Source: Streptomyces collinus (GTDB taxonomy: Bacteria > Actinomycetota > Actinomycetes > Streptomycetales > Streptomycetaceae). Taken from it: 64,000 bases of DNA. The stretch covers positions 8,184,001 to 8,248,000 of the forward strand of contig NZ_CP133771.1 in assembly GCF_031348265.1 (NCBI RefSeq), written 5' to 3'. The position numbers were made by a program, and so were the translations under genes. Shown here in pieces: positions 1-64,000 of the stretch; the stretch's first letter is position 1, and each line of letters begins with the position of its first letter. Under the pieces are notes generated by a model. The model was given only the letters and a program-made list of their open reading frames with translations. It was not told where the DNA came from and made no database searches.

Positions 1-936
1 GGTCTTGCGCAGCAGGTGCTCGACATGGCTGTGCACGGTCCGCGGGGACAGGAACAGCGCCTGCGCGATGGCCTGGTTGGTCTGCCCCGTGGCCGCCCGG
101 GTGAGTACCTCAAGCTCCCGGGGGCTCAGCCCGTACGGCAGTTCCGTGGGTGTCTCGTGCACCAGCACCGCGTCCGCCGCCAGGCCCGGCCCGGCCGGGT
201 GCCGGTGCAGAACGACCCGGCGCCAGCCTCCGCCGGCCGGCCACAGCAGCCGCAGCCGCTGACCGCCCGTGCCGGTGAAGGCGTGCAGCAGCGCACCGAA
301 CCCGTCCTCCTCCCGCAGCACCCGGGGCCGGTCGCGGCCGGGCAGGTCGACGACGCGGCCGTCGCCGGTGACGAGGCTCGCCGCGTCCGCGTCCGGCAGG
401 CCGTGCAGATCACCGGCGTGCGCCAGCGGATCGGCGAAGGCGGCCAGGGCGGGGATCACGGAGGCGAGCAGCCGCCGCGCGTCGGTGTCGTAGGCATTCG
501 CGCTCTCGGTGGAGAGATGGACCAGGCCCACCAGCCGGCCCCGGTGCCGCAGCGCCCCGGTGACGCCGTCCCGGAAGCCGGCCGGGCGGACCCGCTCGGC
601 GTAGAACCAGCCGTGCCGGAAACGCGGACCGGTGTCCTCGGAGTCCTCTGCGTCCTCCGAGATGGACGGCGGCAGCTCCCGCCGTACGACGTTGCGGTAC
701 CACGGGGTGGCGACGAACTCTCCGGCGAGGGCCTGCGAGGCCTCGGCGGTGTAGCCGATGCTCGCGATCTGGACGTGGGAGCCGGTCAGCGGGTCGATCG
801 TGAGCAGGGTCGCCGCGTCCAGCGGCAGCGCGCGGGCGAGTTCGAGCAGGGCCTGCGAGGAGGCCGAGGCGGTGTCGCGCTCGCGGGTGAGCATGCCGAT
901 GCGGGCGGCTGCCGCGATCTGGTGGTGGCTGGTCAT
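1..936 (-). CDS. GAF-domain LuxR-type transcriptional regulator (3' end outside window)
   Basis: The frame runs leftward from an ATG at 936 and is still open at base 1, so at least 312 codons are present and the C-terminus is missing. The end of the visible protein is a LuxR helix-turn-helix: the stretch LSPRELEVLTRAATGQTNQ followed by AIAQALFLSPRTVHSHVEHL is the classical NarL/LuxR recognition fold. The N-terminal 150 residues start ATAARIGMLTRERDTASA-like and carry a GAF-like pattern (LTIDPLTGSHVQIASIGYT), so a small-molecule sensing domain is likely. It lies divergently, 206 bp from the sugar-type ABC importer operon, which makes it the candidate regulator of that operon. The ligand is unknown. 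The few C-terminal residues past base 1 cannot be judged. Confidence 0.85.
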   Translation of the reverse strand, partial: MTSHHQIAAAARIGMLTRERDTASASSQALLELARALPLDAATLLTIDPLTGSHVQIASIGYTAEASQALAGEFVATPWYRNVVRRELPPSISEDAEDSEDTGPRFRHGWFYAERVRPAGFRDGVTGALRHRGRLVGLVHLSTESANAYDTDARRLLASVIPALAAFADPLAHAGDLHGLPDADAASLVTGDGRVVDLPGRDRPRVLREEDGFGALLHAFTGTGGQRLRLLWPAGGGWRRVVLHRHPAGPGLAADAVLVHETPTELPYGLSPRELEVLTRAATGQTNQAIAQALFLSPRTVHSHVEHLLRKT

Positions 937-1142
937 GCGAGCCTCCGGGCGGCTCGGACAGCAATGTCGTTTGGGGTCTAACGATAGGGCGCCCGTCCGG
1001 GTCCCACAAGGTGTCCACCGGAGCCCGGCCGAACCCGCAGTCGGTATTTGTACGGATGGTGCGGCGGGCCCGGCGGGTCTTTCCTGTTCGGCACAGCCGG
1101 ACGCCCGCTCCAGTCGGGCCCGCCCCTCGGAGAGCCCTCACC

Positions 1143-2153
1143 ATGACCCCACCCCCGTACACCGCCTCGCGCAGGCACTTCCTCGCCCTGTCCGCCGCCA
1201 CCGCGCTGGCCGCCGCCGGATGCTCGGCACCGGAGAACACGGCCGCCTCGGCCAAGCCCTCACGGTCCGGCGGTATTCGTCTGACGAAGATCGGCCTCGA
1301 CTACCCCTTCACCCAGCTCCCGCTCTACTCCACGCTGGTCAAGCTCTCCACCGCCCAGGCCCAGCGGCACGGCATCTCCCTGCTGACGACCAGCGACAAC
1401 GCCAGTGCCGACACCCAGGCCACCAACCTCAACACCTGGGTCGCCCGCAAGGTCCCCGCGATCGTGTCCTTCCCCATGGTGTTCGAGGCCGCCGAGCCCA
1501 TCGCGAAGGCGGCCCTCGACGCGGGGCTGATCTGGGTGACCTACGGCGGCTCCCTGGAGCACCAGAGCGCCGACATCCGGTTCAGCTTCCGCGAGGGCGG
1601 CACCCTGCTCGGCGCTGCGGCGGCGAAGTGGGCCCAGGAACACCTCGGCGGCAAGGGCAAGATCGCCTTCCTCACGGACAGCACCATCGAGCTGGGCCGC
1701 GAACGCACCAAGGGCATGATCGACGCCTTCACCAAGGCCGCACCCGGCGTCGACGTGGTGGCGCGGGAGCAGGCCATCGACCCGGACACGGGCCTGTCGA
1801 AGACGAAGGCGATCCTCGCCAAGCACCCCGACCTCAACCTCGTCCTCGGCGTCACCGACGCCGCCGCGTACGGCGGCTTCAAGGCCCTCCAGCAGGCGGG
1901 CCGGGCGAAGGACGACGCGAAGACCTTCGTCGGCGGCCAGGACGGCTCCGCCCCCTCCCTCCTCGCCGTCAAGCAGGGCACGTTCTACCGGGCCTCCGCC
2001 GCCCTCGCACCGAAGGACATCGCCGCGGCCATCGTGGAGGTGCCCCGCGCGGTCGCCGCCGGAAAGGCGGATCCCAGCGCCCAGGTGCCGATCACGCTCG
2101 TCCAGCGCGCCGACACCGCCCGGATCGACGCCCTGCTCGCCCAGAACGCCTAG
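1143..2153 (+). CDS. ABC importer substrate-binding lipoprotein (sugar-type, periplasmic-binding-protein family 4)
   Basis: 336 residues. The N-terminus has a twin-arginine motif (SRRHFLAL at residues 9-16) followed by a hydrophobic stretch and a lipobox ending AAGC at Cys27, so this is probably a Tat-exported lipoprotein on the outer face of the membrane. The mature part resembles RbsB-like binding proteins (LNTWVARKVPAIVSFPMVFE; DLNLVLGVTDAAAYGGFKAL). The ATG at 1143 is preferred over upstream in-frame starts because the signal peptide begins there and GGAGAG lies about 10 bases upstream. It is the first gene of an operon with ATPase, permease and amidohydrolase genes. The ligand is not obvious; the terminal amidohydrolase suggests something other than a simple sugar, which is inference. 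Confidence 0.85.
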   Translation: MTPPPYTASRRHFLALSAATALAAAGCSAPENTAASAKPSRSGGIRLTKIGLDYPFTQLPLYSTLVKLSTAQAQRHGISLLTTSDNASADTQATNLNTWVARKVPAIVSFPMVFEAAEPIAKAALDAGLIWVTYGGSLEHQSADIRFSFREGGTLLGAAAAKWAQEHLGGKGKIAFLTDSTIELGRERTKGMIDAFTKAAPGVDVVAREQAIDPDTGLSKTKAILAKHPDLNLVLGVTDAAAYGGFKALQQAGRAKDDAKTFVGGQDGSAPSLLAVKQGTFYRASAALAPKDIAAAIVEVPRAVAAGKADPSAQVPITLVQRADTARIDALLAQNA

Positions 2154-2162
2154 GCAGGCGCC

Positions 2163-3671
2163 ATGACGACCACCAACCTCCGCATCAGCGGCCTGACGAA
2201 GTCCTTCGGCGGCGTCAGGGCCCTCGACGGTGTCGACCTCACCGTCCCCGCCGGACACGTGCACGCCCTGCTCGGCCACAACGGTGCCGGCAAGTCCACC
2301 CTCATCAAATGCCTGGGCGGCGCCTACCCGCCCGACGCCGGCACCATCGAGGTCGGCGGGACGTCGTACACCCGCCTCACCCCACGCGAGTCCATCGCGT
2401 CCGGCGTGGCTATCATCTTCCAGACGCTCAGCGTGGTCGACGCTCTGACCGTGGCGGAGAACATCTTCCTCGGCCAGGAGTGGACCCGGCACGGCCGCAT
2501 CGACCGGCGCGCCCAGGAGGAGGTCGCCGCCGGGCTGCTTCAGCGGGTGGCCGCGAAGTGCTCCCCGCGCGACCGGGTGAGTGATCTGCCCATGGGACAG
2601 CGCCAGTTGGTGGAGATCGCCAAGGCCCTCAGCCGCAGCGCCTCCGTCCTGGTCCTCGACGAACCGACCGCCGCCCTGTCCGGCGCGGAGACCGACGCCC
2701 TGGCGCAGCGCGTCGAGGACCTGCGCACCCAGGGCCTCGCCATCGTCTACGTCACCCACCTCCTGGGGGAGGTGGAACGGCTCGCGGACGCGGTCACCGT
2801 CCTGCGGGACGGGCGGGTGGCCCACCACGCGACGGTGTCGGGGCAGACCCGGCGGGAACTGGTGGAGGCGATCGCGGGACGGCCGGCGCAGGCCGTGGCG
2901 AAGTCCCCGCGGCCTTCCGCCCCACCCCGTCTGGTCGCCGAAGACCTGCGAGGACCCGGCTTCGGACCCGTCGGCCTCTCCGTCGCCGAAGGCGAACGCG
3001 TCGGTCTGTTCGGGCTCATCGGCTCCGGCCGCACCCGCATCCTGGAGACCCTCTACGGCAGGCGCCGCGCCACCGCCGGGACGATCCGCGTCGGCGACCG
3101 CACCGTCGCCCCCGCCCGCCCGGCCGACGCGCTCGCCGCCGGCATCGCGCTGGTCCCCGCGGACCGGCGCGCCCAGGGCCTGTTCCCCTCGATGACCGCG
3201 CAGGACAACGCGCTGCTCCCGTCGGTCAAGCCTCTTGCCCGCCTCGGGGTACGGGCGTTGAGCTCCGAGCGGCGGGTGTTCGGCGCGCTGGCCACGGCCG
3301 TCGGACTGCGCCCGGCGCGGCCCCGGCTGCCGGCGGGCGCGTTCTCCGGCGGCAACCAGCAAAAGCTCGTCCTCGGCCGGTGGATCAACGAGGCCCGGCA
3401 GGTGGACGTGCTGCTGCTGGACGAGCCGACGCAGGGCGTCGACGTGGGGGCACGGCAGGAGATCTACCGCGTGGTGTCCACCCTCGCCGCGGAACGCGGC
3501 ACCGCCGTGCTGTTCGCCTCCAGCGACCCCGAGGAGATCGTGGCGCTCGCCGACCGCTGCCTGATCGTCGCCCGGGGCCGGATCGCCGGCGAGCTCTCCG
3601 GTGCCGAACTCACCGAACAGGCCCTGCTGTCGGCCGTTCACGACCCCCTGACCGCCGAAGGAGCAGCATGA
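2163..3671 (+). CDS. Sugar-type ABC transporter ATP-binding protein (tandem nucleotide-binding domains)
   Basis: 502 residues, the usual length of RbsA/MglA-type double ATPases. The first domain has Walker A GHNGAGKST near residue 40, a Q-loop (IIFQTLSVVDALTVAEN), signature variant LPMGQRQL and Walker B VLVLDEPTAAL. The second domain has a degenerate Walker A (GLIGSGRTR, no lysine) but an intact signature SGGNQQKLVLGRW and Walker B LLLDEPTQGVD; this asymmetry is normal for the family. It begins 9 bp after the binding-protein gene and its TGA overlaps the permease ATG (ATGA), so translation is coupled. It energises the importer encoded by this operon. Confidence 0.93.
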   Translation: MTTTNLRISGLTKSFGGVRALDGVDLTVPAGHVHALLGHNGAGKSTLIKCLGGAYPPDAGTIEVGGTSYTRLTPRESIASGVAIIFQTLSVVDALTVAENIFLGQEWTRHGRIDRRAQEEVAAGLLQRVAAKCSPRDRVSDLPMGQRQLVEIAKALSRSASVLVLDEPTAALSGAETDALAQRVEDLRTQGLAIVYVTHLLGEVERLADAVTVLRDGRVAHHATVSGQTRRELVEAIAGRPAQAVAKSPRPSAPPRLVAEDLRGPGFGPVGLSVAEGERVGLFGLIGSGRTRILETLYGRRRATAGTIRVGDRTVAPARPADALAAGIALVPADRRAQGLFPSMTAQDNALLPSVKPLARLGVRALSSERRVFGALATAVGLRPARPRLPAGAFSGGNQQKLVLGRWINEARQVDVLLLDEPTQGVDVGARQEIYRVVSTLAAERGTAVLFASSDPEEIVALADRCLIVARGRIAGELSGAELTEQALLSAVHDPLTAEGAA

Positions 3672-4651
3672 CCACCGCCGACCCGGTCCTCCCGCGGCCC
3701 CGCCCGATCGCCATGGGCGGGCTGGCCGCCGTACGCCGCAACCCGCTCCTCGTCGTGCTCGTCGCGATGGTGCTGGTCTTCCAGCTGACCACGGGCAGCT
3801 TCCTCGACCCGGCCAACCTGAGCGGCATCGCCACCGACGCCGCGACCCTCGCCATCGTGGCCGTCCCGCTGGCCCTGCTCGTCATCAGCGGCTACCTCGA
3901 CCTGTCGGTCGGCTCCACGCTCGCCCTCGGCGGGCTGGTCGGGGGCTGGCTGGCGGGGCAGCACCACCAGTCGCCCGCCATCGCCCTGCTCGGAGCGCTC
4001 GCGGCCGGGGCGCTGGTCGGCGCGGTGAACGGCGTCCTGTGCTGCTGGTTCGGGCTGTCCGCGTTCATCGTCACCCTCGGCATGCTGACCGCCGTACGCG
4101 GCCTGGCGCAGCAACTGTTCCCGCTGCCGCTGAGCGGCTTCGGCTCCGGCTTCGCCTGGATCGGCGGGGCCCGCGTCGCCGGGATCGCCGCGCCGGTCGT
4201 CATCGCGGCGCTCGTACTGGCCGCGGGGGCCCTGTTCCTCGCCATCACCCCGGCAGGCCGGCACGTCTTCGCCATCGGCGTCAATCGTGAGGCCGCCCAC
4301 CTCTCCGGCATCCACGTCCGCCGCACCCCGTTCGCGCTGTTCGTCGCCACCGGCGTGGCCGCCGCCCTGGCCGGGGCCATCAAGGCGTCGGTGCTGGACA
4401 GCGCGGTGGCCGGCACCTCCGGCGCCGGGTTCGAACTGACCGTGCTCACCGCTGTGCTGCTCGGCGGTGTCGCCCTCACCGGCGGCTCCGGCTCCATCCT
4501 CGGCGTCCTGCTCGGCGTGCTCTTCCTCGGCGGCCTGCAGAACGGCCTGACCCTGCTGAACGTGCCGACGTTCTGGCAGCAGATGGCCCAGGGCACCGCG
4601 CTGGTGGCCGGCGCGGCCCTGGCCTACTTCGCACCCCGCACCGGGCGCTGA
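3668..4651 (+). CDS. Sugar-type ABC transporter permease (RbsC-like)
   Basis: 327 residues. The start is the ATG that overlaps the upstream stop by four bases. The protein is strongly hydrophobic, with about eight to ten membrane segments, and carries the BPD_transp_2 family pattern [21 protein letters not shown] near residue 75 and a conserved GGVALTGGSGSILG loop near the C-terminus. Only one permease gene is present, so the membrane pore is presumably a homodimer, in contrast to the rhamnose importer in this window, which has two permease genes. It is followed 30 bp later by the amidohydrolase gene. Confidence 0.92.
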   Translation: MTTADPVLPRPRPIAMGGLAAVRRNPLLVVLVAMVLVFQLTTGSFLDPANLSGIATDAATLAIVAVPLALLVISGYLDLSVGSTLALGGLVGGWLAGQHHQSPAIALLGALAAGALVGAVNGVLCCWFGLSAFIVTLGMLTAVRGLAQQLFPLPLSGFGSGFAWIGGARVAGIAAPVVIAALVLAAGALFLAITPAGRHVFAIGVNREAAHLSGIHVRRTPFALFVATGVAAALAGAIKASVLDSAVAGTSGAGFELTVLTAVLLGGVALTGGSGSILGVLLGVLFLGGLQNGLTLLNVPTFWQQMAQGTALVAGAALAYFAPRTGR

Positions 4652-4681
4652 CCCGCCCACCCCACCGAAATGAGGTCATCC

Positions 4682-6379
4682 GTGAGCGACACCGCTCCCA
4701 CGCTCGTTCTGACCGGCGGTCAGGTCCTCACCGTCGACGCCGGGTTCTCCGTCGCCCAGGGCGTCGCCGTGCGCGGCCGGGACATCCTGGCCGTCGGCAG
4801 CGACGCGGAGATGCGCGCCCTAGCCGGACCCGGCACCCGGATCGTCGAACTGGGCGGCCGGACCGTGCTGCCCGGCATCAACGACTCGCATCTGCACGGA
4901 GCCGCCTACGGCATGACGAAACCGCCGTTCGCCCTCGACGTCGGCCACCCGTCGGTCGGTTCCGTCGCCGACATCGCGGCGGTCGTCGGCCGGGCGGCGC
5001 ACGACACCCCGGAGGGCGACTGGATCATCGGCCTGGGCTGGGACCCCGGCTACCTCGCCGAGTGCCTCGCCGACCCGGGCCGCTTCCCGCACCGGCGGGA
5101 CCTGGACGCGGTGGCCCCCCGTCACCCGGTCTGCCTGACCGACTTCTCCTCGCACATGGTGTGGGTCAACTCCGAGGCGCTGCGCCGCTGCGGCGTCGAC
5201 GCCGACACCCCGGCCCCGCCCGGCGGTGTCATCGACCACGACCCCGACGGCCGGCCCACCGGCATCCTGCGGGAGGCCGCCGGCCGGCTCGTCCAGGCCG
5301 AACTGCCCGCCCCGACCCGGGCCCAGCGCCGCCGGGCCATCCAGGGCGTGATCCGCGAGCTGCACTCCCGCGGCATCACCAGCTACACCGAGCCCGGCCT
5401 CGGCCCCGGCGGGGCAGGCTCCCTCTTCGGCGGCCTCAGCACCGACAACTGGACCGCCTACGCCGACCTCGCCGCGAGCGGGGAACTCCAGGCCCGCGTC
5501 AGCGTCCTGCTCCTGCCCGCCCCCATGGGCGGCTCCGCCGACGACGTCCGCAAGGGGCTGGCCGAACTGCGCCGCCCCGAGTCGGCCGACCCCAGGCTGC
5601 TGCGGGCCATCGGAGTCAAGATCTTCGCCGACGGAGTGCCGCCCAACCGCACGGCGTGGATGAACGAGCCGTACCCGGACGGCGGCCACGGCGCCCTGTG
5701 CGTGCACGGCGACACCCCCGCACTCCAGGTGCACGAACTGCGCGAGATGATCAGGCTCGGCCACGAGGCCGGCTTCCAGCTCGGCGTGCACGTCACCGGC
5801 GACCGGGCCATCGACCTCGTGGTGGACGCCTTCCTCGCCGCGAACACGGCCGCACCCCGCCCCGACGCCCGCCACTACGTCATCCACGGCGACTTCATCA
5901 GCCCGGCCGGCCTCGCCAAGCTCGCCGCGCACGGGTACGGCGTCAACATGAACCCCGCCATCAAGTGGACCATCTCCGACCTGATGGACGAGGTCGTCGG
6001 CCCCGAACGCTCCGCCTACCAGTGGCCGGTGCGCTCCGCGCTCGACGCCGGGGTACGGGTCTGCGCCAGCTCCGACGCGCCGATCACCGAGCCCGACTGG
6101 CGCCAGGGCGTGGCCTCCATGATGCTGCGCGAATCCAAGGCCAGCGGCCGCCCCAGCGGCCCCGAGCAGTGCGTGCCGCTCGCCGACGCCCTGCGCGCCT
6201 ACACGTCCACCGCCGCCTGGCAGGACTTCGCCGACGACTGGAAGGGCACCCTCGAACCGGGCCGGGCCGCCGACCTGTGCGTCCTGGACCGGCCGCTGCT
6301 CGATCTCGACCCGCACGAGATCACACAGGTGCAAGTGGATCTCACGGTGTTCGACGGGCGGGTCGTCTTCGAACGGTGA
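4682..6379 (+). CDS. YtcJ-like metal-dependent amidohydrolase (amidohydrolase family 3)
   Basis: 565 residues from the GTG at 4682. An in-frame ATG at 4670 exists, but GAGGT at 4672-4676 is well placed for the GTG and would lie inside the gene otherwise. The motif NDSHLHGAAYG (HxH metal ligands) follows the N-terminal beta domain. HVTGDRAIDLVVDA and the late CASSDAPITEPDW give further metal and catalytic residues of the amidohydrolase superfamily. The closest characterised relatives by pattern are N-substituted formamide deformylase and YtcJ-type proteins (from memory). It is the last gene of the ABC importer operon, so it probably hydrolyses the imported compound or its first product. No signal peptide, so cytoplasmic. 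Its stop is 7 bp from the stop of the convergent metal permease gene. Confidence 0.88.
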   Translation: MSDTAPTLVLTGGQVLTVDAGFSVAQGVAVRGRDILAVGSDAEMRALAGPGTRIVELGGRTVLPGINDSHLHGAAYGMTKPPFALDVGHPSVGSVADIAAVVGRAAHDTPEGDWIIGLGWDPGYLAECLADPGRFPHRRDLDAVAPRHPVCLTDFSSHMVWVNSEALRRCGVDADTPAPPGGVIDHDPDGRPTGILREAAGRLVQAELPAPTRAQRRRAIQGVIRELHSRGITSYTEPGLGPGGAGSLFGGLSTDNWTAYADLAASGELQARVSVLLLPAPMGGSADDVRKGLAELRRPESADPRLLRAIGVKIFADGVPPNRTAWMNEPYPDGGHGALCVHGDTPALQVHELREMIRLGHEAGFQLGVHVTGDRAIDLVVDAFLAANTAAPRPDARHYVIHGDFISPAGLAKLAAHGYGVNMNPAIKWTISDLMDEVVGPERSAYQWPVRSALDAGVRVCASSDAPITEPDWRQGVASMMLRESKASGRPSGPEQCVPLADALRAYTSTAAWQDFADDWKGTLEPGRAADLCVLDRPLLDLDPHEITQVQVDLTVFDGRVVFER

Positions 6380-6386
6380 GCCCTGC

Positions 6387-7268
6387 TCAGGCCGCTCGCA
6401 CCGCCGTCTGCCGCGCCCCCCACCGCCGGTTCCGGTACCGGCCGGCCACCCGGCACACCGCGTAGAGCGTGAACGAGATCGTCGTGACATAGGGGCTGAT
6501 GGGGATGCTGCTGCCCAGGGCCAGTAGGATGCCGCCCTCGATCGAGGCCACGGCGAACAGCACGCTCAGCACGGGCAGCAGCACGGGCGAGGCGGTGACG
6601 CGGGCGGCCGCCGCGGCCGGGGTGACGACGAGGGACAGCACCAGCAGCGCGCCGACGATCTGCACCGACAGGGCGACCGCGAGCCCGAGGACCAGCATGA
6701 ACGCGAAGGACAGCCCACGCACCGGCACGCCGCGAGCCTCAGCCACGTCCGGATCGGTGCTGGCGAAGGCGAGCGGACGCCACATGACCGCCAGGGCCAC
6801 CAGCACCAGGACGGAGGTGCCGAGCAGCCACGACATCTGCGGGGTGTCCACGGCCACGATCTGCCCGGTGAGCAGCCCGAACTTGTTGGCCGCCCGGCCC
6901 TTGTAGAGGGCGAGGAAGAGCACGCCGAGTCCCAGGCCGAACGGCATGATGATGCCGATCACCGAGTTGCGGTCCCGTGCCCGTGTCCCGAGAACGCCGA
7001 TGGCGCCGGCCGCGAGGAGCGAACCGACGATCGAGCCCGCCACGATGTTCGCGCCCAGCAGCAGTGCCGCCGACGCGCCCGCGAAGGACAGCTCGCTGAT
7101 GCCGTGCACCGCGAACGGCAGGTCCCGCATCAGGACGAACACCCCTGCCAGCCCGCCCACCAGACCCAGCGCCACACCGGCGACGAGGGAGTTGCGGACC
7201 AGGGCGAGGAGTTCGCCGTAGTCGGTGAAGTCGAAGATCTGGTGCCAGATCCCGTCGGCGAGTGTCAT
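6387..7268 (-). CDS. znuB: Metal (zinc/manganese) ABC transporter permease
   Basis: 293 residues, hydrophobic throughout with about eight membrane segments. The family 3 ABC permease pattern is present (GISELSFAGASAALLLGANIVAGS in the middle, LVVTPAAAAARVTASP later). It starts at the ATG at 7268, which overlaps the ATPase stop by four bases; a longer reading upstream in this frame is only a shadow of the ATPase gene. The order binding protein-ATPase-permease on one strand and the coupled overlaps define one operon. Zinc is favoured over manganese because of the Zur-like sites in front of the operon, but the metal is inferred. Confidence 0.9.
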   Translation of the reverse strand: MTLADGIWHQIFDFTDYGELLALVRNSLVAGVALGLVGGLAGVFVLMRDLPFAVHGISELSFAGASAALLLGANIVAGSIVGSLLAAGAIGVLGTRARDRNSVIGIIMPFGLGLGVLFLALYKGRAANKFGLLTGQIVAVDTPQMSWLLGTSVLVLVALAVMWRPLAFASTDPDVAEARGVPVRGLSFAFMLVLGLAVALSVQIVGALLVLSLVVTPAAAAARVTASPVLLPVLSVLFAVASIEGGILLALGSSIPISPYVTTISFTLYAVCRVAGRYRNRRWGARQTAVRAA

Positions 7269-8110
7269 GAGGGCACTCCGTCCGTCTCCTGGAGTTCGGG
7301 GTGGTGCGGCGGGGCGGCCGTCTCGTCGGGTGCTCCCGCCACCATCACCCGGCCCCGGACGCGCACCACGTCGACCCGGGTGCCGTAGAGGCGGGACAGC
7401 GACTCGGAGGTCAGCACCTCGTCGGGGGTGCCGACCCGGTGGCCGCCGCGGGCCAGGTACAGCACCCGGTCGACCAGGCCCAGCACCGGGTTGATCTCGT
7501 GCGTCACGAACACCACCGCCGTGCCGTGGGAGCGGCGCCGGGCGTCGATCAGCTCGGTGACGGCCCGCTGGTGGTTCAGGTCGAGCGACAGCAACGGCTC
7601 GTCGCACAGCAGGAGGCGGGGGTCGGCCGCCAGGGCCTGCCCGATACGCACCCGCTGACGCTCGCCGCCGGAGAGCATGCCGAGCGGGACGTCGGCGTAG
7701 GCCGAGGCGCCGACCGACTCCAGGATCTCGTCCACCCGGCTGCGGACCGGGCCGGTGCGCAGCCGTGGCCCGAAGCGGTGGCCGTCGATGCCGAACCGGA
7801 CGAGGTCGCGGGCGCGCAGCATGGCCTGCGCGGACAGCGCCGCCTGCTGCGGGACGTAGCCGATGTGCCGGGCGGCCTGACGCGCGGGCCGGCCGAGGAC
7901 CGTCAGCGTGCCGGCGGACAGCGGCCGGCGGCCCAGCAGGGCCCGGACGAAGCTGGTCTTGCCCGCACCGTTGGGGCCCAGCACGGCCAGGAACTCCCCG
8001 GGCCGTACGTCCAGATCGAGACCGCTCCACACCTCGCGCTCGCCGTAGGACAGGGCGGCCGCGCGCAGCGCGACGACCGGCTCGCCGTCCAGCCGGGGTA
8101 TCGGGGTCAC
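7265..8110 (-). CDS. znuC: Metal (zinc/manganese) ABC transporter ATP-binding protein
   Basis: 281 residues with Walker A GPNGAGKTS near residue 45, a Q-loop (GYVPQQAALSAQ), signature LSGGERQRVRIGQAL and Walker B LLLCDEPLLSLDLN, then the switch histidine in VVFVTHEINPVL. It starts with GTG at 8110, overlapping the binding-protein stop as GTGA, and its own stop overlaps the permease start. The protein has a short C-terminal extension (RVRGRVMVAGAPDETAA) beyond the usual ATPase core. It forms the motor of the metal importer with its two neighbours. Confidence 0.92.
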   Translation of the reverse strand: MTPIPRLDGEPVVALRAAALSYGEREVWSGLDLDVRPGEFLAVLGPNGAGKTSFVRALLGRRPLSAGTLTVLGRPARQAARHIGYVPQQAALSAQAMLRARDLVRFGIDGHRFGPRLRTGPVRSRVDEILESVGASAYADVPLGMLSGGERQRVRIGQALAADPRLLLCDEPLLSLDLNHQRAVTELIDARRRSHGTAVVFVTHEINPVLGLVDRVLYLARGGHRVGTPDEVLTSESLSRLYGTRVDVVRVRGRVMVAGAPDETAAPPHHPELQETDGVPS

Positions 8111-9027
8111 TTGGACAGCGCGCTCGCGAGCGCGTCGACGTTGTCGGTCATCCAGCCGAGGTAGTCCTTGCCCTTCGGCAGGGTCTCCGTCACGGGCACG
8201 ACGGGGATGCCGGCCGCCTTGGCCGCCGCCTCGGCCTTCTCGGTCTGCGGGCCGGAGGTCTGCTCGTTGTAGACGAGGACCTTCACCTTCTTGCCGCTGA
8301 ACAGTGCGAGGCTCTCCTGGAGGACGCGCGGGGAGACGTCGTCGCCCTCCTCGATCGCCTCGCTGAACTGCGCGGGTGTCCGGTTCACCAGGCCGCTCGC
8401 CTCGGTCATGTACAGCGGCACGGGTTCGGTGATGGCGACGCCCTCACCGCCGTGCGCCTTCTTGATCCGCGCCTCCTGGGCCTCCAGCGGCGCGAGCTTC
8501 GCCTTGAAGGCGGCGGCGTTCCTCGCGAAGGCGCCGGCGTCGCCCGGGTCGGCCTTGGCGAGGGCGGCGGAGATCCGGCCGGCGACCTCGGCGACGGTGG
8601 GGAAGTCGTACCAGACGTGCTCGTTCAGTTCCCCGCCCTCGGGCGCGGTCTTACCGGACACCTCGACCGCGTTGATCACCTCGGCGGAGTCGTTGTGCCC
8701 GCTCTTCAGCATGCGGTCGACGAAGTCGTCGTAGCCGCCGCCGTTCTCGACGACGACCTTCGCCTTGGACAGGGCCAGCTGGTTCTGGGGGTCGGCCTCG
8801 TAGGAGTGCGGGTCCTGGTCGGGGTCGCTGATGACCGAGGTGACATCGACGCGGTCGCCGCCTATGCGCCGGGCGATGTCGCCCCAGACGTTCGTGGAGG
8901 CGACCACGGCCACCCGGGCCGGTGCGCTCTTGGCGTCGGCGGAGTCCGACGAGCTGCCGCAACCCGCGAGCAGGGCCAGTGACGCGCTGGTCAGCAGCGC
9001 GAGGCGGCGGGACGTGGACAGGGACAT
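8107..9027 (-). CDS. znuA: Metal (zinc/manganese) ABC transporter substrate-binding lipoprotein
   Basis: 306 residues from the ATG at 9027, which has GGAGGA directly upstream (9031-9036); the longer in-frame reading from 9072 lacks a signal at its start. The signal peptide RRLALLTSASLALLAGC ends in a lipobox. Cluster A-I metal-binding family features include DPDQDPHSYEADPQNQ (first His ligand), ELNEHVWYDF (second His), and VYNEQTSGPQ and the acidic end. The long His-rich loop of classical ZnuA is absent, as in AztC/PsaA-like members, so zinc versus manganese cannot be settled from the protein alone. It heads the leftward znuA-C-B operon. Confidence 0.9.
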   Translation of the reverse strand: MSLSTSRRLALLTSASLALLAGCGSSSDSADAKSAPARVAVVASTNVWGDIARRIGGDRVDVTSVISDPDQDPHSYEADPQNQLALSKAKVVVENGGGYDDFVDRMLKSGHNDSAEVINAVEVSGKTAPEGGELNEHVWYDFPTVAEVAGRISAALAKADPGDAGAFARNAAAFKAKLAPLEAQEARIKKAHGGEGVAITEPVPLYMTEASGLVNRTPAQFSEAIEEGDDVSPRVLQESLALFSGKKVKVLVYNEQTSGPQTEKAEAAAKAAGIPVVPVTETLPKGKDYLGWMTDNVDALASALSK

Positions 9028-9078
9028 GGCTCCTCCAGGACGGGCGTGCACAGGGGGTTCGGCAGGCATCACGCTAGA

Positions 9079-9093
9079 TGGGAATGAATGTCA
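9079..9093. promoter_or_regulatory. Candidate Zur box 1
   Basis: The 15-mer TGGGAATGAATGTCA matches 11 of 15 positions of the streptomycete Zur consensus TGAAAATGATTTTCA (consensus quoted from memory). It lies 52 bp upstream of the znuA start, where a repressor would block the promoter. Confidence 0.5.
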
Positions 9094-9118
9094 GAAGCAG
9101 ATCCCGGCCGAAGTCATG

Positions 9119-9133
9119 TGAAAACCATTGCCA
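9119..9133. promoter_or_regulatory. Candidate Zur box 2
   Basis: The 15-mer TGAAAACCATTGCCA also matches 11 of 15 positions of the Zur consensus. It lies 40 bp from box 1, between znuA and the divergent YheO-type regulator gene, so it could act on either promoter. A -10-like TAAAGT at 9183-9188 probably belongs to the rightward gene. Confidence 0.45.
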
Positions 9134-9211
9134 ACTGTTGGGAATGGGCTGGACTGTCTATCCAAGTGCTGGACGTTTGGTCTAAAGTGATGGGGTGCGA
9201 GAGGAGACGGG

Positions 9212-9892
9212 ATGGGCAGCGGGACGAACGCTGAGCGGGACGCGATCCTGGCCGCGCTGACGCCGGTCGTGGAGGGCATCGCCGCGACCTTCGGGCCGGT
9301 CTGCGAGGTCGTGCTGCACGACTACCGGAACCCGGAGAAGTCGGTGGTCGCCGTGGCCGGTTCGGTGACCGGGCGGACGGTAGGCGGGGCGATGAGCGAG
9401 ATCGGCATGCGCGTCCTCGCCCGCGGCGACGAGGCGGCCGACGAACTGAACTACGTCACCCGCACTCGTGACGGGGGGCAGGTGAAGTCCTCGACGATGG
9501 TCCTGCGCGACTCCACGGGCGCCGTGTTCGGCGCCCTCTGCGTCAACGTCGACGTCAGTGCCGTCACCCAGGTCCACGGCCTGCTCGGCGCACTCGCCGG
9601 GCTCGGCGCCGCCCCGGCGGAGCTGCCGACCACCACCTTCGGCAACGACATCGACTCCGTGGTCGACGCCCTCTTCGACGCCCATCAGTCCCGGCAGCGG
9701 GGCAGTTGGGCGGAGCTCGGCCGGGAGGAACGCGTAGAGCTGTTCGGCGGTCTGGACACCCGCGGTGTCTTCGCAGTGCGCGGCGCCGTCGAGCAGGTCG
9801 CCGCCCGGCTCGGCATCTCCCGTGCCTCCGCCTACAACTACCTGTCCCGGGCCCGGGCGGCCCACGACACTTCCACCGGAGGAACCGCGTGA
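9212..9892 (+). CDS. YheO/DauR-type regulator (PAS-like YheO domain plus C-terminal HTH)
   Basis: 226 residues. The N-terminal half (LTPVVEGIAATFGPVCEVV; LRDSTGAVFGALCVNVDVS) is the YheO PAS-like domain. The C-terminal 60 residues (LDTRGVFAVRGAVEQVAARL then GISRASAYNYLSRAR) are the matching helix-turn-helix found in DauR. GAGGAG at about 9200-9205 supports the ATG at 9212. Its TGA overlaps the GTG of the next gene, so regulator and PLP enzyme are made together. Family members such as DauR regulate amino-acid catabolic genes, so control of the ammonia-lyase gene by its substrate is the natural inference. It is divergent from znuA. Confidence 0.88.
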   Translation: MGSGTNAERDAILAALTPVVEGIAATFGPVCEVVLHDYRNPEKSVVAVAGSVTGRTVGGAMSEIGMRVLARGDEAADELNYVTRTRDGGQVKSSTMVLRDSTGAVFGALCVNVDVSAVTQVHGLLGALAGLGAAPAELPTTTFGNDIDSVVDALFDAHQSRQRGSWAELGREERVELFGGLDTRGVFAVRGAVEQVAARLGISRASAYNYLSRARAAHDTSTGGTA

Positions 9893-10866
9893 CGACCACC
9901 ACCCCACCGGTCACCCTCGACGACGTCCGGGATGCCGCCGCCCGGCTCAAGGGCGTCGCCCACCGCACCCCCGTACTGCGCTCCCGCACCCTGGACGCGC
10001 TCGCGGGCGCCGAGATCTTCCTCAAATGCGAGAACTTCCAGCGCGTGGGCGCCTTCAAGTTCCGAGGCGCCTACAACGCCGCCTCCCGCCTCACCCCCGA
10101 ACAGCTGTCCCGGGGTATCGCCGCCTACTCCTCCGGCAACCACGCCCAGGCCGTCGCCCTGGCCGCCCGCGAGCTGGGCACCACGGCCGTCATCGTCATG
10201 CCGGAGGACGCCCCGCCGTCCAAGCGGGCGGCCACCGCCGGCTACGGCGCCGAGATCGTCACGTACGACCGCTACAGCGGCGACCGCGTCGCCATCGCCG
10301 AGGCCCTCGCCGCCGAGCGCGGCCTCGCCCTCATCCCGCCGTACGAGCATCCGCACGTCATGGCCGGACAGGGCACGGCCGCTCTCGAACTGTTCGAAGA
10401 GGTGGGGGAGGTGGATGCCCTGCTGGCGCCGGTCGGCGGCGGCGGGCTGATGGCCGGCAGCGCCACGGCCGCCAAGGGCCTGTACCCCGGCGTCCGGACC
10501 GTCGGCGTCGAGCCCGAGGCCGGGGACGACACCAAGCGCTCGCTGGAGGCGGGCCGGCGCATCAGCATCCCGGTCCCGCGCACCATCGCCGACGGCCAGG
10601 CCCTGCACACCCCCGGGGAGCTGACCTTCTCGGTCAACCGGCGGCTCCTCGACGAGGTCGTGCTGGTCGGTGACGACGAGATCCGGGACGCGATGCGATT
10701 CGCCTTCGAACGCCTGAAGATCGTCGTCGAGCCGAGCGGCGCCACCCCGCTGGCCGCCCTGATCAACGGCCGGGCGGGCACGCTGCCGCGCAGGGTCGGC
10801 GTGATCATCTCCGGCGGCAACATCGACGCCGGGCGCTTCGCCGAACTGTGCGGCAGCGGCGGCTGA
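9889..10866 (+). CDS. Fold-type II PLP-dependent ammonia-lyase (threonine dehydratase / threo-3-hydroxyaspartate ammonia-lyase family)
   Basis: 325 residues from the GTG at 9889 that overlaps the upstream stop. The PLP lysine lies in FQRVGAFKFRGAYNA near residue 59. SSGNHAQAVALAA binds the substrate carboxylate and APVGGGGLMAG is the phosphate-binding glycine loop. The length fits serine racemase / THA ammonia-lyase and lacks the C-terminal ACT domain of biosynthetic threonine dehydratase, so a catabolic role is likely: alpha,beta-elimination of a hydroxyamino acid to an oxo acid and ammonia. The exact substrate (threonine, serine or threo-3-hydroxyaspartate) cannot be read from the sequence. 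Confidence 0.87.
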   Translation: MTTTTPPVTLDDVRDAAARLKGVAHRTPVLRSRTLDALAGAEIFLKCENFQRVGAFKFRGAYNAASRLTPEQLSRGIAAYSSGNHAQAVALAARELGTTAVIVMPEDAPPSKRAATAGYGAEIVTYDRYSGDRVAIAEALAAERGLALIPPYEHPHVMAGQGTAALELFEEVGEVDALLAPVGGGGLMAGSATAAKGLYPGVRTVGVEPEAGDDTKRSLEAGRRISIPVPRTIADGQALHTPGELTFSVNRRLLDEVVLVGDDEIRDAMRFAFERLKIVVEPSGATPLAALINGRAGTLPRRVGVIISGGNIDAGRFAELCGSGG

Positions 10867-11006
10867 GCGTACGTTCCCCGAATGGCGGCCCCGGGTGGCA
10901 GGACGGACGATGGAGTGGTGTGGGTCGGCCGCCGACGGCGGTGTTCAGGACCGCCGGGGAGGGCCGGCCCCGGCCGCGGTGCGTCGCGGCCGGAAGGGAG
11001 CGCGTC

Positions 11007-11366
11007 ATGCTGGAAGTGAAGACGCTCGACAAGCCCGATGAGCGGCGTGATTTCCCCCGCGGCCACCTCGAAGCCGTCCACATGACGGAGCTCGACTTCG
11101 CCGTGGCCACCTTCGAGCCAGGCTGGCGCTGGACGGAGTCCGTGGCCCCGATCGCGGGCACCGCGACCTGCCAGATGCATCACTACTGCTTCATGGCGCA
11201 GGGCCGCATGCACATCCTCATGGACGACGGCGGGGAGTCCGAGGTCGGCCCCGGCGACGTCTTCGTCTGCTCGCCCGGTCACGACGCCTGGGTCGTGGGT
11301 GACGAGCAGGTCGTGGTCTACGACTTCGAGGGCCAGACGGCGAAGGAGTACGCGAAGCCGGAGTAG
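11007..11366 (+). CDS. Small cupin-domain protein
   Basis: 119 residues starting at an ATG preceded by GGAAGGGAG at 10991-10999. The protein is one conserved cupin barrel: GWRWTESVAPIAGTATCQMHH then YCFMAQGRMHILMDDGGE and VGPGDVFVCSPGHDAWVVGDE. The histidines in the first motif (MHHYC) are the usual metal ligands. It stands alone, with 140 bp separating it from the ammonia-lyase gene. No specific enzyme function is apparent; a small-molecule binding or isomerase-like role is possible. Confidence 0.85.
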   Translation: MLEVKTLDKPDERRDFPRGHLEAVHMTELDFAVATFEPGWRWTESVAPIAGTATCQMHHYCFMAQGRMHILMDDGGESEVGPGDVFVCSPGHDAWVVGDEQVVVYDFEGQTAKEYAKPE

Positions 11367-11388
11367 CGAGTCCTGCCCGCACTCTCGG

Positions 11389-11402
11389 AAGCCGATCGGT
11401 TT
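11389..11402. promoter_or_regulatory. TetR-operator-like palindrome (imperfect copy)
   Basis: AAGCCGATCGGTTT differs at one base from the perfect palindrome AAACCGATCGGTTT found at 14041-14054. A related half-site CCGGTCGGTTTCC follows at about 11422-11434. It sits just upstream of the broken SDR gene, where the promoter of that gene would be expected. Confidence 0.4.
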
Positions 11403-11448
11403 ACGCTTCACGACATAGGAGCCGGTCGGTTTCCGCGCTGTGAGCCAT

Positions 11449-11728
11449 GAGGGAGGCTCCGCCTCCAAGGCCGCCTTCCGGTCGCAGACCAACTCGCCGC
11501 GCCTGGACCTGAAGCCGCGCGGCATCGACGTCGCGGGCCTCCATGCCGGCTACGTCGGCACGGACTGACCGCCGGGGTCGACGCCCCCCAGTCCACGGCC
11601 GGCTCCGTCGCGGCCCAGGCCCTCGACGGCATCGCGTCCGGCGCCCACGAGGTCCTGGCCGGCGACCTCTCGCGGCCGGGCTCGCGGCGGGCCCGGCCGC
11701 CCTCTGCCCGCAGCTCACCGCCGTCTGA
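11449..11728 (+). pseudogene. Frameshifted C-terminal remnant of a short-chain dehydrogenase
   Basis: Three frames joined in order give the tail of an SDR. First, SASKAAFRSQTNSPRLDLKP then RGIDVAGLHAGYVGTD (about 11449-11566, then a stop). Next frame: LTAGVDAPQSTAGSVAAQAL then DGIASGAHEVLAGDLSR (about 11565-11690). Third frame: GLAAGPAALCPQLTAV, ending at the TGA at 11726-11728. The SK-A active-site context and the 'ALDGI..GAHEVLADD-SR' tail are characteristic of SDRs. The Rossmann half and the catalytic Tyr are missing, and at least two frameshifts are present. The fragment ends immediately before the stop of the leftward VWA gene, so the 3' truncation junction is preserved rather than the 5' one. 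Confidence 0.75.
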
Positions 11729-13087
11729 TCACACCGGCAGCAGCCGCGCCACCAGGGCGCTCAACTGCCGGGCGTTGCGGCACTCGTGCATCGCGACCAG
11801 CTCGGCGTAGGCGGGCGCGACGGAGTCGCCCGTGCCCCAGCGCGAGCGCTGCTCCGGGTTCAGCCAGTGCACACGGCGGGCACGTTCGGCGATCTGCCGC
11901 ACGGCGGGCAGATTCGGGTCGCTCCGGTTCGTGCGGGCGTCACCCAGCACGAACACGGTCGTGCGCGAACCGACCGTGTCCGCGTACCGCTCGGCGAACT
12001 CGCCCAGCGCCATGCCGTAGTCACTGCTGCCGTGGTAGCCCGTGACCGCGGCCTCTCCCTGGATCCGGCTGCTCAGTCCCTCCGGGTCGGCCCGGCCGCG
12101 CTCCAGCAGCCCGGTCACCTCGTCGATCCGGTTGACGAAGGCGAACACCCGCACCTTGCTGAACTGGTCGTGCAGCGCCTGCACCAGCAGCATCGTGAAG
12201 TCGGAGAAGCCGGAGACCGACCCCGACACATCGCACAGCAGCACCAGTTCGGGGCGCATGGGACGCCGTCTGCGCAGCACCGGCTTCATCGGCACCCCGC
12301 CCGTCGACAGCGAACCGCGCAGGGTCCGCCGCAGATCGATCGAGCCACGCGAGGCACGACGGCGCCGGGCCGCCAGCCGGGTCGCGAGCTTGCGGGCAAG
12401 TGGCTGCACCGTCCTGCGCAGTTCGGCCAGCCGGTCCTGCCCGGCGAACAGGAAGTCGACCCGGTCGGCGGTCGGGGCCACCGCCCGCCGGGCGATCTCG
12501 TCCCGGCCGCGCCGCTCGGCGACCCGCCGCCGCGCCTCCGCCGCCACCAGAGCGCGGAAGACGTCGATGCGCCGCCGGATCTCGTCCTCCAGCAGCCGGT
12601 CCGCGAAGCCCTGGCTCCCGCCCTGCCCCCGGACGTTGTCGCGCACCCGGGCCAGCAGCGTCTGGGGCCGCAGCCGTTCGAGCGTCTGGTACGACGACCA
12701 GCCGTCCGACTCCGGCGAGGAACCGTAGCCGCCGAAACCGTCGACCGCCTCGATCGCGAGCCGGCCCAGCATCGCCCGGTCGTCGGCGGTCAGGGCGTCG
12801 GCCAGCCGGTCCCGCAGGTCCTCCCGCCCGGCCGTCGGCTGCTCCGGGCCGCCGACGCCGCGCGGGAAGTAGAGGTCGAAGACGGGGTCGAACACCTGCC
12901 GTTGCCCGGGCCCGTGCAGCAGCGTCGCCGCGAGCCCCTCGCGCAGCAGCTCCCGGTCCGCGAGGCCCAGTTCCTCGACCGCCCGGCCCGCGTCGACGCT
13001 CTCGCCGGTGCCGATCCGCATGCCGTGCGCGCGCAGCGCCCCGACCAGGGACGTCAGCCGCTCGGCGACGCCCGCCGGCGTGGTCAC
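11729..13087 (-). CDS. VWA-domain protein, CoxE-like
   Basis: 452 residues from the GTG at 13087, which overlaps the MoxR stop as GTGA; the much longer reading in this frame runs through the MoxR gene and is not real. The C-terminal half is a von Willebrand A fold with the MIDAS motif DVSGSVSGFS in PELVLLCDVSGSVSG and a conserved GSRTTVFVLGDARTN stretch. The N-terminal half is charged and arginine-rich (RRRIDVFRALVAAEARRRVAE), as in CoxE proteins. CoxE/MoxR pairs act as AAA-type chaperone systems that mature metal cofactors or complexes. No client gene is adjacent here, so the client is unknown. Confidence 0.88.
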   Translation of the reverse strand: MTTPAGVAERLTSLVGALRAHGMRIGTGESVDAGRAVEELGLADRELLREGLAATLLHGPGQRQVFDPVFDLYFPRGVGGPEQPTAGREDLRDRLADALTADDRAMLGRLAIEAVDGFGGYGSSPESDGWSSYQTLERLRPQTLLARVRDNVRGQGGSQGFADRLLEDEIRRRIDVFRALVAAEARRRVAERRGRDEIARRAVAPTADRVDFLFAGQDRLAELRRTVQPLARKLATRLAARRRRASRGSIDLRRTLRGSLSTGGVPMKPVLRRRRPMRPELVLLCDVSGSVSGFSDFTMLLVQALHDQFSKVRVFAFVNRIDEVTGLLERGRADPEGLSSRIQGEAAVTGYHGSSDYGMALGEFAERYADTVGSRTTVFVLGDARTNRSDPNLPAVRQIAERARRVHWLNPEQRSRWGTGDSVAPAYAELVAMHECRNARQLSALVARLLPV

Positions 13088-13941
13088 AGAGCGTCCAGGT
13101 CGAGCTTGGCCGAGGCCTTGAGGACGTCGTCCTGGTGCTTGAGGAGCACCCCGAGCGTGGCTCGCACGACCGTCTCGTCGAGGGAGTCGGCCCCGAGCGC
13201 GAGCAGGGTGTGCGCCCAGTCGACGGTCTCGGCGACCGACGGCACCTTGCGCAGGTCCATCGCCCGCAGTGCGCCCACGACCCGGACGACCGAGCGGGCC
13301 AGCGCCTCGTCGAGGCCGGGCACCTTCAGCCGTACGATCCGGCGCTCCAGCTCCTCTTCGGGGAAGCCGATGTGCAGGAAGAGACAGCGCCGGCGCAGCG
13401 CCTCGGACAGCTCCCGGCTCGCGTTGGACGTGAGAACGACGAAGGGGCGCCGCGTCGCCGTGATCGTGCCCAGCTCGGGGACGGTCACCTGGAAGTCGCT
13501 GAGCACCTCCAGCAGCAGGCCCTCCACCTCGACGTCCGCCTTGTCGGTCTCGTCGATCAGCAGCACCTTCGGGTCGTCGCCCCGGATCGCCGTCAGCAGT
13601 GGCCGCGTGAGCAGGAACTCCTCGCTGAAGATGTCCGTACGGGCCTCGTCCCACGTCTCGTCGCGGCCCGCGCTGATACGCAGGAGCTGCTTGGCGTGGT
13701 TCCACTCGTACAGGGCGCGGGACTCGTCGACGCCCTCGTAGCACTGCAGGCGGACGAGCCGCGCCCCGGCCACCGCGGCGACGGCCTTGGCGAGTTCCGT
13801 TTTGCCGACACCGGCCGGGCCCTCCACCAGGAGCGGCTTGCCGAGCCGGGCGGCGAGGAAGACGGTCGTGGCGACGGCGGGGGAGGCGAGGTAGCCGGTC
13901 TCGGCGAGGCGTGCGGAGACGTCGTCGACGGATGTGAACAA
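13084..13941 (-). CDS. MoxR-family AAA+ ATPase
   Basis: 285 residues. Walker A is GPAGVGKTEL near residue 40, Walker B is VLLIDETDKAD near 115, and sensor 1 lies in PFVVLTSNASRELSEALRRR. The best start is a TTG at 13941 with GGAGG at 13947-13951; no ATG or GTG gives as good a site. It precedes and overlaps the VWA gene, so the two are co-translated. A candidate promoter on the minus strand (TGACAG, 18-base spacer, TAGATA) lies at about 13985-14014, and a perfect 14-bp palindrome sits further upstream at 14041-14054. Confidence 0.88.
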   Translation of the reverse strand: MFTSVDDVSARLAETGYLASPAVATTVFLAARLGKPLLVEGPAGVGKTELAKAVAAVAGARLVRLQCYEGVDESRALYEWNHAKQLLRISAGRDETWDEARTDIFSEEFLLTRPLLTAIRGDDPKVLLIDETDKADVEVEGLLLEVLSDFQVTVPELGTITATRRPFVVLTSNASRELSEALRRRCLFLHIGFPEEELERRIVRLKVPGLDEALARSVVRVVGALRAMDLRKVPSVAETVDWAHTLLALGADSLDETVVRATLGVLLKHQDDVLKASAKLDLDAL

Positions 13942-14040
13942 CGGGGCCTCCAGGACGGCGGCGTGGGACGGACGGGCAGAGCACTATCTAAGCGCTTGTT
14001 CACCCAAGCTGTCACGGGGTTCCCGTCCGGGCGGTTGGCC

Positions 14041-14054
14041 AAACCGATCGGTTT
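14041..14054. promoter_or_regulatory. Perfect 14-bp palindrome AAACCGATCGGTTT (TetR-operator-like)
   Basis: The sequence is its own reverse complement and lies 100 bp upstream of the MoxR start. A near-identical copy sits at 11389-11402, just beyond the other end of the MoxR/VWA operon. The 213-bp gap 13942-14154 also holds AAGCGCTT at 13990-13997 and no gene. Confidence 0.45.
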
Positions 14055-14154
14055 CCGTACAGTCCGGCGCGCGGTACTCCCGCCCGTGGGGCCAGACCCG
14101 GCGAGGCGCCCACCAGGGGGCTACGTCGACTCGATCCCGCTCTGAGCCCCTGGG

Positions 14155-14790
14155 TCAGTCCTCGCCGACCAGGATCACCTCCAGGGTGCGCGGACCGTGC
14201 ACCCCCTCGACCCGGTCCAGCTCGATGTCACTGGTCGCCGACGGCCCGGAGATCCACGTCAACGGGCGTGCCGGATCGAGGCGTTCGAGCCCCTGCGGCA
14301 CGGACGACACGACCTGGCCCGGTACCCGCACGACACAGATGTGGTGGTCCGGGACGAGGGTGATCCGGCGGCGGCCCTGGTCGGGCGAGCCGTCCAGCAC
14401 CAGGGTGCCGGTCTCGGCGATGGCGACCGCGCAGGCCGTCACCACACTGTCCACCCGGTCCAGTTCGCCCGGGGTGCTCCCGGGCCGGTCGGCCACCCGT
14501 GCCGCCCCGGTCGCCGCCAGCCACCCCTCGTCCAGTCCGGGCGGCACCAGCACCGAAGCCGCCCCGCGCTTCTCCAGCAGCGCCGCGATCAGCCCGGCCA
14601 GGCCGCCGGGGTCCGTGCGGTGCACGACCGCACGGTAGTCCGCCAGGTTCTCGGCGAGCAGCTCCACCGTCTGCGCGACGGTCCGCTGCCCGTGCTCGCG
14701 CAGATAGTCCCGTGCGATCGGCGCCTCGTCGGCCGGCGCGTCCGCCAGCGCGCGCCGCACCCGCCCCAGGATCCGTTCCCTGCTGTTCAC
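14155..14790 (-). CDS. lutC: LUD-domain protein of the L-lactate oxidation complex
   Basis: 211 residues from the GTG at 14790 overlapping the lutB stop. The LUD domain pattern is clear: VVTACAVAIAETGTLVLDGS, then ITLVPDHHICVVRVPGQVV, and near the end ISGPSATSDIELDRVEGVHG. LutC works with LutA and LutB in iron-sulfur-dependent oxidation of L-lactate to pyruvate (established in Bacillus subtilis). It is the last gene of the leftward set that begins with rhaI, and it ends close to the palindrome-bearing gap before MoxR. Confidence 0.93.
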   Translation of the reverse strand: MNSRERILGRVRRALADAPADEAPIARDYLREHGQRTVAQTVELLAENLADYRAVVHRTDPGGLAGLIAALLEKRGAASVLVPPGLDEGWLAATGAARVADRPGSTPGELDRVDSVVTACAVAIAETGTLVLDGSPDQGRRRITLVPDHHICVVRVPGQVVSSVPQGLERLDPARPLTWISGPSATSDIELDRVEGVHGPRTLEVILVGED

Positions 14791-16265
14791 CTGTCCCCGT
14801 CCTTCCCGCCGCGCGTGCGCTGCCACCAGTCCCGGAACGGCTCGGCGGGCACCGGCGGCAGCTCCCGGGTCCCGCTCCACGCCCTGCCCGGCCCCGGCAG
14901 GGTCCGGGGATGGAAGCGGCGGGTACGGGACGCGGCGCGCTGGCCGCCGCGCAGCACGCCCGGGTGCGTGAACGCCCAGCGGGCCGCCCGCATCGCCGCC
15001 CGCTCGGCGGCGTGCCCCTTCGCCGGCCGCAGCACCACCTTGTTGCCCTCGCGGGTGACCTCCCCGCCCTGCACGACCCGCTCCCGCAGATGCACCAGCA
15101 CCTCCGGGATGTCGATGGCGACGGGGCACACCTCGTAGCACGCCCCGCACAGTGAGGACGCGTACGGCAGCGAGGCGTCGATCTCGCTGCCCGTGCCCCG
15201 CAGTTGGGGGCTGAGGATCGCGCCGATCGGCCCCGGGTACACCGACCCGTAGGCGTGGCCGCCCGCCCGCTCGTACACCGGGCACACGTTGAGGCACGCC
15301 GAGCAGCGGATGCAGCGCAGCGCCTGCCGGCCGACCTCGTCGGCGAGGGTGTCGGTGCGGCCGTTGTCCAGCAGCACCAGGTGGAAGTTCTGGGGACCGT
15401 CCTCGTCCGTGGTGCCGGTCCACGTCGAGGTGTAGGGGTTCATGCGCTCGGCCGTGGAGGAGCGGGGGAGGGTCTGCAGGAACACCTCCAGGTCCTGCCA
15501 CGCCGGCACGATCTTCTCGATGCCGACGACCGAGATCAGCGTCTCGGGCAGGGTCAGGCACATCCGGCCGTTGCCCTCGGATTCCACGACCACGAGCGTG
15601 CCCGTCTCGGCGACCATGAAGTTGGCGCCGGAGATGCCGACCTTGGCCCGCAGGAACTTCTCCCGCAGGTGCAGGCGGGCGGCCTCGGCGAGTTCGGCCG
15701 GTGTGTCGGTCAGGCCCTCGGGGGCGGGGCGGCCCCACTCGCTCATCTCCCGGGCGAAGATGTCCCGGATCTCGCCCCGGTTGCGGTGGATGGCAGGGAC
15801 CAGGATGTGCGAGGGCCGGTCCTTGCCCAACTGCACGATCAGCTCGGCGAGATCGGTCTCGTAGGCGTGGATGCCCTCTGCCTCCAGCGCCTCGTTGAGC
15901 CCGATCTCCTGCGTGGCCATCGACTTGACCTTGACGACCTCCGACTCGCCGGTCATCTTCACGAGCTGGGTGACGATCTCATTGGCCTCGGCAGCGTCGG
16001 CGGCCCAGTGCACGACGCCGCCCGCGGCCGTGACCGCCTCCTCCAACTGCACCAGGTAGCGGTCGAGGTGGCGCAGCGTGTGGTCCTTGATGCGCTTGCC
16101 CGCCTCGCGCAGCTCCGCCCAGTCGGACACCTCCGACACCGCCGTCGCCCGCTTGGCGCGGATGGTGTGCGTGGCGTGCCGCAGATTGCCGCGCAGGGTC
16201 GCGTTCCCCACGGCCTCCCGCGCGGCCTCCGGAAACGCCGGCATGCCGAGATACGTCCCGCTCAT
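14787..16265 (-). CDS. lutB: Iron-sulfur protein of the L-lactate oxidation complex
   Basis: 492 residues from the ATG at 16265; its start overlaps the lutA stop and its stop overlaps the lutC start. An N-terminal LUD-like region (SEVVKVKSMATQEIGLNEAL; AETGTLVVVESEGNGRMCL) is followed by two [4Fe-4S] motifs, CIRCSACLNVCPVY near residue 317 and CGACYEVCPVAIDIPEVL near 370. The C-terminal tail ends in PAEPFRDWWQRTRGGK, usual for LutB/YkgF. It should carry electrons between the LutA cysteine-rich domain and an acceptor. Three coupled lut genes directly follow rhaB. Confidence 0.94.
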   Translation of the reverse strand: MSGTYLGMPAFPEAAREAVGNATLRGNLRHATHTIRAKRATAVSEVSDWAELREAGKRIKDHTLRHLDRYLVQLEEAVTAAGGVVHWAADAAEANEIVTQLVKMTGESEVVKVKSMATQEIGLNEALEAEGIHAYETDLAELIVQLGKDRPSHILVPAIHRNRGEIRDIFAREMSEWGRPAPEGLTDTPAELAEAARLHLREKFLRAKVGISGANFMVAETGTLVVVESEGNGRMCLTLPETLISVVGIEKIVPAWQDLEVFLQTLPRSSTAERMNPYTSTWTGTTDEDGPQNFHLVLLDNGRTDTLADEVGRQALRCIRCSACLNVCPVYERAGGHAYGSVYPGPIGAILSPQLRGTGSEIDASLPYASSLCGACYEVCPVAIDIPEVLVHLRERVVQGGEVTREGNKVVLRPAKGHAAERAAMRAARWAFTHPGVLRGGQRAASRTRRFHPRTLPGPGRAWSGTRELPPVPAEPFRDWWQRTRGGKDGDR

Positions 16266-17017
16266 ACGGCCGGTTCCTCCTCCGTGCTCGCCAGGATCTC
16301 CGCGATGTGCACCGGCCGCATGCCGGTGCGCAGCCGGGCCATCGTCCCGCCGATGTGCATCAGGCAGGAGTTGTCGGCCGCGCACAGCACCTCGGCGCCC
16401 GTCGACTCGGCGTTGCGCACCTTGTCCGCGCCCATCGCCGCCGAGACATCGGAGTTCTTCAGCGCGAAGGTGCCGCCGAACCCGCAGCACTCGTCGGCCC
16501 CCGGCAGCTCGACGAGCTCCAGCCCCTTCACCGCCCGCAGCAGGCGCCTCGGGCGCTCACCGAGCCCGAGTCCGCGCAGCCCGTGGCAGGTCGGGTGGTA
16601 GGTCACCGTGTGCGGGTAGTACGCCCCGACGTCCGTCACGCCCAGCACGTCGACCAGGAACTCGGTCAGCTCGTACGTCTTGGGCACCACCGGCGCCAGC
16701 GTCGCCGCGAGGGTGTCGCCCCGCCCCTCGGCCCGGGCCCGCTCGCCCATCCGCGGGTACAGCTCCCGCACCATCGCCCCGCACGATCCGGACGGCGTCA
16801 CGATCGCCTCGTACTCACCGAAGACATCGGAGAAATGCCGGGCGAGCGGCTCGGCCTCGTGGCGGTATCCGGTGTTGTAGTGGGCCTGCCCGCAGCAGGT
16901 CTGCGCCATCGGGAAGTCGACGTCGACGCCCAGCCTGGTCAGCAGTTTCACCGCGGCGCGCCCGGTGTCCGGATAGAGCGTGTCGTTGACGCAGGTCAGG
17001 AACAGGGCGACACGCAT
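16262..17017 (-). CDS. lutA: Cysteine-rich (CCG-domain) protein of the L-lactate oxidation complex
   Basis: 251 residues. Two CCG-type cysteine motifs are present, MAQTCCGQAHYNTGY near residue 40 and ADECCGFGGTFALKN near 170, each with upstream cysteines (SGSCGAMVRELYP; YHPTCHGLRGLG). They identify the LutA/YkgE subunit that binds non-cubane iron-sulfur clusters. It lies 70 bp downstream of rhaB on the same strand, so it could be read from the rhamnose promoter. Start at the ATG at 17017. Confidence 0.93.
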   Translation of the reverse strand: MRVALFLTCVNDTLYPDTGRAAVKLLTRLGVDVDFPMAQTCCGQAHYNTGYRHEAEPLARHFSDVFGEYEAIVTPSGSCGAMVRELYPRMGERARAEGRGDTLAATLAPVVPKTYELTEFLVDVLGVTDVGAYYPHTVTYHPTCHGLRGLGLGERPRRLLRAVKGLELVELPGADECCGFGGTFALKNSDVSAAMGADKVRNAESTGAEVLCAADNSCLMHIGGTMARLRTGMRPVHIAEILASTEEEPAV

Positions 17018-17087
17018 CGCGGCTCCTTGTGGTCGGTCATCGGATGAGTGAAGCGTAGTCCGGGGACAGGAGGCGGGGGAGACCCCG

Positions 17088-18551
17088 TCAGTCCCCGGCG
17101 AGCCGGGCCTGCGCGGCGTGCCACCGCTCGGTCCCGCCCCGGGGCTCGTACCGGGTGAGCGGCTGCGTGTTCACGAGCAGCCGACGCATTCCGGCCAGGT
17201 CGCCGACCAGTCCGTGCGCCCGTGCCTGCACGAGGACGTTGCCCAGCGCGGCGGCCTCGGTCGGCCCGGCCACCACCGGCAGCCCGCACGCGTCGGCGGT
17301 CAGCTGGCACAGCAGGGCGTTGCGCGTGCCGCCGCCGACCACGTGCACGACGTCGACCGCGTGTCCGGCCAGCCGCTGGGCGTCCTGCACGGCCTTGCGG
17401 TGGGCGAGGGCGAGGGAGTCGAGGATGCAGCGCGTCACCTCGGCCGGCGACTCCGGCACGGGCTGCCCCGAGAGCCGGCACGCCTCGGCGATCCGCTCCG
17501 GCATCCGCCCGGGCGCGAGGAACGCCGCGTCCCCCGCGTCCACGACCGAGCGCAGCGCCGGAGCCTTGGACGCCTTCAGCAGCAGCGCGCCCAGGTCCGT
17601 CTCGCCCCAGGACCGCACGCACTCCTGGAGCAGCCAGAGCCCCATGATGTTCCGCAGGTAGCGGACCGTGCCGTCCAGTCCCAGCTCGTTGGTGAAGTTG
17701 GCGGCCCGGCTCTCCTCGGTCAGCACCGGTGCGTCCAGCTCCAGACCGGCCAGCGACCAGGTGCCGGTGCAGATGTAGGCGAACCGCTCGCCCGACGCCG
17801 GTACGGCGGCGACCGCGGAGGCGGTGTCGTGCGACCCGACGGCCGTCACCGGCACGGGACCGGCGAGCCCGGTCTCCTCCAGCACCTCGCCGCGCAGCAG
17901 CCCCGCCGGATCGCCGGGCTGCCGCAGCGGCGCGAACAGGTCCAGGTCGATGCCCAGCCGGGAGGCGACGTCGTACGCCCAGTCGCGGGTGCGGGGATCG
18001 ATCAACTGCGTCGTGGACGCGTTGGTCAGCTCCGTGCCCTGCTCGCCGGTCAGCCAGTACGTCAGCAGGTCCGGCATCAGCAACAGCCGCCGGGCCTCGT
18101 CGAGCTGGGCCGTGGAGCGGGCGGCCGTGAGCTGGTACAGGGTGTTGAAGGGCGCGTACTGCAACCCGGTCGCGGCGTACAGCTCCTCCGCGGGCACGGT
18201 CGCCCACACCTTCTCCGCGACGCCCTCGGTCCGCGGGTCCCGGTAGTGCACGGGGTTGCCGAGCAGTGCCCCGTCCGCGTCCAGCAGCCCGTAGTCCACG
18301 GCCCAGCTGTCGATGCCGACGGAGTCGAGTCGTCCACCGCAGTGGGCACCCGCTGCCCGCAGCCCGTCCAGCACTCCGGCGTACAGCCCGAGCACGTCCC
18401 AGCGCAGCCCCTCGGGCACCCGGACGGGCCGGTTGGGGAACCGGTGCGCCTCGGCGAGTTCCAGGCTGTCCGGGCCGACGCGGCCGACCATGACGCGCCC
18501 GCTGGACGCGCCGAGGTCGACCGCGGCGTACGACTTCTCGGCGGCGCTCAT
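17088..18551 (-). CDS. rhaB: L-rhamnulokinase
   Basis: 487 residues, typical for FGGY kinases of the RhaB group. The N-terminus AAVDLGASSGRVMVGRVG is the phosphate 1 loop. Further diagnostic stretches are SVGIDSWAVDYGLLDADG, AVGSHDTASAVAAVPAS, CTGTWSLAGLELDAP and the adenosine loop HVVGGGTRNALLCQLTADA. It phosphorylates L-rhamnulose to L-rhamnulose 1-phosphate. Its ATG overlaps the stop of the upstream aldolase-dehydrogenase gene by four bases, and it is followed by lutA after 70 bp. Confidence 0.95.
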   Translation of the reverse strand: MSAAEKSYAAVDLGASSGRVMVGRVGPDSLELAEAHRFPNRPVRVPEGLRWDVLGLYAGVLDGLRAAGAHCGGRLDSVGIDSWAVDYGLLDADGALLGNPVHYRDPRTEGVAEKVWATVPAEELYAATGLQYAPFNTLYQLTAARSTAQLDEARRLLLMPDLLTYWLTGEQGTELTNASTTQLIDPRTRDWAYDVASRLGIDLDLFAPLRQPGDPAGLLRGEVLEETGLAGPVPVTAVGSHDTASAVAAVPASGERFAYICTGTWSLAGLELDAPVLTEESRAANFTNELGLDGTVRYLRNIMGLWLLQECVRSWGETDLGALLLKASKAPALRSVVDAGDAAFLAPGRMPERIAEACRLSGQPVPESPAEVTRCILDSLALAHRKAVQDAQRLAGHAVDVVHVVGGGTRNALLCQLTADACGLPVVAGPTEAAALGNVLVQARAHGLVGDLAGMRRLLVNTQPLTRYEPRGGTERWHAAQARLAGD

Positions 18552-20587
18552 CGCAGGAAGGCGGCCGCGACGCCGGCGTCGACGGGGATGTGCAGACCGG
18601 TCGTGTGGGTGAGATCCCCACCGGTCAGCGCGAACACGGCGTTGGCCACGTGCTCGGGCAGCACCTCGCGCTTGAGGATGGTCCGCTGGGCGTAGAACTC
18701 ACCCAGCTTCTCCTCCTCCACCCCGTACACGGCGGCCCGCTTGGCGCCCCACCCGCCGGCGAAGATCCCCGACCCGCGTACGACACCGTCCGGGTTGACC
18801 CCGTTGACGCGGATGCCGTGCTCGCCCAGCTCGGCGGCGAGCAGCCGCACCTGGTGCGCCTGGTCGGCCTTGGTGGCGGAGTAGGCGATGTTGTTGGGAC
18901 CGGCGAACACGGCGTTCTTCGAGGCGATGTAGACGATGTCACCGCCCAGCTCCTGGGCGGTCATCACCCGGGCGGCTTCCCGCGACACCAGGAAGGACCC
19001 GCGCGCCATGATGTCGTGCTGGAGGTCCCAGTCCTTGGCGGAGGTCTCCAGCAGCGGCTTGGAGATCGAGATGCCCGCGTTGTTGACGACGAGGTCCACC
19101 CCGCCGAAGGCCAGCACCGCCGCCCGGAAGGCCTCGGCGATCTGCTCCTCGGAGGTGACGTCCACCGTCACGGCGACGGCCCTGTCGGGCCCGCCCAGCT
19201 CCTCGGCGACGGCCTCGGCGTTCTCCGCGTCGAGATCGGCGACGATCACACACGCGCCCTCGGCCACGAGCCGGTGCGCGATGGCCTTCCCGATGCCGCT
19301 GCCGGCACCCGTCACCAGCGCCACCCGGGTCGCCAGCGCCTTGGGCTTCGGCATCCGCTGGAGCTTGGCCTCCTCCAGCGCCCAGTACTCGATCCGGAAC
19401 TTCTCGGACTCCTCGATCGGGGCGTAGGCGGAGACGGCCTCGGCCCCGCGCATCACGTTGATGGCGTTGACGTAGAACTCGCCCGCGACCCGGGCGGTCT
19501 GCTTGTCCTTGCCGAAGGAGAACATGCCCACGCCCGGCACCAGCACGATCGCCGGGTCGGCGCCGCGCATGGCGGGGGAGTCGGGTTCGGCGTGCCGCTC
19601 GTAGTAGGCGGCGTACTCCTCGCGGTACCGCGCGTGCAGTTCCTTCAGCCGGGCGATCGCCTCGTCGAGCGGGGCGCTCGGCGGCAGGTCCAGCACCAGC
19701 GGCCGGACCTTGGTCCGCAGGAAGTGGTCCGGGCAGGACGTGCCGAGCGCGGCGAGCCGCGGGTGCTCCGCGCTCGCGAGGAAGTCGAGCACGACCTCGG
19801 AGTCGTCGAAGTGCCCGACCTGGGGCCGGTCCTTCGAGGCGACGGCCCGCACGTACGGGGCGAGCGCGGCGGCCCGCTCCCGCCGCTCCGCTGCGCCCAG
19901 CGCGGCGTACCCCTCGATCACCGGACCGAAGGGCTCGGGCTTGCCCCGCTCGGCGAGGAACGTCTCGGCGGTCCGGATGATGTGCAGCGAGTTCCGCTCG
20001 CACTCCTCGGAGGTGTCACCCCAGGCGGTGATCCCGTGACCGCCGAGCACGCACCCGATGGCCTGCGGATTGGCCTCCTTCACGGCGGCGATGTCCAGCC
20101 CCAGCTGGAACCCGGGCCGCCGCCACGGCACCCACACCACGCTGTCCCCGAAGCACTCGGCGGTCAGCTTCTCCCCGTCGGCGGCGCAGGCGAGCGCGAT
20201 CCCCGAGTCCGGGTGCAGATGATCGACGTGCGCGGCCCCGACCAGCCCGTGCATCGCGGTGTCGATGGACGGGGTGGCCCCGCCCTTCCCGTGCAGGCAG
20301 TAGTCGAACGCGGCGACCATCTCGTCCTCGCGCTCGACCCCCGGGTACACGTCCACGAGCGCCCGCATCCGGTCCAGCCGCAGCACGGCCAGCCCTGCCT
20401 CGGTCAGCGTCCCGAGATCACCGCCGGACCCCTTGACCCACATCAGCTCGACGTCACCACCGGTGGCGGGGTCGGTCTCGGTGCCCTTGGCGGAGGCGTT
20501 GCCCCCGGCGTAGTTGGTGTTCCGGGGATCGGCCCCGAGCCGGTGCGACCGGGCGAGGAGAGCGGCAGCTTCGGGATGAACAGCCAT
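18548..20587 (-). CDS. rhaEW: Bifunctional rhamnulose-1-phosphate aldolase / lactaldehyde dehydrogenase
   Basis: 679 residues from the ATG at 20587. Residues 1-430 are a class II aldolase with the zinc ligands in HVDHLHPDSGIALAC and CVLGGHGITAWGD. Residues 430-679 are an SDR: VALVTGAGSGIGKAIAHRL binds NAD, NNAGIS follows, and the catalytic Tyr-Lys pair is in NIAYSATKADQ. The order matches the RhaEW (YuxG) fusion known from B. subtilis, where the aldolase half yields DHAP and L-lactaldehyde and the dehydrogenase half oxidises lactaldehyde to lactate. Its stop overlaps the rhaB start. A 106-bp gap to rhaI contains a dispersed repeat. The downstream lutABC genes use the lactate. Confidence 0.93.
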   Translation of the reverse strand: MAVHPEAAALLARSHRLGADPRNTNYAGGNASAKGTETDPATGGDVELMWVKGSGGDLGTLTEAGLAVLRLDRMRALVDVYPGVEREDEMVAAFDYCLHGKGGATPSIDTAMHGLVGAAHVDHLHPDSGIALACAADGEKLTAECFGDSVVWVPWRRPGFQLGLDIAAVKEANPQAIGCVLGGHGITAWGDTSEECERNSLHIIRTAETFLAERGKPEPFGPVIEGYAALGAAERRERAAALAPYVRAVASKDRPQVGHFDDSEVVLDFLASAEHPRLAALGTSCPDHFLRTKVRPLVLDLPPSAPLDEAIARLKELHARYREEYAAYYERHAEPDSPAMRGADPAIVLVPGVGMFSFGKDKQTARVAGEFYVNAINVMRGAEAVSAYAPIEESEKFRIEYWALEEAKLQRMPKPKALATRVALVTGAGSGIGKAIAHRLVAEGACVIVADLDAENAEAVAEELGGPDRAVAVTVDVTSEEQIAEAFRAAVLAFGGVDLVVNNAGISISKPLLETSAKDWDLQHDIMARGSFLVSREAARVMTAQELGGDIVYIASKNAVFAGPNNIAYSATKADQAHQVRLLAAELGEHGIRVNGVNPDGVVRGSGIFAGGWGAKRAAVYGVEEEKLGEFYAQRTILKREVLPEHVANAVFALTGGDLTHTTGLHIPVDAGVAAAFLR

Positions 20588-20621
20588 GAACAGTTCCTTT
20601 GCAACGGAGGGTGTGTATGTC

Positions 20622-20667
20622 AGGGGCGCGGGGAACTGCGCGACCAGCCACGACCGGCCGGCAGCCC
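20622..20667. repeat. Streptomyces dispersed extragenic repeat (partial copy)
   Basis: The stretch starts AGGGGCGCGGGGAACTGCGC and continues with a CGACCAGCCACGACCGGC core. This matches, from memory, an element scattered through streptomycete intergenic regions. It fills part of the gap between rhaI and rhaEW, so it would be transcribed with them. It is present once in this window. Confidence 0.6.
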
Positions 20668-20693
20668 GAAATCGAACAGAACCCGGCAGACGC

Positions 20694-21872
20694 TCACGCA
20701 CCCCATCCGGCCTGCTGCCCACCAACCCGCTCGGCGACGATCTTCTCGCCCCACCCGGACCGCCGATACGCAGCGAGAGGCTCGGGGTCCAACCCCATCT
20801 CCTCCCGCACCTCGCGCAGCAACGGCCGCACATCCGTGTTGTACGCATCCATCACCACGGCGTTCGCCTCCAGCACATCCCCCGCCCGCTGCGCCGCCCG
20901 CAACGCGTCACCGTCGACCAGCAGTGCCTTCGCCGTGGCCTCCTGCACGTTCATCACCGACCGGATGATCGCCGGGATCTTCGCCTCGATGTTGTGGCAC
21001 TGGTCGAGCATGAATGCGACCTCGGGTGAGAACCCACCGCCCCGCACGACCTCGTACATGATCCGGAACAGCTGGAACGGATCCGCCGCCCCGACCATGA
21101 GGTCGTCGTCCGCGTAGAACCGCGAGTTGAAGTCGAACCCGCCGAGCTTCCCCTCACGCAGCAGCGTCGCCACGATGAACTCGATGTTCGTCCCCGGCGC
21201 GTGATGCCCCGTGTCGACGACGACCTGCGCCTTGGGCCCCAGCTTCAGGCAGTGGGCATAGGCGGTGCCCCAGTCCGGCACGTCCGTCGTGTAGAACGCA
21301 GGCTCGAAGAACTTGTACTCCAGCAGCATCCGCTGCCCGTCGCCGAGCCGCTCGTAGACCTCGGCCAGCCCCTCGGCCAGCCGGTCCTGCCGCCCCCGGA
21401 TGTCGTCCTGGCCGGGATAGTTCGTGCCGTCGGCGAACCACAGCTTCAGATCCGCCGAGCCCGTCGCGTCCATGATGTCGACGCACTCCAGCAGATGATC
21501 GACGGCCTTCCGCCGCACGGAGGCCTCCGGATGACAGATGCTCCCGAGCTTGTAGTCGTCGTCCTGGAACGTGTTGGAGTTGATCGCCCCGAGCTTCACG
21601 CCCCGCTGCTCGGCGTGCTTGGCCAGCGCCGCGTAGTCGTCGACCTTGTCCCACGGGATGTGCAGGGCCACGGTCGGGGCGACGCCCGTGAACTCGTGCA
21701 CCTTCGCCGCGTCGTCCAGCTTCTCGAACGGGGTGCGCGGCACACCCTGCTGCGCGAAGACCTTGAACCGTGTGCCCGAGTTCCCGTACGCCCACGACGG
21801 CGTCTCGACGGCCTGTGTCTTGAGAGCGGCCTTCGCCGCGGCGAGCTCGGTCACGTCAGGCTCCTGTGACAT
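20694..21872 (-). CDS. rhaI: L-rhamnose isomerase
   Basis: 392 residues, of the actinobacterial/Rhizobium RhaI type rather than the E. coli RhaA type. Recognisable stretches are WAYGNSGTRFKVFAQQGVP, LGAINSNTFQDDDYKLGSIC, LKLWFADGTNYPGQDD, VVDTGHHAPGTNIEFIVA and GGFDFNSRFYADDDLMVGA; these supply the His, Asp and Glu metal ligands of a xylose-isomerase-like TIM barrel. It converts L-rhamnose to L-rhamnulose. It is the first gene of the leftward rhaI-rhaEW-rhaB-lutABC series and faces the divergent importer operon across 241 bp that contain two operator-like palindromes. Confidence 0.95.
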   Translation of the reverse strand: MSQEPDVTELAAAKAALKTQAVETPSWAYGNSGTRFKVFAQQGVPRTPFEKLDDAAKVHEFTGVAPTVALHIPWDKVDDYAALAKHAEQRGVKLGAINSNTFQDDDYKLGSICHPEASVRRKAVDHLLECVDIMDATGSADLKLWFADGTNYPGQDDIRGRQDRLAEGLAEVYERLGDGQRMLLEYKFFEPAFYTTDVPDWGTAYAHCLKLGPKAQVVVDTGHHAPGTNIEFIVATLLREGKLGGFDFNSRFYADDDLMVGAADPFQLFRIMYEVVRGGGFSPEVAFMLDQCHNIEAKIPAIIRSVMNVQEATAKALLVDGDALRAAQRAGDVLEANAVVMDAYNTDVRPLLREVREEMGLDPEPLAAYRRSGWGEKIVAERVGGQQAGWGA

Positions 21873-21893
21873 CGGGTCGTGACGACCACTGAA

Positions 21894-21905
21894 TGAAACG
21901 ATTCA
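21894..21905. promoter_or_regulatory. Candidate LacI-family (RhaR) operator O1
   Basis: TGAAACGATTCA has TGAA/TTCA arms around a central CpG, the classic LacI-family layout, and extends to a longer CTGAAT...ATTCAG symmetry at 21889-21906. It lies 22 bp upstream of the rhaI start, where binding would block the leftward operon. Confidence 0.65.
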
Positions 21906-22015
21906 GGACGCGAAGCTATGGTCCCCCCGAAGGGGTGTCAACCCCTCCGGCCAAGACGGTTTCCCGTGACCCATGCGTGACCTTCTGTCCTCGAAACTTT
22001 TTCGACCGGAACCCA

Positions 22016-22045
22016 TTGACGTGACATGCGCGGCCCGCCTAACGT
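22016..22045 (+). promoter_or_regulatory. Candidate promoter of the rhamnose importer operon
   Basis: TTGACG at 22016-22021 and TAACGT at 22040-22045 are separated by 18 bases, a good match to a housekeeping sigma promoter. The start point would fall near 22052, just before operator O2. Confidence 0.6.
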
Positions 22046-22059
22046 CCCGGCAACCCAGT

Positions 22060-22071
22060 TGAAACCTTTCA
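22060..22071. promoter_or_regulatory. Candidate LacI-family (RhaR) operator O2
   Basis: TGAAACCTTTCA shares TGAAAC at the left and TTCA at the right with O1 and has perfect TGAAA/TTTCA arms. It lies just downstream of the predicted start of transcription of the importer operon and 42 bp before the rhaT ATG, a road-block position. Confidence 0.6.
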
Positions 22072-22113
22072 CGACGCCGTGGGCCGACCCGCCGGCGTCG
22101 TCGAGGAGCCCTC

Positions 22114-23631
22114 ATGACCCACCCGTCCACCACGGGTCCGGCCCCGGTCCTCGCACTGAAGGACGTCTCCAAGTCCTTCGGCGTGGTCCGTGCACTGCGG
22201 GACGTCTCCCTGGAGCTGTTCCCCGGGGAGGTGCACGCACTCGCCGGTGAGAACGGTGCCGGCAAGTCCACCCTCATCAAGACCCTCGCCGGGGTGCACC
22301 GCCCGGACGCCGGCCAGGTGCTGCTCGACGGTGCGCCCGTCGCCTTCCACGGCCCCGGCGACGCCCGCGACGCCGGCATCGCCGTGATCTACCAGGAGCC
22401 CACGCTCTTCCCCGACCTGTCGATCGCCGAGAACATCTACATGGGCCGCCAGCCGCGCCGCGCCCTCGGCCGCATCGACCACAAGGCCACCCACAACGCG
22501 ACAGCCGCCCTGATGGAGCGCCTCGGTGTCGAACTCGACCCCGACCGGCCCGCCCGCGGTCTGTCCATCGCCGACCAGCAGATCGTCGAGATCGCCAAGG
22601 CGCTCTCCTTCGACGCCCGCGTCCTGATCATGGACGAGCCGACGGCCGCCCTCACCGGCAGCGAGGTCGCCCGCCTCTTCGGCGTCGTGCGCACCCTGCG
22701 CGACCAGGGCGCCGCCGTGCTGTTCATCTCCCACCGGCTGGAGGAGATCTTCGAGATCTGCCGGCGGGTCACCACCCTGCGCGACGGCGCCTGGATCGCC
22801 AGCGAGCCGCTGGAGGGCATGACCGAGGACGACCTCGTGCGCCGCATGGTCGGCCGCGACCTCGACGAGCTGTACCCCAAGCAGGACGTGAAGCCGGGCG
22901 AGGTCGCCCTGAGCGTGCACCGGCTGACCCGCGAGGGGGTCTTCACCGACGTCTCCTTCGAGGTCCGGCACGGCGAGATCGTCGGTCTGGCCGGACTCGT
23001 CGGCGCCGGGCGCACGGAGGTCGCCCGGGCCGTGTTCGGCATCGACCGCTGGGACGCCGGCGAGGTCTCCGTCCACGGCAAGGCCCTGGTCAACGGAGCG
23101 CCCTCCACCGCCATGGCCGCCGGACTCGCCCTGGTCCCCGAGGACCGGCGTGCCCAGGGCCTGGTGATGGACATGTCCATCGAGCGGAACATCGGGCTGA
23201 CCGGGCTGCGTACGACCGTGAAGGCCGGGCTCATGGACCGCGGCGCCGAACGCAGCCGCTCCCTGGACTGGGCCGTCAGGCTCCAGGTGAAGTACGCCCG
23301 GATCGCCGACACGGTCAACACGCTCTCCGGCGGCAACCAGCAGAAGGTCGTGCTCGCCAAGTGGCTGGCCACCGGCCCGAAGGTGCTGATCGTCGACGAG
23401 CCCACCCGCGGCATCGACGTCGGCACCAAGGCCGAGGTGCACCGGCTGCTGTCCCAGCTGGCCGCGGACGGCGTGGCCGTCCTGATGATCTCCTCCGACC
23501 TGCCCGAGATCCTCGGCATGGCCGACCGCGTGCTGGTGATGCACGAGGGCCGCCTCACCGCCGAGATCCCCCGCACCGACGCCACCGAGGAAACCGTGAT
23601 GGCCGCAGCCACCGGGAGGGCCGCCGCATGA
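22114..23631 (+). CDS. rhaT: Rhamnose ABC importer ATP-binding protein
   Basis: 505 residues, a tandem sugar-type ATPase. The first domain has [10 protein letters not shown], a Q-loop in [20 protein letters not shown], signature variant [15 protein letters not shown] and Walker [13 protein letters not shown]. The second has [16 protein letters not shown] (degenerate Walker A) and [15 protein letters not shown]. It is the first gene of the rightward rhaTPQS operon, divergent from rhaI. RhaT here is the ABC ATPase of the Rhizobium nomenclature, not the E. coli proton symporter. Its TGA overlaps the first permease ATG. Confidence 0.92.
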
Positions 23632-24668
23632 CGGTCGTCACCCCGCAAGAGGCCCCCGTGGCCGACGTGCCCAAGTCGAGCGGCACCCGGCTGGTCGACC
23701 GCGTCTTCAAGATGCGCGAACTCGCCATCCTGCTCGTCTTCCTGGTGATGATCGCCGTCACCCAGGCCGGCAACAGCCAGTTCCTGTCCGAGCAGGGCAT
23801 CAAGGACCTGCTGCTGAACGCGACCATCCTCGTCCTGGTCGCCACCGGCCAGTCCCTCGTCGTCATCACCCGCAACGTCGACCTGTCCGTCGGATCCACG
23901 CTCGGCATCAGCGCGTTCGCCGCCGGCACCTACCTCCAGGGCGGCGGCAACCCGGTCGTGGCGATCGCGCTGGCCGTGCTGCTGGGCATCGGCTTCGGAC
24001 TGCTCAACGGACTGCTCGTCAGCCTCGGCCAGGTGCCCGCGCTCGTCGTCACCCTCGGCACGCTCTACATCATCCGCGGCATCGACTCCATCTGGGTCGG
24101 CTCCCGGCAGATCACCGCGGCCGACCTGCCCGGCGGATTCGTGGACTTCGGCTCCGGCGGCATCTCCGCGGTGCCGTATCTGGCGCTGATCGCGCTGGCG
24201 GTGCTCGTCGCCACCGCCTACTACCTCAAGCACTTCGCCGGCGGACGCGAGCTGTACGCGCTCGGCTCCAACCCCGAGGCCGCCCGCCTCGCCGGCATCC
24301 CCGTCCGCAAGCGGATCCTCGTCGCGTACACCTTCTGCGGCGCCCTCGCCGGACTCGCCGGCGCGATGTACCTCGCCCGGTTCGGCAACGTCGACTCCGG
24401 CACCGGCAACGGCTACGAACTGACCGTCGTCAGCGCGGTCGTGGTCGGCGGCGTCGTCTTCACCGGCGGCTCCGGCAGCGTCTACGGCGCCGCCCTCGGC
24501 GCGCTGCTGCTGACCTCCATCAACAGCGTGCTGCCCGCCCTCGGCGTCAGCTCCGTCTGGGTGCTCGCCATCAACGGCATCCTGCTCATCCTCGCGATCG
24601 CGGTCGACCGGATCGTCGCGCTGCGCGTGGCCTCCGCCCTGAAGAAGAGGAACGCCCGCCATGGCTGA
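23628..24668 (+). CDS. rhaP: Rhamnose ABC importer permease 1
   Basis: 346 residues, about nine membrane segments, BPD_transp_2 family with [21 protein letters not shown] near residue 85 and [19 protein letters not shown] near 285. It begins at the ATG overlapping the rhaT stop (ATGA); a longer frame reading through rhaT is a shadow. It pairs with the next permease to form a heterodimeric channel, as in the rhizobial RhaP/RhaQ system. Which of the two is RhaP and which RhaQ follows gene order only. Confidence 0.9.
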
Positions 24669-25671
24669 CATCTCCCCGAGCCGAGTGGCCGGCTGGTCCG
24701 GCCTCAAGAGGTGGGATTCCGCCGTCGGCGCCCTGCTCGTCGTGGTCCTGCTCTTCTCCTTCGGCTTCGTCGACGGCTTCGGCAACGCGCTCAACCTGTC
24801 GTTCCTGATCGGCAACACGCTGCCGATCGCGCTGATCGCCCTGCCGATGACACTGCTGGTCGTCTCCGGTGAGATCGACCTGTCGGTCGCCTCCACGGCC
24901 GGTCTGTCCGGTGCCGTGATGGGCGCCCTGTGGAACCAGGGCATGACCATCGAGACGATCATCCCGATCTGCCTGCTGCTCGGCGTCGTGTGCGGGCTGG
25001 TCAACGGGCTGCTGGTGACCAGGCTGGGGCTGCCGTCCCTCGCCGTCACCATCGGCACGCTGGCCGCCTACCGGGGCATCGCGCAGATCGTGCTCGGCTC
25101 CGACGCGGTGACCGACTTCCCGACGCAGTACCTGGACTTCGCGGCCGGGCGCATCGGCGACACGTTCGTCCCGTACGCCCTGCTGCCGTTCCTCGTCCTG
25201 CTCGCCATCGCCGTGGTCGCGCTGCACGCCACACCCTTCGGCCGGTCGCTGTTCGCCATCGGGGCGAGCGAGGAGGCCGCCCGCTTCGCCGGCATCCGGG
25301 TCAAACGGCAGAAGCTGATCCTGTTCACCCTGACCGGTCTGATGGCCTCCCTGACCGGCATCTTCTGGGCGCTGCACTACGCCAGCGCCCGCTACGACAA
25401 CGCCACCGGCCTCGAACTGTCCGTCGTGGCCGCCGTGCTGCTCGGCGGCATCGACTTCGACGGCGGCAAGGGCACGTTGGGCGGTGCGGTCGCCGGAGTG
25501 TTCCTCCTCGGCGCACTGCAGAACGTGATGAGCCTCCAGGACGTCTCCGCCCAGTCCCAGATCGTCGTCACCGGCGTCCTGCTCGTTCTGTCCGTGCTCG
25601 GCCCCCGGGTCGTACGGCAGATCTCCACAGCGAGGGCGGGCCGCAGAGCCGCCTCGACTCCCACCTCGTAA
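24661..25671 (+). CDS. rhaQ: Rhamnose ABC importer permease 2
   Basis: 336 residues, hydrophobic, with VVSGEIDLSVASTAGLSGAVMG and AAVLLGGIDFDGGKGTLGGAVAG as the two conserved permease regions. Its ATG at 24661 lies inside the end of the previous permease gene (8-base overlap), a sign of tight translational coupling. It is followed 29 bp later by the binding-protein gene. Confidence 0.9.
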   Translation: MADISPSRVAGWSGLKRWDSAVGALLVVVLLFSFGFVDGFGNALNLSFLIGNTLPIALIALPMTLLVVSGEIDLSVASTAGLSGAVMGALWNQGMTIETIIPICLLLGVVCGLVNGLLVTRLGLPSLAVTIGTLAAYRGIAQIVLGSDAVTDFPTQYLDFAAGRIGDTFVPYALLPFLVLLAIAVVALHATPFGRSLFAIGASEEAARFAGIRVKRQKLILFTLTGLMASLTGIFWALHYASARYDNATGLELSVVAAVLLGGIDFDGGKGTLGGAVAGVFLLGALQNVMSLQDVSAQSQIVVTGVLLVLSVLGPRVVRQISTARAGRRAASTPTS

Positions 25672-25700
25672 CCAGCCCTTCCTCGTAAAGGACCAACGCC

Positions 25701-26783
25701 ATGCGTAAGTCAACCCTGCGTCGCAGCTGCGCGGCCCTCGCCACCGCCACCTCCCTCGCGCTCGCGCTCACCGCCTGCGGCGGCACGACCAAGAAGGACG
25801 TCGCGAACGAGGGCGCCTCCGCCGCCACCGCCGGCAAGGCCGACCCGAACGCGGCCACCAAGAAGGGCCTCACCGTCGGGTTCCTGCCCAAGCAGGTCAA
25901 CAACCCGTACTTCACCAGCGCCGACAAGGGCGGCGAGAAGGCGCTCAAGGAGCTGGGCTCCAGCTACAAGGAGGTCGGCCCGTCCAGCGCGACCGACACC
26001 GCCGGGCAGGTCTCCTACGTCAACACGCTCACCCAGCAGCAGGTCGACGCCATGGCCGTGTCCGCGCAGGACCCCGGCGCGCTGTGCACCGCCCTCAAGC
26101 AGGCCATGAAGAACGACATCAAGGTCGTCACCTACGACTCCGACACCACGCCCGATTGCCGCAACGCCTTCGTCTCCCAGGCCTCCGCCGAGGACCTGGG
26201 CCGCACCGAGGTGCAGCTGCTCGCCAAGCAGATCGACTACAAGGGCGAGATCGCGATCCTGTCCGCCGCGCAGACCGCGACGAACCAGAACACCTGGATC
26301 GACTTCATGAAGGACGAGCTGAAGAAGCCCGAGTACAAGAACATGAAGCTGGTGAAGACCGCGTACGGCAACGACGACGCCCAGCAGTCCTTCCAGCAGA
26401 CCCAGGGCCTGCTCCAGGAGTACCCGAACCTCAAGGGGATCATCTCCCCGACCACGGTCGGCATCAAGGCCGCCGCCCAGTACCTGTCGGGCTCCAAGTA
26501 CAAGGGCAAGGTCAAGCTGACCGGCCTCGGCACCCCGAACGACATGCGCAAGTACGTCAAGAACGGCACCGTCGAGGCGTTCGAGCTGTGGGACCCGGCC
26601 AAGCTCGGCGAGCTGGCCGCCCGCACCGCCGTCGCCCTTTCCTCCGGGCAGATCACCGGCAAGGAGGGCGAGACGTTCAAGGCCGGCTCCATGGGCGAGT
26701 ACACCATCGGCAAGGACGGCGTGATCAGCCTCGGCAAGCCGACCGTGTTCGACGCCGAGAACATCGACCAGTTCAACTTCTAG
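25701..26783 (+). CDS. rhaS: Rhamnose ABC importer substrate-binding lipoprotein
   Basis: 360 residues. The signal peptide (RKSTLRRSCAALATATSLALA) ends in LTAC, a lipobox. The mature protein has the binding-protein pattern VGFLPKQVNNPYFTSADKGG, VSAQDPGALCTALKQAM and TYDSDTTPDCRNAFVSQAS, and ends in IGKDGVISLGKPTVFDAEN, the signature of the RhaS/LsrB-like sugar binders. AAAGGA at 25687-25692 supports the start. It captures rhamnose outside the membrane for RhaTPQ. In some annotations the name rhaS means an AraC regulator; here it means the binding protein. Confidence 0.92.
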   Translation: MRKSTLRRSCAALATATSLALALTACGGTTKKDVANEGASAATAGKADPNAATKKGLTVGFLPKQVNNPYFTSADKGGEKALKELGSSYKEVGPSSATDTAGQVSYVNTLTQQQVDAMAVSAQDPGALCTALKQAMKNDIKVVTYDSDTTPDCRNAFVSQASAEDLGRTEVQLLAKQIDYKGEIAILSAAQTATNQNTWIDFMKDELKKPEYKNMKLVKTAYGNDDAQQSFQQTQGLLQEYPNLKGIISPTTVGIKAAAQYLSGSKYKGKVKLTGLGTPNDMRKYVKNGTVEAFELWDPAKLGELAARTAVALSSGQITGKEGETFKAGSMGEYTIGKDGVISLGKPTVFDAENIDQFNF

Positions 26784-26800
26784 ACCCTGGGAGGTCGTTG

Positions 26801-27121
26801 ATGCAGCGCGTGTGCTTCCTGCTGAAGGTCCGGGCGGAGCGCCTCGACGAGTACCGCGAGCGGCATGCCGCGGTATGGCCCGAGATGCTCCAGGCGCTCT
26901 CGGAGACCGGCTGGCACAACTACTCGCTCTTCCTGCGCGAGGACGGACTGCTCGTCGGCTACCTGGAGACCGAGGACTTCGCGGCCGCCCGGGCCGGCAT
27001 GGAAGCCACCGACGTCAACGCCCGCTGGCAGGCGGAGATGGCGCCGTTCTTCGAGTCGCTGGACGGCGCCCGGCCCGACGCGGCCATGAAACCGCTCACC
27101 GAAGTGTTCCACCTCGCATGA
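26801..27121 (+). CDS. rhaM: L-rhamnose mutarotase
   Basis: 106 residues, the normal length of the RhaM/RhaU family. The fold signature is VCFLLKVRAERLDEYRERHA with AVWPEMLQALSETGWHNYSL and the final MKPLTEVFHLA; the conserved His in RHAAVWPEM and the aromatic residues line the active site. It interconverts alpha and beta anomers of L-rhamnose so that the isomerase receives the right form. GGGAGG at 26789-26794 precedes the ATG. It follows rhaS by 17 bp. Confidence 0.95.
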   Translation: MQRVCFLLKVRAERLDEYRERHAAVWPEMLQALSETGWHNYSLFLREDGLLVGYLETEDFAAARAGMEATDVNARWQAEMAPFFESLDGARPDAAMKPLTEVFHLA

Positions 27122-27137
27122 CGATGGAGTCCACGAG

Positions 27138-28562
27138 ATGCACAGACGTACGTTGCTGGCCGCCGCCCTCGCGGGAGCAGTGGTGACCCCCGCCTTCGCC
27201 TCCGGCACGGCACGGGCCGCCGACCCCGGCCCCTCGGTCACCCGGACCGGCACCACCACGCTCGACGGCCAGGCCCTCTTCTTCGTGTCCTACGACGGGC
27301 TGGTCAACAACAACGCGTTCCAGAAGAACGGCCTGCTGACCTACAAGGGCTACCAGTACGCCGTCTGGTACACCGCCGACCGCAATGCCGTCGTCGGCCG
27401 CCGGGCCCTCGGCGCGAGCACCTGGTCGACCGTGAAGGTAGGGCACACGCTGCGCTACAACGACTCCCACAACGTCATCTCCATGGGCGTCTCCAAGGCC
27501 GACGGCCGGCTGCACCTCAACATGGACTCCCACAGCGACGGCTTCACCTACGTCAAGTCGGTCGCCGGCCTCATGGACAACCCCGGGGGCCTGAGCTGGA
27601 CCGCGAGCCGCTTCGGCGCGCCCCAGTCGACGCTCGACGGCCTGGCCCTGACCTCGCAGTTCACCTATCCCCAGTTCGTCTCCACCCCGGACGGCAAGCT
27701 CCAGCTGAGCTATCGCGTCGCCGTCTCCGGCAACGGCCGCAACGCCCTCGCCGAGTACGACGGCACGAAGTGGACCAACCTCGGCGAGTGGTCCGGCTCG
27801 ACGGGCACGTACACCAGCGAGCACGGCTCCTCGACGGCCCGCAACATGTACCTGCACGGCATCGACTACGACCGGAACGGCCGGCTGCACTCCTTCTTCA
27901 CCTGGCGCGAGCAGAACGGCGCCGTGATGTGCAACAGCGGAGGCATCACCAACCACGACACCGGCTACGTCTACTCCGACGACCGGGGCCGCACCTGGCG
28001 CAACAACGCAGGCACCGTCGTCGGCGTGACGGGCGGCTCGGACAAGGTGTCCGTGACCGACGCCGGTCTGGTCGTGGACCCGCTCAACCCGGACCACTCC
28101 CTGATGAACCAGGAGAGCCAGTTCACCGACTCCGCGGGCCGGCCGCACGCGATCATCTCCTATGTCCCCGGCCGCTTCGGCCAGTGCACCACGAACTACG
28201 TCGCGAACCGGACCGCGAACGGCCGTGCCTTCCACGTCCGCAGGAACGCCTCCGGCACCTGGCAGAAGACCGAGATACCGGTCCCGCTGAACTCCAGCCA
28301 GCGCACCAAGCTGATCCTGGACACGTACGACAACGCGTATGCGATCTTCCCGTTCGGCCGGATCGCGGGGGCCTCCGCTGCCTCCGGGTACACCGACTGG
28401 AGGGTCCTCTTCGACGGCAGCGGCCTCAACGCCTTCGGCGAGGTCGTCATCGACGAGACGCGGGTCGCCCAGGACGGGGTGCTGTCCTTCATGTACCAGG
28501 AGAAGTCCAGCGGTACGACGCCCTCGGCGCTGCACGTGATCGACTTCCGCCTGCCCGCCTGA
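27138..28562 (+). CDS. Secreted BNR-repeat beta-propeller protein, candidate rhamnose-releasing polysaccharide lyase
   Basis: 474 residues. A Sec-type signal (HRRTLLAAALAGAVVTPAFA, cleavage after ARA near residue 30) precedes a BNR_4-type propeller: SYDGLVNNNAFQKNGLLTYK, YNDSHNVISMGVSKADGRLH, YPQFVSTPDGKLQLSYR, MYLHGIDYDRNGRLHSFFTW and YSDDRGRTWRNNAG (an Asp-box). It lacks a cell-wall anchor, so it is released. It sits inside the rhamnose uptake operon, 16 bp after the mutarotase. BNR_4 folds occur in polysaccharide lyases acting on rhamnose-linked uronic acids (families such as PL24, PL25, PL42; named from memory), so it may free rhamnose from a plant or algal gum. The reaction is inference; the conserved His and Tyr residues fit but were not aligned. 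Confidence 0.75.
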   Translation: MHRRTLLAAALAGAVVTPAFASGTARAADPGPSVTRTGTTTLDGQALFFVSYDGLVNNNAFQKNGLLTYKGYQYAVWYTADRNAVVGRRALGASTWSTVKVGHTLRYNDSHNVISMGVSKADGRLHLNMDSHSDGFTYVKSVAGLMDNPGGLSWTASRFGAPQSTLDGLALTSQFTYPQFVSTPDGKLQLSYRVAVSGNGRNALAEYDGTKWTNLGEWSGSTGTYTSEHGSSTARNMYLHGIDYDRNGRLHSFFTWREQNGAVMCNSGGITNHDTGYVYSDDRGRTWRNNAGTVVGVTGGSDKVSVTDAGLVVDPLNPDHSLMNQESQFTDSAGRPHAIISYVPGRFGQCTTNYVANRTANGRAFHVRRNASGTWQKTEIPVPLNSSQRTKLILDTYDNAYAIFPFGRIAGASAASGYTDWRVLFDGSGLNAFGEVVIDETRVAQDGVLSFMYQEKSSGTTPSALHVIDFRLPA

Positions 28563-28650
28563 CCGCATCCGGTTCCCGGGGCGGCGTGCCGGTAGTGTGA
28601 AGCCGCCCCGGCCGCCGCCCCCCTCGTCTCCCTCTGGAGGTCCCTGCCCG

Positions 28651-29676
28651 ATGGCCCAGTCGGTGGGTATCAAGGACGTCGCCCGCGTCGCCGGAGTCTC
28701 CGTCGGCACGGTCTCGAACGTGATCAACCGCCCGGACACGGTCGCGACCGAGACCCGGGCCCGCGTGCTGTCCGCGATAGACCGGCTCGGCTACGTCCGC
28801 AGCGAGTCGGCCCGCCAGCTGCGCGCCGGCCGCAGCCGCATCATGGGGCTGCTCGTCCTCGACATGGGCAACCCCTTCTTCGTCGACGTGGCGCGCGGGG
28901 CCGAGCGCGCCGCCCGCCGGGCCGGGCTCGGCGTGATGGTCTGCAACAGCGCCCAGGACCCGGGCGAGGAGGCCGACTACCTGTCGCTCTTCGCCGAGCA
29001 GCGGGTGCGCGGCGTCCTGCTCACGCCCGCCGACGCGACCGGCCGCAACATCGAGGCGTTCCGCCGGCACGGGATCCCGTTCGTCCTGGTCGACCGGGTC
29101 GCCGAGGGCACCACCGAATGCTCCGTCTCCGTGGACGACGTGGCGGGCGGCGCCCTGGCCGTACGCCACCTCGTCGACGCCGGGCACCGCTCCCTCGCCT
29201 ACGTCAGCGGCCCGCCCGGCCTGAACCAGGTCCGCGACCGGCGCACCGGCGCCCTCGAAGCGCTCGCCGAGGCCGGGCTCGGGCCCGACGCGCTGCGCGA
29301 GCTGCCCACCGAACGGCTGGACGTCGCCGCCGGCCGCGACGCCGGGGCCCGCCTGCTCGGCCTCGCCGACCGGCCGACCGCCGTGTTCTGCGCCAACGAC
29401 CTGCTCGCCCTCGGCGTCCTGCAGGCCATGTACGCGGCCGGTGTCGACGTCCCCGACGACCTCGCCATCGTCGGCTACGACGACATCGAGTTCGCCGCCG
29501 CCGCTGCCGTCCCGCTCACCTCGGTGCGGCAGCCCGCCGTCACCATGGGCGCGATGGCCGCCGACCTCCTCCTGGAGGAGACGGAGGAGGAGAGCGAGGG
29601 GCGGGCACACGAGCACCGCAGGGTCGTCCTCCAGCCCGAGCTGGTGGTCCGCCGCTCCAGCCTGTCGGCCCGCTGA
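28651..29676 (+). CDS. rhaR: LacI-family regulator of rhamnose use
   Basis: 341 residues from the ATG at 28651, which has GGAGG at 28636-28640. The N-terminal HTH is IKDVARVAGVSVGTVSNVIN followed by the hinge SARQLRAGRSRIMGLLV. The sugar-binding core shows LDMGNPFFVDVARGAER, FVLVDRVAEG, VFCANDLLALGVLQAM and VGYDDIEFAAAA. It is the last gene of the rightward rhamnose set and has an 88-bp gap of its own with a TAGTGT box at 28592-28597. Repressing rhaI and rhaT from O1 and O2 is inferred from position and operator shape. The inducer could be rhamnose, rhamnulose or lactaldehyde. Confidence 0.9.
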   Translation: MAQSVGIKDVARVAGVSVGTVSNVINRPDTVATETRARVLSAIDRLGYVRSESARQLRAGRSRIMGLLVLDMGNPFFVDVARGAERAARRAGLGVMVCNSAQDPGEEADYLSLFAEQRVRGVLLTPADATGRNIEAFRRHGIPFVLVDRVAEGTTECSVSVDDVAGGALAVRHLVDAGHRSLAYVSGPPGLNQVRDRRTGALEALAEAGLGPDALRELPTERLDVAAGRDAGARLLGLADRPTAVFCANDLLALGVLQAMYAAGVDVPDDLAIVGYDDIEFAAAAAVPLTSVRQPAVTMGAMAADLLLEETEEESEGRAHEHRRVVLQPELVVRRSSLSAR

Positions 29677-29678
29677 GT

Positions 29679-29694
29679 CTGAACCGCCGTTCAG
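29679..29694. terminator. Small inverted repeat after rhaR
   Basis: CTGAAC and GTTCAG flank a 4-base loop, starting 2 bp after the rhaR stop. A weak hairpin terminator is one reading. The same TGAAC...GTTCA symmetry would also fit a LacI-like operator for the following gene. Confidence 0.35.
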
Positions 29695-29784
29695 CAAGGT
29701 TTCATGATCGAAGGGCTCACGAGCGGACGTTCGCTGTGATGAACTGGGACGCGGCCCGAAAATCCGTCCGTCCCGGGAGCCCTG

Positions 29785-31086
29785 TTGACCCACAGCTACC
29801 GCCAGCCCGGAGTCGTCCTCACCGACCGCCGCTTCACCGTCCCCCTCGACCACGACCGCCCCGGCGGCGAGACGATCGAGCTGTACGCCCGCGAGGTCGT
29901 CGCGAGCGACAAGACGCACCAGGACCTGCCGTGGCTGCTCTACCTCCAGGGCGGCCCCGGCTTCGGCGCGGACCGCTCCGTCGGCCGGCCGGGCTGGCTC
30001 GGCAGGGCCCTGAAGGAATACCGCGTCCTCCTCCTCGACCAGCGCGGCACCGGCCACAGCACACCCGCCAACCGCCAGACACTCCCGCTGCGCGGCGGCC
30101 CCGCCGAGCAGGCCGGCTACCTCACGCACTTCCGCGCCGACGCGATCGTCCGCGACTGCGAGGCCATCCGCGCCGAGGTCACCGGCGGCGCCCCCTGGAC
30201 CGTCCTCGGCCAGAGCTTCGGCGGCTTCTGCGTGACCAGCTACCTCTCCCTCGCCCCCGAGGGCCTGGCGACGGCCGTGATCACCGGCGGTCTGCCCGCC
30301 CTGGACGCCCACGCCGACGACGTCTACCGGGCTGCCTTCCCGCGTATCGAACGCAAGGTCAGCGCCCACTACGCCCGCTACCCGCGGGACGCCGAACGCG
30401 CCCGCCGTATCGCCGACCACCTGCTGCACCACGACGTGGTCCTGGCCAACGGCTACCGGCTCACCGTCGAGGCCTTCCAGTCCCTCGGTATCGTCCTCGG
30501 CACCGGCGACGGCACCCACCGGCTGCACTACCTCCTGGAGAACGCCTTCGTCCGCACCCCGCAGGGCTTCACGCTCTCCGACGCGTTCCTGGAGCAGGCG
30601 CAGGCCATGCTCTCCTACGCCCGCCACCCGCTGTACGCCCTGATCCACGAGTCGATCTACGGCCAGGACGCCCGGCCCACCGACTGGTCGGCCGAGCGGG
30701 TCCGCGCCGAGTTCCCGCAGTTCGACGCCGCCAAGGCGCTCGCGGGCGACGAGCCCCTCCTCTTCACGGGAGAATCGATTCACCCCTGGATGTTCGAGTG
30801 CGACCCGGCCCTGCGCCCGCTGCGCGAGACGGCCGACCTGCTCGCCGCCCGCACCGACTGGACGCCCCTGTACGACCCGGCCCGCCTCGCCGCCAACGAG
30901 GTACCGGTCGTGGCGGCCGTCTACCACGACGACATGTACGTCGACACGGCCCACTCCCTGCGCACCGCCCGCACGATCCGGGGGCTGCGCACCTGGATCA
31001 CGGACGAGTTCGAGCACGACGGCATCCGCACCGGCGGCCCCCGCGTCCTCGACCGGCTGCTGGCCCTCGTGCGGGACGAGGCGTGA
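29785..31086 (+). CDS. Alpha/beta-hydrolase, proline iminopeptidase-like (family S33)
   Basis: 433 residues from a TTG at 29785 with CGGGAG a few bases upstream; no better start is in frame. The oxyanion stretch WLLYLQGGPGFGADRS, then LLLDQRGTGHSTPA, the nucleophile elbow TVLGQSFGGFCVTSYLSL near residue 150 and a C-terminal HDDMYVDTAHS with the catalytic Asp/His make a complete triad. No signal peptide, so cytoplasmic. It trims N-terminal proline or related residues from peptides in the characterised relatives. An operator-like GAATCGATTC lies inside it at 30772-30781. Confidence 0.88.
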   Translation: MTHSYRQPGVVLTDRRFTVPLDHDRPGGETIELYAREVVASDKTHQDLPWLLYLQGGPGFGADRSVGRPGWLGRALKEYRVLLLDQRGTGHSTPANRQTLPLRGGPAEQAGYLTHFRADAIVRDCEAIRAEVTGGAPWTVLGQSFGGFCVTSYLSLAPEGLATAVITGGLPALDAHADDVYRAAFPRIERKVSAHYARYPRDAERARRIADHLLHHDVVLANGYRLTVEAFQSLGIVLGTGDGTHRLHYLLENAFVRTPQGFTLSDAFLEQAQAMLSYARHPLYALIHESIYGQDARPTDWSAERVRAEFPQFDAAKALAGDEPLLFTGESIHPWMFECDPALRPLRETADLLAARTDWTPLYDPARLAANEVPVVAAVYHDDMYVDTAHSLRTARTIRGLRTWITDEFEHDGIRTGGPRVLDRLLALVRDEA

Positions 31087-31124
31087 TGCCGCGCCGTACG
31101 CCCGTTGATGTCGGTGCCGCGGAC

Positions 31125-31130
31125 TAGTCT
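31125..31130 (+). promoter_or_regulatory. Candidate -10 box for leaderless transcription
   Basis: TAGTCT is followed by six bases and then the ATG at 31137, with no Shine-Dalgarno sequence between, so transcription may begin at the A of the start codon. Confidence 0.5.
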
Positions 31131-31136
31131 GCGGAC

Positions 31137-31871
31137 ATGACGACCACTCAACTGCAGCCCATGCCCGGCGACTGGCGGCGTGCCCTCGCGGTCGTGGCAC
31201 ACCCGGACGACCTGGAGTACGGCTGCTCGGCGGCGATCGCGGCCTGGACCGACGAGGGCCGGGAGGTCGCCTACGTCCTCGCGACCCGGGGCGAGGCGGG
31301 CATCGACACCATCGAACCGGCGCGGTGCGGGCCGCTGCGCGAGCGGGAGCAGCGGGCGAGCGCGGCGGTGGTCGGCGTGTCGGAGGTGGAGTTCCTCGAC
31401 CACGAGGACGGCGTCATCGAGTACGGCACCGCCCTGCGCCGCGACATCGCCGCCGCCATCCGCCGGCACAGGCCCGAGCTGGTCATCACGCTCAACCACC
31501 GCGACACGTGGGGCGGCGTCGCCTGGAACACCCCGGACCACGTGGCCGTCGGCCGGGCCGTGCTCGACGCGGCCGGCGACGCCGGCAACCGGTGGATCTT
31601 CCCCGACCTCGTCGAGCGGGGCCTCGACCCCTGGGACGGCGTGCGCTGGGTCGCGGTCGCGGGCTCCAGCACCCCCACCCACGCCGTCGACGCGACGGCC
31701 GGCATGGAGCGCGCGGTGGCCTCCCTGCTGGAACACCGCAGCTACATCGAGGTGTTGACCGACGAGGACCCGGAGACGTACGTGCGCGGATTCCTGGCGC
31801 AGCACGCGGAAAGGACGGGGGAGCGGTTCGGCGGCCGCCCCGCGGTGGCGTTCGAACTGTTCAGCAGATGA
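31137..31871 (+). CDS. PIG-L family deacetylase (LmbE-like)
   Basis: 244 residues. The zinc-binding motif AHPDDLEYGC near residue 21 (A-H-P-D-D) opens the protein, and the third ligand lies in NTPDHVAVGRAVLDAAGD; VITLNHRDTWGG is also typical. Relatives remove acetyl groups from N-acetylglucosaminyl compounds, such as mycothiol or bacillithiol precursors, or antibiotics. The substrate is not evident from the neighbours. The gene is probably expressed from a leaderless transcript and precedes the ECF sigma gene by 33 bp on the same strand. Confidence 0.9.
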   Translation: MTTTQLQPMPGDWRRALAVVAHPDDLEYGCSAAIAAWTDEGREVAYVLATRGEAGIDTIEPARCGPLREREQRASAAVVGVSEVEFLDHEDGVIEYGTALRRDIAAAIRRHRPELVITLNHRDTWGGVAWNTPDHVAVGRAVLDAAGDAGNRWIFPDLVERGLDPWDGVRWVAVAGSSTPTHAVDATAGMERAVASLLEHRSYIEVLTDEDPETYVRGFLAQHAERTGERFGGRPAVAFELFSR

Positions 31872-31904
31872 CCAGCGGCTGACCGACAGACGACGGGGGA
31901 GACC

Positions 31905-32816
31905 ATGACAGGGGACGAGGAACTGGCGCACCGGTTCGAGGAACACCGAGGACACCTCAAGGCGGTGGCCTACCGCATGCTCGGATCGCTCTCCGAGGCG
32001 GAGGACGCCGTCCAGGAGGCCTGGCTCAAGCTCAGCCGCACCGACACGGACGACATCCAGAACCTCGGCGGCTGGCTGACCACGGTGACCGGCCGAATCT
32101 GCCTGGACATGCTGCGCTCGCGCACCGCCCGCCGCGAGGAGCCGATGGGCGACACCCAGGACACCGCGCGGGCCTACGTCCCGGACCCGGTGCTCCGGCC
32201 CCTGTCCCGCATCGATCCGGCAGAGGAGGTGCTCCAGGCCGACTCCGTGGGCCTGGCCCTGCTCGTCGTCCTGGAGAACCTGACGCCCGACGAGCGGCTC
32301 ACGTTCGTGCTGCACGACATGTTCGCCGTGCCGTTCGACGACATCGCGCCGATCGTGGAGCGCAACCCGGCCGCGACCCGGCAGCTCGCGAGCCGCGCCC
32401 GGCGCCGGGTGCGCGGTGCCACCCCGTCGGCCGAGCCGGACCTCGGCCGGCAGAAGCAGGTGCTCGACGCCTTCCTGGCCGCTTCGCGCGCCGGGGACTT
32501 CGAGGCGCTGGTGGCCGTACTGCACCCGGATGTGCTGCTGCGGGCCGACTCGGGCGCGCTCGTGCGGGGCGCGGCCGCCTCCAAGGTGGTCCAGGGCGCG
32601 AAGGCGGTGGCGGAGCAGGCGCTCATGTTCGCCCCGTTCACGCAGGCCGCGGAGCTGGTCCTGGTCAACGGCTCGGTAGGAATGGTCAACGCGCACAGGG
32701 GCCGCGTCCAGTCGGTCATGGGCGTCACGATCGTCGACGGCCGCATCACGGACATGTACATCCTGGCCGACCCCGCGCGGCTGGAACGTCTGGAGGTGCC
32801 CCGACCGGCGGTGTGA
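31905..32816 (+). CDS. ECF41-like RNA polymerase sigma factor with C-terminal SnoaL-like domain
   Basis: 303 residues. Region 2 is in LKAVAYRMLGSLSEAEDAVQ (the DAVQEAWLKL helix follows), region 4 in LTPDERLTFVLHDMFAVPFD with NPAATRQLASRARRRV as the recognition helix. Between them YVPDPVL resembles the WLPEP motif of group ECF41. The last 100 residues form a SnoaL-like fold (VLDAFLAASRAGDFEALVAV), ending in YILADPARLERL. No anti-sigma gene is adjacent; in ECF41 the extension itself regulates the factor. GGGGGAG at 31895-31901 supports the start. Confidence 0.9.
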   Translation: MTGDEELAHRFEEHRGHLKAVAYRMLGSLSEAEDAVQEAWLKLSRTDTDDIQNLGGWLTTVTGRICLDMLRSRTARREEPMGDTQDTARAYVPDPVLRPLSRIDPAEEVLQADSVGLALLVVLENLTPDERLTFVLHDMFAVPFDDIAPIVERNPAATRQLASRARRRVRGATPSAEPDLGRQKQVLDAFLAASRAGDFEALVAVLHPDVLLRADSGALVRGAAASKVVQGAKAVAEQALMFAPFTQAAELVLVNGSVGMVNAHRGRVQSVMGVTIVDGRITDMYILADPARLERLEVPRPAV

Positions 32817-32845
32817 CCGGAACGCGCCCGTCAGTTGTCGTTCCG

Positions 32846-32851
32846 TATGCT
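32846..32851 (+). promoter_or_regulatory. Candidate -10 box for leaderless transcription
   Basis: TATGCT ends seven bases before the ATG at 32859, and no ribosome-binding sequence precedes that codon. Confidence 0.45.
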
Positions 32852-32858
32852 GAACGGC

Positions 32859-33689
32859 ATGGGAGAACACCAGGCCGAGCAGGCGGACCTGCGCGGCGAC
32901 TGCGAATCGTGCTTCGGGCTGTGCTGCGTCGCCCTGCCCTTCGCCGCCTCGGCCGACTTCGCGGTGGACAAGGCCGCCGGCACGCCCTGCCGCAACCTCC
33001 GGGAGGACCACCGCTGCGGCATCCACGCCCGGCTCCGGCAGAAAGGATTCACCGGCTGCACGGTCTACGACTGCTTCGGCGCCGGGCAGCAGGTCTCGCA
33101 GGTCACCTTCGGCGGGCGGGACTGGCGCACCGGGCCGCGGGAGGACGCCCGCCGCATGTTCGAGGTGTTCCCGGTGGTCAGGCAGCTGCACGAGCTGCTG
33201 TGGTACCTGACCGAGGCGCTCGCCCTGCCGGCGGCCCGTCCCCTTCGCGCCGAGCTGGACGAGGCCCTGCGGAAGACCCGGGAGCTCACCGCCGGAACAC
33301 CCGGGGAACTCGCCGGGCTCGACGTGGCGGCGCACCGCCAGGAGGTCAACGTCCTGCTGCTCAGGACGAGCGAGCTGGCCAGGGCCGGCACCAAGGGCCG
33401 CAAGAAGGACCGCCGGGGCGCTGACCTCATGGGTGCCCGGCTCAGGGGCGCCGACCTGCGCGGTGCCAGCCTCCGCGGCGCCTACCTCATCGCCGCCGAC
33501 CTCACCGGCGCGGACCTGCGGGGCGCCGACCTGATCGGCGCCGACCTGCGCGACGCGGACCTCACGGACGCCGATCTGACCGGCGCGTTCTTCCTCACCC
33601 AGCCGCAGCTGAACGCGGCGCGGGGGAGTGCCGGGACCCGGCTGCCCGGGTCAGTCGCCCGTCCCGGGCACTGGACGGCGCAGGTCTGA
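32859..33689 (+). CDS. Cysteine-rich pentapeptide-repeat protein
   Basis: 276 residues from the ATG at 32859. An in-frame ATG at 32847 and a TTG at 32835 lie upstream without ribosome-binding sites, so the leaderless start is preferred. Residues 10-70 contain a cysteine cluster (GDCESCFGLCCVALPF, PCRNLREDHRCGIHARL, GCTVYDCFG) like the YkgJ metal-binding region. The C-terminus holds about eight pentapeptide repeats of the form GADLR/GADLT (GAYLIAADLTGADLRGADLI), which should form a right-handed beta-helix. The combination is known in actinobacteria but not functionally defined. The 3' end overlaps the convergent P450 gene by 39 bp. Confidence 0.85.
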   Translation: MGEHQAEQADLRGDCESCFGLCCVALPFAASADFAVDKAAGTPCRNLREDHRCGIHARLRQKGFTGCTVYDCFGAGQQVSQVTFGGRDWRTGPREDARRMFEVFPVVRQLHELLWYLTEALALPAARPLRAELDEALRKTRELTAGTPGELAGLDVAAHRQEVNVLLLRTSELARAGTKGRKKDRRGADLMGARLRGADLRGASLRGAYLIAADLTGADLRGADLIGADLRDADLTDADLTGAFFLTQPQLNAARGSAGTRLPGSVARPGHWTAQV

Positions 33690-35147
33690 CCCCGGCTCCC
33701 GCACCGGCGCGCGGCGCTCCGGGCGCAGCCGCAGGCCCTCCGGCATCAGCGTCAGCCGTTCCGTCACGCGCAGCCGGTAGGCCGGGTCGGCCCGCAGCTC
33801 GTAGCGCCGCAGCAGCAGCCCGAGCACCAGGGTGGCCTCGTGCAGCGCGAACTGGCGCCCGATGCATGCCCGGGCGCCCGTCCCGAACGGCTTGAAGGTG
33901 TGCGCAGGCCGGGACCGTACGGCCTGTGCGTCGAAGCGGTCGGGGTCGAACCGCTCGGCGTCCGGGCCCCACGCGTCGGGGTCCCGGTGCAGCATCGGCG
34001 TCAGCACCAGCGCCCACGCCCCGGGCCGCATGGGATGCTCCCCGGCCAGCACCGTGTCCTGCCGGGCCTGCCGGGAGAACGCGGGCGCCGTGGGCCACAG
34101 CCGCAGCGACTCGTCCAGCACCCGGCGGACGTAGCGCAGCCGGGCCACCTGCTCATAGGCGGGTTCCGCCGTGTCTCCCCACACCCGGTCCACCTCGGCG
34201 CGGGCCCGGGCGGCGATCTCGGGGTGGCGGGCGAGGTAGTGCAGGGCGAAGGAGAGCGCGCCGGAGGTCGTCTCGTGTCCGGCGACGAGGAACGTGATGA
34301 CCTGGCGGCGGACGTTCTGGGGCGACAGCCGTTCCCCGGTGTCGGGGTGGGTCGTCTCCAGCATGCGGTCGAGCAGATCGCCGTCGCCGCCGCCGATGGC
34401 GCGCCGGGCCCGGACCAGTTCGTCGACCGTGTGGTTGAGGTGGGCGATGTCGGCCTCGTTGCGCCGGCTCGCGCTCCGCAGCAGCAGCGGGGCCAGCGGG
34501 AAGGGCACGGTGTTGAGCCGCTGCGCGTAGGTCAGCGTGCCCACCATCGCCGTCACGAAGGGATGCGGCCGGGAGCGCTCGAACGAACCGAAGTCGTGCC
34601 CGAAGCCGGTGCGCGCGATCGTCTCCAGGGTCAGCTTGGTCATGTCGCCGGGCACGTCCACCGCCCGGCCCGCGGCCGCCGCCCGGTCCCAGTGCTCCGT
34701 CAGCCGCTGCGCGACCGACAGCATCATCGGGTGGTAACCCGCCATGGCGTCGCGGCTGAACCCCGGCGCGAGCACGTCGTGGGCCAGCTGCCAGTTGGGC
34801 TCGTGGTTGTACGCGGTGAACAGGCCGTCCCCGGCGACCGGCCGCAGGTTGGCCACGCCGAGCCCCACGTGTTTGGCGAACCGCGACTCGTCAGCGAGGT
34901 CGGCCGCCTGCCGGGCACCCCAGACGAACACGAATTCCTTGCCGAACGCCTTCCGACGGAAGACCGGTCCCAGCCGGCGGGCGTAGCGCATCGACTCCTG
35001 CACGGGGGTGCTCCGGTTCACGCCGAGCACGTCACCGAGCAGCGGGACCCTGCGCGGCGGATGCGGAATGCGGTCCAGCTCCGGCCATCCCAGCTCGGCG
35101 CTGCGGAACCCCTTGGGCTCCCCGGTCCGTATCGGCGCCTGGGTCAT
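33651..35147 (-). CDS. Stand-alone cytochrome P450 of CYP102 heme-domain type
   Basis: 498 residues from the ATG at 35147, preceded by GGGAGATC. The I-helix AGHETTSGALSFALHYLARH, the ExxR helix DESLRLWPTAPAFSRQA and the heme loop FKPFGTGARACIGRQFALHE with Cys428 are all intact. The sequence is closest in pattern to the heme half of BM3-type fusions, including the complete P450-reductase fusion at 41903-45085, but no flavodoxin or reductase follows. It therefore needs separate redox partners or a partner protein. It is divergent from a TetR gene at 35257, which probably regulates it. A small promoter region with inverted repeats lies between. Confidence 0.92.
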   Translation of the reverse strand: MTQAPIRTGEPKGFRSAELGWPELDRIPHPPRRVPLLGDVLGVNRSTPVQESMRYARRLGPVFRRKAFGKEFVFVWGARQAADLADESRFAKHVGLGVANLRPVAGDGLFTAYNHEPNWQLAHDVLAPGFSRDAMAGYHPMMLSVAQRLTEHWDRAAAAGRAVDVPGDMTKLTLETIARTGFGHDFGSFERSRPHPFVTAMVGTLTYAQRLNTVPFPLAPLLLRSASRRNEADIAHLNHTVDELVRARRAIGGGDGDLLDRMLETTHPDTGERLSPQNVRRQVITFLVAGHETTSGALSFALHYLARHPEIAARARAEVDRVWGDTAEPAYEQVARLRYVRRVLDESLRLWPTAPAFSRQARQDTVLAGEHPMRPGAWALVLTPMLHRDPDAWGPDAERFDPDRFDAQAVRSRPAHTFKPFGTGARACIGRQFALHEATLVLGLLLRRYELRADPAYRLRVTERLTLMPEGLRLRPERRAPVREPGSDLRRPVPGTGD

Positions 35148-35195
35148 GACGCGATCTCCCTTGATCCGGCGGCGGGTTCGCACGTGTTGTACGTG

Positions 35196-35243
35196 GGTTC
35201 AATAGCGCGCTTCAGTCTGGTCCCGTTGTTGAACCGACGTCAA
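35196..35243. promoter_or_regulatory. Inverted repeats between P450 and tetR genes (candidate TetR operators)
   Basis: GGTTCAA at 35196-35202 and TTGAACC at 35229-35235 form perfect 7-bp inverted arms. The right arm also belongs to the compact TTGAACCGACGTCAA at 35229-35243, which abuts the -10 box of the tetR gene. Both lie in the 109-bp divergent gap. Confidence 0.45.
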
Positions 35244-35244
35244 G

Positions 35245-35250
35245 TAAAGT
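35245..35250 (+). promoter_or_regulatory. Candidate -10 box for leaderless tetR transcription
   Basis: TAAAGT is followed by six bases and the ATG at 35257, with no Shine-Dalgarno sequence. Confidence 0.5.
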
Positions 35251-35256
35251 GCGGGC

Positions 35257-35865
35257 ATGGCCGCGAACCAGGGCGGGCGCACGCGCCGCCGGCTCAGTAC
35301 CGAGGAGCGCCGGGAGCAGCTCCTGTCGGTCGGGGCGCGGCTGTTCTCGGAGAGCCCCTACGACGACGTGTGGATCGAGCAGGTCGCCGAGATCGCGGGG
35401 GTGTCGCGCGGGCTGCTGTACCACTACTTCCCGACCAAACGGGACTTCTTCGCGGCGGTCGTCGAGCGCGAGAGCGAGCGCATGCTGCGCATGACGGCGG
35501 CGGTGCCCGGCGTGCCGGTACGCGAGCAACTCGCGGCAGGCCTTGAGGCGTTCCTGGAGTACGTCCAGGCGCACGCGCACGGCTATCGGGCCTTCCACCG
35601 CGCCGACGCGGCCGGGGACCAGGCGGTGCGGCGGGTCTACCAGCGGGCCCTGGCCGCGCAGGAGCGGCAGATCCTCGCCGCGCTGGCCGCGGACCCCGAG
35701 TTCGGCCCTGCCTTCGAGGAGCGGCCGGAGATCCGGCTGGCCGTGCGCGGCTGGCTGGCGTTCACCACGGCCGTCTGTCTGGAGTGGCTGCGCGGCACGG
35801 AGTTGGGCCGGGCGCAGGTGCGTGAGCTGTGCGCACGCGCCCTGCTGGGCGTCCTCACTGTCTGA
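35257..35865 (+). CDS. TetR-family transcriptional regulator
   Basis: 202 residues. The HTH is LSTEERREQLLSVGARLFSE with IEQVAEIAGVSRGLLYHYF and the typical PTKRDFFAAVVERES; the remaining helical domain binds an unknown ligand (WLAFTTAVCLEWLRGTEL). It is divergent from the CYP102-like P450 gene. TetR regulators next to CYP102 enzymes commonly respond to fatty or aromatic acids (BM3P/FatR systems), so a fatty-acid-like inducer is a reasonable guess only. Confidence 0.92.
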   Translation: MAANQGGRTRRRLSTEERREQLLSVGARLFSESPYDDVWIEQVAEIAGVSRGLLYHYFPTKRDFFAAVVERESERMLRMTAAVPGVPVREQLAAGLEAFLEYVQAHAHGYRAFHRADAAGDQAVRRVYQRALAAQERQILAALAADPEFGPAFEERPEIRLAVRGWLAFTTAVCLEWLRGTELGRAQVRELCARALLGVLTV

Positions 35866-35920
35866 AAGCTCTTGCAAAGACCGCGTGACGTGGTTGGCGT
35901 GCACTCCGATCTTCGATAGG

Positions 35921-35939
35921 TTAGGTGAGGCTTACCTAA
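35921..35939. promoter_or_regulatory. Iron box (DmdR/IdeR operator)
   Basis: TTAGGTGAGGCTTACCTAA matches 17 of 19 positions of the IdeR/DmdR consensus TTAGGTTAGGCTAACCTAA. It lies 11 bp before the ATG of the DUF2470 gene and overlaps its ribosome-binding AAGGAGG region, so iron-loaded repressor would block expression directly. Confidence 0.88.
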
Positions 35940-35950
35940 GGAGGTCTGGG

Positions 35951-36679
35951 ATGGGTGACGACAGCCACAGCTGGACGGCGGCTCCCGCCGCGGCGGAACG
36001 GGCGCGCTCGGTGCTCGCCGCCGCGTGGTCCTGCGCCGTGACCGCGGAGGGCACGAAGGAGGAACTGGTCGGCGCGCACACCGTGGGCGAGGACGGCCGC
36101 GTGTACGTGGACGTGCCCGAGGACAGCGCCCTGCTCGCGGCCGCGATCTGCGCGCCCCGCGGCGAGCCGTCCGCGGTGCTGGAGTTCGCCGACGTCGCGC
36201 CCGTCCCGGTCCGCAACCGGATCCGCGCCCGGCTGTGGCTCGCGGGCTGGTTCGCCGTCGAGGGCGAGCGGCTCGCCTTCACGCCCACGCGTGTCGTGCT
36301 GCGGCAGCCGTCCGGCTCCGTGGTCGTGGACCTCGGCGAGTTCGCCGCCGCCGCGCCCGACCCGCTCACCACGGCCGAGGCCCGGCTGCTGACCCACCTC
36401 GCCGACTGCCACGCCGACGCGGTCGAGCGGCTCACCCGGCTCGTCGACTCCGACAGCCTGCACGGCGCGGTCCGCGTCCAGCCCCTCGCCGTCGACCGGC
36501 ACGGGCTGACGCTGCGCATCGAACGCGCCCGTGCCCACGGCGACGTACGCCTCGCCTTCCACGCGCCCGCCGACGACGTCGCACAGCTCACCGAGCGCAT
36601 GCACATCCTGCTCGGCCAGGCCAGTGCCGCGTCGTGCCCGCGGGCCCTACAGCGGCAGCGCACAGACGGCGACGGGTGA
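35951..36679 (+). CDS. Iron-regulated DUF2470-domain protein
   Basis: 242 residues starting at the ATG at 35951 after AAGGAGG; the long reading upstream in this frame runs through tetR. The C-terminal DUF2470 pattern is LTTAEARLLTHLADCHADAV with LDSLHGAVRVQPLAVDRHGL and VRLAFHAPADDVAQLTERMH; the conserved His lies in LADCHADAV. DUF2470 proteins resemble the end of HugZ-type heme-iron enzymes, and a perfect-looking iron box controls this gene, so a role in iron or heme handling is plausible. No adjacent heme or siderophore genes were seen. Its 3' end overlaps the convergent lactonase-like gene by 33 bp. Confidence 0.85.
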   Translation: MGDDSHSWTAAPAAAERARSVLAAAWSCAVTAEGTKEELVGAHTVGEDGRVYVDVPEDSALLAAAICAPRGEPSAVLEFADVAPVPVRNRIRARLWLAGWFAVEGERLAFTPTRVVLRQPSGSVVVDLGEFAAAAPDPLTTAEARLLTHLADCHADAVERLTRLVDSDSLHGAVRVQPLAVDRHGLTLRIERARAHGDVRLAFHAPADDVAQLTERMHILLGQASAASCPRALQRQRTDGDG

Positions 36680-37840
36680 GGGGAACGCTTCGCCCGCGCG
36701 CCGCAGTCCGCCGTCGGCCCCGTCCACGTGGAAGACGGTGACGGTGGAGGACTTCTGATTCGCCGCGAACAGCAGCGTGCCGTCCGGCGAGAAGGCGATC
36801 TGCCGTGGGAAGTCCCCGCCCACCGGCACCGTGCCGAGCAGCCTGAGCCGGGCGCCGTCCGCCTCGACGGCGTAGCGGGTGAGGCTGTTGTGGCCCCGGT
36901 TGGCGAGAAAGGCGTGGCGGCCGTCGGCGGTCACCAGGATCTGCGCCGGGTAGTTCGTGCCCGAGCCCGTACCCGTGGACTGCGCCTCGCCGACCTCCAC
37001 CCGGCCGGAGGCCGGGTCGTACGAGCAGACCGCCACCGTGTTGTCGACCTCGTTGGCGAGGTACGCGTACCGGCCGCCCGGGTGGAACGTGAGGTGCCGC
37101 GGCCCCGCGCCCGGCCGGGTCCGCGCCTGCGCGACCTCGGTGAGCGTGCCGGCCTTGTCGTCGAGCCGGTACGTGTAGACGGTGTCGGTCCCCAGATCGA
37201 CGGCGAGGACATGGCCCCCGTCCGGGCTCGTGACGAACTGGTGGGCGTGCGGGCCCTCCTGGCCCGGGCCGGGTGGCGGAACGGTGTGCCGGACGAGGCC
37301 GGTGCGCTCGCCCAGGGCGCCCGAGGCGTCGATGGGATGCACGGCCACACTGCCCGACCCGTAGTTCGCGCTGAGCAGCCAGCGCCCGCCCGGATGCACC
37401 GACAGGTGGCAGGGGGCCGCCCCGCCCGTCCCCCGGCTGCCCAGGACCTTCCGGTCGGCCAGCCGGACGGCGGTCACGGCACCGTTGTCGCGCTCGTCCA
37501 CGGCGTACAGCGTGCGGCGGTCCGGGTGGAGCGCGAGATACGACGGGTCACCGACGCCGGTGATGGTGCCGCTGCCGGTGATCCGGCCCGTCGCCGCGTC
37601 GTACGTGGCCAGGCCGATGCCCTTGCCGCCGCCCTCGACGGACGTGTAGGTGCCGAGGTACAGCGGACGGGGCCCGGAGGGGCGGCGGGCCTCCCGCGAC
37701 GCGCTCGTCCCCGCCGCGGGCTCGGGGGCCGGAGTCGTCGCCGGTGCGGGTGCGTTGTCACAGGCCGGCAGCGCCGCCGCGGCGGCCCCGCCCGCCAGTG
37801 CGCCGACGAACCGGCGCCTGCTCCAGCCACCACTGTCCAT
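36647..37840 (-). CDS. Tat-exported lactonase-family beta-propeller protein
   Basis: 397 residues from the ATG at 37840. The N-terminus has the twin-arginine motif SRRRFVGALAGG and a lipobox-like ALPAC at residues 23-27, followed by a Pro/Ala-rich linker. The rest is a seven-bladed propeller of the 6-phosphogluconolactonase (Pgl/YbhE) type: PLYLGTYTSVEGGGKGIGLA, GDPSYLALHPDRRTLYAVDE, PCHLSVHPGGRWLLSANYGS, GPRHLTFHPGGRYAYLANEV and FPRQIAFSPDGTLLFAANQK. Export makes 6-phosphogluconolactone an unlikely substrate; other sugar lactones or a binding role fit better. It converges with the DUF2470 gene. Confidence 0.88.
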   Translation of the reverse strand: MDSGGWSRRRFVGALAGGAAAAALPACDNAPAPATTPAPEPAAGTSASREARRPSGPRPLYLGTYTSVEGGGKGIGLATYDAATGRITGSGTITGVGDPSYLALHPDRRTLYAVDERDNGAVTAVRLADRKVLGSRGTGGAAPCHLSVHPGGRWLLSANYGSGSVAVHPIDASGALGERTGLVRHTVPPPGPGQEGPHAHQFVTSPDGGHVLAVDLGTDTVYTYRLDDKAGTLTEVAQARTRPGAGPRHLTFHPGGRYAYLANEVDNTVAVCSYDPASGRVEVGEAQSTGTGSGTNYPAQILVTADGRHAFLANRGHNSLTRYAVEADGARLRLLGTVPVGGDFPRQIAFSPDGTLLFAANQKSSTVTVFHVDGADGGLRRAGEAFPSPVAVCALPL

Positions 37841-37931
37841 GTCGCCCCTCAGGTCGTCACTCGTCCCCGTCGTGACAGCCACCCTGACGTTTCCGGGCCG
37901 CCGAGTGCAACAACGGCAGGGCCCCGGCCGC

Positions 37932-39038
37932 CTACCAGTCCCCGTCCTCGACCGGTTTGCCCGGGGCGTCCTTGAGCTGATGAGTCTGCCCCGGCGTGGG
38001 CGGCTGCCAGGGCTCGTGGTCATCGCCGAGCCAGTCGCCGACCGGCTTCACGGACTGGAGGGTGCCGGTGGGGGCCACGTCCTGCGCGTCCTCGTCGTAG
38101 TAGTCGAACCAGGGCAGGCCCGCCCGGGTGTACGCGGCCCGGTCGACCGGCGACGGCGGTGCGGCCTCGCCGGTGATGCGGCGCCACTCCGGGGGAGTCA
38201 CCAGGTGGACGAAGACCCGGCCCGCGGGCCGTTCCGACCAGTCCGTCAGCGGCCGGTCGTCCTGGTAGACCTCCTGCCGCAGGGATCCGCCGACGCCCAG
38301 ACCCATCGCCGCGGCGGCACGGGGCGCGCTCGCCGGAGCTGCTCCCGCGGCCGGCGCCGGAACCGAACCGGGCGCGGGCGGTGCCGCCATGGGCATCGGG
38401 GCGCCGAAGCCGGCCGAGACGGGCGGTGCCGCCATGGGCATCGCCGCGCCGTACCCACTCGGCGGCTGCATCGACCGCTGCCGCTCCGCCCGCTCCCGCT
38501 CCTCCGCACGCCACCGCGCCAGCTCCCCGTCGTTCAGCGCGAAGGACTGAAGCTGGACCCCGCCCCACACCTCCTCGCCCGTGACCTGCCCCTCCACGGT
38601 GGCGCCCAGGCCGAGCGGGACGGCCACGAACTGCCGGACCGTGCCCGTGCCGGAGTTGATGCCGTCCAGCCAGGGCTGGCGGGGGAGCACCACGTAGTTC
38701 TGCGGGCCGCGGGCAAGACGGCCGCTCCAGGGCCGGCCCGAGACCGCGCACACCTTGCCGACGCCGACCTGGAGCGCGGCCGGTTCCGAGGTGCCCGCGA
38801 AGCTCAGCCACATCGCCTCGCGCAGATACACCGGCAGCATCACACCGCCGCGCGCCCGCCACGCCTCGGGAACCCTGTCCCCGTAGTCCGCGACCCGCCG
38901 CACCGGGAACTCGCCGAGTCCCGGGGGCAGGGGATGGGTGCCGGTCTCCGGCAGGCGCAGGGTACGGATGAACCGCACGGCGACCCCGCCCGGCAGCCGC
39001 AGTGTGTTCCCGTCGATCCGCACGCTCGTCTCAGTCAT
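37932..39038 (-). CDS. Conserved actinobacterial protein of unknown function with Ala/Pro/Met-rich linker
   Basis: 368 residues, no signal peptide and no membrane segment. An N-terminal beta-rich domain of about 190 residues (VRIDGNTLRLPGGVAVRFIR; GVMLPVYLREAMWLSFAGTS; YVVLPRQPWLDGINSGTGTV) recalls integral beta-sandwich proteins. A low-complexity linker contains two copies of MPMAAPPxS-like units (AAMPMAAPPVSAGFGAPMPM). A C-terminal region follows (VFVHLVTPPEWRRITGEAAP; LPWFDYYDEDAQDV). I do not recognise the family with confidence. It lies downstream of a strong hairpin that separates it from the FUSC gene, so it probably has its own promoter. Confidence 0.8.
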   Translation of the reverse strand: MTETSVRIDGNTLRLPGGVAVRFIRTLRLPETGTHPLPPGLGEFPVRRVADYGDRVPEAWRARGGVMLPVYLREAMWLSFAGTSEPAALQVGVGKVCAVSGRPWSGRLARGPQNYVVLPRQPWLDGINSGTGTVRQFVAVPLGLGATVEGQVTGEEVWGGVQLQSFALNDGELARWRAEERERAERQRSMQPPSGYGAAMPMAAPPVSAGFGAPMPMAAPPAPGSVPAPAAGAAPASAPRAAAAMGLGVGGSLRQEVYQDDRPLTDWSERPAGRVFVHLVTPPEWRRITGEAAPPSPVDRAAYTRAGLPWFDYYDEDAQDVAPTGTLQSVKPVGDWLGDDHEPWQPPTPGQTHQLKDAPGKPVEDGDW

Positions 39039-39086
39039 CGGCCCGCTCCTCGCCTCAGGTGCCGGCCCCCTGCCGGCGTTCCCCTC

Positions 39087-39141
39087 AGGGGTCCTTTCCC
39101 TATGAGCGACCTGATCGGTCGCTCATAGGGAAAGGACCCCT
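39087..39141 (-). terminator. Perfect 25-bp inverted repeat hairpin after the FUSC gene
   Basis: The left arm 39087-39111 and right arm 39117-39141 are exact reverse complements (core TTTCCCTATGAGCGACC), with a 5-base loop TGATC. On the minus strand the first stem base is the last base of the FUSC stop codon. A stem this long would end transcription of the upstream gene; there is no T-run after it, as is usual in streptomycetes. Confidence 0.8.
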
Positions 39142-40394
39142 CAGCGAGAACGCCCGCCGAACCCCGCGCGGTTCCGCCACATCTGTTCCGTGACGCCCAG
39201 CCGCTCCCGCAGCCGCGTCAGACGGGGCATCCGGGCGCGCTGCTCGCGCGACACACGGTCCAGTTCCTCGAACAGACGCCGGGTGCGGTGCTCGGTGTCG
39301 AGTTCGTCGAGGATGCGGTTGACCTCCGTCAGGACGGCTCCCGGCAGCTGCCAGTGCCCGGGCGTCCGCTCGGCCTCCTCGCGGAGCAGCAGGGCCAGTT
39401 TGTCGCGGGTGCCCGCCGCGGTGCGCAGTTCCGCGGCGAGACGCTCCTCCGCCGACTCGGCGCTCGTGCTGAGGTGGGTGGTCACCAGCACGGCGAAGCT
39501 CACCACGGCGTCGGCGATCTCGGACAGCAGCTGCTCCAGGGCGGCGCCCGTCTCGGCCTCGAACAGCGGCTCGGGTTGGCGTTCCTTCGCGAGGTCGGTG
39601 AGGGAGCGGGCGAGGACCCGCAGGACGACCGTGCAGATCTCCAGGGTGTCCAGGCCGGTGCGCAGCACCACCCGGTGCAGCACGCTGTCCTGCACGCGCG
39701 GGTTGAGCCGCAGGCTGTCCTCGGCCTGGCGGAGGGCCGCGTCCACCTCGACGATGTCGTGGTCCAGACGGCGCGCCTCGTGCAGCTGCTTCTCCGCGCG
39801 GTCCACGGGCGTGCCGCCGGCGGCCTCCTCGCCCATGCGCAGCATCAGCTGCCGCAGCCGCCGGGCCAGGTCCCCGATCGACTCGCCCGCCTCCTCCACC
39901 CACACCGGCGGAGCCAGCAGCAGGTTGCAGGCGAGACCGACGACCGCCCCGATCAGCGTCTCCACCACCCGGGCCCAGGCGGTGTCCCCGACGCTGGTGA
40001 CGCCGAGGACGAGCATCGCGCTGATCGCGACCTCGGGTACGTACTCCTCCACCCGGACCAGCCGCCCCACGGCCAGCGAGGCCACCAGGAGCAGCGCCAG
40101 GCTCCACCAGGTCAGGCCCACCAGCAGGCTGAACGCGATGGCGAGGAGAACGCCGGTCACCACGGCGTTCACCCGCCGGAAGCCGTTGGTGAGCGTGGCG
40201 TACAGCGTCACCTGGACGACCAGAAGGGCCGTCAGGGGAGCGGTGAGGGGCGCCGCCTCGGGGCTCAGGCGCAGCGCGATGACGTAGGCGATCGTCGCCG
40301 CGGTCGCGGACCGCAGCGTCTGGACGACCACGGGATCACGGCGCTTCCTGACGATCCGCCCGGCCTGCGCCGTCCACGCACGTACCTCTCGCAT
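39141..40394 (-). CDS. FUSC/aromatic-acid-exporter-like membrane protein 1
   Basis: 417 residues if the ATG at 40394 is used; an in-frame ATG at 40490 would add 32 residues and neither has a clear ribosome-binding site. About six membrane segments lie in the first 170 residues (TAATIAYVIALRLSPEAAPL; LLVVQVTLYATLTNGFRRVN; VTGVLLAIAFSLLVGLTWWS; ALLLVASLAVGRLVRVEEYV). A long helical cytoplasmic domain follows, with conserved ArAE/FUSC features. Such proteins are proposed efflux components for aromatic acids; the substrate is unknown. A second member lies at 49051-50358. Confidence 0.85.
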   Translation of the reverse strand: MREVRAWTAQAGRIVRKRRDPVVVQTLRSATAATIAYVIALRLSPEAAPLTAPLTALLVVQVTLYATLTNGFRRVNAVVTGVLLAIAFSLLVGLTWWSLALLLVASLAVGRLVRVEEYVPEVAISAMLVLGVTSVGDTAWARVVETLIGAVVGLACNLLLAPPVWVEEAGESIGDLARRLRQLMLRMGEEAAGGTPVDRAEKQLHEARRLDHDIVEVDAALRQAEDSLRLNPRVQDSVLHRVVLRTGLDTLEICTVVLRVLARSLTDLAKERQPEPLFEAETGAALEQLLSEIADAVVSFAVLVTTHLSTSAESAEERLAAELRTAAGTRDKLALLLREEAERTPGHWQLPGAVLTEVNRILDELDTEHRTRRLFEELDRVSREQRARMPRLTRLRERLGVTEQMWRNRAGFGGRSR

Positions 40395-40505
40395 CCTCGG
40401 GCTGTTCCCCTTCCCCGGCGCATCGAACGCATCCGTCGAACACGTCCGTGAAGGACGCTCACGAAGGACGTTAGTGCCGGGGCAGACCACGGGCGACCGA
40501 GGGGC

Positions 40506-41000
40506 TCAGGCGTACACCTTGTCGAGGAAGGCGGCCAGATGGCCCGTGGTCCGCGCGATCTGCTCCTCCACGGTGAGGCTCTCCTCGAACCGGGATCCGG
40601 TCTCCAGCGGCTTCTTCCCGCGTACGTACAGGGAACAGGCGAGGTCGGTGCACATGTACGCCCCGACGGAGTTGCCCTCACGCCCGGCCGCCCCGGCCTT
40701 GCGGGCGGTCATCAGCGAGACCCCGCCCCGCGGGTGGGTCGTCAGGCACAGCGAGCACATGCTGCGGTGCAGGAACCCGCGCTGCGCGGCCTGGAACCGC
40801 ATCGACACGCCGACGAGCCGCCCCGCCCGCCCGGTCACCAGATAGCTCCGGTCGGGCGCCCCCGGATCACGCCACCCGAGGAAGTCGAGATCGTCCCAGG
40901 GGCGCGCGTCGAGGTCCCGGGGCACGGCCAGGCGCTTGGCCTCGCCCTTCGAGCAGTTGATGAAGGAGGCGCGGATGTCCTGTTCGGTGAGGGGCTGCAC
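40506..41000 (-). CDS. FBP-domain protein (FusB-like treble-clef zinc finger)
   Basis: 164 residues from the GTG at 41000 with GGGAGG upstream. The zinc-binding pattern is SMCSLCLTTHPRGGVSLM with a second pair in GAYMCTDLACSLYVRG, matching the C-terminal treble clef of EF-G-binding proteins of the FusB/FusC group. FusB proteins free stalled EF-G from the ribosome in the presence of fusidic acid. The N-terminal helical part of FusB is shortened here, so a resistance role is not assured. A perfect palindrome just upstream probably controls it. Confidence 0.85.
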   Translation of the reverse strand: MQPLTEQDIRASFINCSKGEAKRLAVPRDLDARPWDDLDFLGWRDPGAPDRSYLVTGRAGRLVGVSMRFQAAQRGFLHRSMCSLCLTTHPRGGVSLMTARKAGAAGREGNSVGAYMCTDLACSLYVRGKKPLETGSRFEESLTVEEQIARTTGHLAAFLDKVYA

Positions 41001-41028
41001 GGGAGGGCTCCTGGGAGGTGTCGTCGCG

Positions 41029-41049
41029 AAACCTAGGGGTCCTAGGTTT
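41029..41049. promoter_or_regulatory. Perfect inverted repeat upstream of the FBP gene (candidate operator)
   Basis: AAACCTAGG at 41029-41037 and CCTAGGTTT at 41041-41049 are exact reverse complements around a 3-base centre. It is 29 bp before the GTG start, in the promoter region of the leftward gene. No cognate regulator is obvious; the adjacent LuxR-type gene is a possibility. Confidence 0.6.
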
Positions 41050-41102
41050 GTGGGCCAGGTCAGGGTAGACAGCCTCGGCGCGGGGAGGCGACCGGATTTC
41101 CG

Positions 41103-41795
41103 TCAGGCCTCGTCGTCCGGGACGCCCGGCGGCCACACTCCGGGGGCCAGCACCCCCAGCGCGTACGCCCGGGCCACCAGTTCCGTGCGGTTGGACGCGC
41201 CCCAGCGGGACGACAGGCGGCGCAGATGGTAGGTCACCCCGTCCGTGGTGAGGGCCGTCTCCCGGGCTGCCCGGGCCGTGGTGGCGCCGGCGGCCAGAAG
41301 CGCCAGGATCCGGGCCTCCATCGAGGTGACCGGCGCCCCCGGAGCGGGTGCGGCGGGGGAGGGGGCGCGTTCGGCGTCCACCCGGAGCATCACCAGCAGC
41401 GCGGGGGTGTCCTCCACCGTGTCGCTGACCGGATCCGCCGTCAGTTCGCCGTAGCGCTCCACACCGCCCGGGGCCCGCCAGCGCACCGACACCTGGTAGC
41501 GCGACCGGTGGCGCAGGCGCAGCGCCTGCGCGATGCGCTCCACCTGGGTGGCCTCGCGCGGGCTGAACAGCTCCAGCACGTCACGGCCGCGCAGCCGCCC
41601 CGGCGTCGTACCGCACTCCGCGGCCATGGCCGGATTGGCCAGCAGTACCGCCCCGTAGACGTCGCACACCGCGACCGGCATCGCGATCCGGTCGAACAGC
41701 AGCAGGGCGCGGTTGCGCCACGTCACGGCCTCCTGCCGGGCCAGGTCCACGAGCCTCTCCTGCCATGCCGGGCCGCCCCCGCGCAAGAGCGGCAC
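41103..41795 (-). CDS. PAS-domain LuxR-type regulator
   Basis: 230 residues from the GTG at 41795, which has GGGGGAG at 41801-41807; a GTG at 41828 is possible but lacks a site. Residues 20-130 form a PAS fold (AMPVAVCDVYGAVLLANPAM and SRYQVSVRWRAPGGVERYGE). The last 70 residues are a LuxR HTH: SMEARILALLAAGATTARAA, TTDGVTYHLRRLSSRWGASN, RTELVARAYALGVL. It is divergent from the large P450-reductase gene across about 107 bp with a small palindrome, so it is the likely regulator of that enzyme. Confidence 0.88.
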   Translation of the reverse strand: MPLLRGGGPAWQERLVDLARQEAVTWRNRALLLFDRIAMPVAVCDVYGAVLLANPAMAAECGTTPGRLRGRDVLELFSPREATQVERIAQALRLRHRSRYQVSVRWRAPGGVERYGELTADPVSDTVEDTPALLVMLRVDAERAPSPAAPAPGAPVTSMEARILALLAAGATTARAARETALTTDGVTYHLRRLSSRWGASNRTELVARAYALGVLAPGVWPPGVPDDEA

Positions 41796-41806
41796 GTCTG
41801 CTCCCC

Positions 41807-41822
41807 CTACACAATCATGTAG
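41807..41822. promoter_or_regulatory. Palindrome CTACA-N6-TGTAG between PAS-LuxR and P450 genes
   Basis: Five-base arms at 41807-41811 and 41818-41822 are exact reverse complements. The site is directly upstream of the preferred start of the LuxR-type gene, in the shared promoter region. Confidence 0.4.
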
Positions 41823-41902
41823 GGCCACGGCGCCGCCCCCCGGGCCCGGTGGATCACGCTGGAGCGCAGTACTTCCGTACCGCGAAAGGCAGTTGCCGCG
41901 TC

Positions 41903-44900
41903 ATGCCCCCCACCGGACAGAACCCCCCGACCGCCGACGCCCTCCCGGGCGTCCCCGTCGCCGACATCTCCGCCACCGGGCCCGGCGGTGCGCCCGTCCA
42001 GCAGGCCATGGACCTGATGCGCGAGCACGGGCCCGTGTTCGTGCGTCGGCTGTACGGGCGGGACACCCTGTTCGTGGGCGACCTGGACCTCGTGGCCGAC
42101 CTCGCGGACGAGCAGCGGTTCGCCAAGCACATCGGGCCCGGTCTGGAGAACGTCCGGGAGTTCGCCGCCGACGGCCTGTTCACCGCGTACAACGACGAGC
42201 CCAACTGGGCCAAGGCGCACGACATCCTGATGCCCGCCTTCGCGCTGGGCTCGATGCGCACCTACCACCCCGTGATGCTGAAGGTGGCCCGCCGGCTCAT
42301 CGCGTCCTGGGACCGCGACGCCCGCGCCGGACGGCCGGTGAACGTCCCCGACGACATGACCCGCATGACGCTCGACACCATCGGACTCACCGGGTTCGGC
42401 TACGACTTCGGCTCCTTCGAGCGGGCCGAGCCGCACCCCTTCGTCGAGTCGATGGTCCGCTGCCTGGAGTGGAGCATGACCCGCCTGGCACGTGTCCCCG
42501 GCCAGGACTACTCGGCGCAGGACGCGGCCTTCCGCGACGACTCCGCCTATCTCGCCCGGGTCGTCGACGACGTCATCGCCGCGCGCACCGGCACCGACCA
42601 GAGCGACGCCGACGACCTCCTCGGGCTGATGCTCACCGCCGAGCACCCGGCCGACGGCACCACACTCGACACCGCCAACATCCGCAACCAGGTCATCACC
42701 TTCCTGATCGCCGGCCACGAGACCACCTCCGGCGCCATGTCCTTCGCGCTGTACTACCTCGCCAAGCACCCCACCGCCCTCCAGCTGGTGCAGCGCGAGG
42801 CCGACGAGCTGTGGGGCGACCAGACCGACCCCGAGCCCACGTACGACGAGGTCGGCAGGCTCACCTACACCCGCCAGGTGCTCAACGAGGCCCTGCGGCT
42901 CTGGCCCACGGCCGCCGTGTTCTCCCGGCAGGCCCGCGAGGACACCCTGCTCGGCGGGCGCATCCCGCTGCGCGCCGGACAGTCCGCCCTGGTCCTCGCG
43001 CCGATGCTGCACCGGCAGCCCGTGTGGGGCGACAACCCCGAGCTGTTCGACCCCTCCCGCTTCACGCCCGAGGCGGAGGCCGAGCGGCCGGTGCACGCCT
43101 TCAAGCCGTTCGGCACCGGCGAGCGGGCCTGCATCGGACGGCAGTTCGCGCTGCACGAGGCGACCATGCTGCTGGCCATGCTCGTCCACCGCTACCGGCT
43201 GCGCGACCACGCCGACTACCGGCTCACGGTCAAGGAGACCCTCACCCTCAAGCCCGAGGGCTTCACCCTCGCGCTCGCGCCGCGCACCTCCGCCGACCGC
43301 GTCCACACGCCGCTGCCCGGAGCCGCCCCCGCCAAGGACGCCGAGTCGCCCGAGCCGCAGGGCCTGCCCACCCGCGTCCGCCCCGGCACCGCCGCCCTGT
43401 TCCTGCACGGCAGCAACTACGGCACCTGCCGCGACTTCGCCGCACAACTCGCCGACGAGGCCGCCGCGATCGGCTGCGCCACCGAGGTGGCACCCCTCGA
43501 CACCTACGCGGGCGGCCTGCCCGCCGACCGGCCCGTCGTCATCACCGCCGCCTCCTACAACGGCCGCCCCACCGACGACGCCACCGCCTTCGCCGCCCGG
43601 CTGGAGGAGAGCCACGACCTGTCCGGCGTGACGTACGCCGTCCTCGGCGTCGGCGACCGCAACTGGGCCGCCACCTACCAGCACGTCCCCACCCGCATCG
43701 ACGAGCGACTCGCCGCGTCCGGCGCCGCCCGGCTGCTGGAGCGTGCCGCGGTCGACGCCTCCGGCGACCTCACCGGCACCGTCCGCGCCTTCACGGCCGC
43801 CCTGCGCACCGCCCTCCTGGAGCGCTACGGCGACCCGGACGCCACCACCCAGGACTTTGAGCCTGCCACCGCCTACGAGGTCCGCACCCTGACCGGCGGC
43901 CCGCTGGACGCCCTCGCCGACCGGCACGGCCTCGTCCCCATGCGCGTCACCGAGGCCCGCGACCTCACCGCGCCCGGCCACCCGCGCCGCAAGCGGTTCG
44001 TCCGTGTGGCGCTGCCCGACGGCGTCACCTACCGCACGGCCGACCACCTCACCGTGCTGCCCGCCAACGCCCCGGACCTCGTCACCCGCGCCGCCGCCGC
44101 GCTCGGCGCCGACCCCGACACCGTCCTCGACATCCGCGCCACCCGCCCGCGCCGCGACGGCATCGCCGTCGACCGGCCCGTGACGGTACGGCAGCTCCTC
44201 GCCCACCACGTGGAGCTGCAGGAGCGCCCCAGCGCCGGGCAGCTGGCCGCGCTCGCCGCCGCCAACCCGTGCCCGCCGGAGCGCACGGCCCTGGCCACCC
44301 TCACCGACGACCCGCGCACCCTCGTGGAGATCCTGGAGGACCACCCGGCGCTGCGCGGCGCCCTGGACTGGCCGCGGCTCCTCGACCTCCTCACCCCGCT
44401 GCGCCCGCGCCACTACTCCGTCTCCTCCTCGCCGGCCGTCGACCCCGGCCACGTGGACCTGATGGTCTCGCTGCTGGAGGCACCCGCCCGCTCCGGCAAG
44501 GGCATCTACCGCGGCACAGGCTCCGGACACCTGGCCACCGTGGAACCCGGTGACACGCTGTACGCGCGCGTGCAGCCGTGCCGGGAGGCCTTCCGCATCG
44601 ACGTCACCGGCGACCCGGCACCGGTCGTCATGGTCGCGGCGGGCACCGGCCTCGCCCCGTTCCGCGGTGTCATCGCCGACCGTACGGCGGCCGTCGCGGC
44701 GGGCGCCGAACTCGCCCCGGCCCTGTGCTACTTCGGCTGCGACGCCCCCGACGCGGACTTCCTGCACGCCGCGGAGCTGCGCGCCGCCGAAACCGCCGGA
44801 GCCGTCTGTCTGCGCCCCGCGTTCAGCGAGACCCCCGAGGGCGAGGTGCGGTTCGTGCAGCACCGGATCGCCGCCGAGGCCGAGGAGGTCTGGGGCCTGC

Positions 44901-45085
44901 TGGACGCCGGAGCGCGGGTGTACGTCTGCGGAGACGGTTCGCGGATGGCGCCCGGGGTGCGGGAGGCGTTCCGTACGCTGTTCCGGAAGCACACACCGGG
45001 CGCCGACGAGAGGGCCGCCGAGCAGTGGCTCGACGGGCTGATCGCGGACGGGCGTTACACCGAGGACGTGTACGCCGCCGGCTGA
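41903..45085 (+). CDS. Self-sufficient cytochrome P450:NADPH-P450 reductase fusion (CYP102 type)
   Basis: 1060 residues from the ATG at 41903; the ribosome-binding site (AAAGG) is weak and distant, so the start is moderately certain. Heme domain, residues 1-470: I-helix AGHETTSGAMSFALYYLAKH, ExxR NEALRLWPTAAVF, heme loop FKPFGTGERACIGRQFALHE with Cys410. FMN flavodoxin domain, about 495-640: LFLHGSNYGTCRDFAAQLAD and AVLGVGDRNWAATYQHVPTR. FAD/NADPH domain, 660-1060: RHYSVSSSP near 835, GTGLAPFRG near 913, VYVCGDGSRMAPGVREAF. The C-terminal residue that stacks on FAD is tyrosine (TEDVYAAG) where BM3 has tryptophan. Expected activity is hydroxylation of fatty acids or similar compounds with NADPH and oxygen. 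Confidence 0.95.
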   Translation: MPPTGQNPPTADALPGVPVADISATGPGGAPVQQAMDLMREHGPVFVRRLYGRDTLFVGDLDLVADLADEQRFAKHIGPGLENVREFAADGLFTAYNDEPNWAKAHDILMPAFALGSMRTYHPVMLKVARRLIASWDRDARAGRPVNVPDDMTRMTLDTIGLTGFGYDFGSFERAEPHPFVESMVRCLEWSMTRLARVPGQDYSAQDAAFRDDSAYLARVVDDVIAARTGTDQSDADDLLGLMLTAEHPADGTTLDTANIRNQVITFLIAGHETTSGAMSFALYYLAKHPTALQLVQREADELWGDQTDPEPTYDEVGRLTYTRQVLNEALRLWPTAAVFSRQAREDTLLGGRIPLRAGQSALVLAPMLHRQPVWGDNPELFDPSRFTPEAEAERPVHAFKPFGTGERACIGRQFALHEATMLLAMLVHRYRLRDHADYRLTVKETLTLKPEGFTLALAPRTSADRVHTPLPGAAPAKDAESPEPQGLPTRVRPGTAALFLHGSNYGTCRDFAAQLADEAAAIGCATEVAPLDTYAGGLPADRPVVITAASYNGRPTDDATAFAARLEESHDLSGVTYAVLGVGDRNWAATYQHVPTRIDERLAASGAARLLERAAVDASGDLTGTVRAFTAALRTALLERYGDPDATTQDFEPATAYEVRTLTGGPLDALADRHGLVPMRVTEARDLTAPGHPRRKRFVRVALPDGVTYRTADHLTVLPANAPDLVTRAAAALGADPDTVLDIRATRPRRDGIAVDRPVTVRQLLAHHVELQERPSAGQLAALAAANPCPPERTALATLTDDPRTLVEILEDHPALRGALDWPRLLDLLTPLRPRHYSVSSSPAVDPGHVDLMVSLLEAPARSGKGIYRGTGSGHLATVEPGDTLYARVQPCREAFRIDVTGDPAPVVMVAAGTGLAPFRGVIADRTAAVAAGAELAPALCYFGCDAPDADFLHAAELRAAETAGAVCLRPAFSETPEGEVRFVQHRIAAEAEEVWGLLDAGARVYVCGDGSRMAPGVREAFRTLFRKHTPGADERAAEQWLDGLIADGRYTEDVYAAG

Positions 45086-45116
45086 CCGCGGACACAGGGG
45101 GAGGGGTGGGCACACG

Positions 45117-46091
45117 GTGGTGGACTCCTGGGAACGGGCCCGGCACGTCCTTCAGGAGGCGGGTCTGGACCCCGGCCGCCTCGCCCACCTCGCCCCCATG
45201 ACCGGCGGCACGTACAACACCGTCGAGGAACTGCGCCTGACCGACGGCAGCCGCTACGTGCTGAAGGTCCCGCCCCCCGCGGTCGTCCCCGGCCTGCGGC
45301 ACGAGCGTGAACTGCTGGTCTCGGAGGCCGAGTTCTACCGCTCGGCCGCCCGCGTCGAGGTCACCGCACCGCAGCTGGTGTCCATGGGCGACGGCTTCCT
45401 GCTGATGACGGCCTGCCCGGGCGACCCGTGGGACGGCACGCTCACCGACGCCGAGCGCGCATCCCTGCGGACGGAGCTGGGACGCCAGGTGGCCCGGCTG
45501 CACCGCGTGACGGGCCCCGGCTTCGGCTACCCCTCCGGCGCCCTCGGCCCGCTCTGCCCCGACTGGCGGACGGCGTTCACGGGGATGATCGACGCCGTCC
45601 TGGACGACGCCCGGCGCTACGGCGCCCGGCTGCCCCGTCCCGTCGACGAGGTGGCCCGGACCGCCGCGTCCGCGTACGGCGCGCTCGACGAGGTCACCGT
45701 CCCGTGCCTGGTCCACTTCGACCTGTGGCGGGGCAACATCCTCGTCGACCGCCCGGAGGGAGAGGCCCGTATCGGGGGGCTCATCGACGGGGAGCGCATG
45801 TTCTGGGGCGACCCCCTCGCCGACTTCGTGTCCCTGGCGCTGCTGGGCGACATCAGGAACGACGAGGAGTTCCTGGCCGGGTACCGGGAGGCCGGCGGAC
45901 GGGCCCGCTTCGGCACACCGGCCCGTCTGCGCCTCGCCCTGTACCGCGCCTATCTGTACCTGATCATGCTGACCGAGACGATTCCCCGCCGGGCCGGCGA
46001 GGAGCAGGAGCGCTGGGTGCAGGAGAGGGTCGCCCCGGAACTCCTCGCGGCCCTGGACGAGATCGCGGAGGCCGCCGGGCCCACCGGTTAG
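45117..46091 (+). CDS. Aminoglycoside-phosphotransferase-fold kinase
   Basis: 324 residues starting from tandem GTG codons at 45117 (GTGGTG). The nucleotide loop is MTGGTYNTVEELRLTDGSRY with the Lys in YVLKVPPPA. The catalytic loop is CLVHFDLWRGNILVDRPEGE and the metal-binding Asp follows in GGLIDGERMFWGDPLADFV (DGE where many relatives have DWE). It resembles sugar and small-molecule kinases such as macrolide or choline kinases more than true antibiotic-resistance enzymes. It follows the P450 gene by 31 bp on the same strand and may be co-transcribed. Substrate unknown. Confidence 0.87.
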   Translation: MVDSWERARHVLQEAGLDPGRLAHLAPMTGGTYNTVEELRLTDGSRYVLKVPPPAVVPGLRHERELLVSEAEFYRSAARVEVTAPQLVSMGDGFLLMTACPGDPWDGTLTDAERASLRTELGRQVARLHRVTGPGFGYPSGALGPLCPDWRTAFTGMIDAVLDDARRYGARLPRPVDEVARTAASAYGALDEVTVPCLVHFDLWRGNILVDRPEGEARIGGLIDGERMFWGDPLADFVSLALLGDIRNDEEFLAGYREAGGRARFGTPARLRLALYRAYLYLIMLTETIPRRAGEEQERWVQERVAPELLAALDEIAEAAGPTG

Positions 46092-46184
46092 CTCACATCA
46101 TGAAATAAGGGGTGGGGGAAGGGCGCGCCACGCCCGGACCGGACGGTATGTTGCAGGTCGGACAGGGGATGCGAAGGGAGCCTC

Positions 46185-47474
46185 ATGGCGGCGGGGAACG
46201 GGCGCACGGTACGCGATCTCAGGCGGGCCAACCGCACGGCCGTGCTGCAACGGCTCTACTTCGACGGCCCGCTCAGCCGCTTCGAACTCGGCCCTGCGAC
46301 CGGCCTGAGTTCCGGATCCGTCAGCAACGTCGTCGCCGACCTGGTCGCCGACGGACTGGTCGAGGAGGCCGGAAGCGTCGACTCCGACGGCGGCCGCCCC
46401 CGCACCCTGCTGCGCGTCGCACCCGGCAGCGGCCACATGATCGGCGTCGACGTCGGCGAGACCCGGGTCCGCGTCGAGCTGTTCGACCTCACCCTCACCG
46501 AACTCGCCCGCGCGGAGCACCCGCTCACCCCGCAGCGGTACGAGGTCGAGGTCATCGTCGGCCACATCCGCCAGGGCATCGCCGAGGTGCTGGACACCGC
46601 GGGTCTCGCGCCCGAGCGGCTCCTCGGCGTCGGCATCGGCGTCCCCGGCATCGTCGAGCGCACCCCCGACCGCGGCGCGCTCGTGCACGGGCAGACCATC
46701 GGCTGGGACGCCGTCCCGCTGGAGGCCCTGCTCCGCGCCGGTTCCCCGCTGCCGGACACCGTCCCGTACTCCATCGACAACGGCGCCAAGACGCTGGGCC
46801 AGGCCGAGATGTGGTTCGGCGCCGGACGCGGCGCCCGCAACGCCGTCGTCGTCCTGTTCGGCTCCGGCGTCGGCGCCAGCCTCGTCACCCCGGACGTGGA
46901 GCAGGGCCGCGCCGTCGAATGGGGGCATCTGACCGTACGGGTCCGGGGCCGCCGCTGCCGGTGCGGGGCGCTCGGCTGCCTGGAGGCCTACGCGGGCGCC
47001 GAGTCGCTGCTCGCCCGCTGGCGGGAGGAAGGCGGCCGGGCCCCCGACGGCACCGACGAGGAGACCGCCCTCACCACGATGCTCGCCGCCGCCCACCCGC
47101 CCGAGGGCGTCGCGGCCGACCCCGTCGCGCTGGCCGTCCTGGAGGAGACCGCCGAGTACCTGGGCGCGGGCCTGTCCGACCTGATCAACCTCTTCCAGCC
47201 CGAGCGCATCCTCATCGGCGGCTGGGCCGGCCTGGCGCTCGGCGCCCGCTTCCTGCCCGCCGTACGCCGCCACGCCATGTCGTACGCGCTGCGCCACCCC
47301 GCCGGAAAGGTGACCGTCGAGCTGGGGCGGCTCGGGCCCGACGCGGTCACGGTCGGTGCCGCGATCCTGCCGCTCGCCGACTTCTTCGCACGCGGCGGGC
47401 GGCGCCCCGACCCGGCGCCGGAGTGCCCGCTCCCGGCCTGGCGCACGGCGCTCCAGGAGCGGACCCCGCGCTGA
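46185..47474 (+). CDS. ROK-family transcriptional regulator
   Basis: 429 residues. The N-terminal winged helix (VRDLRRANRTAVLQRLYFDG; LSSGSVSNVVADLVADGLVE) precedes the ROK sugar-kinase fold: GVDVGETRVRVELFDL, GVGIGVPGIVERTPDRGALV, LFGSGVGASLVTPD and the zinc motif WGHLTVRVRGRRCRCGALGC with LEAYAGAESL. The EWGHLTV segment has lost the canonical EIGH that kinases need, so it is a regulator rather than a sugar kinase. A TATGTT box at 46148-46153 may be its -10 element. It should bind a sugar or sugar phosphate; no sugar operon is next to it. Confidence 0.9.
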   Translation: MAAGNGRTVRDLRRANRTAVLQRLYFDGPLSRFELGPATGLSSGSVSNVVADLVADGLVEEAGSVDSDGGRPRTLLRVAPGSGHMIGVDVGETRVRVELFDLTLTELARAEHPLTPQRYEVEVIVGHIRQGIAEVLDTAGLAPERLLGVGIGVPGIVERTPDRGALVHGQTIGWDAVPLEALLRAGSPLPDTVPYSIDNGAKTLGQAEMWFGAGRGARNAVVVLFGSGVGASLVTPDVEQGRAVEWGHLTVRVRGRRCRCGALGCLEAYAGAESLLARWREEGGRAPDGTDEETALTTMLAAAHPPEGVAADPVALAVLEETAEYLGAGLSDLINLFQPERILIGGWAGLALGARFLPAVRRHAMSYALRHPAGKVTVELGRLGPDAVTVGAAILPLADFFARGGRRPDPAPECPLPAWRTALQERTPR

Positions 47475-47535
47475 GGTTTCGCCGATCACCGCGGAGGTAC
47501 TCGCGTGGCGCCCGGACCACAGAAGGGAGCACGCC

Positions 47536-47811
47536 GTGACCGACCACCGCCTCGAAGGACCCGGCGAGAACGGTGACGCCATCCCGCGGGACATGCCGGA
47601 CCAGCAGGCCGACGACGGCGAGGACCCGTGGGAGGTCGCCCCGCGCTTCACGGGCACCGGCGAGGACGGCAAGCAGCACAGCGACGACGAGACCGACGAG
47701 CCCGCCGGTGACGTCCCCGACACGGACGAAGCGGGGACAGGCCGGCAGGGAGCACCGCACTCGGGAAATGTTCACCCCGAGCACCCGGTGCCGGACGAGC
47801 CCTCCGCCTGA
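47536..47811 (+). CDS. Small acidic hypothetical protein
   Basis: 91 residues from the GTG at 47536, preceded by GAAGGGAG at 47522-47529. The protein is very rich in Asp, Glu, Gly and Pro (DMPDQQADDGEDPWEVAPRF; DDETDEPAGDVPDTDEAG), with no predicted fold or membrane segment; it is probably disordered. A 15-bp hairpin follows 14 bp after the stop. I do not recognise a family, but start, codon bias and terminator support it as a real gene. Confidence 0.7.
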   Translation: MTDHRLEGPGENGDAIPRDMPDQQADDGEDPWEVAPRFTGTGEDGKQHSDDETDEPAGDVPDTDEAGTGRQGAPHSGNVHPEHPVPDEPSA

Positions 47812-47825
47812 GGAGGGCATCCCAC

Positions 47826-47866
47826 CGAGGGCCGCAGCCGGCTGTGGGGGTCGGCTGCGGCCCTCG
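47826..47866. terminator. Bidirectional hairpin terminator
   Basis: CGAGGGCCGCAGCCG at 47826-47840 and CGGCTGCGGCCCTCG at 47852-47866 form a perfect 15-bp stem with an 11-base loop. It lies between the convergent acidic-protein and SDR genes and could terminate both. Confidence 0.8.
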
Positions 47867-47894
47867 GGCATGTCCGGGCCCGCTCGCGCGGCCC

Positions 47895-47966
47895 GTCCGG
47901 GTCAGCCCGCCCGGCGTCCCCGTGCGGCTCGTCGGGGTCAGCCCACCTTGCGTCCCCGCAGCGGTT
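47895..47966. repeat. 36-bp imperfect tandem duplication over the SDR stop codon
   Basis: Bases 47895-47930 and 47931-47966 are successive copies; the first 28 positions match at 24. The second copy contains the stop and last codons of the leftward SDR gene (ending RKVG), the first copy lies outside it. Confidence 0.6.
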
Positions 47967-48966
47967 CCGTCGGCGCCCCCGCGCCCTGCTGGAGGCCCAG
48001 CAGGAACTCCTCCAGTACCTCCGGCGCCGTGTGCTCCGGCCGCCAGCCGAGTTCCGCTCGCGCCCGCGTGCAGTCCATCAGCGGCAGTCGCAGCACCGCG
48101 TCGAACAGGTGCGGGGAGGCGGGCAGCAGATGCAGGCCCCAGGCGGCGGCGACCGCCGACCGGGCCGCGCCGCGCGGCAGCCGCACCGGACGCGCGTCGA
48201 ACATCTCGCCCAGCAGCCGCGCGTCGACCGGCGGATCGGCCGCCAGGTTGAACGCGCCCCGGACCTCCGACCGCAGCGCCAGCCGGTACGCGTTCGCCGC
48301 GTCGTCCGTGTGCAGCGCCTGCATCCGCAGCCCCGGGATGTCCGGCAGGAAGGGCAGCAGCTCCGGGCGGGCCAGAGGTCCGGGCAGAAAGCGGCCTCCG
48401 AAGATGCGGCGCTGCTCGCTCGCCGACTCCCGCCGGAACAGGAAGGCCGGCCGCATCCGCACCACCCGCGTCTCGGGGCGGTCCCGCTCGAACGTGTCCA
48501 GCGCCCGCTCCAGATAGGCCTTCTCCCGGCAGTACGCGGCGTCCGGCCAGCCGTGCGTCGGCCACGACTCGTCCACCGCCTCGTCCTTCGGGCCGGGGGA
48601 GTACGCGCCGACCGACGAGGCGTGCACCAGCGCCGGCACGCCCGCCGCGGCCGCCGCCTCGAAGACCCGCATGCTGCCGAGCACATTGGTGCGCCACGTC
48701 GCGGCCGGGTCGTGCGTCGGCTGGAACGCCCACGCCAGATGGACCACCGCGTCCGCGTCCGTGAACCGCTCCACCAGACCGGCCCCCTCGGACGCCAGAT
48801 CGACGGCGGCCCAGTCCGTCTTCGGCGGCGACCAGTCGGGGATCCGCCGGGCCAGGCCCAGCACGGAGGCGACCTCCGGGTCCTCCGACAGCAGACGCAC
48901 CACACTGGTGCCCACGTTGCCGGTGGCACCCGTGACCACGATCCTCATGCCCGTTGCGCTGCTCAC
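47938..48966 (-). CDS. NAD-dependent epimerase/dehydratase-like SDR
   Basis: 342 residues from the GTG at 48966, which has GGAG seven bases upstream; an ATG six codons in is weaker. MRIVVTGATGNVGTSVVRLL is the Rossmann loop, VVHLAWAFQPTHDPAATWRT and the ASSVGAYSPGPKDEAVDES stretch carry the catalytic Ser region, and YCREKAYLE the Tyr-x3-Lys pair. It belongs to the extended SDR group of sugar-nucleotide epimerases and related reductases. It forms the first gene of a short leftward run, and its 3' end carries the tandem duplication described here. Substrate unknown. Confidence 0.87.
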   Translation of the reverse strand: MSSATGMRIVVTGATGNVGTSVVRLLSEDPEVASVLGLARRIPDWSPPKTDWAAVDLASEGAGLVERFTDADAVVHLAWAFQPTHDPAATWRTNVLGSMRVFEAAAAAGVPALVHASSVGAYSPGPKDEAVDESWPTHGWPDAAYCREKAYLERALDTFERDRPETRVVRMRPAFLFRRESASEQRRIFGGRFLPGPLARPELLPFLPDIPGLRMQALHTDDAANAYRLALRSEVRGAFNLAADPPVDARLLGEMFDARPVRLPRGAARSAVAAAWGLHLLPASPHLFDAVLRLPLMDCTRARAELGWRPEHTAPEVLEEFLLGLQQGAGAPTEPLRGRKVG

Positions 48967-49050
48967 CTCGTGCTCCTCTCGGCCGCGGTCCCCCGGGAGG
49001 TGACCGAGTACCCGGGGGCGCCGAAAGCACTACGGCGGACGGGAGCCGCG

Positions 49051-50358
49051 TCAGTCCTCCTGGTCGCCCGGGACGGTTTCCGCCCAGAGGTTCTCCGCCT
49101 GGAGCAGCAGCGTGCCCAGGACGGCCGTGTGGGCGGCCCCCTCCCCGGCGTGCCGGCGCAGGTTCTCCTGCAACTCCTCGTGCAGCTCCCGCATCGCCTT
49201 CTCCGTCTCGTCGTCCGGCCGGGCGTTCACGCTGCCGTCGAGCAGACTGTCGGCCTCGGCGCACAGGGCGTCCCCGATCAGCTCCAGCAGCCGCGCGTAC
49301 GAGCGCAGGGCCGGGCCCTCGGGCGGGGCGGGCGTCCGGTTGTCGTCCACGGACACCGCGAGGGCCCGGGTGAGCGTGGCGACGTGCCCGGTGACCCGGC
49401 CGAGCCGCTCGTCCTCGTCCACCGCCGGCAGGGCGCCCGCGTGCGGCACGCGGTGCAGGGCGCGCAGCGGGGCGTAGGTCAGGCGCAGGCTCTCCTGGCT
49501 CCAGCGGCGCGCCGAGCGCAGCGCCTGCAGACGGTGGTCCAGCCGGCCCGAGGCGCTGACCCAGCCGGCAGCGGTCTGCCCGTCCCACTCGCCCTCGCGC
49601 AGGTCACCGGCGACGGTGTGCAGCACCTCCCCCGTCTCCCGGGCGAGCGCCGCCAGGTTCGCGCGTACGTCGCGCAGGTGGATCGGCGGCAGGACGAGCG
49701 CGTTGACGGCGACGCCGATCACCGCGCCGATCGCGGCCTGCCCCACCCGGTGCCCGACGGCGGACAGGCTCACCATGCCCGAGGAGATGGTGAACAGGGC
49801 CGTCGTCGCCGCGTAGATGCCCTGGTCGCCGAAGCGGGGCCAGTTCGCCAGCAGCATCAGCACCGGCACCGACAGGGCGAGCGCGCCGGTCGTGTCGTCG
49901 GTGACCGCCTGCGCCGCCGAGGCCAGCAGGGTGCCGACGCAGATCGCCCCGAACTGCCGCGCGCCCTGCACGAGGGAGCTGAACACCGTGGCCTGCACCA
50001 GCACCAGCGCCACCCAGGGCGCCATCAGCGCCAGCGGGTCGCCCATCCAGACGCCGCCCACCAGCCACGCCAGCACCGCCGCCCCGGCCGCCTTCAGCGA
50101 CTGGACGACCAGATCCCGCTCCCGCCCGGGCCCCCGCCAGGCAGCTCGCACGGCGTTCCAGGCGCCCCGCGCGTCGCGCCGCACGGCATCCACCGGCCGT
50201 ACGGTGCGCTCTCCCTGCTCCAGGCTGCGCATCCGCCCCTGAGCCGTCGGTGCTCCCCGGAACCGGCCACCCGTGCCCGCCCCCGTGCTTCTGTCCCTGT
50301 CCTTCCGCCCGCGGAGGGCTCCCGCCGTCCGCCGTACCGCATTCATCACACGCGTCAT
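49051..50358 (-). CDS. FUSC/aromatic-acid-exporter-like membrane protein 2
   Basis: 435 residues. The first 80 residues are basic and soluble (RRTAGALRGRKDRDRSTGAG; VRRDARGAWNAVRAAWRGPG). Six membrane segments follow from VVQSLKAAGAAVLAWLVGGV through GQAAIGAVIGVAVNALVLPP, then a helical domain with FUSC features (IHLRDVRANLAALARETGEV). The start could be the ATG at 50358 or at 50346; neither has a good ribosome-binding site. It shares the family of the protein at 39141-40394, though the two are clearly diverged. It may be an exporter. Confidence 0.85.
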   Translation of the reverse strand: MTRVMNAVRRTAGALRGRKDRDRSTGAGTGGRFRGAPTAQGRMRSLEQGERTVRPVDAVRRDARGAWNAVRAAWRGPGRERDLVVQSLKAAGAAVLAWLVGGVWMGDPLALMAPWVALVLVQATVFSSLVQGARQFGAICVGTLLASAAQAVTDDTTGALALSVPVLMLLANWPRFGDQGIYAATTALFTISSGMVSLSAVGHRVGQAAIGAVIGVAVNALVLPPIHLRDVRANLAALARETGEVLHTVAGDLREGEWDGQTAAGWVSASGRLDHRLQALRSARRWSQESLRLTYAPLRALHRVPHAGALPAVDEDERLGRVTGHVATLTRALAVSVDDNRTPAPPEGPALRSYARLLELIGDALCAEADSLLDGSVNARPDDETEKAMRELHEELQENLRRHAGEGAAHTAVLGTLLLQAENLWAETVPGDQED

Positions 50359-50398
50359 GCGCTGTGGGTATCCGCTTGACCGGCGGTTTCACGCCTTC

Positions 50399-51064
50399 TC
50401 ATGCGAGCGCTCCGTCGCCGAGGGCGGACAGGAGGTGGGCGGGGTCCGCGTAGACCGCGTCCGCTCCGGACTCCTCCAGGTCGGCGCGCGGGATGCCGCC
50501 GCACAGGACGCCCACGCAGCGCACTCCGGCCCGGCTGCCCGCCCGCATGTCCCACACGGTGTCGCCGACGAACACCGCCCGCTCCGCCGGCACCCCCACC
50601 AGCTCCAGGGCGTGCTCGACCGGCTCGGGGGCGGGCTTGCCCTGGTCGACGTCGTCGGCGCTCGCCGTGGCGCTGATGGCCTCGTCCGCGTCGATGGCCC
50701 GGCGCAGCGCGCTCAGCTCCGCGCCGCCCGCCGAGGTGGCGAGCACCACCGTCCAGCCGTCCCGGTGCAGCCGCCGCAGCAGCGCCCCGGCCTCCGGCAG
50801 CGGGGGCAGCCGGTCGAAGTACTGCCCGTACAGCGCCTTGTGCCCGGCGCTGATGTCGGCGTCCTGGTCCGTGTCCCGGTCCTCGCCCAGCAGATGGGCG
50901 ACCAGGTCGGTCGACGGCAGGCCCACGGCCCGGTGAACGGCGTGCATCGGCACGTCGTGGCCCGCCTGCCGGAAGGCCTCCCACCAGGCCACGACGTGCA
51001 GATGGTTGGTGTCGACCAGCGTGCCGTCGACGTCGAACACGGCCGCCCGTCCCGAGCTTTCCAT
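50399..51064 (-). CDS. HAD-superfamily hydrolase
   Basis: 221 residues. Motif I is AAVFDVDGTLVDTNHLHVVA (nucleophile Asp), motif II TVVLATSAGGAEL (Ser/Thr), motif III lysine in DQGKPAPEPVEHAL and motif IV VFVGDTVWDMRAG. The helical cap after motif I (AWWEAFRQAGHDVPMHAVHR) puts it in the beta-phosphoglucomutase/phosphoglycolate phosphatase group. It is 39 bp downstream of the PHP gene on the same strand. The phosphorylated substrate is not evident. Confidence 0.92.
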   Translation of the reverse strand: MESSGRAAVFDVDGTLVDTNHLHVVAWWEAFRQAGHDVPMHAVHRAVGLPSTDLVAHLLGEDRDTDQDADISAGHKALYGQYFDRLPPLPEAGALLRRLHRDGWTVVLATSAGGAELSALRRAIDADEAISATASADDVDQGKPAPEPVEHALELVGVPAERAVFVGDTVWDMRAGSRAGVRCVGVLCGGIPRADLEESGADAVYADPAHLLSALGDGALA

Positions 51065-51103
51065 AGGTGCAGTCCCTTCCTCCGAGGCCGCGCGGGTACC
51101 ACG

Positions 51104-52144
51104 TCAGCCGCCCGCCACGCCGGAGGGCAGCCGCCGCTCCCGGGTCCAGGCCAGCAGTTCGTCGAGGGACCAGGTGGTCACCACGCGCTCGGGCGGCACC
51201 CCGCACTCCTCCGCCCGCGCGCACCCGTTGATCTGCCAGTCCAGCTGCCCGGGCGCGTGCGCGTCGGTGTCGACGGCGAACAGCACCCCCGCGTCCACCG
51301 CCCGGCGCAGCAACCGCCGCGGCGGGTCCAGCCGCTCCGGCCTGCTGTTGATCTCCAGGGCCGTGCCGGTCTCGGCGAGCGCCGCGAACACCTCGTCCGC
51401 GTCGAACTCCGACTCCGGCCGCCCCCGCCCGGTCACCAGCCGTCCCGTGCAGTGCCCGAGCACGTCCGCGTGCGGATCGCGTACGGCGGCCACCATCCGC
51501 CGGGTCATCGACCGGGCGTCCATGCGCAGCTTGGAGTGCACCGACACCACCACCACGTCGAGCCGGTCCAGCAGCTCCGGCTCCTGGTCGAGCGAGCCGT
51601 CCTCGTGGATGTCGCACTCGATGCCGGTCAGCAGCCGGAACGGCGCCCAGGTCTCGTTCAGCTCCGCCACCACGTCCAGCTGCTCCCGCAGCCGCTCGGG
51701 CGACAGGCCCCAGGCGACCGTCAGCCGCGGCGAGTGATCGGTCAGCGCCGCCCACTCGTGGCCCAGGTCCGCGGCGGCCCGGCCCATCTCCTCGATCGGG
51801 CTGCCGCCGTCCGACCAGTCGGAGTGCAGATGGCAGTCACCGCGCAGCAGCGCCCGCAGCTTCTCCCCGCCCCGCACGGCCGGCTGCTCGTGCGCCTCGC
51901 CCTCCAGCTTCGCCAGATAGCCGGGCACCTGGCCGGCCAGCGCCTCCCGCACCACCTGCGCGGTCTTCGGGCCGACCCCCTTGAGCTTCTCCAGCGAGCC
52001 GTCCGCCGCCCGCCGGCGCACCTCGTCCCCGCCCAGGTCCTTCAGCACCCGGGCCGCCGTGCGGAAGGCGCGCACGCGGTAGGTGGGTGCCAGGGACCGC
52101 TCCAGCAGGAAGGCGATCCGGTCCAGTGCCTCGACGGGGTCCAT
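51104..52144 (-). CDS. PHP-domain phosphoesterase with N-terminal helix-hairpin-helix
   Basis: 346 residues from the ATG at 52144, with GGAGG 8 to 12 bases upstream. Residues 1-80 contain helix-hairpin-helix DNA-binding sequence (DGSLEKLKGVGPKTAQVVRE). The rest is a PHP phosphoesterase: GDCHLHSDWSDGGSPIEEMG, ALTDHSPRLTVAWG, TGIECDIHEDGS, VVVSVHSKLRMD, DVLGHCTGRLV and AVDTDAHAPGQLD supply the metal ligands. It looks like the C-terminal half of PolX without the polymerase domain, so a DNA-end or nucleotide phosphoesterase role is likely. It precedes the HAD gene by 39 bp. Confidence 0.9.
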   Translation of the reverse strand: MDPVEALDRIAFLLERSLAPTYRVRAFRTAARVLKDLGGDEVRRRAADGSLEKLKGVGPKTAQVVREALAGQVPGYLAKLEGEAHEQPAVRGGEKLRALLRGDCHLHSDWSDGGSPIEEMGRAAADLGHEWAALTDHSPRLTVAWGLSPERLREQLDVVAELNETWAPFRLLTGIECDIHEDGSLDQEPELLDRLDVVVVSVHSKLRMDARSMTRRMVAAVRDPHADVLGHCTGRLVTGRGRPESEFDADEVFAALAETGTALEINSRPERLDPPRRLLRRAVDAGVLFAVDTDAHAPGQLDWQINGCARAEECGVPPERVVTTWSLDELLAWTRERRLPSGVAGG

Positions 52145-52268
52145 CGCCACCTCCACCTCAAGGGTTCCCCAGCGCCCCGCGGGCCGCACGACGGGCGGAC
52201 GGTTTGCCCCGCGTCCCCCCCGGGTACTGCGATGCCTCGTCCCGGCCCCGCCGACGAGGAGGCTCGTC

Positions 52269-53078
52269 ATGTCCGCCCCCAGCGCGTCCCCCAGCAAGGT
52301 CGCCGTGATCACCGGCGCCGACTCCGGCATCGGCCGCGCCACCGCCGTACACCTGGCGCGGGCGGGCATGGACGTCGGCATCACCTATCACAGCGACCGC
52401 AAGGGCGCCCAGGAGACGGCCGACGAGGTGCGCGCGCACGGGCAGCGGGCCGAGGTCGCCCGGATGGACCTCACCCGGCTGCCCGACGCCGCCGACACCG
52501 TCGACGACCTGTGCGAGCGGCTCGGCCGCATCGACGTGCTGGTCAACAACGCCGGGACCGGCACCATGACGCCCTACCTGGACCTGGAGCTGTCGGACGT
52601 GCGCGAGGTCCTGGACGTCGATCTCGTCGGGCCGTTCCTGTGCGGACAGAAGGCGGCCCGGCACATGATCGACCACGGTGAGGGGGGCCGGATCATCAAC
52701 GTCACGTCCGTGCACGAGCACCAGCCGCGGGTGGGCGCCGCCCCCTACTGCGCCGCCAAGGGCGGCCTCGGGCTGCTCACCCAGGTCATGGCGCTCGAAC
52801 TGGCCGAGCACCACATCACCGTCAACGCCGTCGCCCCGGGCGAGATCGCCACGCCCATGACCGGGCAGGAGGACACCGACCCGCACACCGAGAGCCGCCC
52901 GGGCATCCCGCTCGGCCGGCCAGGAGACGCCCGCGAGGTCGCCGCCGTCGTCGCCTTCCTCGCCGGCCCGGAGGCCTCGTACGTCACCGGCGCGTCCTGG
53001 AGCGTCGACGGCGGCATGCTCCGGATGGGTCCGCAGGCCGGTTCGCACCTCACCGGTGACGACTGGCGCCGTCCCTGA
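52269..53078 (+). CDS. Short-chain dehydrogenase/reductase
   Basis: 269 residues from the ATG at 52269 with GAGGAGG at 52256-52262. NAD(P) site VITGADSGIGRATAVHLARA, VLVNNAGTGTMTP, the catalytic Ser in INVTSVHEHQP and Tyr/Lys in YCAAKGGLGLL; ends with SYVTGASWSVDGGMLRMG. It belongs to the classical glucose-1-dehydrogenase-like SDRs. It faces away from the PHP gene and stands alone, so the substrate cannot be guessed. Confidence 0.9.
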   Translation: MSAPSASPSKVAVITGADSGIGRATAVHLARAGMDVGITYHSDRKGAQETADEVRAHGQRAEVARMDLTRLPDAADTVDDLCERLGRIDVLVNNAGTGTMTPYLDLELSDVREVLDVDLVGPFLCGQKAARHMIDHGEGGRIINVTSVHEHQPRVGAAPYCAAKGGLGLLTQVMALELAEHHITVNAVAPGEIATPMTGQEDTDPHTESRPGIPLGRPGDAREVAAVVAFLAGPEASYVTGASWSVDGGMLRMGPQAGSHLTGDDWRRP

Positions 53079-53103
53079 ACCCGCGCCGCCGCCGGTTGCG
53101 TTC

Positions 53104-53109
53104 TACGCT
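53104..53109 (+). promoter_or_regulatory. Candidate -10 box for leaderless transcription
   Basis: TACGCT is followed by six bases and the ATG at 53116, with no ribosome-binding sequence between the SDR stop and that ATG. Confidence 0.5.
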
Positions 53110-53115
53110 CGATGC

Positions 53116-53352
53116 ATGACCGAAAGCGCGAGCCCGTACATATCCCACCCGCGGATCCTGGTGCTCGGGGTGCAACCGGGCACACCGCCGTTCCGGATCG
53201 TGCAGATCGACGGCCAGGTGGTCGGGGAGGCCCGGGCCGTCACCGACGTGCTGTCGGCCGCGGCCGCGTTCGGCATCACCGTGCACGACATGGACGACCC
53301 GGACGTGGTCCGGTGGGTGGGTGGAGACAAGTTCACCTGGACCGTGCACTAG
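53116..53352 (+). CDS. Small conserved hypothetical protein
   Basis: 78 residues (SHPRILVLGVQPGTPPFRIV; IDGQVVGEARAVTDVLSAAA; VRWVGGDKFTWTVH). The pattern suggests one small alpha/beta fold, without signal peptide or membrane segment. I do not recognise the family. A TACGCT box six bases before the ATG supports a leaderless transcript, and the 3' end lies in a hairpin shared with the convergent VanZ gene. Confidence 0.75.
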   Translation: MTESASPYISHPRILVLGVQPGTPPFRIVQIDGQVVGEARAVTDVLSAAAAFGITVHDMDDPDVVRWVGGDKFTWTVH

Positions 53353-53379
53353 GCGTGAGGCGTGACGCGCCCTACGCCT
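53351..53379. terminator. Imperfect hairpin covering two convergent stop codons
   Basis: AGGCGT at 53351-53356 pairs with ACGCCT at 53374-53379, and GGCG at 53359-53362 with CGCC at 53368-53371, with a G-U pair and one mismatch between. It overlaps both the TAG of the small gene and the TAG of the VanZ gene. Confidence 0.5.
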
Positions 53380-53917
53380 TGCCGGCCGGTGGCTTGTCTC
53401 CCGCCCGGCCCCGGCGGGGCCTGCGTGCGTGGACGGCCCTGCTGAGGCGGCGCCCCAGGAGCAGGTAACCGATGAGTGCGCCCGTCGTGTTGAGGATCAC
53501 GTCGTCGATGTCGAAGGCGCGGCCGGTGACCAGCGCGCCCTGCGCGAACTCCACCAGGAGCATCACGGTCGCGGTCAGGAGCAGCACGCGCAGGATGCCG
53601 CGGGTGCGCGGGGCGACCACCGGCACGAGGACGCCGAAGGGAAGGCCCAGCAGGATGTTGCCGCCGATCTGCTTGACCGCGTCGCGCAGTTCGGGCTGGT
53701 CGAGGTAGGCCTTCAGGGAGTTGCCCGGCGTCAGGTTGCTGTGAGTCAGCGCCTCCGAGGCGGGCGAGGGCTGCAGGGTCAGCCGGGCCAGCACCACGGC
53801 GAAGGCGACCATGAACGCGAACGCGCACAGCGTCGCCAGCAGCCGGAGGGGCAACGGGAGCGGGCGTCGCTCGCTCCCGGACCCGGCGGTCCGGGGACGT
53901 GAGGCTGCACTGGCCAT
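53372..53917 (-). CDS. VanZ-family membrane protein
   Basis: 181 residues from the ATG at 53917 with GGAGGAC upstream. Four membrane segments are visible (LLATLCAFAFMVAFAVVLAR; QIGGNILLGLPFGVLVPVVA; RGILRVLLLTATVMLLVEFA; DVILNTTGALIGYLLLGRRL). GNILLGLPFG, the E in VEFAQG and DIDDVILNTTG are the conserved VanZ positions. VanZ proteins give low-level teicoplanin tolerance in enterococci; many streptomycete copies have no link to glycopeptides. A GGGTAA element with a GCATC 14 bases before it (rev. strand) may be a stress-sigma promoter. Confidence 0.88.
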   Translation of the reverse strand: MASAASRPRTAGSGSERRPLPLPLRLLATLCAFAFMVAFAVVLARLTLQPSPASEALTHSNLTPGNSLKAYLDQPELRDAVKQIGGNILLGLPFGVLVPVVAPRTRGILRVLLLTATVMLLVEFAQGALVTGRAFDIDDVILNTTGALIGYLLLGRRLSRAVHARRPRRGRAGDKPPAGKA

Positions 53918-54114
53918 TCGGTCCTCCAGTCTTGGACTTCCCTGCGTGACACGGCGGTTACCCCCGGTCGGGCCGACGATGCCGTGGGGGTCGGTTCCCG
54001 GCCACGATCCCCGGCGGCATGGCCGGAGACCGCGGCAGGTGATCGCTCCCACCCTCCGTTTCCCGCGTTCTGCCGGAGCACTCCCGGCGGGATCACGCCG
54101 TGTACGGAAGCCGG

Positions 54115-54777
54115 TCAGCTCCCGTACGTGACGCGCACCTCCTCGAAGCCCAGGGAGCGCAGCAGGCCTTCGAGCATGCCGGTGGTGTTGGACTCGGCGC
54201 GTGCGGTCAGCTCGCTCTCCTTCGCCGCGTCGCCGATGTGCCGCACCGCGAGCTTCTGCACGGCCTGTTCGCCGTTGGGGTTGTCCGAGAAGAGGTCGCC
54301 GAGGCGGTCGAAGAGACCGCGCTGCTTGGAGACCGCGTAGGAGCGGTCGGGGTCGAGCGCGGGCTTGCCCAGCCGGGCGTGGGGCAGCCGGAGCGTGGCG
54401 GACGTGCGGTCGCCGTTGACCTTCACGTCGTTCTCGCCGATCTTGCCCAGGTCGACATAGGCGTCGACGGTGCCCGCACCGACGTACAGGGTGCGGGTGC
54501 CGCGGATGGCGTCGGGCAGCAGCTTGGCGTCCTTCTCCAGGTCGACGACGACCTGGAAGTTGCCGGAAGCGGCGTCGTAACGGCTGATGTCCTGGATGGA
54601 CTTCAGCAGCGCGGGGCCGGACCGGTCGTGCGTCTCGGTGCCGAACAGGTCCTTCAGACCCGGGATCACGCTCAGCCGGAGCCCCGCGAAGAACACCACG
54701 AGCACCAGCACGAGCGCGGCCACCACTTTCGCCCAGCCGGGCATGCGCCTGGGGAGGCGCTTGACGGGAGTCGTCAT
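54115..54777 (-). CDS. DUF4230 membrane-anchored protein
   Basis: 220 residues from the ATG at 54777, preceded by AAGGAGGG. One membrane helix (VVAALVLVLVVFFAGLRLSV, residues 18-37) anchors an outer domain with the DUF4230 pattern LLKSIQDISRYDAASGNFQV, YVGAGTVDAYVDLGKIGEND and LRLPHARLGKPALDPDRSYA. It faces the cell exterior. The function of DUF4230 is unknown; it is often near cell-envelope genes, and here it lies in a leftward group with VanZ and STAS genes. Confidence 0.87.
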   Translation of the reverse strand: MTTPVKRLPRRMPGWAKVVAALVLVLVVFFAGLRLSVIPGLKDLFGTETHDRSGPALLKSIQDISRYDAASGNFQVVVDLEKDAKLLPDAIRGTRTLYVGAGTVDAYVDLGKIGENDVKVNGDRTSATLRLPHARLGKPALDPDRSYAVSKQRGLFDRLGDLFSDNPNGEQAVQKLAVRHIGDAAKESELTARAESNTTGMLEGLLRSLGFEEVRVTYGS

Positions 54778-54882
54778 GCGACGGCCCTCCTTCCTACTGT
54801 CCGGATGCCCGCCACAACCCACGCCAGACCGCCGAGTTGAAGAGGCAACGGCCTCGGCGGAAGCACGCGGGGCGCACACCCG

Positions 54883-55260
54883 TCACGGGCGGGAGGTCGC
54901 CTCCGGCTGCTCCAGTGCGGCGTCCAGCGTCGGCTGCGGAGGCAGGATCCGGGACAGGCCGGTGATCCGCAGGACGCGCAGCGTGAGCGGGTGCGCGCAG
55001 ACGAGCAGCACGTGTCCCCGCCGGTCCAGCACCCGGCTGCGGGCCCGGTACAGCAGCCGCAGTCCGGAGCAGTCGAAGAAGTCGATCCCGCTGAGGTCGA
55101 TCACGACGCGGGCGGCGGGGCGGTCCGTCTCCCGGTCCAGATGCGGTGCGATCTCCGTGGCCGCGGCGAGGTCGATCTCGCCGCGGAACTCCAGCACCGT
55201 GTGCCCACGTTCCTGGCGGACGCGCAGGTGCCGGGTGAGCGGTGCAGGTTCCTGCCGCAC
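54883..55260 (-). CDS. STAS-domain anti-anti-sigma factor
   Basis: 125 residues from a GTG at 55260, with GGAGG about ten bases before it. The STAS fold is visible in VLEFRGEIDLAAATEIAPHL, with the phosphorylatable Ser in IDLSGIDFFDCSGLRLLYRA (DCSGLRLL). When dephosphorylated such proteins bind an anti-sigma kinase and free the sigma factor. No kinase or sigma gene is adjacent. Upstream lies an AT-rich promoter region with GGGTAAC. Confidence 0.9.
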   Translation of the reverse strand: MRQEPAPLTRHLRVRQERGHTVLEFRGEIDLAAATEIAPHLDRETDRPAARVVIDLSGIDFFDCSGLRLLYRARSRVLDRRGHVLLVCAHPLTLRVLRITGLSRILPPQPTLDAALEQPEATSRP

Positions 55261-55326
55261 GACGAGATCGCCTCCAGCCTGCTCCGTGCGTGGGAGGGGC
55301 TACGACTCAACGCCGCTCCCCGCCCT

Positions 55327-55388
55327 GCAAGTTACCCTCTAACGAATGAATTTGAGCATGTTCGATTGACATATGTCTTTGAATTCCG
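55327..55388. other. AT-rich promoter region with GACATATGTC palindrome
   Basis: About 60 bases are far richer in A and T than anything around them, in a 235-bp gene-free gap (55261-55495). They contain the perfect 10-bp palindrome GACATATGTC (55368-55377), and on the minus strand GGGTAACTT near 55329-55338, close to a stress-sigma -10. It is upstream of the STAS gene, so it is most likely its promoter region. The rest of the gap is GC-rich with short GGGGCG repeats. Confidence 0.55.
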
Positions 55389-55495
55389 GCCGGGTTGGCC
55401 GAGGTTCACGCCGGGGCGTACGCGGGGGCGCCGCAGGGGCGCGCCGCAGGGGCGCACCCCGGGCGCTCGTGTGCGGGGGCGGGGGTTCCCCCGAC

Positions 55496-55933
55496 CTACG
55501 ACAGGGCGTGCCAGGCCCTGGTGAGCGCCTGGCGGAACTGCTCCGTCTGGTGCGCCGTGAGGTCGCGCACCATTCGCTCCTCCAGCTCCCGGACGGGTCC
55601 GGCGTGCCCGGCGAGCAGCTCGCGGCCGGAGTCGGTGAGCAGGATCAGCAGCTCCCGGCGGTTGCGGGGGTTGCGCTCCCTGCGCACCAGCCCGCGCCCC
55701 TCCAGCGAGCGGACCAGGTCCGCGATGGACTGGGCGGTGACGAAGGAGTCCCGTGCCAGCTGGGCGGCGGACAGGCCGTCATGCCGCTCCAGCACGGTCA
55801 GTGCGGTGTACTGGAGAGCAGTGATCCCGGACGGTCTGACCAGCTCGTCCAGATGGGAGCGCACGACGAGCTCCACCTGCTTGACCATGTAGAGCAGGGA
55901 AGGGGGCGCCTTGGTCACCTGTGTGTCGAGCAT
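55496..55933 (-). CDS. MarR-family transcriptional regulator
   Basis: 145 residues. The winged helix reads ALTVLERHDGLSAAQLARDS, FVTAQSIADLVRSLEGRGLV and RRERNPRNRRELLILLTDSG; the flanking helices form the dimer. It is divergent from the aldehyde dehydrogenase/alcohol dehydrogenase pair, and the 103-bp gap carries two nearly identical 13-bp palindromes, one of which lies close to its own start. It should repress both directions until a phenolic, aldehyde or acid ligand is bound (ligand inferred). Confidence 0.92.
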   Translation of the reverse strand: MLDTQVTKAPPSLLYMVKQVELVVRSHLDELVRPSGITALQYTALTVLERHDGLSAAQLARDSFVTAQSIADLVRSLEGRGLVRRERNPRNRRELLILLTDSGRELLAGHAGPVRELEERMVRDLTAHQTEQFRQALTRAWHALS

Positions 55934-55953
55934 GGGAGCAGGCTAGACCATTG

Positions 55954-55966
55954 ACAGGAAACCTGT
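55954..55966. promoter_or_regulatory. MarR operator 1 (ACAGGAAACCTGT)
   Basis: A 13-bp palindrome with ACAGG/CCTGT arms, 21 bp before the marR start. Nearly identical to operator 2; centres are 34 bp apart. Confidence 0.75.
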
Positions 55967-55987
55967 CCGTAAAGAGACTGCGCACAG

Positions 55988-56000
55988 ACAGGAATCCTGT
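55988..56000. promoter_or_regulatory. MarR operator 2 (ACAGGAATCCTGT)
   Basis: Same ACAGG/CCTGT arms as operator 1 with one central base changed. It lies 37 bp before the aldehyde dehydrogenase start. Confidence 0.75.
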
Positions 56001-56036
56001 TTGTTGAAAACTTGGCGACGACGCTGAGGAGTGGCG

Positions 56037-57491
56037 ATGACCACCTTCGAGAGCACACCCGGCCAGCTGTTCATCGGGGGCCGATGGCGCGATGCCGCCG
56101 ACGGAGCGCGCACCGAGGTGGTCGACCCGTCCCGGGGCACGGCCGTCACCACCGTCGCCGAGGCGGGCCCGGCCGACGTCGACGCCGCCGTACGCGCCGC
56201 CCGCGAGGCCTTCGACGACGGTGCCTGGTCCGGCCTGAGCGGCCGCGAGCGCGGCCGGGTGCTGCACCGCGTCGCCGGGCTGATCCGGGAGAACGCCGAC
56301 GAGCTCGCCGCCCTGGAGAGCCTCGACGTCGGCAAGCCGGTCACGCTGTGCGGCGCGGTCGACGTGACGAACGCGGCCAACGACTACGAGTACTTCGCGA
56401 ACCTCGCCCAGAGCCAGGACGGCGCCCTGCGCGAGACCCCCATGAACGCCCTCGCCTACACCAGGCGCGAGCCCCTCGGCGTGGTCGCCGCGATCACCCC
56501 GTTCAACTTCCCGCTGATCCTCGCCGGCTCCAAGCTCGGCCCCGCCCTCGCGGCCGGCAACACCGTCGTCCACAAGCCCGCCGACGAGACGCCGCTCAGC
56601 GCCCTGTACATGGCCCGGCTGCTCCAGGAGGCGGGCGTCCCCGACGGCGTGGTCAATGTCGTGACCGGCACCGGCCCCGTGGCCGGCGAGGCGCTGCTGC
56701 GCCACCGCGGCGTCGACAAGGTCGCCTTCACCGGTTCCACCGCGATCGGCCGGCACGTGGCGAGCGTCGCGGGGGAGGCGCTCAAGCCCGTCACCATGGA
56801 GCTCGGCGGCAACGCCGCCCACATCGTGTTCGAGGACGCCGACCTGGAGAAGGCCGTCGGGGCGGTCATCAAGGGCTTCGTCTTCAACACCGGCCAGTTC
56901 TGCATGGGCGGCCCGCGTCTGCTGGTGGCCCGCTCGGTGTACCCGACCCTGCTCGCGATCCTCGCCGAGGCCGTGCCCGGTGTGCCGGTCGGCGACCCGC
57001 GCGACCCGGCCACGGTCGTCGGCCCGATGGCGGCCGAGAAGCACCTGAAGAAGGTCGAGGAGTACGTCGCCCTTGCCCGCATGGAGGGCGCCCGCATCGT
57101 CTGCGGCGGCGAGCGGCTCGACCTCGGCGGCGGCTATTACTACAAGCCCACCGTCATCGCCGACCTGGCGAACGACTCCCGCGTGGTCCAGGAGGAGATC
57201 TTCGGCCCGGTCCTCACCGTGCAGCCCTTCGACGACGAGGACGAGGCCGTCGCCCTCGCCAACTCCACGCCCTACGGCCTGGCCTCGGGCGTCCAGACCA
57301 GCAACCTCGCCCGCGCGCACCGGGTCGCCGGCCGGCTCCAGGCCGGCATCGTCTGGGTCAACGACTGGGCGATGCTCGACCCGGCGGTGCCCTTCGGAGG
57401 AGTGAAGGACTCCGGCTACGGCCGCGAGTACGGGCCCGAGGCCCTCGCCGGTTACACCAAGGTCAAGTCCGTCGTCGTCTCGCTCGACTGA
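56037..57491 (+). CDS. NAD(P)-dependent aldehyde dehydrogenase
   Basis: 484 residues from the ATG at 56037 with GAGGAG at 56026-56031. Cofactor site AAITPFNFPLILAGSKLGPA, FTGSTAIGRHVASVAGEAL, catalytic Glu in PVTMELGGNAAHIVF and Cys in NTGQFCMGGPRLLVARSVYP. The final KDSGYGREYGPEALAGYTKV is typical. It is related to betaine/phenylacetaldehyde-type dehydrogenases by eye. It precedes the zinc alcohol dehydrogenase gene by 22 bp; together they would oxidise an alcohol to its acid, the reverse of the gene order. Confidence 0.94.
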   Translation: MTTFESTPGQLFIGGRWRDAADGARTEVVDPSRGTAVTTVAEAGPADVDAAVRAAREAFDDGAWSGLSGRERGRVLHRVAGLIRENADELAALESLDVGKPVTLCGAVDVTNAANDYEYFANLAQSQDGALRETPMNALAYTRREPLGVVAAITPFNFPLILAGSKLGPALAAGNTVVHKPADETPLSALYMARLLQEAGVPDGVVNVVTGTGPVAGEALLRHRGVDKVAFTGSTAIGRHVASVAGEALKPVTMELGGNAAHIVFEDADLEKAVGAVIKGFVFNTGQFCMGGPRLLVARSVYPTLLAILAEAVPGVPVGDPRDPATVVGPMAAEKHLKKVEEYVALARMEGARIVCGGERLDLGGGYYYKPTVIADLANDSRVVQEEIFGPVLTVQPFDDEDEAVALANSTPYGLASGVQTSNLARAHRVAGRLQAGIVWVNDWAMLDPAVPFGGVKDSGYGREYGPEALAGYTKVKSVVVSLD

Positions 57492-57513
57492 GAACCGTCC
57501 AGGAGTCATCACG

Positions 57514-58620
57514 ATGCCCACCACCACCCGTGCCGCGGTCGTCGAGTCCGGCGGCGCGCCCTTCACCCTCTCCGACGTCGTCCTCGACGCACCCGGCCCG
57601 CACGAGGCGCTGGTCCGCATGGCCGCCGCCGGCCTGTGCCACACCGACCTGGGGGTGGCGAGCGGCGGATTGCCCTTCCCGCTGCCCGGTGTCCTGGGCC
57701 ACGAGGGCGCCGGCGTCGTCGAGGCCGTCGGCTCCGCCGTCACCGGCGTCGCGCCCGGCGATCACGTCCTCCTCTCGTTCACCTCCTGCGGCGACTGCCG
57801 CAACTGCCGCGGCGGGCACCCCGCGTACTGCGCGACCTGGCTGCCGCTGAACCTGATCGGCGGCAGCCGGGCCGACGGCACCAGCACCATCAGCCGGGGC
57901 GGCGAGGCACTGGGCGGCCACTTCTTCGGCCAGTCCTCCTTCGCCGAACTGGCCCTGGCCGACGAGCGCAGCCTCGTGAAGGTCGACCCGGACGTGCCGC
58001 TGGCGTCGATCGCCCCGCTGGGCTGCGGCGTACAGACCGGTGTGGGCGCCGTGTGGAACGTCCTGAAGCCGGAGACCGGCGGCACGGTCGTCGTCCTGGG
58101 CGCCGGAGCGGTCGGCCTGTCGGCCGTGATGGCGGCGGCCCTCACCCCGGCCACCAGGATCGTCGCCGTCGACCGGGTCGCCGAGCGCCTGTCGCTGGCC
58201 GAGGAACTGGGGGCCACCCACACCGTCGACACGAGCGGGACGGACCTCGCCCCGGCCCTCGCCGAGATCACCGGCGGGCAGGGCGCGGACGGGGTCGTCG
58301 AGACCACGGGCAACGTGGGCGTCCTGCGGCAGGGCGTCGACGCGCTGGCCGCGCGCGGCACCCTGGTCGTCGTCGGCGCCCCGCCCTTCGGCACCGAGGT
58401 CGCCCTGGACGTCAACGGCCTCCTCGGCGGCAAACGGATCGTCGGCCTCACCCTCGGCGACAGCGAGACCCAGACCATGATCCCGGCCCTGGTCCGCCTG
58501 GTGAAGGACGGACGCCTCCCACTGCACCGCCTGATCAGCACGTATCCCTTCGGGGACATCGACCGGGCGGTCCAGGACATGAGGTCGGGCAAGACGATCA
58601 AGCCGGTCCTGACGTTCTGA
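57514..58620 (+). CDS. Zinc-dependent alcohol dehydrogenase (MDR family)
   Basis: 368 residues. Catalytic zinc ligands lie in AAGLCHTDLGVASGG (Cys) and VLGHEGAGVVEAVGS (His-Glu). The structural zinc cysteines are in FTSCGDCRNCRGGHPAYCAT, the third catalytic Cys in APLGCGVQTGVGAV, and the NAD loop is VVLGAGAVGLSAVMAAALTP. It belongs to class III/aryl-alcohol dehydrogenase-like MDRs. It follows the aldehyde dehydrogenase gene, so the pair probably handles one alcohol/aldehyde under control of the MarR protein. Confidence 0.94.
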   Translation: MPTTTRAAVVESGGAPFTLSDVVLDAPGPHEALVRMAAAGLCHTDLGVASGGLPFPLPGVLGHEGAGVVEAVGSAVTGVAPGDHVLLSFTSCGDCRNCRGGHPAYCATWLPLNLIGGSRADGTSTISRGGEALGGHFFGQSSFAELALADERSLVKVDPDVPLASIAPLGCGVQTGVGAVWNVLKPETGGTVVVLGAGAVGLSAVMAAALTPATRIVAVDRVAERLSLAEELGATHTVDTSGTDLAPALAEITGGQGADGVVETTGNVGVLRQGVDALAARGTLVVVGAPPFGTEVALDVNGLLGGKRIVGLTLGDSETQTMIPALVRLVKDGRLPLHRLISTYPFGDIDRAVQDMRSGKTIKPVLTF

Positions 58621-59307
58621 CCCCGCCGGCCGGCCGGCGGCCGTGAGCGGCGGCTTTCGCCGGCGACCGGGCGCGGTTGCGGGGGAGGGGGCCGGTCGGC
58701 CGGCGCCGGAACGGGGCCCAGCCGGCCCTCCGACAACCCACGCACCACGAGGTGCGCCGCCGGCCGGCCTGCGTGCGATCGCGAGACGCCGGCTGTCTGT
58801 CGGCCGGGGCAAGGCCGGGCTGGAGGGGGGCGGGTCAGGTGGTCATGCAGGGGCCCGGTGCCCCGTTCACCGTGATGGTGCGCCGTCGGTCGCTCTGCGT
58901 GCGCCCGGTGGCGAGACCCCGGCTGCCTGTCGGCCGGTTCCGGCTGTCCGGAAGGGGGGTCGGTCAGGTGGTGCAGTGACGCGGTTGCCCTGGGGCGCGC
59001 CGCCGGTCCGTTCTGCGTGCGGCCGAAGGCGACGCACTGTCTCCGTCTTGAGGTGCTCCGCCGGTCGGCCTGCGTGCGGTCGTGGCGCGGCCCCGGCCGG
59101 GGTCGGCCGGCCTGAGGGGAGTCCGGTCAGGGGTCACGCCGTCGTCTGGTGATCCGTCTGCCCTGGGGCGCGCCGCCGGGCCGTTCTGTATGCGGCCGAA
59201 GGCGACGCACTGTCTCCGCCTTGAGGCGCCCCGCCGGCCGGCCCCCGTGCGGCCGAAGGTGAGACCCCGGCCGGCCCTCCCGGCTGGGCCCCCGGCCGGG
59301 AGCGAGC
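58621..59307. repeat. Non-coding GC-rich block built of diverged direct repeats
   Basis: 687 bp without a believable gene; the open frames in it shift codon bias and match no family. An 85-bp segment at 58988-59072 recurs at 59161-59245 with only a few changes, both beginning CCCTGGGGCGCGCCGCCGG and containing GGCCGAAGGCGACGCACTGT. Shorter related units (CTGCGTGCG; GGTGCGCCG; CGGCTGnCTGTCGGCCGG; GGTCAGGTGGT) recur at about 58750, 58870 and 59050. It lies between the convergent alcohol dehydrogenase and oxidoreductase genes. Confidence 0.8.
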
Positions 59308-60258
59308 TCAGTCGTTCAGCAGCACCAGCTTCCCCGTCGTACGGCCGGTGTCGCCGAGGGCGTGTGCCTCGGCGGCCTCGGCCAGCGGGAACGTGCCGGC
59401 GATCGTGGCGCGCAGCTTTCCCGCCCCGACCAGTTCCGCGATCGCCTCCATGCCGCTGCGGTCGGCGTCCACCAGCATCCGCAGCGCCCGGACGCCCAGC
59501 CGCCCGGCCTCCTCGTAGAGGTCGTCCGAGCCGCCCGGGAGGATCGACACCAGGACGCCGCCGGGGCGCAGCACGCGCAGGGAGCGCAGGGCGTTGTCGC
59601 CGCCGATCGTGTCCAGGACGACGTCGGCGTCCTTGACGGCCTCGGTGAAGTCCGTCTCGCGGTAGTCGATCGTCTCGTCGGCGCCGATCCCGCGCAGGAA
59701 CTCGTGCTTGCCCGCGCTCGCGGTGCCGATCACGTATGCGCCGCGCGCCTTGGCGATCTGCACCGCCACGTGCCCGACCCCGCCCGCCGCGGCGTGGATC
59801 AGCACCCGCTGCCCGGGCCGGAGGTCCGCGTGCTCGGTGAGTGCCTGCCAGGCGGTGAGCGAGACCAGCGGGAGCGCGCCCGCCTGGGTGTGGTCGACGC
59901 CGGCCGGCTTGCGGGCGAGGGCGCGGACCGGGGCGATGACGTACTCGGCGTGCGAGCCGTGCCCGTACGGGTACGGCAGCATGCCGAAGACCTCGTCACC
60001 GGGCGCGAAGGCCACCACGCCGATGCCGACCGCCTCCACCACCCCGGAGACGTCCCAGCCCAGGACGAAGGGCGGCTCGCCCAGGAACCCGCCGGTCGCC
60101 CGGTGCTTCCAGTCGGTCGGGTTGACCCCGGCGGCCCGCACCCGGACCAGCACCTCGTTCGGCTTCGGTACCGGGCGCTCGGTCTGCACTTCCTTCAAGA
60201 CCTCGGGACCGCCGAGGACGTCCTGGCTGATGGCTCGCATCGTGTTCTTTGTGCTCAT
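59308..60258 (-). CDS. NADPH-dependent quinone-oxidoreductase-like MDR protein
   Basis: 316 residues from the ATG at 60258; a TTG two codons earlier and an ATG six codons later are possible, none with a clear ribosome-binding site. The pattern is that of zinc-free MDR proteins (VRVRAAGVNPTDWKHRATGG; VLGWDVSGVVEAVG; NADPH loop LIHAAAGGVGHVAVQIAKAR). No zinc cysteine cluster is present. The final LGDTGRTTGKLVLLN is typical. It is divergent from the AraC-type regulator with a palindrome between them, so it is the likely target of that regulator. Substrate not known; quinones or enones fit the family. Confidence 0.9.
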   Translation of the reverse strand: MSTKNTMRAISQDVLGGPEVLKEVQTERPVPKPNEVLVRVRAAGVNPTDWKHRATGGFLGEPPFVLGWDVSGVVEAVGIGVVAFAPGDEVFGMLPYPYGHGSHAEYVIAPVRALARKPAGVDHTQAGALPLVSLTAWQALTEHADLRPGQRVLIHAAAGGVGHVAVQIAKARGAYVIGTASAGKHEFLRGIGADETIDYRETDFTEAVKDADVVLDTIGGDNALRSLRVLRPGGVLVSILPGGSDDLYEEAGRLGVRALRMLVDADRSGMEAIAELVGAGKLRATIAGTFPLAEAAEAHALGDTGRTTGKLVLLND

Positions 60259-60295
60259 GGTCAACCAGCGTGCCGGTCCGCAGCCCTCGCGCCAA

Positions 60296-60309
60296 TGGCA
60301 AGATTGCCA
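60296..60309. promoter_or_regulatory. Palindrome TGGCAAGATTGCCA between oxidoreductase and AraC genes
   Basis: Six-base arms TGGCAA and TTGCCA with a 2-base centre, in the 71-bp divergent gap, nine bases before the -10 box of the AraC-type gene. A good position for repression or mutual control. Confidence 0.55.
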
Positions 60310-60317
60310 ACATTCGA

Positions 60318-60323
60318 TACGAT
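60318..60323 (+). promoter_or_regulatory. Candidate -10 box for leaderless araC-type transcription
   Basis: TACGAT is followed by six bases and the ATG at 60330; there is no Shine-Dalgarno sequence. Confidence 0.5.
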
Positions 60324-60329
60324 CGTGCC

Positions 60330-61283
60330 ATGCGACGTGAACGAGTGGTGGTCCTGGCGCTGGACGGGGTGTACCCCTTCGAGCTGGGCATCCCCAGCCG
60401 GATCCTCGGCGCGGCCGACGGGCGGTACGAGGTCCTCACCTGCTCGGTCGACGGCCGTCCGGTGCGCACCAACGCGGACTTCGGCGTCACCGTGGAGCAC
60501 GGCCCCGAGGCCCTGGCCACGGCGGACACGGTGGTGATCGCGCCCGTCGCGCCCGTCGCGCCCGACCGGCTCACCGACGAGGTGCCCGGCGACGTCCTGG
60601 CCGCCCTCGCGCTGATCCGCCCCGGCACCCGCATCGTCTCCATCTGCACCGGCGCCTTCGTGCTCGCCGCCGCGGGTCTCCTGGACGGGCGCCGGGCGAC
60701 CACCCACTGGCAGGTCGCCGACCGCTTCCGGCGCATGTTCCCGCGGGTCGACCTCGACCCGGACGTGCTCTTCGTCGACGATCACCCGTTCCTCACCTCC
60801 GCCGGGGCCGCCTCCGGCGTGGACATCTGCCTGCACCTCGTCCGCAAGGACCACGGCAGCCGCCTGGCCAACAGCGTCGCCCGCCGCTGCGTCGTCCCGC
60901 CCTTCCGGGACGGCGGCCAGGCCCAGTACATCGAGCAGCCCGTCCCCGAGCAGGGCGCCGCGAGCACCGCGGCCACCCGAGCCTGGGCTCTGGAACGCCT
61001 CGGCGAACCCCTCACCCTGGCGGACCTCTCCGGCCACGCGCGGATGAGCCAGCGCACCTTCGCCCGCCGCTTCCACGACGAGGTGGGTCTCAGCCCCGGC
61101 CGCTGGCTGATCCAGCAGCGCGTGGTGCGGGCCCGGCATCTGCTGGAGTCCAGCGACCTGACGGTCGATCAGATCGCCGGCCGGGTCGGCTTCGCGACCG
61201 GCGCCTCCCTGCGCCAGCACCTGCACGCGGCGATCGGTGTCTCCCCGCAGGCCTACCGCCGCACCTTCCAGACCGCCCGCTGA
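60330..61283 (+). CDS. GlxA-family AraC-type regulator (DJ-1/PfpI domain plus HTH)
   Basis: 317 residues from the ATG at 60330. The N-terminal DJ-1/PfpI-like domain includes VVVLALDGVYPFELGIPSRI and the nucleophile-elbow pattern RIVSICTGAFVLAAAGLLDG. The C-terminal AraC HTH is LTLADLSGHARMSQRTFARR and LTVDQIAGRVGFATGASLRQ with HLHAAIGVSPQAYRRTF. It is divergent from the MDR oxidoreductase. Regulators of this group respond to small metabolites, often glyoxal- or amine-related. Confidence 0.93.
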   Translation: MRRERVVVLALDGVYPFELGIPSRILGAADGRYEVLTCSVDGRPVRTNADFGVTVEHGPEALATADTVVIAPVAPVAPDRLTDEVPGDVLAALALIRPGTRIVSICTGAFVLAAAGLLDGRRATTHWQVADRFRRMFPRVDLDPDVLFVDDHPFLTSAGAASGVDICLHLVRKDHGSRLANSVARRCVVPPFRDGGQAQYIEQPVPEQGAASTAATRAWALERLGEPLTLADLSGHARMSQRTFARRFHDEVGLSPGRWLIQQRVVRARHLLESSDLTVDQIAGRVGFATGASLRQHLHAAIGVSPQAYRRTFQTAR

Positions 61284-61406
61284 CCCCTCGGGCGCGCAGC
61301 ACTCTTCACCTGATGGGACGCCAATTCCACTGACAGCAAAGCCATTTGTCGACCTGTTGCCTTCTCTCGAAGCGTGACGGAACCCTCACGCCCGGAGGGG
61401 GCGGGA

Positions 61407-61437
61407 TTGATCCTTCCGGGTCCAAACCCGATAGGGT
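61407..61437 (+). promoter_or_regulatory. Candidate promoter of the conservon
   Basis: TTGATC at 61407-61412 and TAGGGT at 61432-61437 are 19 bases apart, about 110 bp before the cvnA start. The spacing is one base long, so this is tentative. The 265-bp gap 61284-61548 holds no gene. Confidence 0.35.
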
Positions 61438-61548
61438 TCCGATCGGCGCTGCGAGTTGAGGCGATCGCGTCCAGTCGGCTCGCGGTGCGTACTCATGAGT
61501 GCGATCCACACACCCCCCCGTTCGATCGTGTTGCTTCGAAGGATGCAG

Positions 61549-63315
61549 ATGGAACTCGCCACTCCGCCACCGGCGGCGCGGGCCCCTGTCGCCTGGTACA
61601 GCTGGTGGTTGATGCCGCTGGGCTTGGGAGGCGGGACCGTTGCCGCCACGTTCATGAGCTCGGATCGAATAACCGCGGCCGTCGCCGGAATCGCAGCGAC
61701 GGCGGCCGGTGCCGTGTGCGTACGGCTGCTGCTGCGCACCCGGGCCCAACTGCACCGGGCGGAAGGCACCTTCCGCACCACGCAGGCCGAGCACAACCAG
61801 CAGTGGCAGCAGCATGTGGCAGGCCTGGAACGCAAGTTCGCCGCCGAACGCGCCAGCCTGGAATCCCAGCTCAACGAGCAGAACACGGCCTACGAGCGGC
61901 GCCTGGCCGACCAGAGCGCGACGTACGAGAAACAGCTCGCCGACCAGAGCGCCACGTACGAGACGCAGCTCGCCGACCGGTCCCGGGCCTATGAGGAACG
62001 GCTGACCGAGCAGGCCACCTCCTACGAGGCCCAGCTCGCCGACCAGGCCGAGGTCTGGCGGGAACAGCTCACCCACCAGCTCGCCGCGGTCGCCCGGCTC
62101 GCCGACGAGCAGCTGCCCGACGCGATGGAGAAGCTGCGCGCCGGCGACGCCATCGACGACCTGCTGCCCACGGTCAGCCAGTGCGCCAAGGTCAGTTCGG
62201 AGCTCCAGGCCGAACTGCGCAAGCTGCTGCGCACCTCCCTGATCGGCCTGGAGGCGGAGTTCGACCGCTCCACCTCCGCCGAACAGGCCGTGATCAGCAT
62301 CGGCAACCGCATCCACGTGCTGACCAGCAAGCTCCGCGGCCGGCTGCACGAGATGCAGGGCGAGCACGGCCGGCTGCCGGCCGTCGCCCGGGGCCTGATG
62401 GAGCTCGACCAGGAGCTGGGCCCCGCCGACTCGCTCGCCGCGAGCATCGGCGTGCTCGGCGGCTCCGACCGGCCCGGCCGGCAGTGGCAGGAGCCGCAGC
62501 GGCTGCTGAGCGTGGTGCGCGGCGGCATCGGCCGGATCAAGGACTTCCACCGGATCCAGGTGCGCCACCTGCCCGAACTGGGCGTCGACGGCGGCCTCGT
62601 CGACCACCTCACCCTGATCCTGGCCCACCTCCTGGACAACGCGGCCCGCTACTCGCCGCCCACCGAACCCGTGCTCATCTCCGGCAAGGAGGTCCCCAAC
62701 GGCGTCGGCATCGAGATCCAGGACTCCGGCAAGGGCCTGAGCGAGGAGAAGAAGCGCGACGCCGAGCACGCCCTCGCGGGCACCGCGCCCGGCGCGGGCC
62801 TCGGCGGCATCACCGAGGACGCCAACATCGGCCTGCGCGTCGTCGGTGCCCTCGCCCGCCGCTACGGCATCCGCGTCACCTTCGCGGACTCGCCGTGGCT
62901 CGGAACCTCCGTGGTGGTCGTGGTCCCGCACAAGTACTTCAGCCCGCTGCCCACGGCCGCGACCGCACCGGCCGCGCCCGCCCCCGCCCCGGAGGTGCGC
63001 ACCGCCACCGCGGCCCCGGCCCGCGAGACGGCCACCGTGCCCGAACCACGGGCCGCGCAGGCGGAGACCGCGGAGACCACGCCCGGCGGACTGCCCCGCC
63101 GCCGCAGCAAGCGGAACGAGACGGAGGCGCCCAGGCCGGCCGAGCGGGCCGACCGGGGCACCGTCGCCGCCGTTCCGCCGGACGCGTCCTTCTCGGGTCT
63201 CGCCGCCTTCGCCACCGCCGGACGCGACGCGGCGGAGGCCTCCGAGCCGGCCGGCGACCGCGACACCCTCGCCGGCCGCGAGTACACCGAGCACCGCACC
63301 GAAGAGAGCGACTAG
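61549..63315 (+). CDS. cvnA: Conservon sensor histidine-kinase-like protein CvnA
   Basis: 588 residues from the ATG at 61549 with GAAGGA five bases upstream; an ATG at 61543 is less well placed. Two membrane segments lie in the first 65 residues (APVAWYSWWLMPLGLGGGTV; ITAAVAGIAATAAGAVCVRL). Residues 108-173 are six 11-residue repeats of the form LADQSATYEKQ, a coiled coil. The kinase core has HLLDNAARYSPPTEPVLISG (N box), EIQDSGKGLSEEKKRDAEHA and GLRVVGALARRYGIRVTF. An Ala/Pro/Glu-rich tail of 120 residues follows. In conservons CvnA acts with CvnB, CvnC and the GTPase CvnD. Confidence 0.93.
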   Translation: MELATPPPAARAPVAWYSWWLMPLGLGGGTVAATFMSSDRITAAVAGIAATAAGAVCVRLLLRTRAQLHRAEGTFRTTQAEHNQQWQQHVAGLERKFAAERASLESQLNEQNTAYERRLADQSATYEKQLADQSATYETQLADRSRAYEERLTEQATSYEAQLADQAEVWREQLTHQLAAVARLADEQLPDAMEKLRAGDAIDDLLPTVSQCAKVSSELQAELRKLLRTSLIGLEAEFDRSTSAEQAVISIGNRIHVLTSKLRGRLHEMQGEHGRLPAVARGLMELDQELGPADSLAASIGVLGGSDRPGRQWQEPQRLLSVVRGGIGRIKDFHRIQVRHLPELGVDGGLVDHLTLILAHLLDNAARYSPPTEPVLISGKEVPNGVGIEIQDSGKGLSEEKKRDAEHALAGTAPGAGLGGITEDANIGLRVVGALARRYGIRVTFADSPWLGTSVVVVVPHKYFSPLPTAATAPAAPAPAPEVRTATAAPARETATVPEPRAAQAETAETTPGGLPRRRSKRNETEAPRPAERADRGTVAAVPPDASFSGLAAFATAGRDAAEASEPAGDRDTLAGREYTEHRTEESD

Positions 63316-63319
63316 TCCC

Positions 63320-63730
63320 ATGACGCAACAAGGAACAGATGTGAGCTGGGCGCTCCGCGATCTCGTCGAGAGCATCCAGGAGATCCGTTTCGCCCTCGTG
63401 GCCTCCAGCGACGGCAAGGCCATCACCTCCTACGGCGCCGAAGACCCCGACGACGTCGACCGCTTCGCGGCCGTGGTGGCCGGCCTGCAGGCCCTGGCCC
63501 AGCCGGTCGCCGAGCAGTTCCCCAAGTACGCCGGGCAGCTGCGCCTCGCCATGATCGAGGTGGACGGCGGGCACCTCTTCGTGGTGCGCGCGGGTGTGGA
63601 GACGTACCTCGGTGTCCTCGCCAGGGAAGGCCTCGACCAGGGCCTGCTCGGGCACCAGATGAGGGACCTGGCCCGCAGGATGGGTGAGCTCCTCGGCACC
63701 ACTCCGCGCCTGGAGGAGCACTCTGGATGA
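63320..63730 (+). CDS. cvnB: Conservon roadblock/LC7-domain protein CvnB
   Basis: 136 residues. The roadblock/LC7 fold is WALRDLVESIQEIRFALVAS, SDGKAITSYGAEDPDDVDRF and LRLAMIEVDGGHLFVVRAGV; these proteins dimerise and modulate small GTPases (MglB-like). It begins four bases after cvnA and its stop overlaps the cvnC start as ATGA, so the three genes are co-translated. Confidence 0.94.
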   Translation: MTQQGTDVSWALRDLVESIQEIRFALVASSDGKAITSYGAEDPDDVDRFAAVVAGLQALAQPVAEQFPKYAGQLRLAMIEVDGGHLFVVRAGVETYLGVLAREGLDQGLLGHQMRDLARRMGELLGTTPRLEEHSG

Positions 63731-64000
63731 GTGCTCCCCGCAGACCGTCGGACCCGTCCGGTCTCGAGCGCTACTACGTCCTCACGGGAGGGCGCAGCGG
63801 ACCGGGCGGTTCGGCGTCGAGCCTCGACGTGGCGACCCTCGTCGTCTCCCGCGCCGCCCCGTTACCGGGCATGCAGCACGAGCACGAGGAGATCCTCCGT
63901 CGCTGCCGCGACCCGCTGTCGGTCGCCGAGCTCGGCGCTCACCTCGGGCTCCCCTTCAACATTCTCGCGGTGCTGCTGTCGGACCTGCTGGACGCAGGTC
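63727..64000 (+). CDS. cvnC: Conservon DUF742 protein CvnC (3' end outside window)
   Basis: 91 codons are visible from the ATG at 63727. The DUF742 pattern is present: LERYYVLTGGRSGPGGSASS, LDVATLVVSRAAPLPGMQHE, HEEILRRCRDPLSVAELGAH and LGLPFNILAVLLSDLLDAG. Its N-terminal half is a winged-helix-like domain (SVAELGAHLGLPFNILAVLL). The GTPase cvnD should follow beyond 64000. Confidence 0.92.
   Translation, partial: MSAPRRPSDPSGLERYYVLTGGRSGPGGSASSLDVATLVVSRAAPLPGMQHEHEEILRRCRDPLSVAELGAHLGLPFNILAVLLSDLLDAG

What the first reader, a model, noticed from the sequence alone, without database searches (positions are those of the whole stretch)
27138..28562. Secreted BNR propeller in the rhamnose uptake operon: possible rhamnose-releasing lyase or hydrolase
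A signal peptide, a BNR_4-like propeller and a position between the mutarotase and the rhamnose regulator suggest it supplies the rhamnose that the importer takes up, from plant gums or other rhamnose-capped polymers. BNR_4 propellers occur in lyase families that attack rhamnose-uronic acid linkages. The enzymatic role of this actinobacterial member seems not to be defined.
Basis: inference. Interest (0 to 1): 0.7.

Follow-up and report, generated by a model that had tools for sequence, protein, structure and literature searches.

The report
Rhamnose-uncapping lyase in rhamnose operon
This Streptomyces gene most likely makes a secreted enzyme that snips rhamnose caps off plant gum-like sugars so that the neighbouring importer can take the rhamnose in; it looks like a new bacterial member of a known enzyme family rather than a new kind of thing, and its activity has yet to be tested.

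Summary
In detail: ORF 27138-28562 (+, 474 aa) has an RR-type leader and a BNR_4 propeller (2.6e-82), 16 nt behind rhaM and 88 nt before a LacI regulator. The best solved relative, by sequence and fold, is FoRham1, the PL42 L-rhamnose-alpha-1,4-D-glucuronate lyase. Twelve of 13 tested active-site side chains are identical, catalytic His85 (H111), His105, Asp83, Arg166 and Tyr202 among them; Tyr26 is Phe61. The histidine of the alternative GH145 hydrolase site is Tyr69. Position is conserved (39 of 40 wide loci), and some operons without the gene keep scars of it. A paralogue elsewhere overlaps an endo-beta-1,6-galactanase gene, and this genome has relatives of endo-beta-1,6- and exo-beta-1,3-galactanases, which points to arabinogalactan-protein caps. 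Against a firm substrate claim: Bacteroides PL42 lyases with the same site cut wine AGP but not gum arabic. No GH88/GH105 was found in this genome, so perhaps only the rhamnose is harvested. Bacterial PL42 lyases are already known, so this is a new member of a known kind; activity is inferred. A leaderless branch that keeps the active site is the most unusual sideline.

The parts
27138..28562 (+). PL42-type L-rhamnose-alpha-1,4-D-glucuronate lyase candidate, 474 aa; lyase site D109 H111 H132 Y177 R193 S197 Y238 R257 N324 Q325 R389 E435; F61 in place of FoRham1 Tyr26; Tyr69 in place of BT3686 His48
27138..27218 (+). N-terminal export leader (27 aa, twin-arginine-like HRRTLL, A-R-A cleavage site)
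   Evidence: read from the sequence; RR motif in 30 of 40 relatives
27126..27129 (+). GGAG ribosome-binding-like site in the 16-nt gap behind rhaM
26801..27121 (+). rhaM, L-rhamnose mutarotase-like
   Evidence: TIGR02625 1.2e-17, below its cut-off
25701..26783 (+). rhaS, rhamnose ABC binding protein
   Evidence: TIGR02637 2.1e-149, over cut-off
24661..25671 (+). ABC permease 2 of the rhamnose importer (assigned by place)
   Evidence: ORF; conserved place
23628..24668 (+). ABC permease 1 of the rhamnose importer (assigned by place)
   Evidence: ORF within 23361-24668, start as used; conserved place
22114..23631 (+). ABC ATPase of the rhamnose importer (assigned by place and sequence)
   Evidence: ORF; conserved place
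28651..29676 (+). LacI-family regulator, probably the actinomycete RhaR
   Evidence: Pfam LacI + Peripla_BP_3; directly downstream in 80 of 80 named relatives
20694..21872 (-). rhaI, L-rhamnose isomerase
   Evidence: TIGR02635 2.2e-203, over cut-off
18548..20587 (-). bifunctional rhamnulose-1-P aldolase / dehydrogenase (RhaEW type)
   Evidence: TIGR02632 over cut-off; start trimmed by the model match
17088..18551 (-). rhaB, rhamnulokinase
   Evidence: TIGR02627 3.2e-144, below its cut-off
21894..21905 (.). candidate LacI operator TGAAACGATTCA upstream of rhaI
22060..22071 (.). candidate LacI operator TGAAACCTTTCA upstream of the importer genes

Best explanation
A secreted exo-acting PL42 lyase. 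It binds the non-reducing Rha-alpha-1,4-GlcA cap of type II arabinogalactan side chains (plant AGPs such as gum arabic or wine AGP) or the free disaccharide. Arg193, with His132 and Tyr177, neutralises the GlcA carboxylate; His111, held by Asp109, takes the C5 proton and hands it to the glycosidic oxygen (syn beta-elimination). Free L-rhamnose is released and 4,5-unsaturated GlcA stays on the polymer. RhaM equilibrates the anomers, the RhaS-type ABC importer takes the sugar up, and RhaI, RhaB and the aldolase/dehydrogenase break it down. The LacI-type regulator ties the set to rhamnose. Shown here: sequence, fold ranking, active-site identity, gene order. Inferred: chemistry, substrate, export, regulation.
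For: Best solved relative is FoRham1 over nearly the whole mature protein and first in both fold comparisons. Twelve of 13 tested side-chain positions of FoRham1's site identical, both subsites included (roles from PMC8377490 and PMC10951650, passages). The 12 hold in 40 of 40 relatives except one Ser170-equivalent that is Cys (L042). Operon place in 39 of 40 wide loci, and in named loci rhaM directly upstream in 79 of 80 and the regulator downstream in 80 of 80. RhaS is in 63 of the 68 genomes that have the gene. AGP link: a 58% identical paralogue in L031 overlaps by 4 nt a gene matching a solved secreted endo-beta-1,6-galactanase (4.4e-217), with a GH43 protein related to beta-1,3-galactanases near by; the window's own genome has relatives of that endo-beta-1,6-galactanase (4.5e-285) and of galactan 1,3-beta-galactosidases (7bys 4.6e-62, 5flw 1.1e-42).
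Against: No assay. FoRham1 is only 26-31% identical. Tyr26, which bonds rhamnose, is Phe in the window protein and all 40 relatives, as in BT3686. The site does not tell the substrate: in the stretch compared BT3686 shares every one of the 12 residues that could be seen (10; the other two lie outside the stretch), yet its lyase face and those of two further Bacteroides members cut wine AGP and not gum arabic AGP, perhaps needing a sulfated cap (PMC8406133 section 7). 51 of 114 genomes with RhaS lack the gene. Three members lie outside the operon (L031, L107, L108). Five genomes have the gene but no RhaS at 1e-60 (G085, G086, G101, G102, G181), of which G086 and G102 are partial or broken copies. 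The AGP context of the paralogue is from one genome (1 of 392 at 1e-190). The GH79 search rang in no control.
Confidence: 0.75

Rival explanations
1. A lyase of the same fold and mechanism whose main substrate is not an AGP cap: Rha-uronate ends of rhamnogalacturonan I, ulvan pieces, or a microbial exopolysaccharide.
For: A LacI-like site (TGAGACGTTTCA) lies about 105 nt before a PL4 rhamnogalacturonan lyase gene in this genome, though inside a candidate ORF of the other strand; another lies beside a gene with a LacI-type sensor domain and a GH78 rhamnosidase gene, so rhamnose from pectin is probably harvested too. Phe61 instead of Tyr26 may change the rhamnose end.
Against: GlcA-side residues Arg220 and Ser170 and rhamnose-side Asn275, Gln276, Arg331, Glu381 of FoRham1 are kept; FoRham1 did nothing detectable to RG-I oligosaccharides with terminal Rha and only traces to ulvan (PMC8377490 section 8).
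Confidence: 0.18
2. A GH145-like rhamnohydrolase acting from the posterior face, as BT3686 does on gum arabic.
For: Same fold (BT3686 Z 35.7); His is present at the His48 place in 9 of 40 Streptomyces relatives.
Against: The window protein has Tyr69 there, as FoRham1 has Tyr34; Bacteroides members without that His had no rhamnosidase activity on gum arabic AGP (PMC8406133 section 7).
Confidence: 0.03
3. A non-catalytic sugar-binding propeller (lectin-like) that presents rhamnose to the cell.
For: Seven-bladed lectins from Photorhabdus rank next by fold after the lyases (Z about 26).
Against: The catalytic residues are identical in 40 of 40 relatives, which binding alone would not need.
Confidence: 0.03

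Closest known systems
FoRham1, PL42 L-rhamnose-alpha-1,4-D-glucuronate lyase of Fusarium oxysporum (PDB 7ESK/7ESL/7ESN)
   Same: Fold, lyase site, Tyr at the GH145 His48 place
   Different: 26-31% identity; Phe61 for Tyr26, Asn260 for Pro223 (a main-chain contact); bacterial; sits in a rhamnose uptake operon
GH145/PL42 proteins of Bacteroides (BT3686, BACCELL_00856, BACPLE_00338)
   Same: Fold and anterior lyase residues; Phe at the Tyr26 place (BT3686); lyase activity on wine AGP reported (PMC8406133 section 7)
   Different: Weaker sequence match (3e-17 and less); BT3686 has a second, hydrolytic posterior site with His48; their lyase face did not cut gum arabic AGP; B. plebeius pairs the lyase with a GH105, whereas no GH88/GH105 was found in this genome
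PL24 and PL25 ulvan lyases (LOR_107, Uly1, PLSV_3936)
   Same: Propeller fold and His-His-Asp/Arg/Tyr core (PMC10951650, passages)
   Different: Lower fold scores (Z 27-28); reported as endo-acting ulvan lyases (PMC8377490 section 13)
RhaR regulon with RhaFGHJ importer of Actinomycetales (Rodionova et al. 2013, PMC3870299)
   Same: LacI-type regulator, ABC importer, RhaEW (passages and section 16)
   Different: Section 16 names alpha-rhamnosidases in these regulons, and the word BNR does not occur in the main text; its supplementary tables and figures were not seen

Membership tests
PL42 (CAZy) | BNR_4 propeller closest to FoRham1/GH145 proteins | tested here: met
   model mean pLDDT 71.8
PL42 (CAZy) | Base/acid His85, second His105, bridging Asp83 | tested here: met
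   H111, H132, D109
PL42 (CAZy) | Neutraliser Arg166 with Tyr150, Tyr202, Arg220 | tested here: met
   R193, Y177, Y238, R257
PL42 (CAZy) | Rhamnose subsite Tyr26, Asn275, Gln276, Arg331, Glu381 of FoRham1 | tested here: inconclusive
   N324, Q325, R389, E435 kept; Tyr26 is Phe61, as in BT3686
PL42 (CAZy) | Release of Rha and unsaturated GlcA from Rha-GlcA caps | not testable with these tools
   needs an assay
GH145-type posterior-site rhamnohydrolase | Catalytic His48 on the posterior face | tested here: not met
   Tyr69 at that column
PL24 ulvan lyase | Closest relationship to LOR_107/Uly1 | tested here: not met
   Z 27.7 against 38.0 for PL42; no PL24 chain among the 8 phmmer matches up to E 10
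PL25 ulvan lyase | Closest relationship to PLSV_3936 | tested here: not met
   Z 27.0; no PL25 chain among the 8 phmmer matches up to E 10
Rhamnose utilisation operon | Rhamnose-specific importer, isomerase and aldolase beside the gene | tested here: met
   TIGR02637, TIGR02635, TIGR02632 over cut-off

The most novel reading that the evidence does not exclude
Streptomyces has evolved a cytoplasmic form of PL42. In L050, L063 and L105 the gene begins right behind rhaM without any leader, the tested lyase residues are kept, divergence still favours silent changes, and two of the three genomes (L063, L105) have lost all or most of the rhamnose importer. Such an enzyme would cleave imported Rha-GlcA (FoRham1's preferred substrate) inside the cell and release unsaturated GlcA there. 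The same three also carry His at the GH145 hydrolase place, so some Streptomyces members could have two active sites on one propeller.
Probability: 0.15. Interest if true: 0.6.

Novelty: new member of a known kind. Interest (0 to 1): 0.42.

Why it matters
It gives a testable function to a gene carried by about a third of the Streptomyces genomes sampled (68 of 199) and explains why it sits in the rhamnose operon: these soil bacteria would collect rhamnose caps from plant arabinogalactan and, if the lack of GH88/GH105 seen in this one genome is general, leave the rest of the cap behind. It would also supply bacterial enzymes for AGP analysis, with natural variants (leaderless, His/Tyr at the second site) for studying how one propeller face or the other became active, and could tell whether Phe or Tyr at the Tyr26 place goes with the gum arabic or the wine AGP preference.

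Tried and rejected
GH145 hydrolase: rejected for the window protein, His48 place is Tyr69. PL24/PL25 membership: lower fold scores and no sequence match. Use of the unsaturated product by the host: no GH88/GH105 found in this genome (control rang in 3 of 14), and its only KduI-family match is IolB, so a KduI route is not supported; other enzymes for it (for example GH154, recalled) were not tested. The GH79 search was uninformative (no control rang). Operators: 11 sites with at most one mismatch against 1 for the reversed control; the motif is typical of many LacI regulators (recalled), so the sites near PL4 (L134), near a LacI-type sensor domain and GH78 (L131) and 34 nt before an ABC binding protein gene (L130) are leads, not a shown regulon. 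The HTH of the L131 regulator was not matched in the stretch given. Of the other sites, L132 lies before a CE2/GDSL gene, L133 inside a long ORF, L135 some 550 nt from a sodium symporter gene, one inside the alpha/beta-hydrolase gene at window 30771; L124 and L125 were not read. The Fisher value (1.7e-14) ignores relatedness and is not a probability. Pairwise dN/dS (0.26-0.61 in 12 pairs) is rough: third positions are G+C-rich and saturated, so dS is probably too low and the ratios too high. Phylum search with A1 at 1e-20: only Streptomyces, 6 of 396 genomes, 1 of 236 genera; a looser threshold was not tried, and PL42 in Lentzea is mentioned in print (PMC9120177, one passage). Literature searches listed no assay of an actinobacterial PL42; PL42 appears in a CAZyme table of Streptomyces genomes (PMC11475409, one passage). 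PMC13169297 was seen in listings only.

Full report
What is there. It starts with an RR-type leader and its body is a BNR_4 propeller at 2.6e-82. On the plus strand run importer ATPase, two permeases, RhaS, RhaM and this gene; the stop of rhaM and the start of this gene are 16 nt apart. A LacI-type regulator follows at 28651, and isomerase, aldolase/dehydrogenase and kinase genes run the other way. RhaS, RhaI and the aldolase/dehydrogenase pass their curated cut-offs; RhaM and rhamnulokinase do not.

What it resembles. Against all solved chains the best match is FoRham1, the PL42 lyase of Fusarium, at 3.2e-30 over residues 56-472; the Bacteroides GH145 proteins follow at 3.1e-17 and weaker over about residues 55-338. 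A fold model from the window protein and 23 close relatives (mean pLDDT 71.8, pTM 0.79; leader and several loops poor) ranks FoRham1 first in Foldseek (4.7e-25) and in VIA-align (Z 38.0, 387 residues, 2.7 A), before BT3686 (35.7), PL24 (27.7) and PL25 (27.0). Differences under 1 in Z are ties; the gap from PL42/GH145 to PL24/PL25 is larger.

Active site. I mapped the residues named for FoRham1 (PMC8377490: abstract, passages, sections 8 and 13; PMC10951650: passages) on an alignment of the window protein, FoRham1, BT3686 and 54 Streptomyces BNR_4 proteins. Asp83, His85, His105, Tyr150, Arg166, Ser170, Tyr202, Arg220, Asn275, Gln276, Arg331 and Glu381 are D109, H111, H132, Y177, R193, S197, Y238, R257, N324, Q325, R389 and E435. 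Tyr26 is F61. Pro223, a main-chain contact, is N260. In the 40 relatives of the same subgroup (L031-L070) the twelve are unchanged except a Cys for Ser170 in L042, and Phe is at the Tyr26 place in 40 of 40. BT3686 also has Phe there and shares the ten of the twelve that its compared stretch covers. The GH145 nucleophile candidate His48 aligns with Tyr69; FoRham1 has Tyr there too. In the relatives that place is Tyr in 31 and His in 9 of 40.

A control within the genus. The 14 other Streptomyces BNR_4 proteins fetched (L071-L084, weaker Pfam scores) keep His85, His105, Tyr150, Arg166 and Tyr202 in 14 of 14, but Asp83 in 2, Gln276 in 12, and Ser170, Arg220, Asn275, Arg331 and Glu381 in none (the alignment is unsure there). 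Five of the 14 were put in the tree and form one side of a branch (96/94). None of the 14 loci has the rhamnose operon (10 show no match, four genes with general ABC or LacI matches of 31-46% lie in L071, and such ABC matches in L076 and L078). So most of the rhamnose and GlcA contacts are not simply a feature of every BNR_4 protein in the genus.

Gene order across genomes. PF15892 was found in 82 of 199 Streptomyces genomes. I divided the matches by score at a wide gap (208 to 126 bits): 68 genomes with the window's subgroup, 17 with weaker matches, 3 with both. The 68 include partial matches (G102) and a broken copy (G086, L106), and the weaker 17 include a short fragment (G169). Of the subgroup's 69 matches, one is the window's; 40 were fetched wide, and 39 of these have the gene between rhaM and the LacI gene, the exception being L031. 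Of the 28 others, 20 have RhaS on the same contig with starts 1.1-1.6 kb apart, 4 have RhaS on another contig and 4 have none. Four of the 28 were later fetched wide: L105 has the operon order, L106 lies next to rhaM, L107 and L108 lie elsewhere. In 80 named loci (all Streptomyces; the best 80 of 301, so close relatives) rhaM is directly upstream in 79 and the regulator directly downstream in 80. RhaS is in 114 of 199 genomes at 1e-60 (113 over its cut-off); 63 of the 68 genomes with the gene have it, 5 do not, and 51 genomes have RhaS without the gene. I fetched 30 RhaS loci from 29 of those 51 genomes. In 15 of the 30 rhaM is followed by the regulator, and I read these gaps; the other 15 lack a match to rhaM or to the regulator there. 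Three of the 15 gaps hold clear remains of the gene (L089, with a leader-like start read by eye and the last 41 residues; L095; L110) and one weak remains (L092). So the gene was lost from the operon at least in these lines: an optional supply module, not a part of the pathway core.

Substrate. FoRham1 acts on Rha-GlcA and gum arabic, traces on ulvan and larch arabinogalactan, none detectable on RG-I oligosaccharides. Two hints point to arabinogalactan here. In L031 a 58% identical paralogue overlaps by 4 nt a gene that matches a solved secreted endo-beta-1,6-galactanase at 4.4e-217, with a GH43-CBM6 protein that matches galactan 1,3-beta-galactosidases (7bys 3.2e-14) and a PL9-like gene some kb away. 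This is one genome (1 of 392 at 1e-190). And the window's own genome has a relative of the same endo-beta-1,6-galactanase (4.5e-285) and of galactan 1,3-beta-galactosidases (4.6e-62), the latter next to a PL4 rhamnogalacturonan lyase gene. Against a firm gum arabic claim stands the Bacteroides work: three PL42/GH145 lyase sites with the same residues cut the Rha-GlcA cap of wine AGP but not of gum arabic AGP, and the authors think a sulfated substrate probable (PMC8406133 section 7). The window protein shares Phe with BT3686 at the Tyr26 place but is nearer to FoRham1 overall. I therefore claim an AGP-type Rha-GlcA cap and leave open which.

Fate of the other product. No GH88/GH105 gene was found in this genome (controls rang), and its only KduI-family match is IolB. 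B. plebeius uses a GH105 for this step. The simplest reading is that this Streptomyces takes the rhamnose and leaves the unsaturated cap, though other enzymes for the cap were not sought.

Regulation. Two palindromes, TGAAACGATTCA (21894) and TGAAACCTTTCA (22060), lie between the divergent rhaI and importer genes; the motif has 11 sites with at most one mismatch in the genome, its reversed control 1. A LacI-type RhaR of Actinomycetales is predicted in print (PMC3870299, passages and section 16); the main text has no BNR entry.

A sideline. In L050, L063 and L105 the gene starts right after rhaM and the stretch before it shows no leader in frame. The tested residues are kept. G101 (L063) and G181 (L105) show no RhaS at 1e-60; L063 shows no importer gene in the locus and L105 keeps pieces of it. 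The leaderless rows count as one group in the tree with moderate support (85/93), but L063 and the other two are not joined in a clade of their own there. L110 holds a decayed copy, leaderless too. This could be a move into the cytosol or a stage of decay; the ratio of changes does not look like free decay, but the estimate is rough.

Verdict. PL42-type lyase for Rha-GlcA caps: the whole account about 0.75. A new member of a known kind in an instructive place.

Noticed in passing
L071-L084 (14 loci; such weaker matches in 17 of 199 Streptomyces genomes): A second set of Streptomyces BNR_4 proteins (425-444 aa with the starts chosen) keeps the His-His-Tyr-Arg-Tyr lyase core but only Gln276 (12 of 14) of the rhamnose-side residues tested; in L072 it lies near ABC binding-protein and permease genes. 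Perhaps lyases for another uronic-acid polymer.
   Followed up: partly
L050:9173-10507, L063:8888-10228, L105:8979-10313: Leaderless PL42 genes with the tested active-site residues intact; two of these genomes show no RhaS importer.
   Followed up: partly
L031:8732-11685: PL42 paralogue overlapping an endo-beta-1,6-galactanase gene, with GH43-CBM6 and PL9-like genes nearby: an arabinogalactan/pectin locus.
   Followed up: yes
L134:2516-5695 (own genome): Beta-1,3-galactanase relative next to a PL4 rhamnogalacturonan lyase gene that has TGAGACGTTTCA about 105 nt before its start.
   Followed up: partly
L131:1329-5920 (own genome): GH78 alpha-rhamnosidase, a gene with a LacI-type sensor domain (HTH not matched in the stretch given) and a perfect TGAAACGTTTCA palindrome.
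   Followed up: partly
window 28587-28606 and several of the gaps L085-L098 printed: A stretch like GGTAGTGTGAAG recurs before the regulator gene, also where the lyase gene is missing; it may be the regulator's own promoter.
   Followed up: no
column of P0001 Tyr69: His/Tyr at the GH145 His48 place varies in Streptomyces PL42 proteins (9 His, 31 Tyr of 40) in several separate branches.
   Followed up: partly
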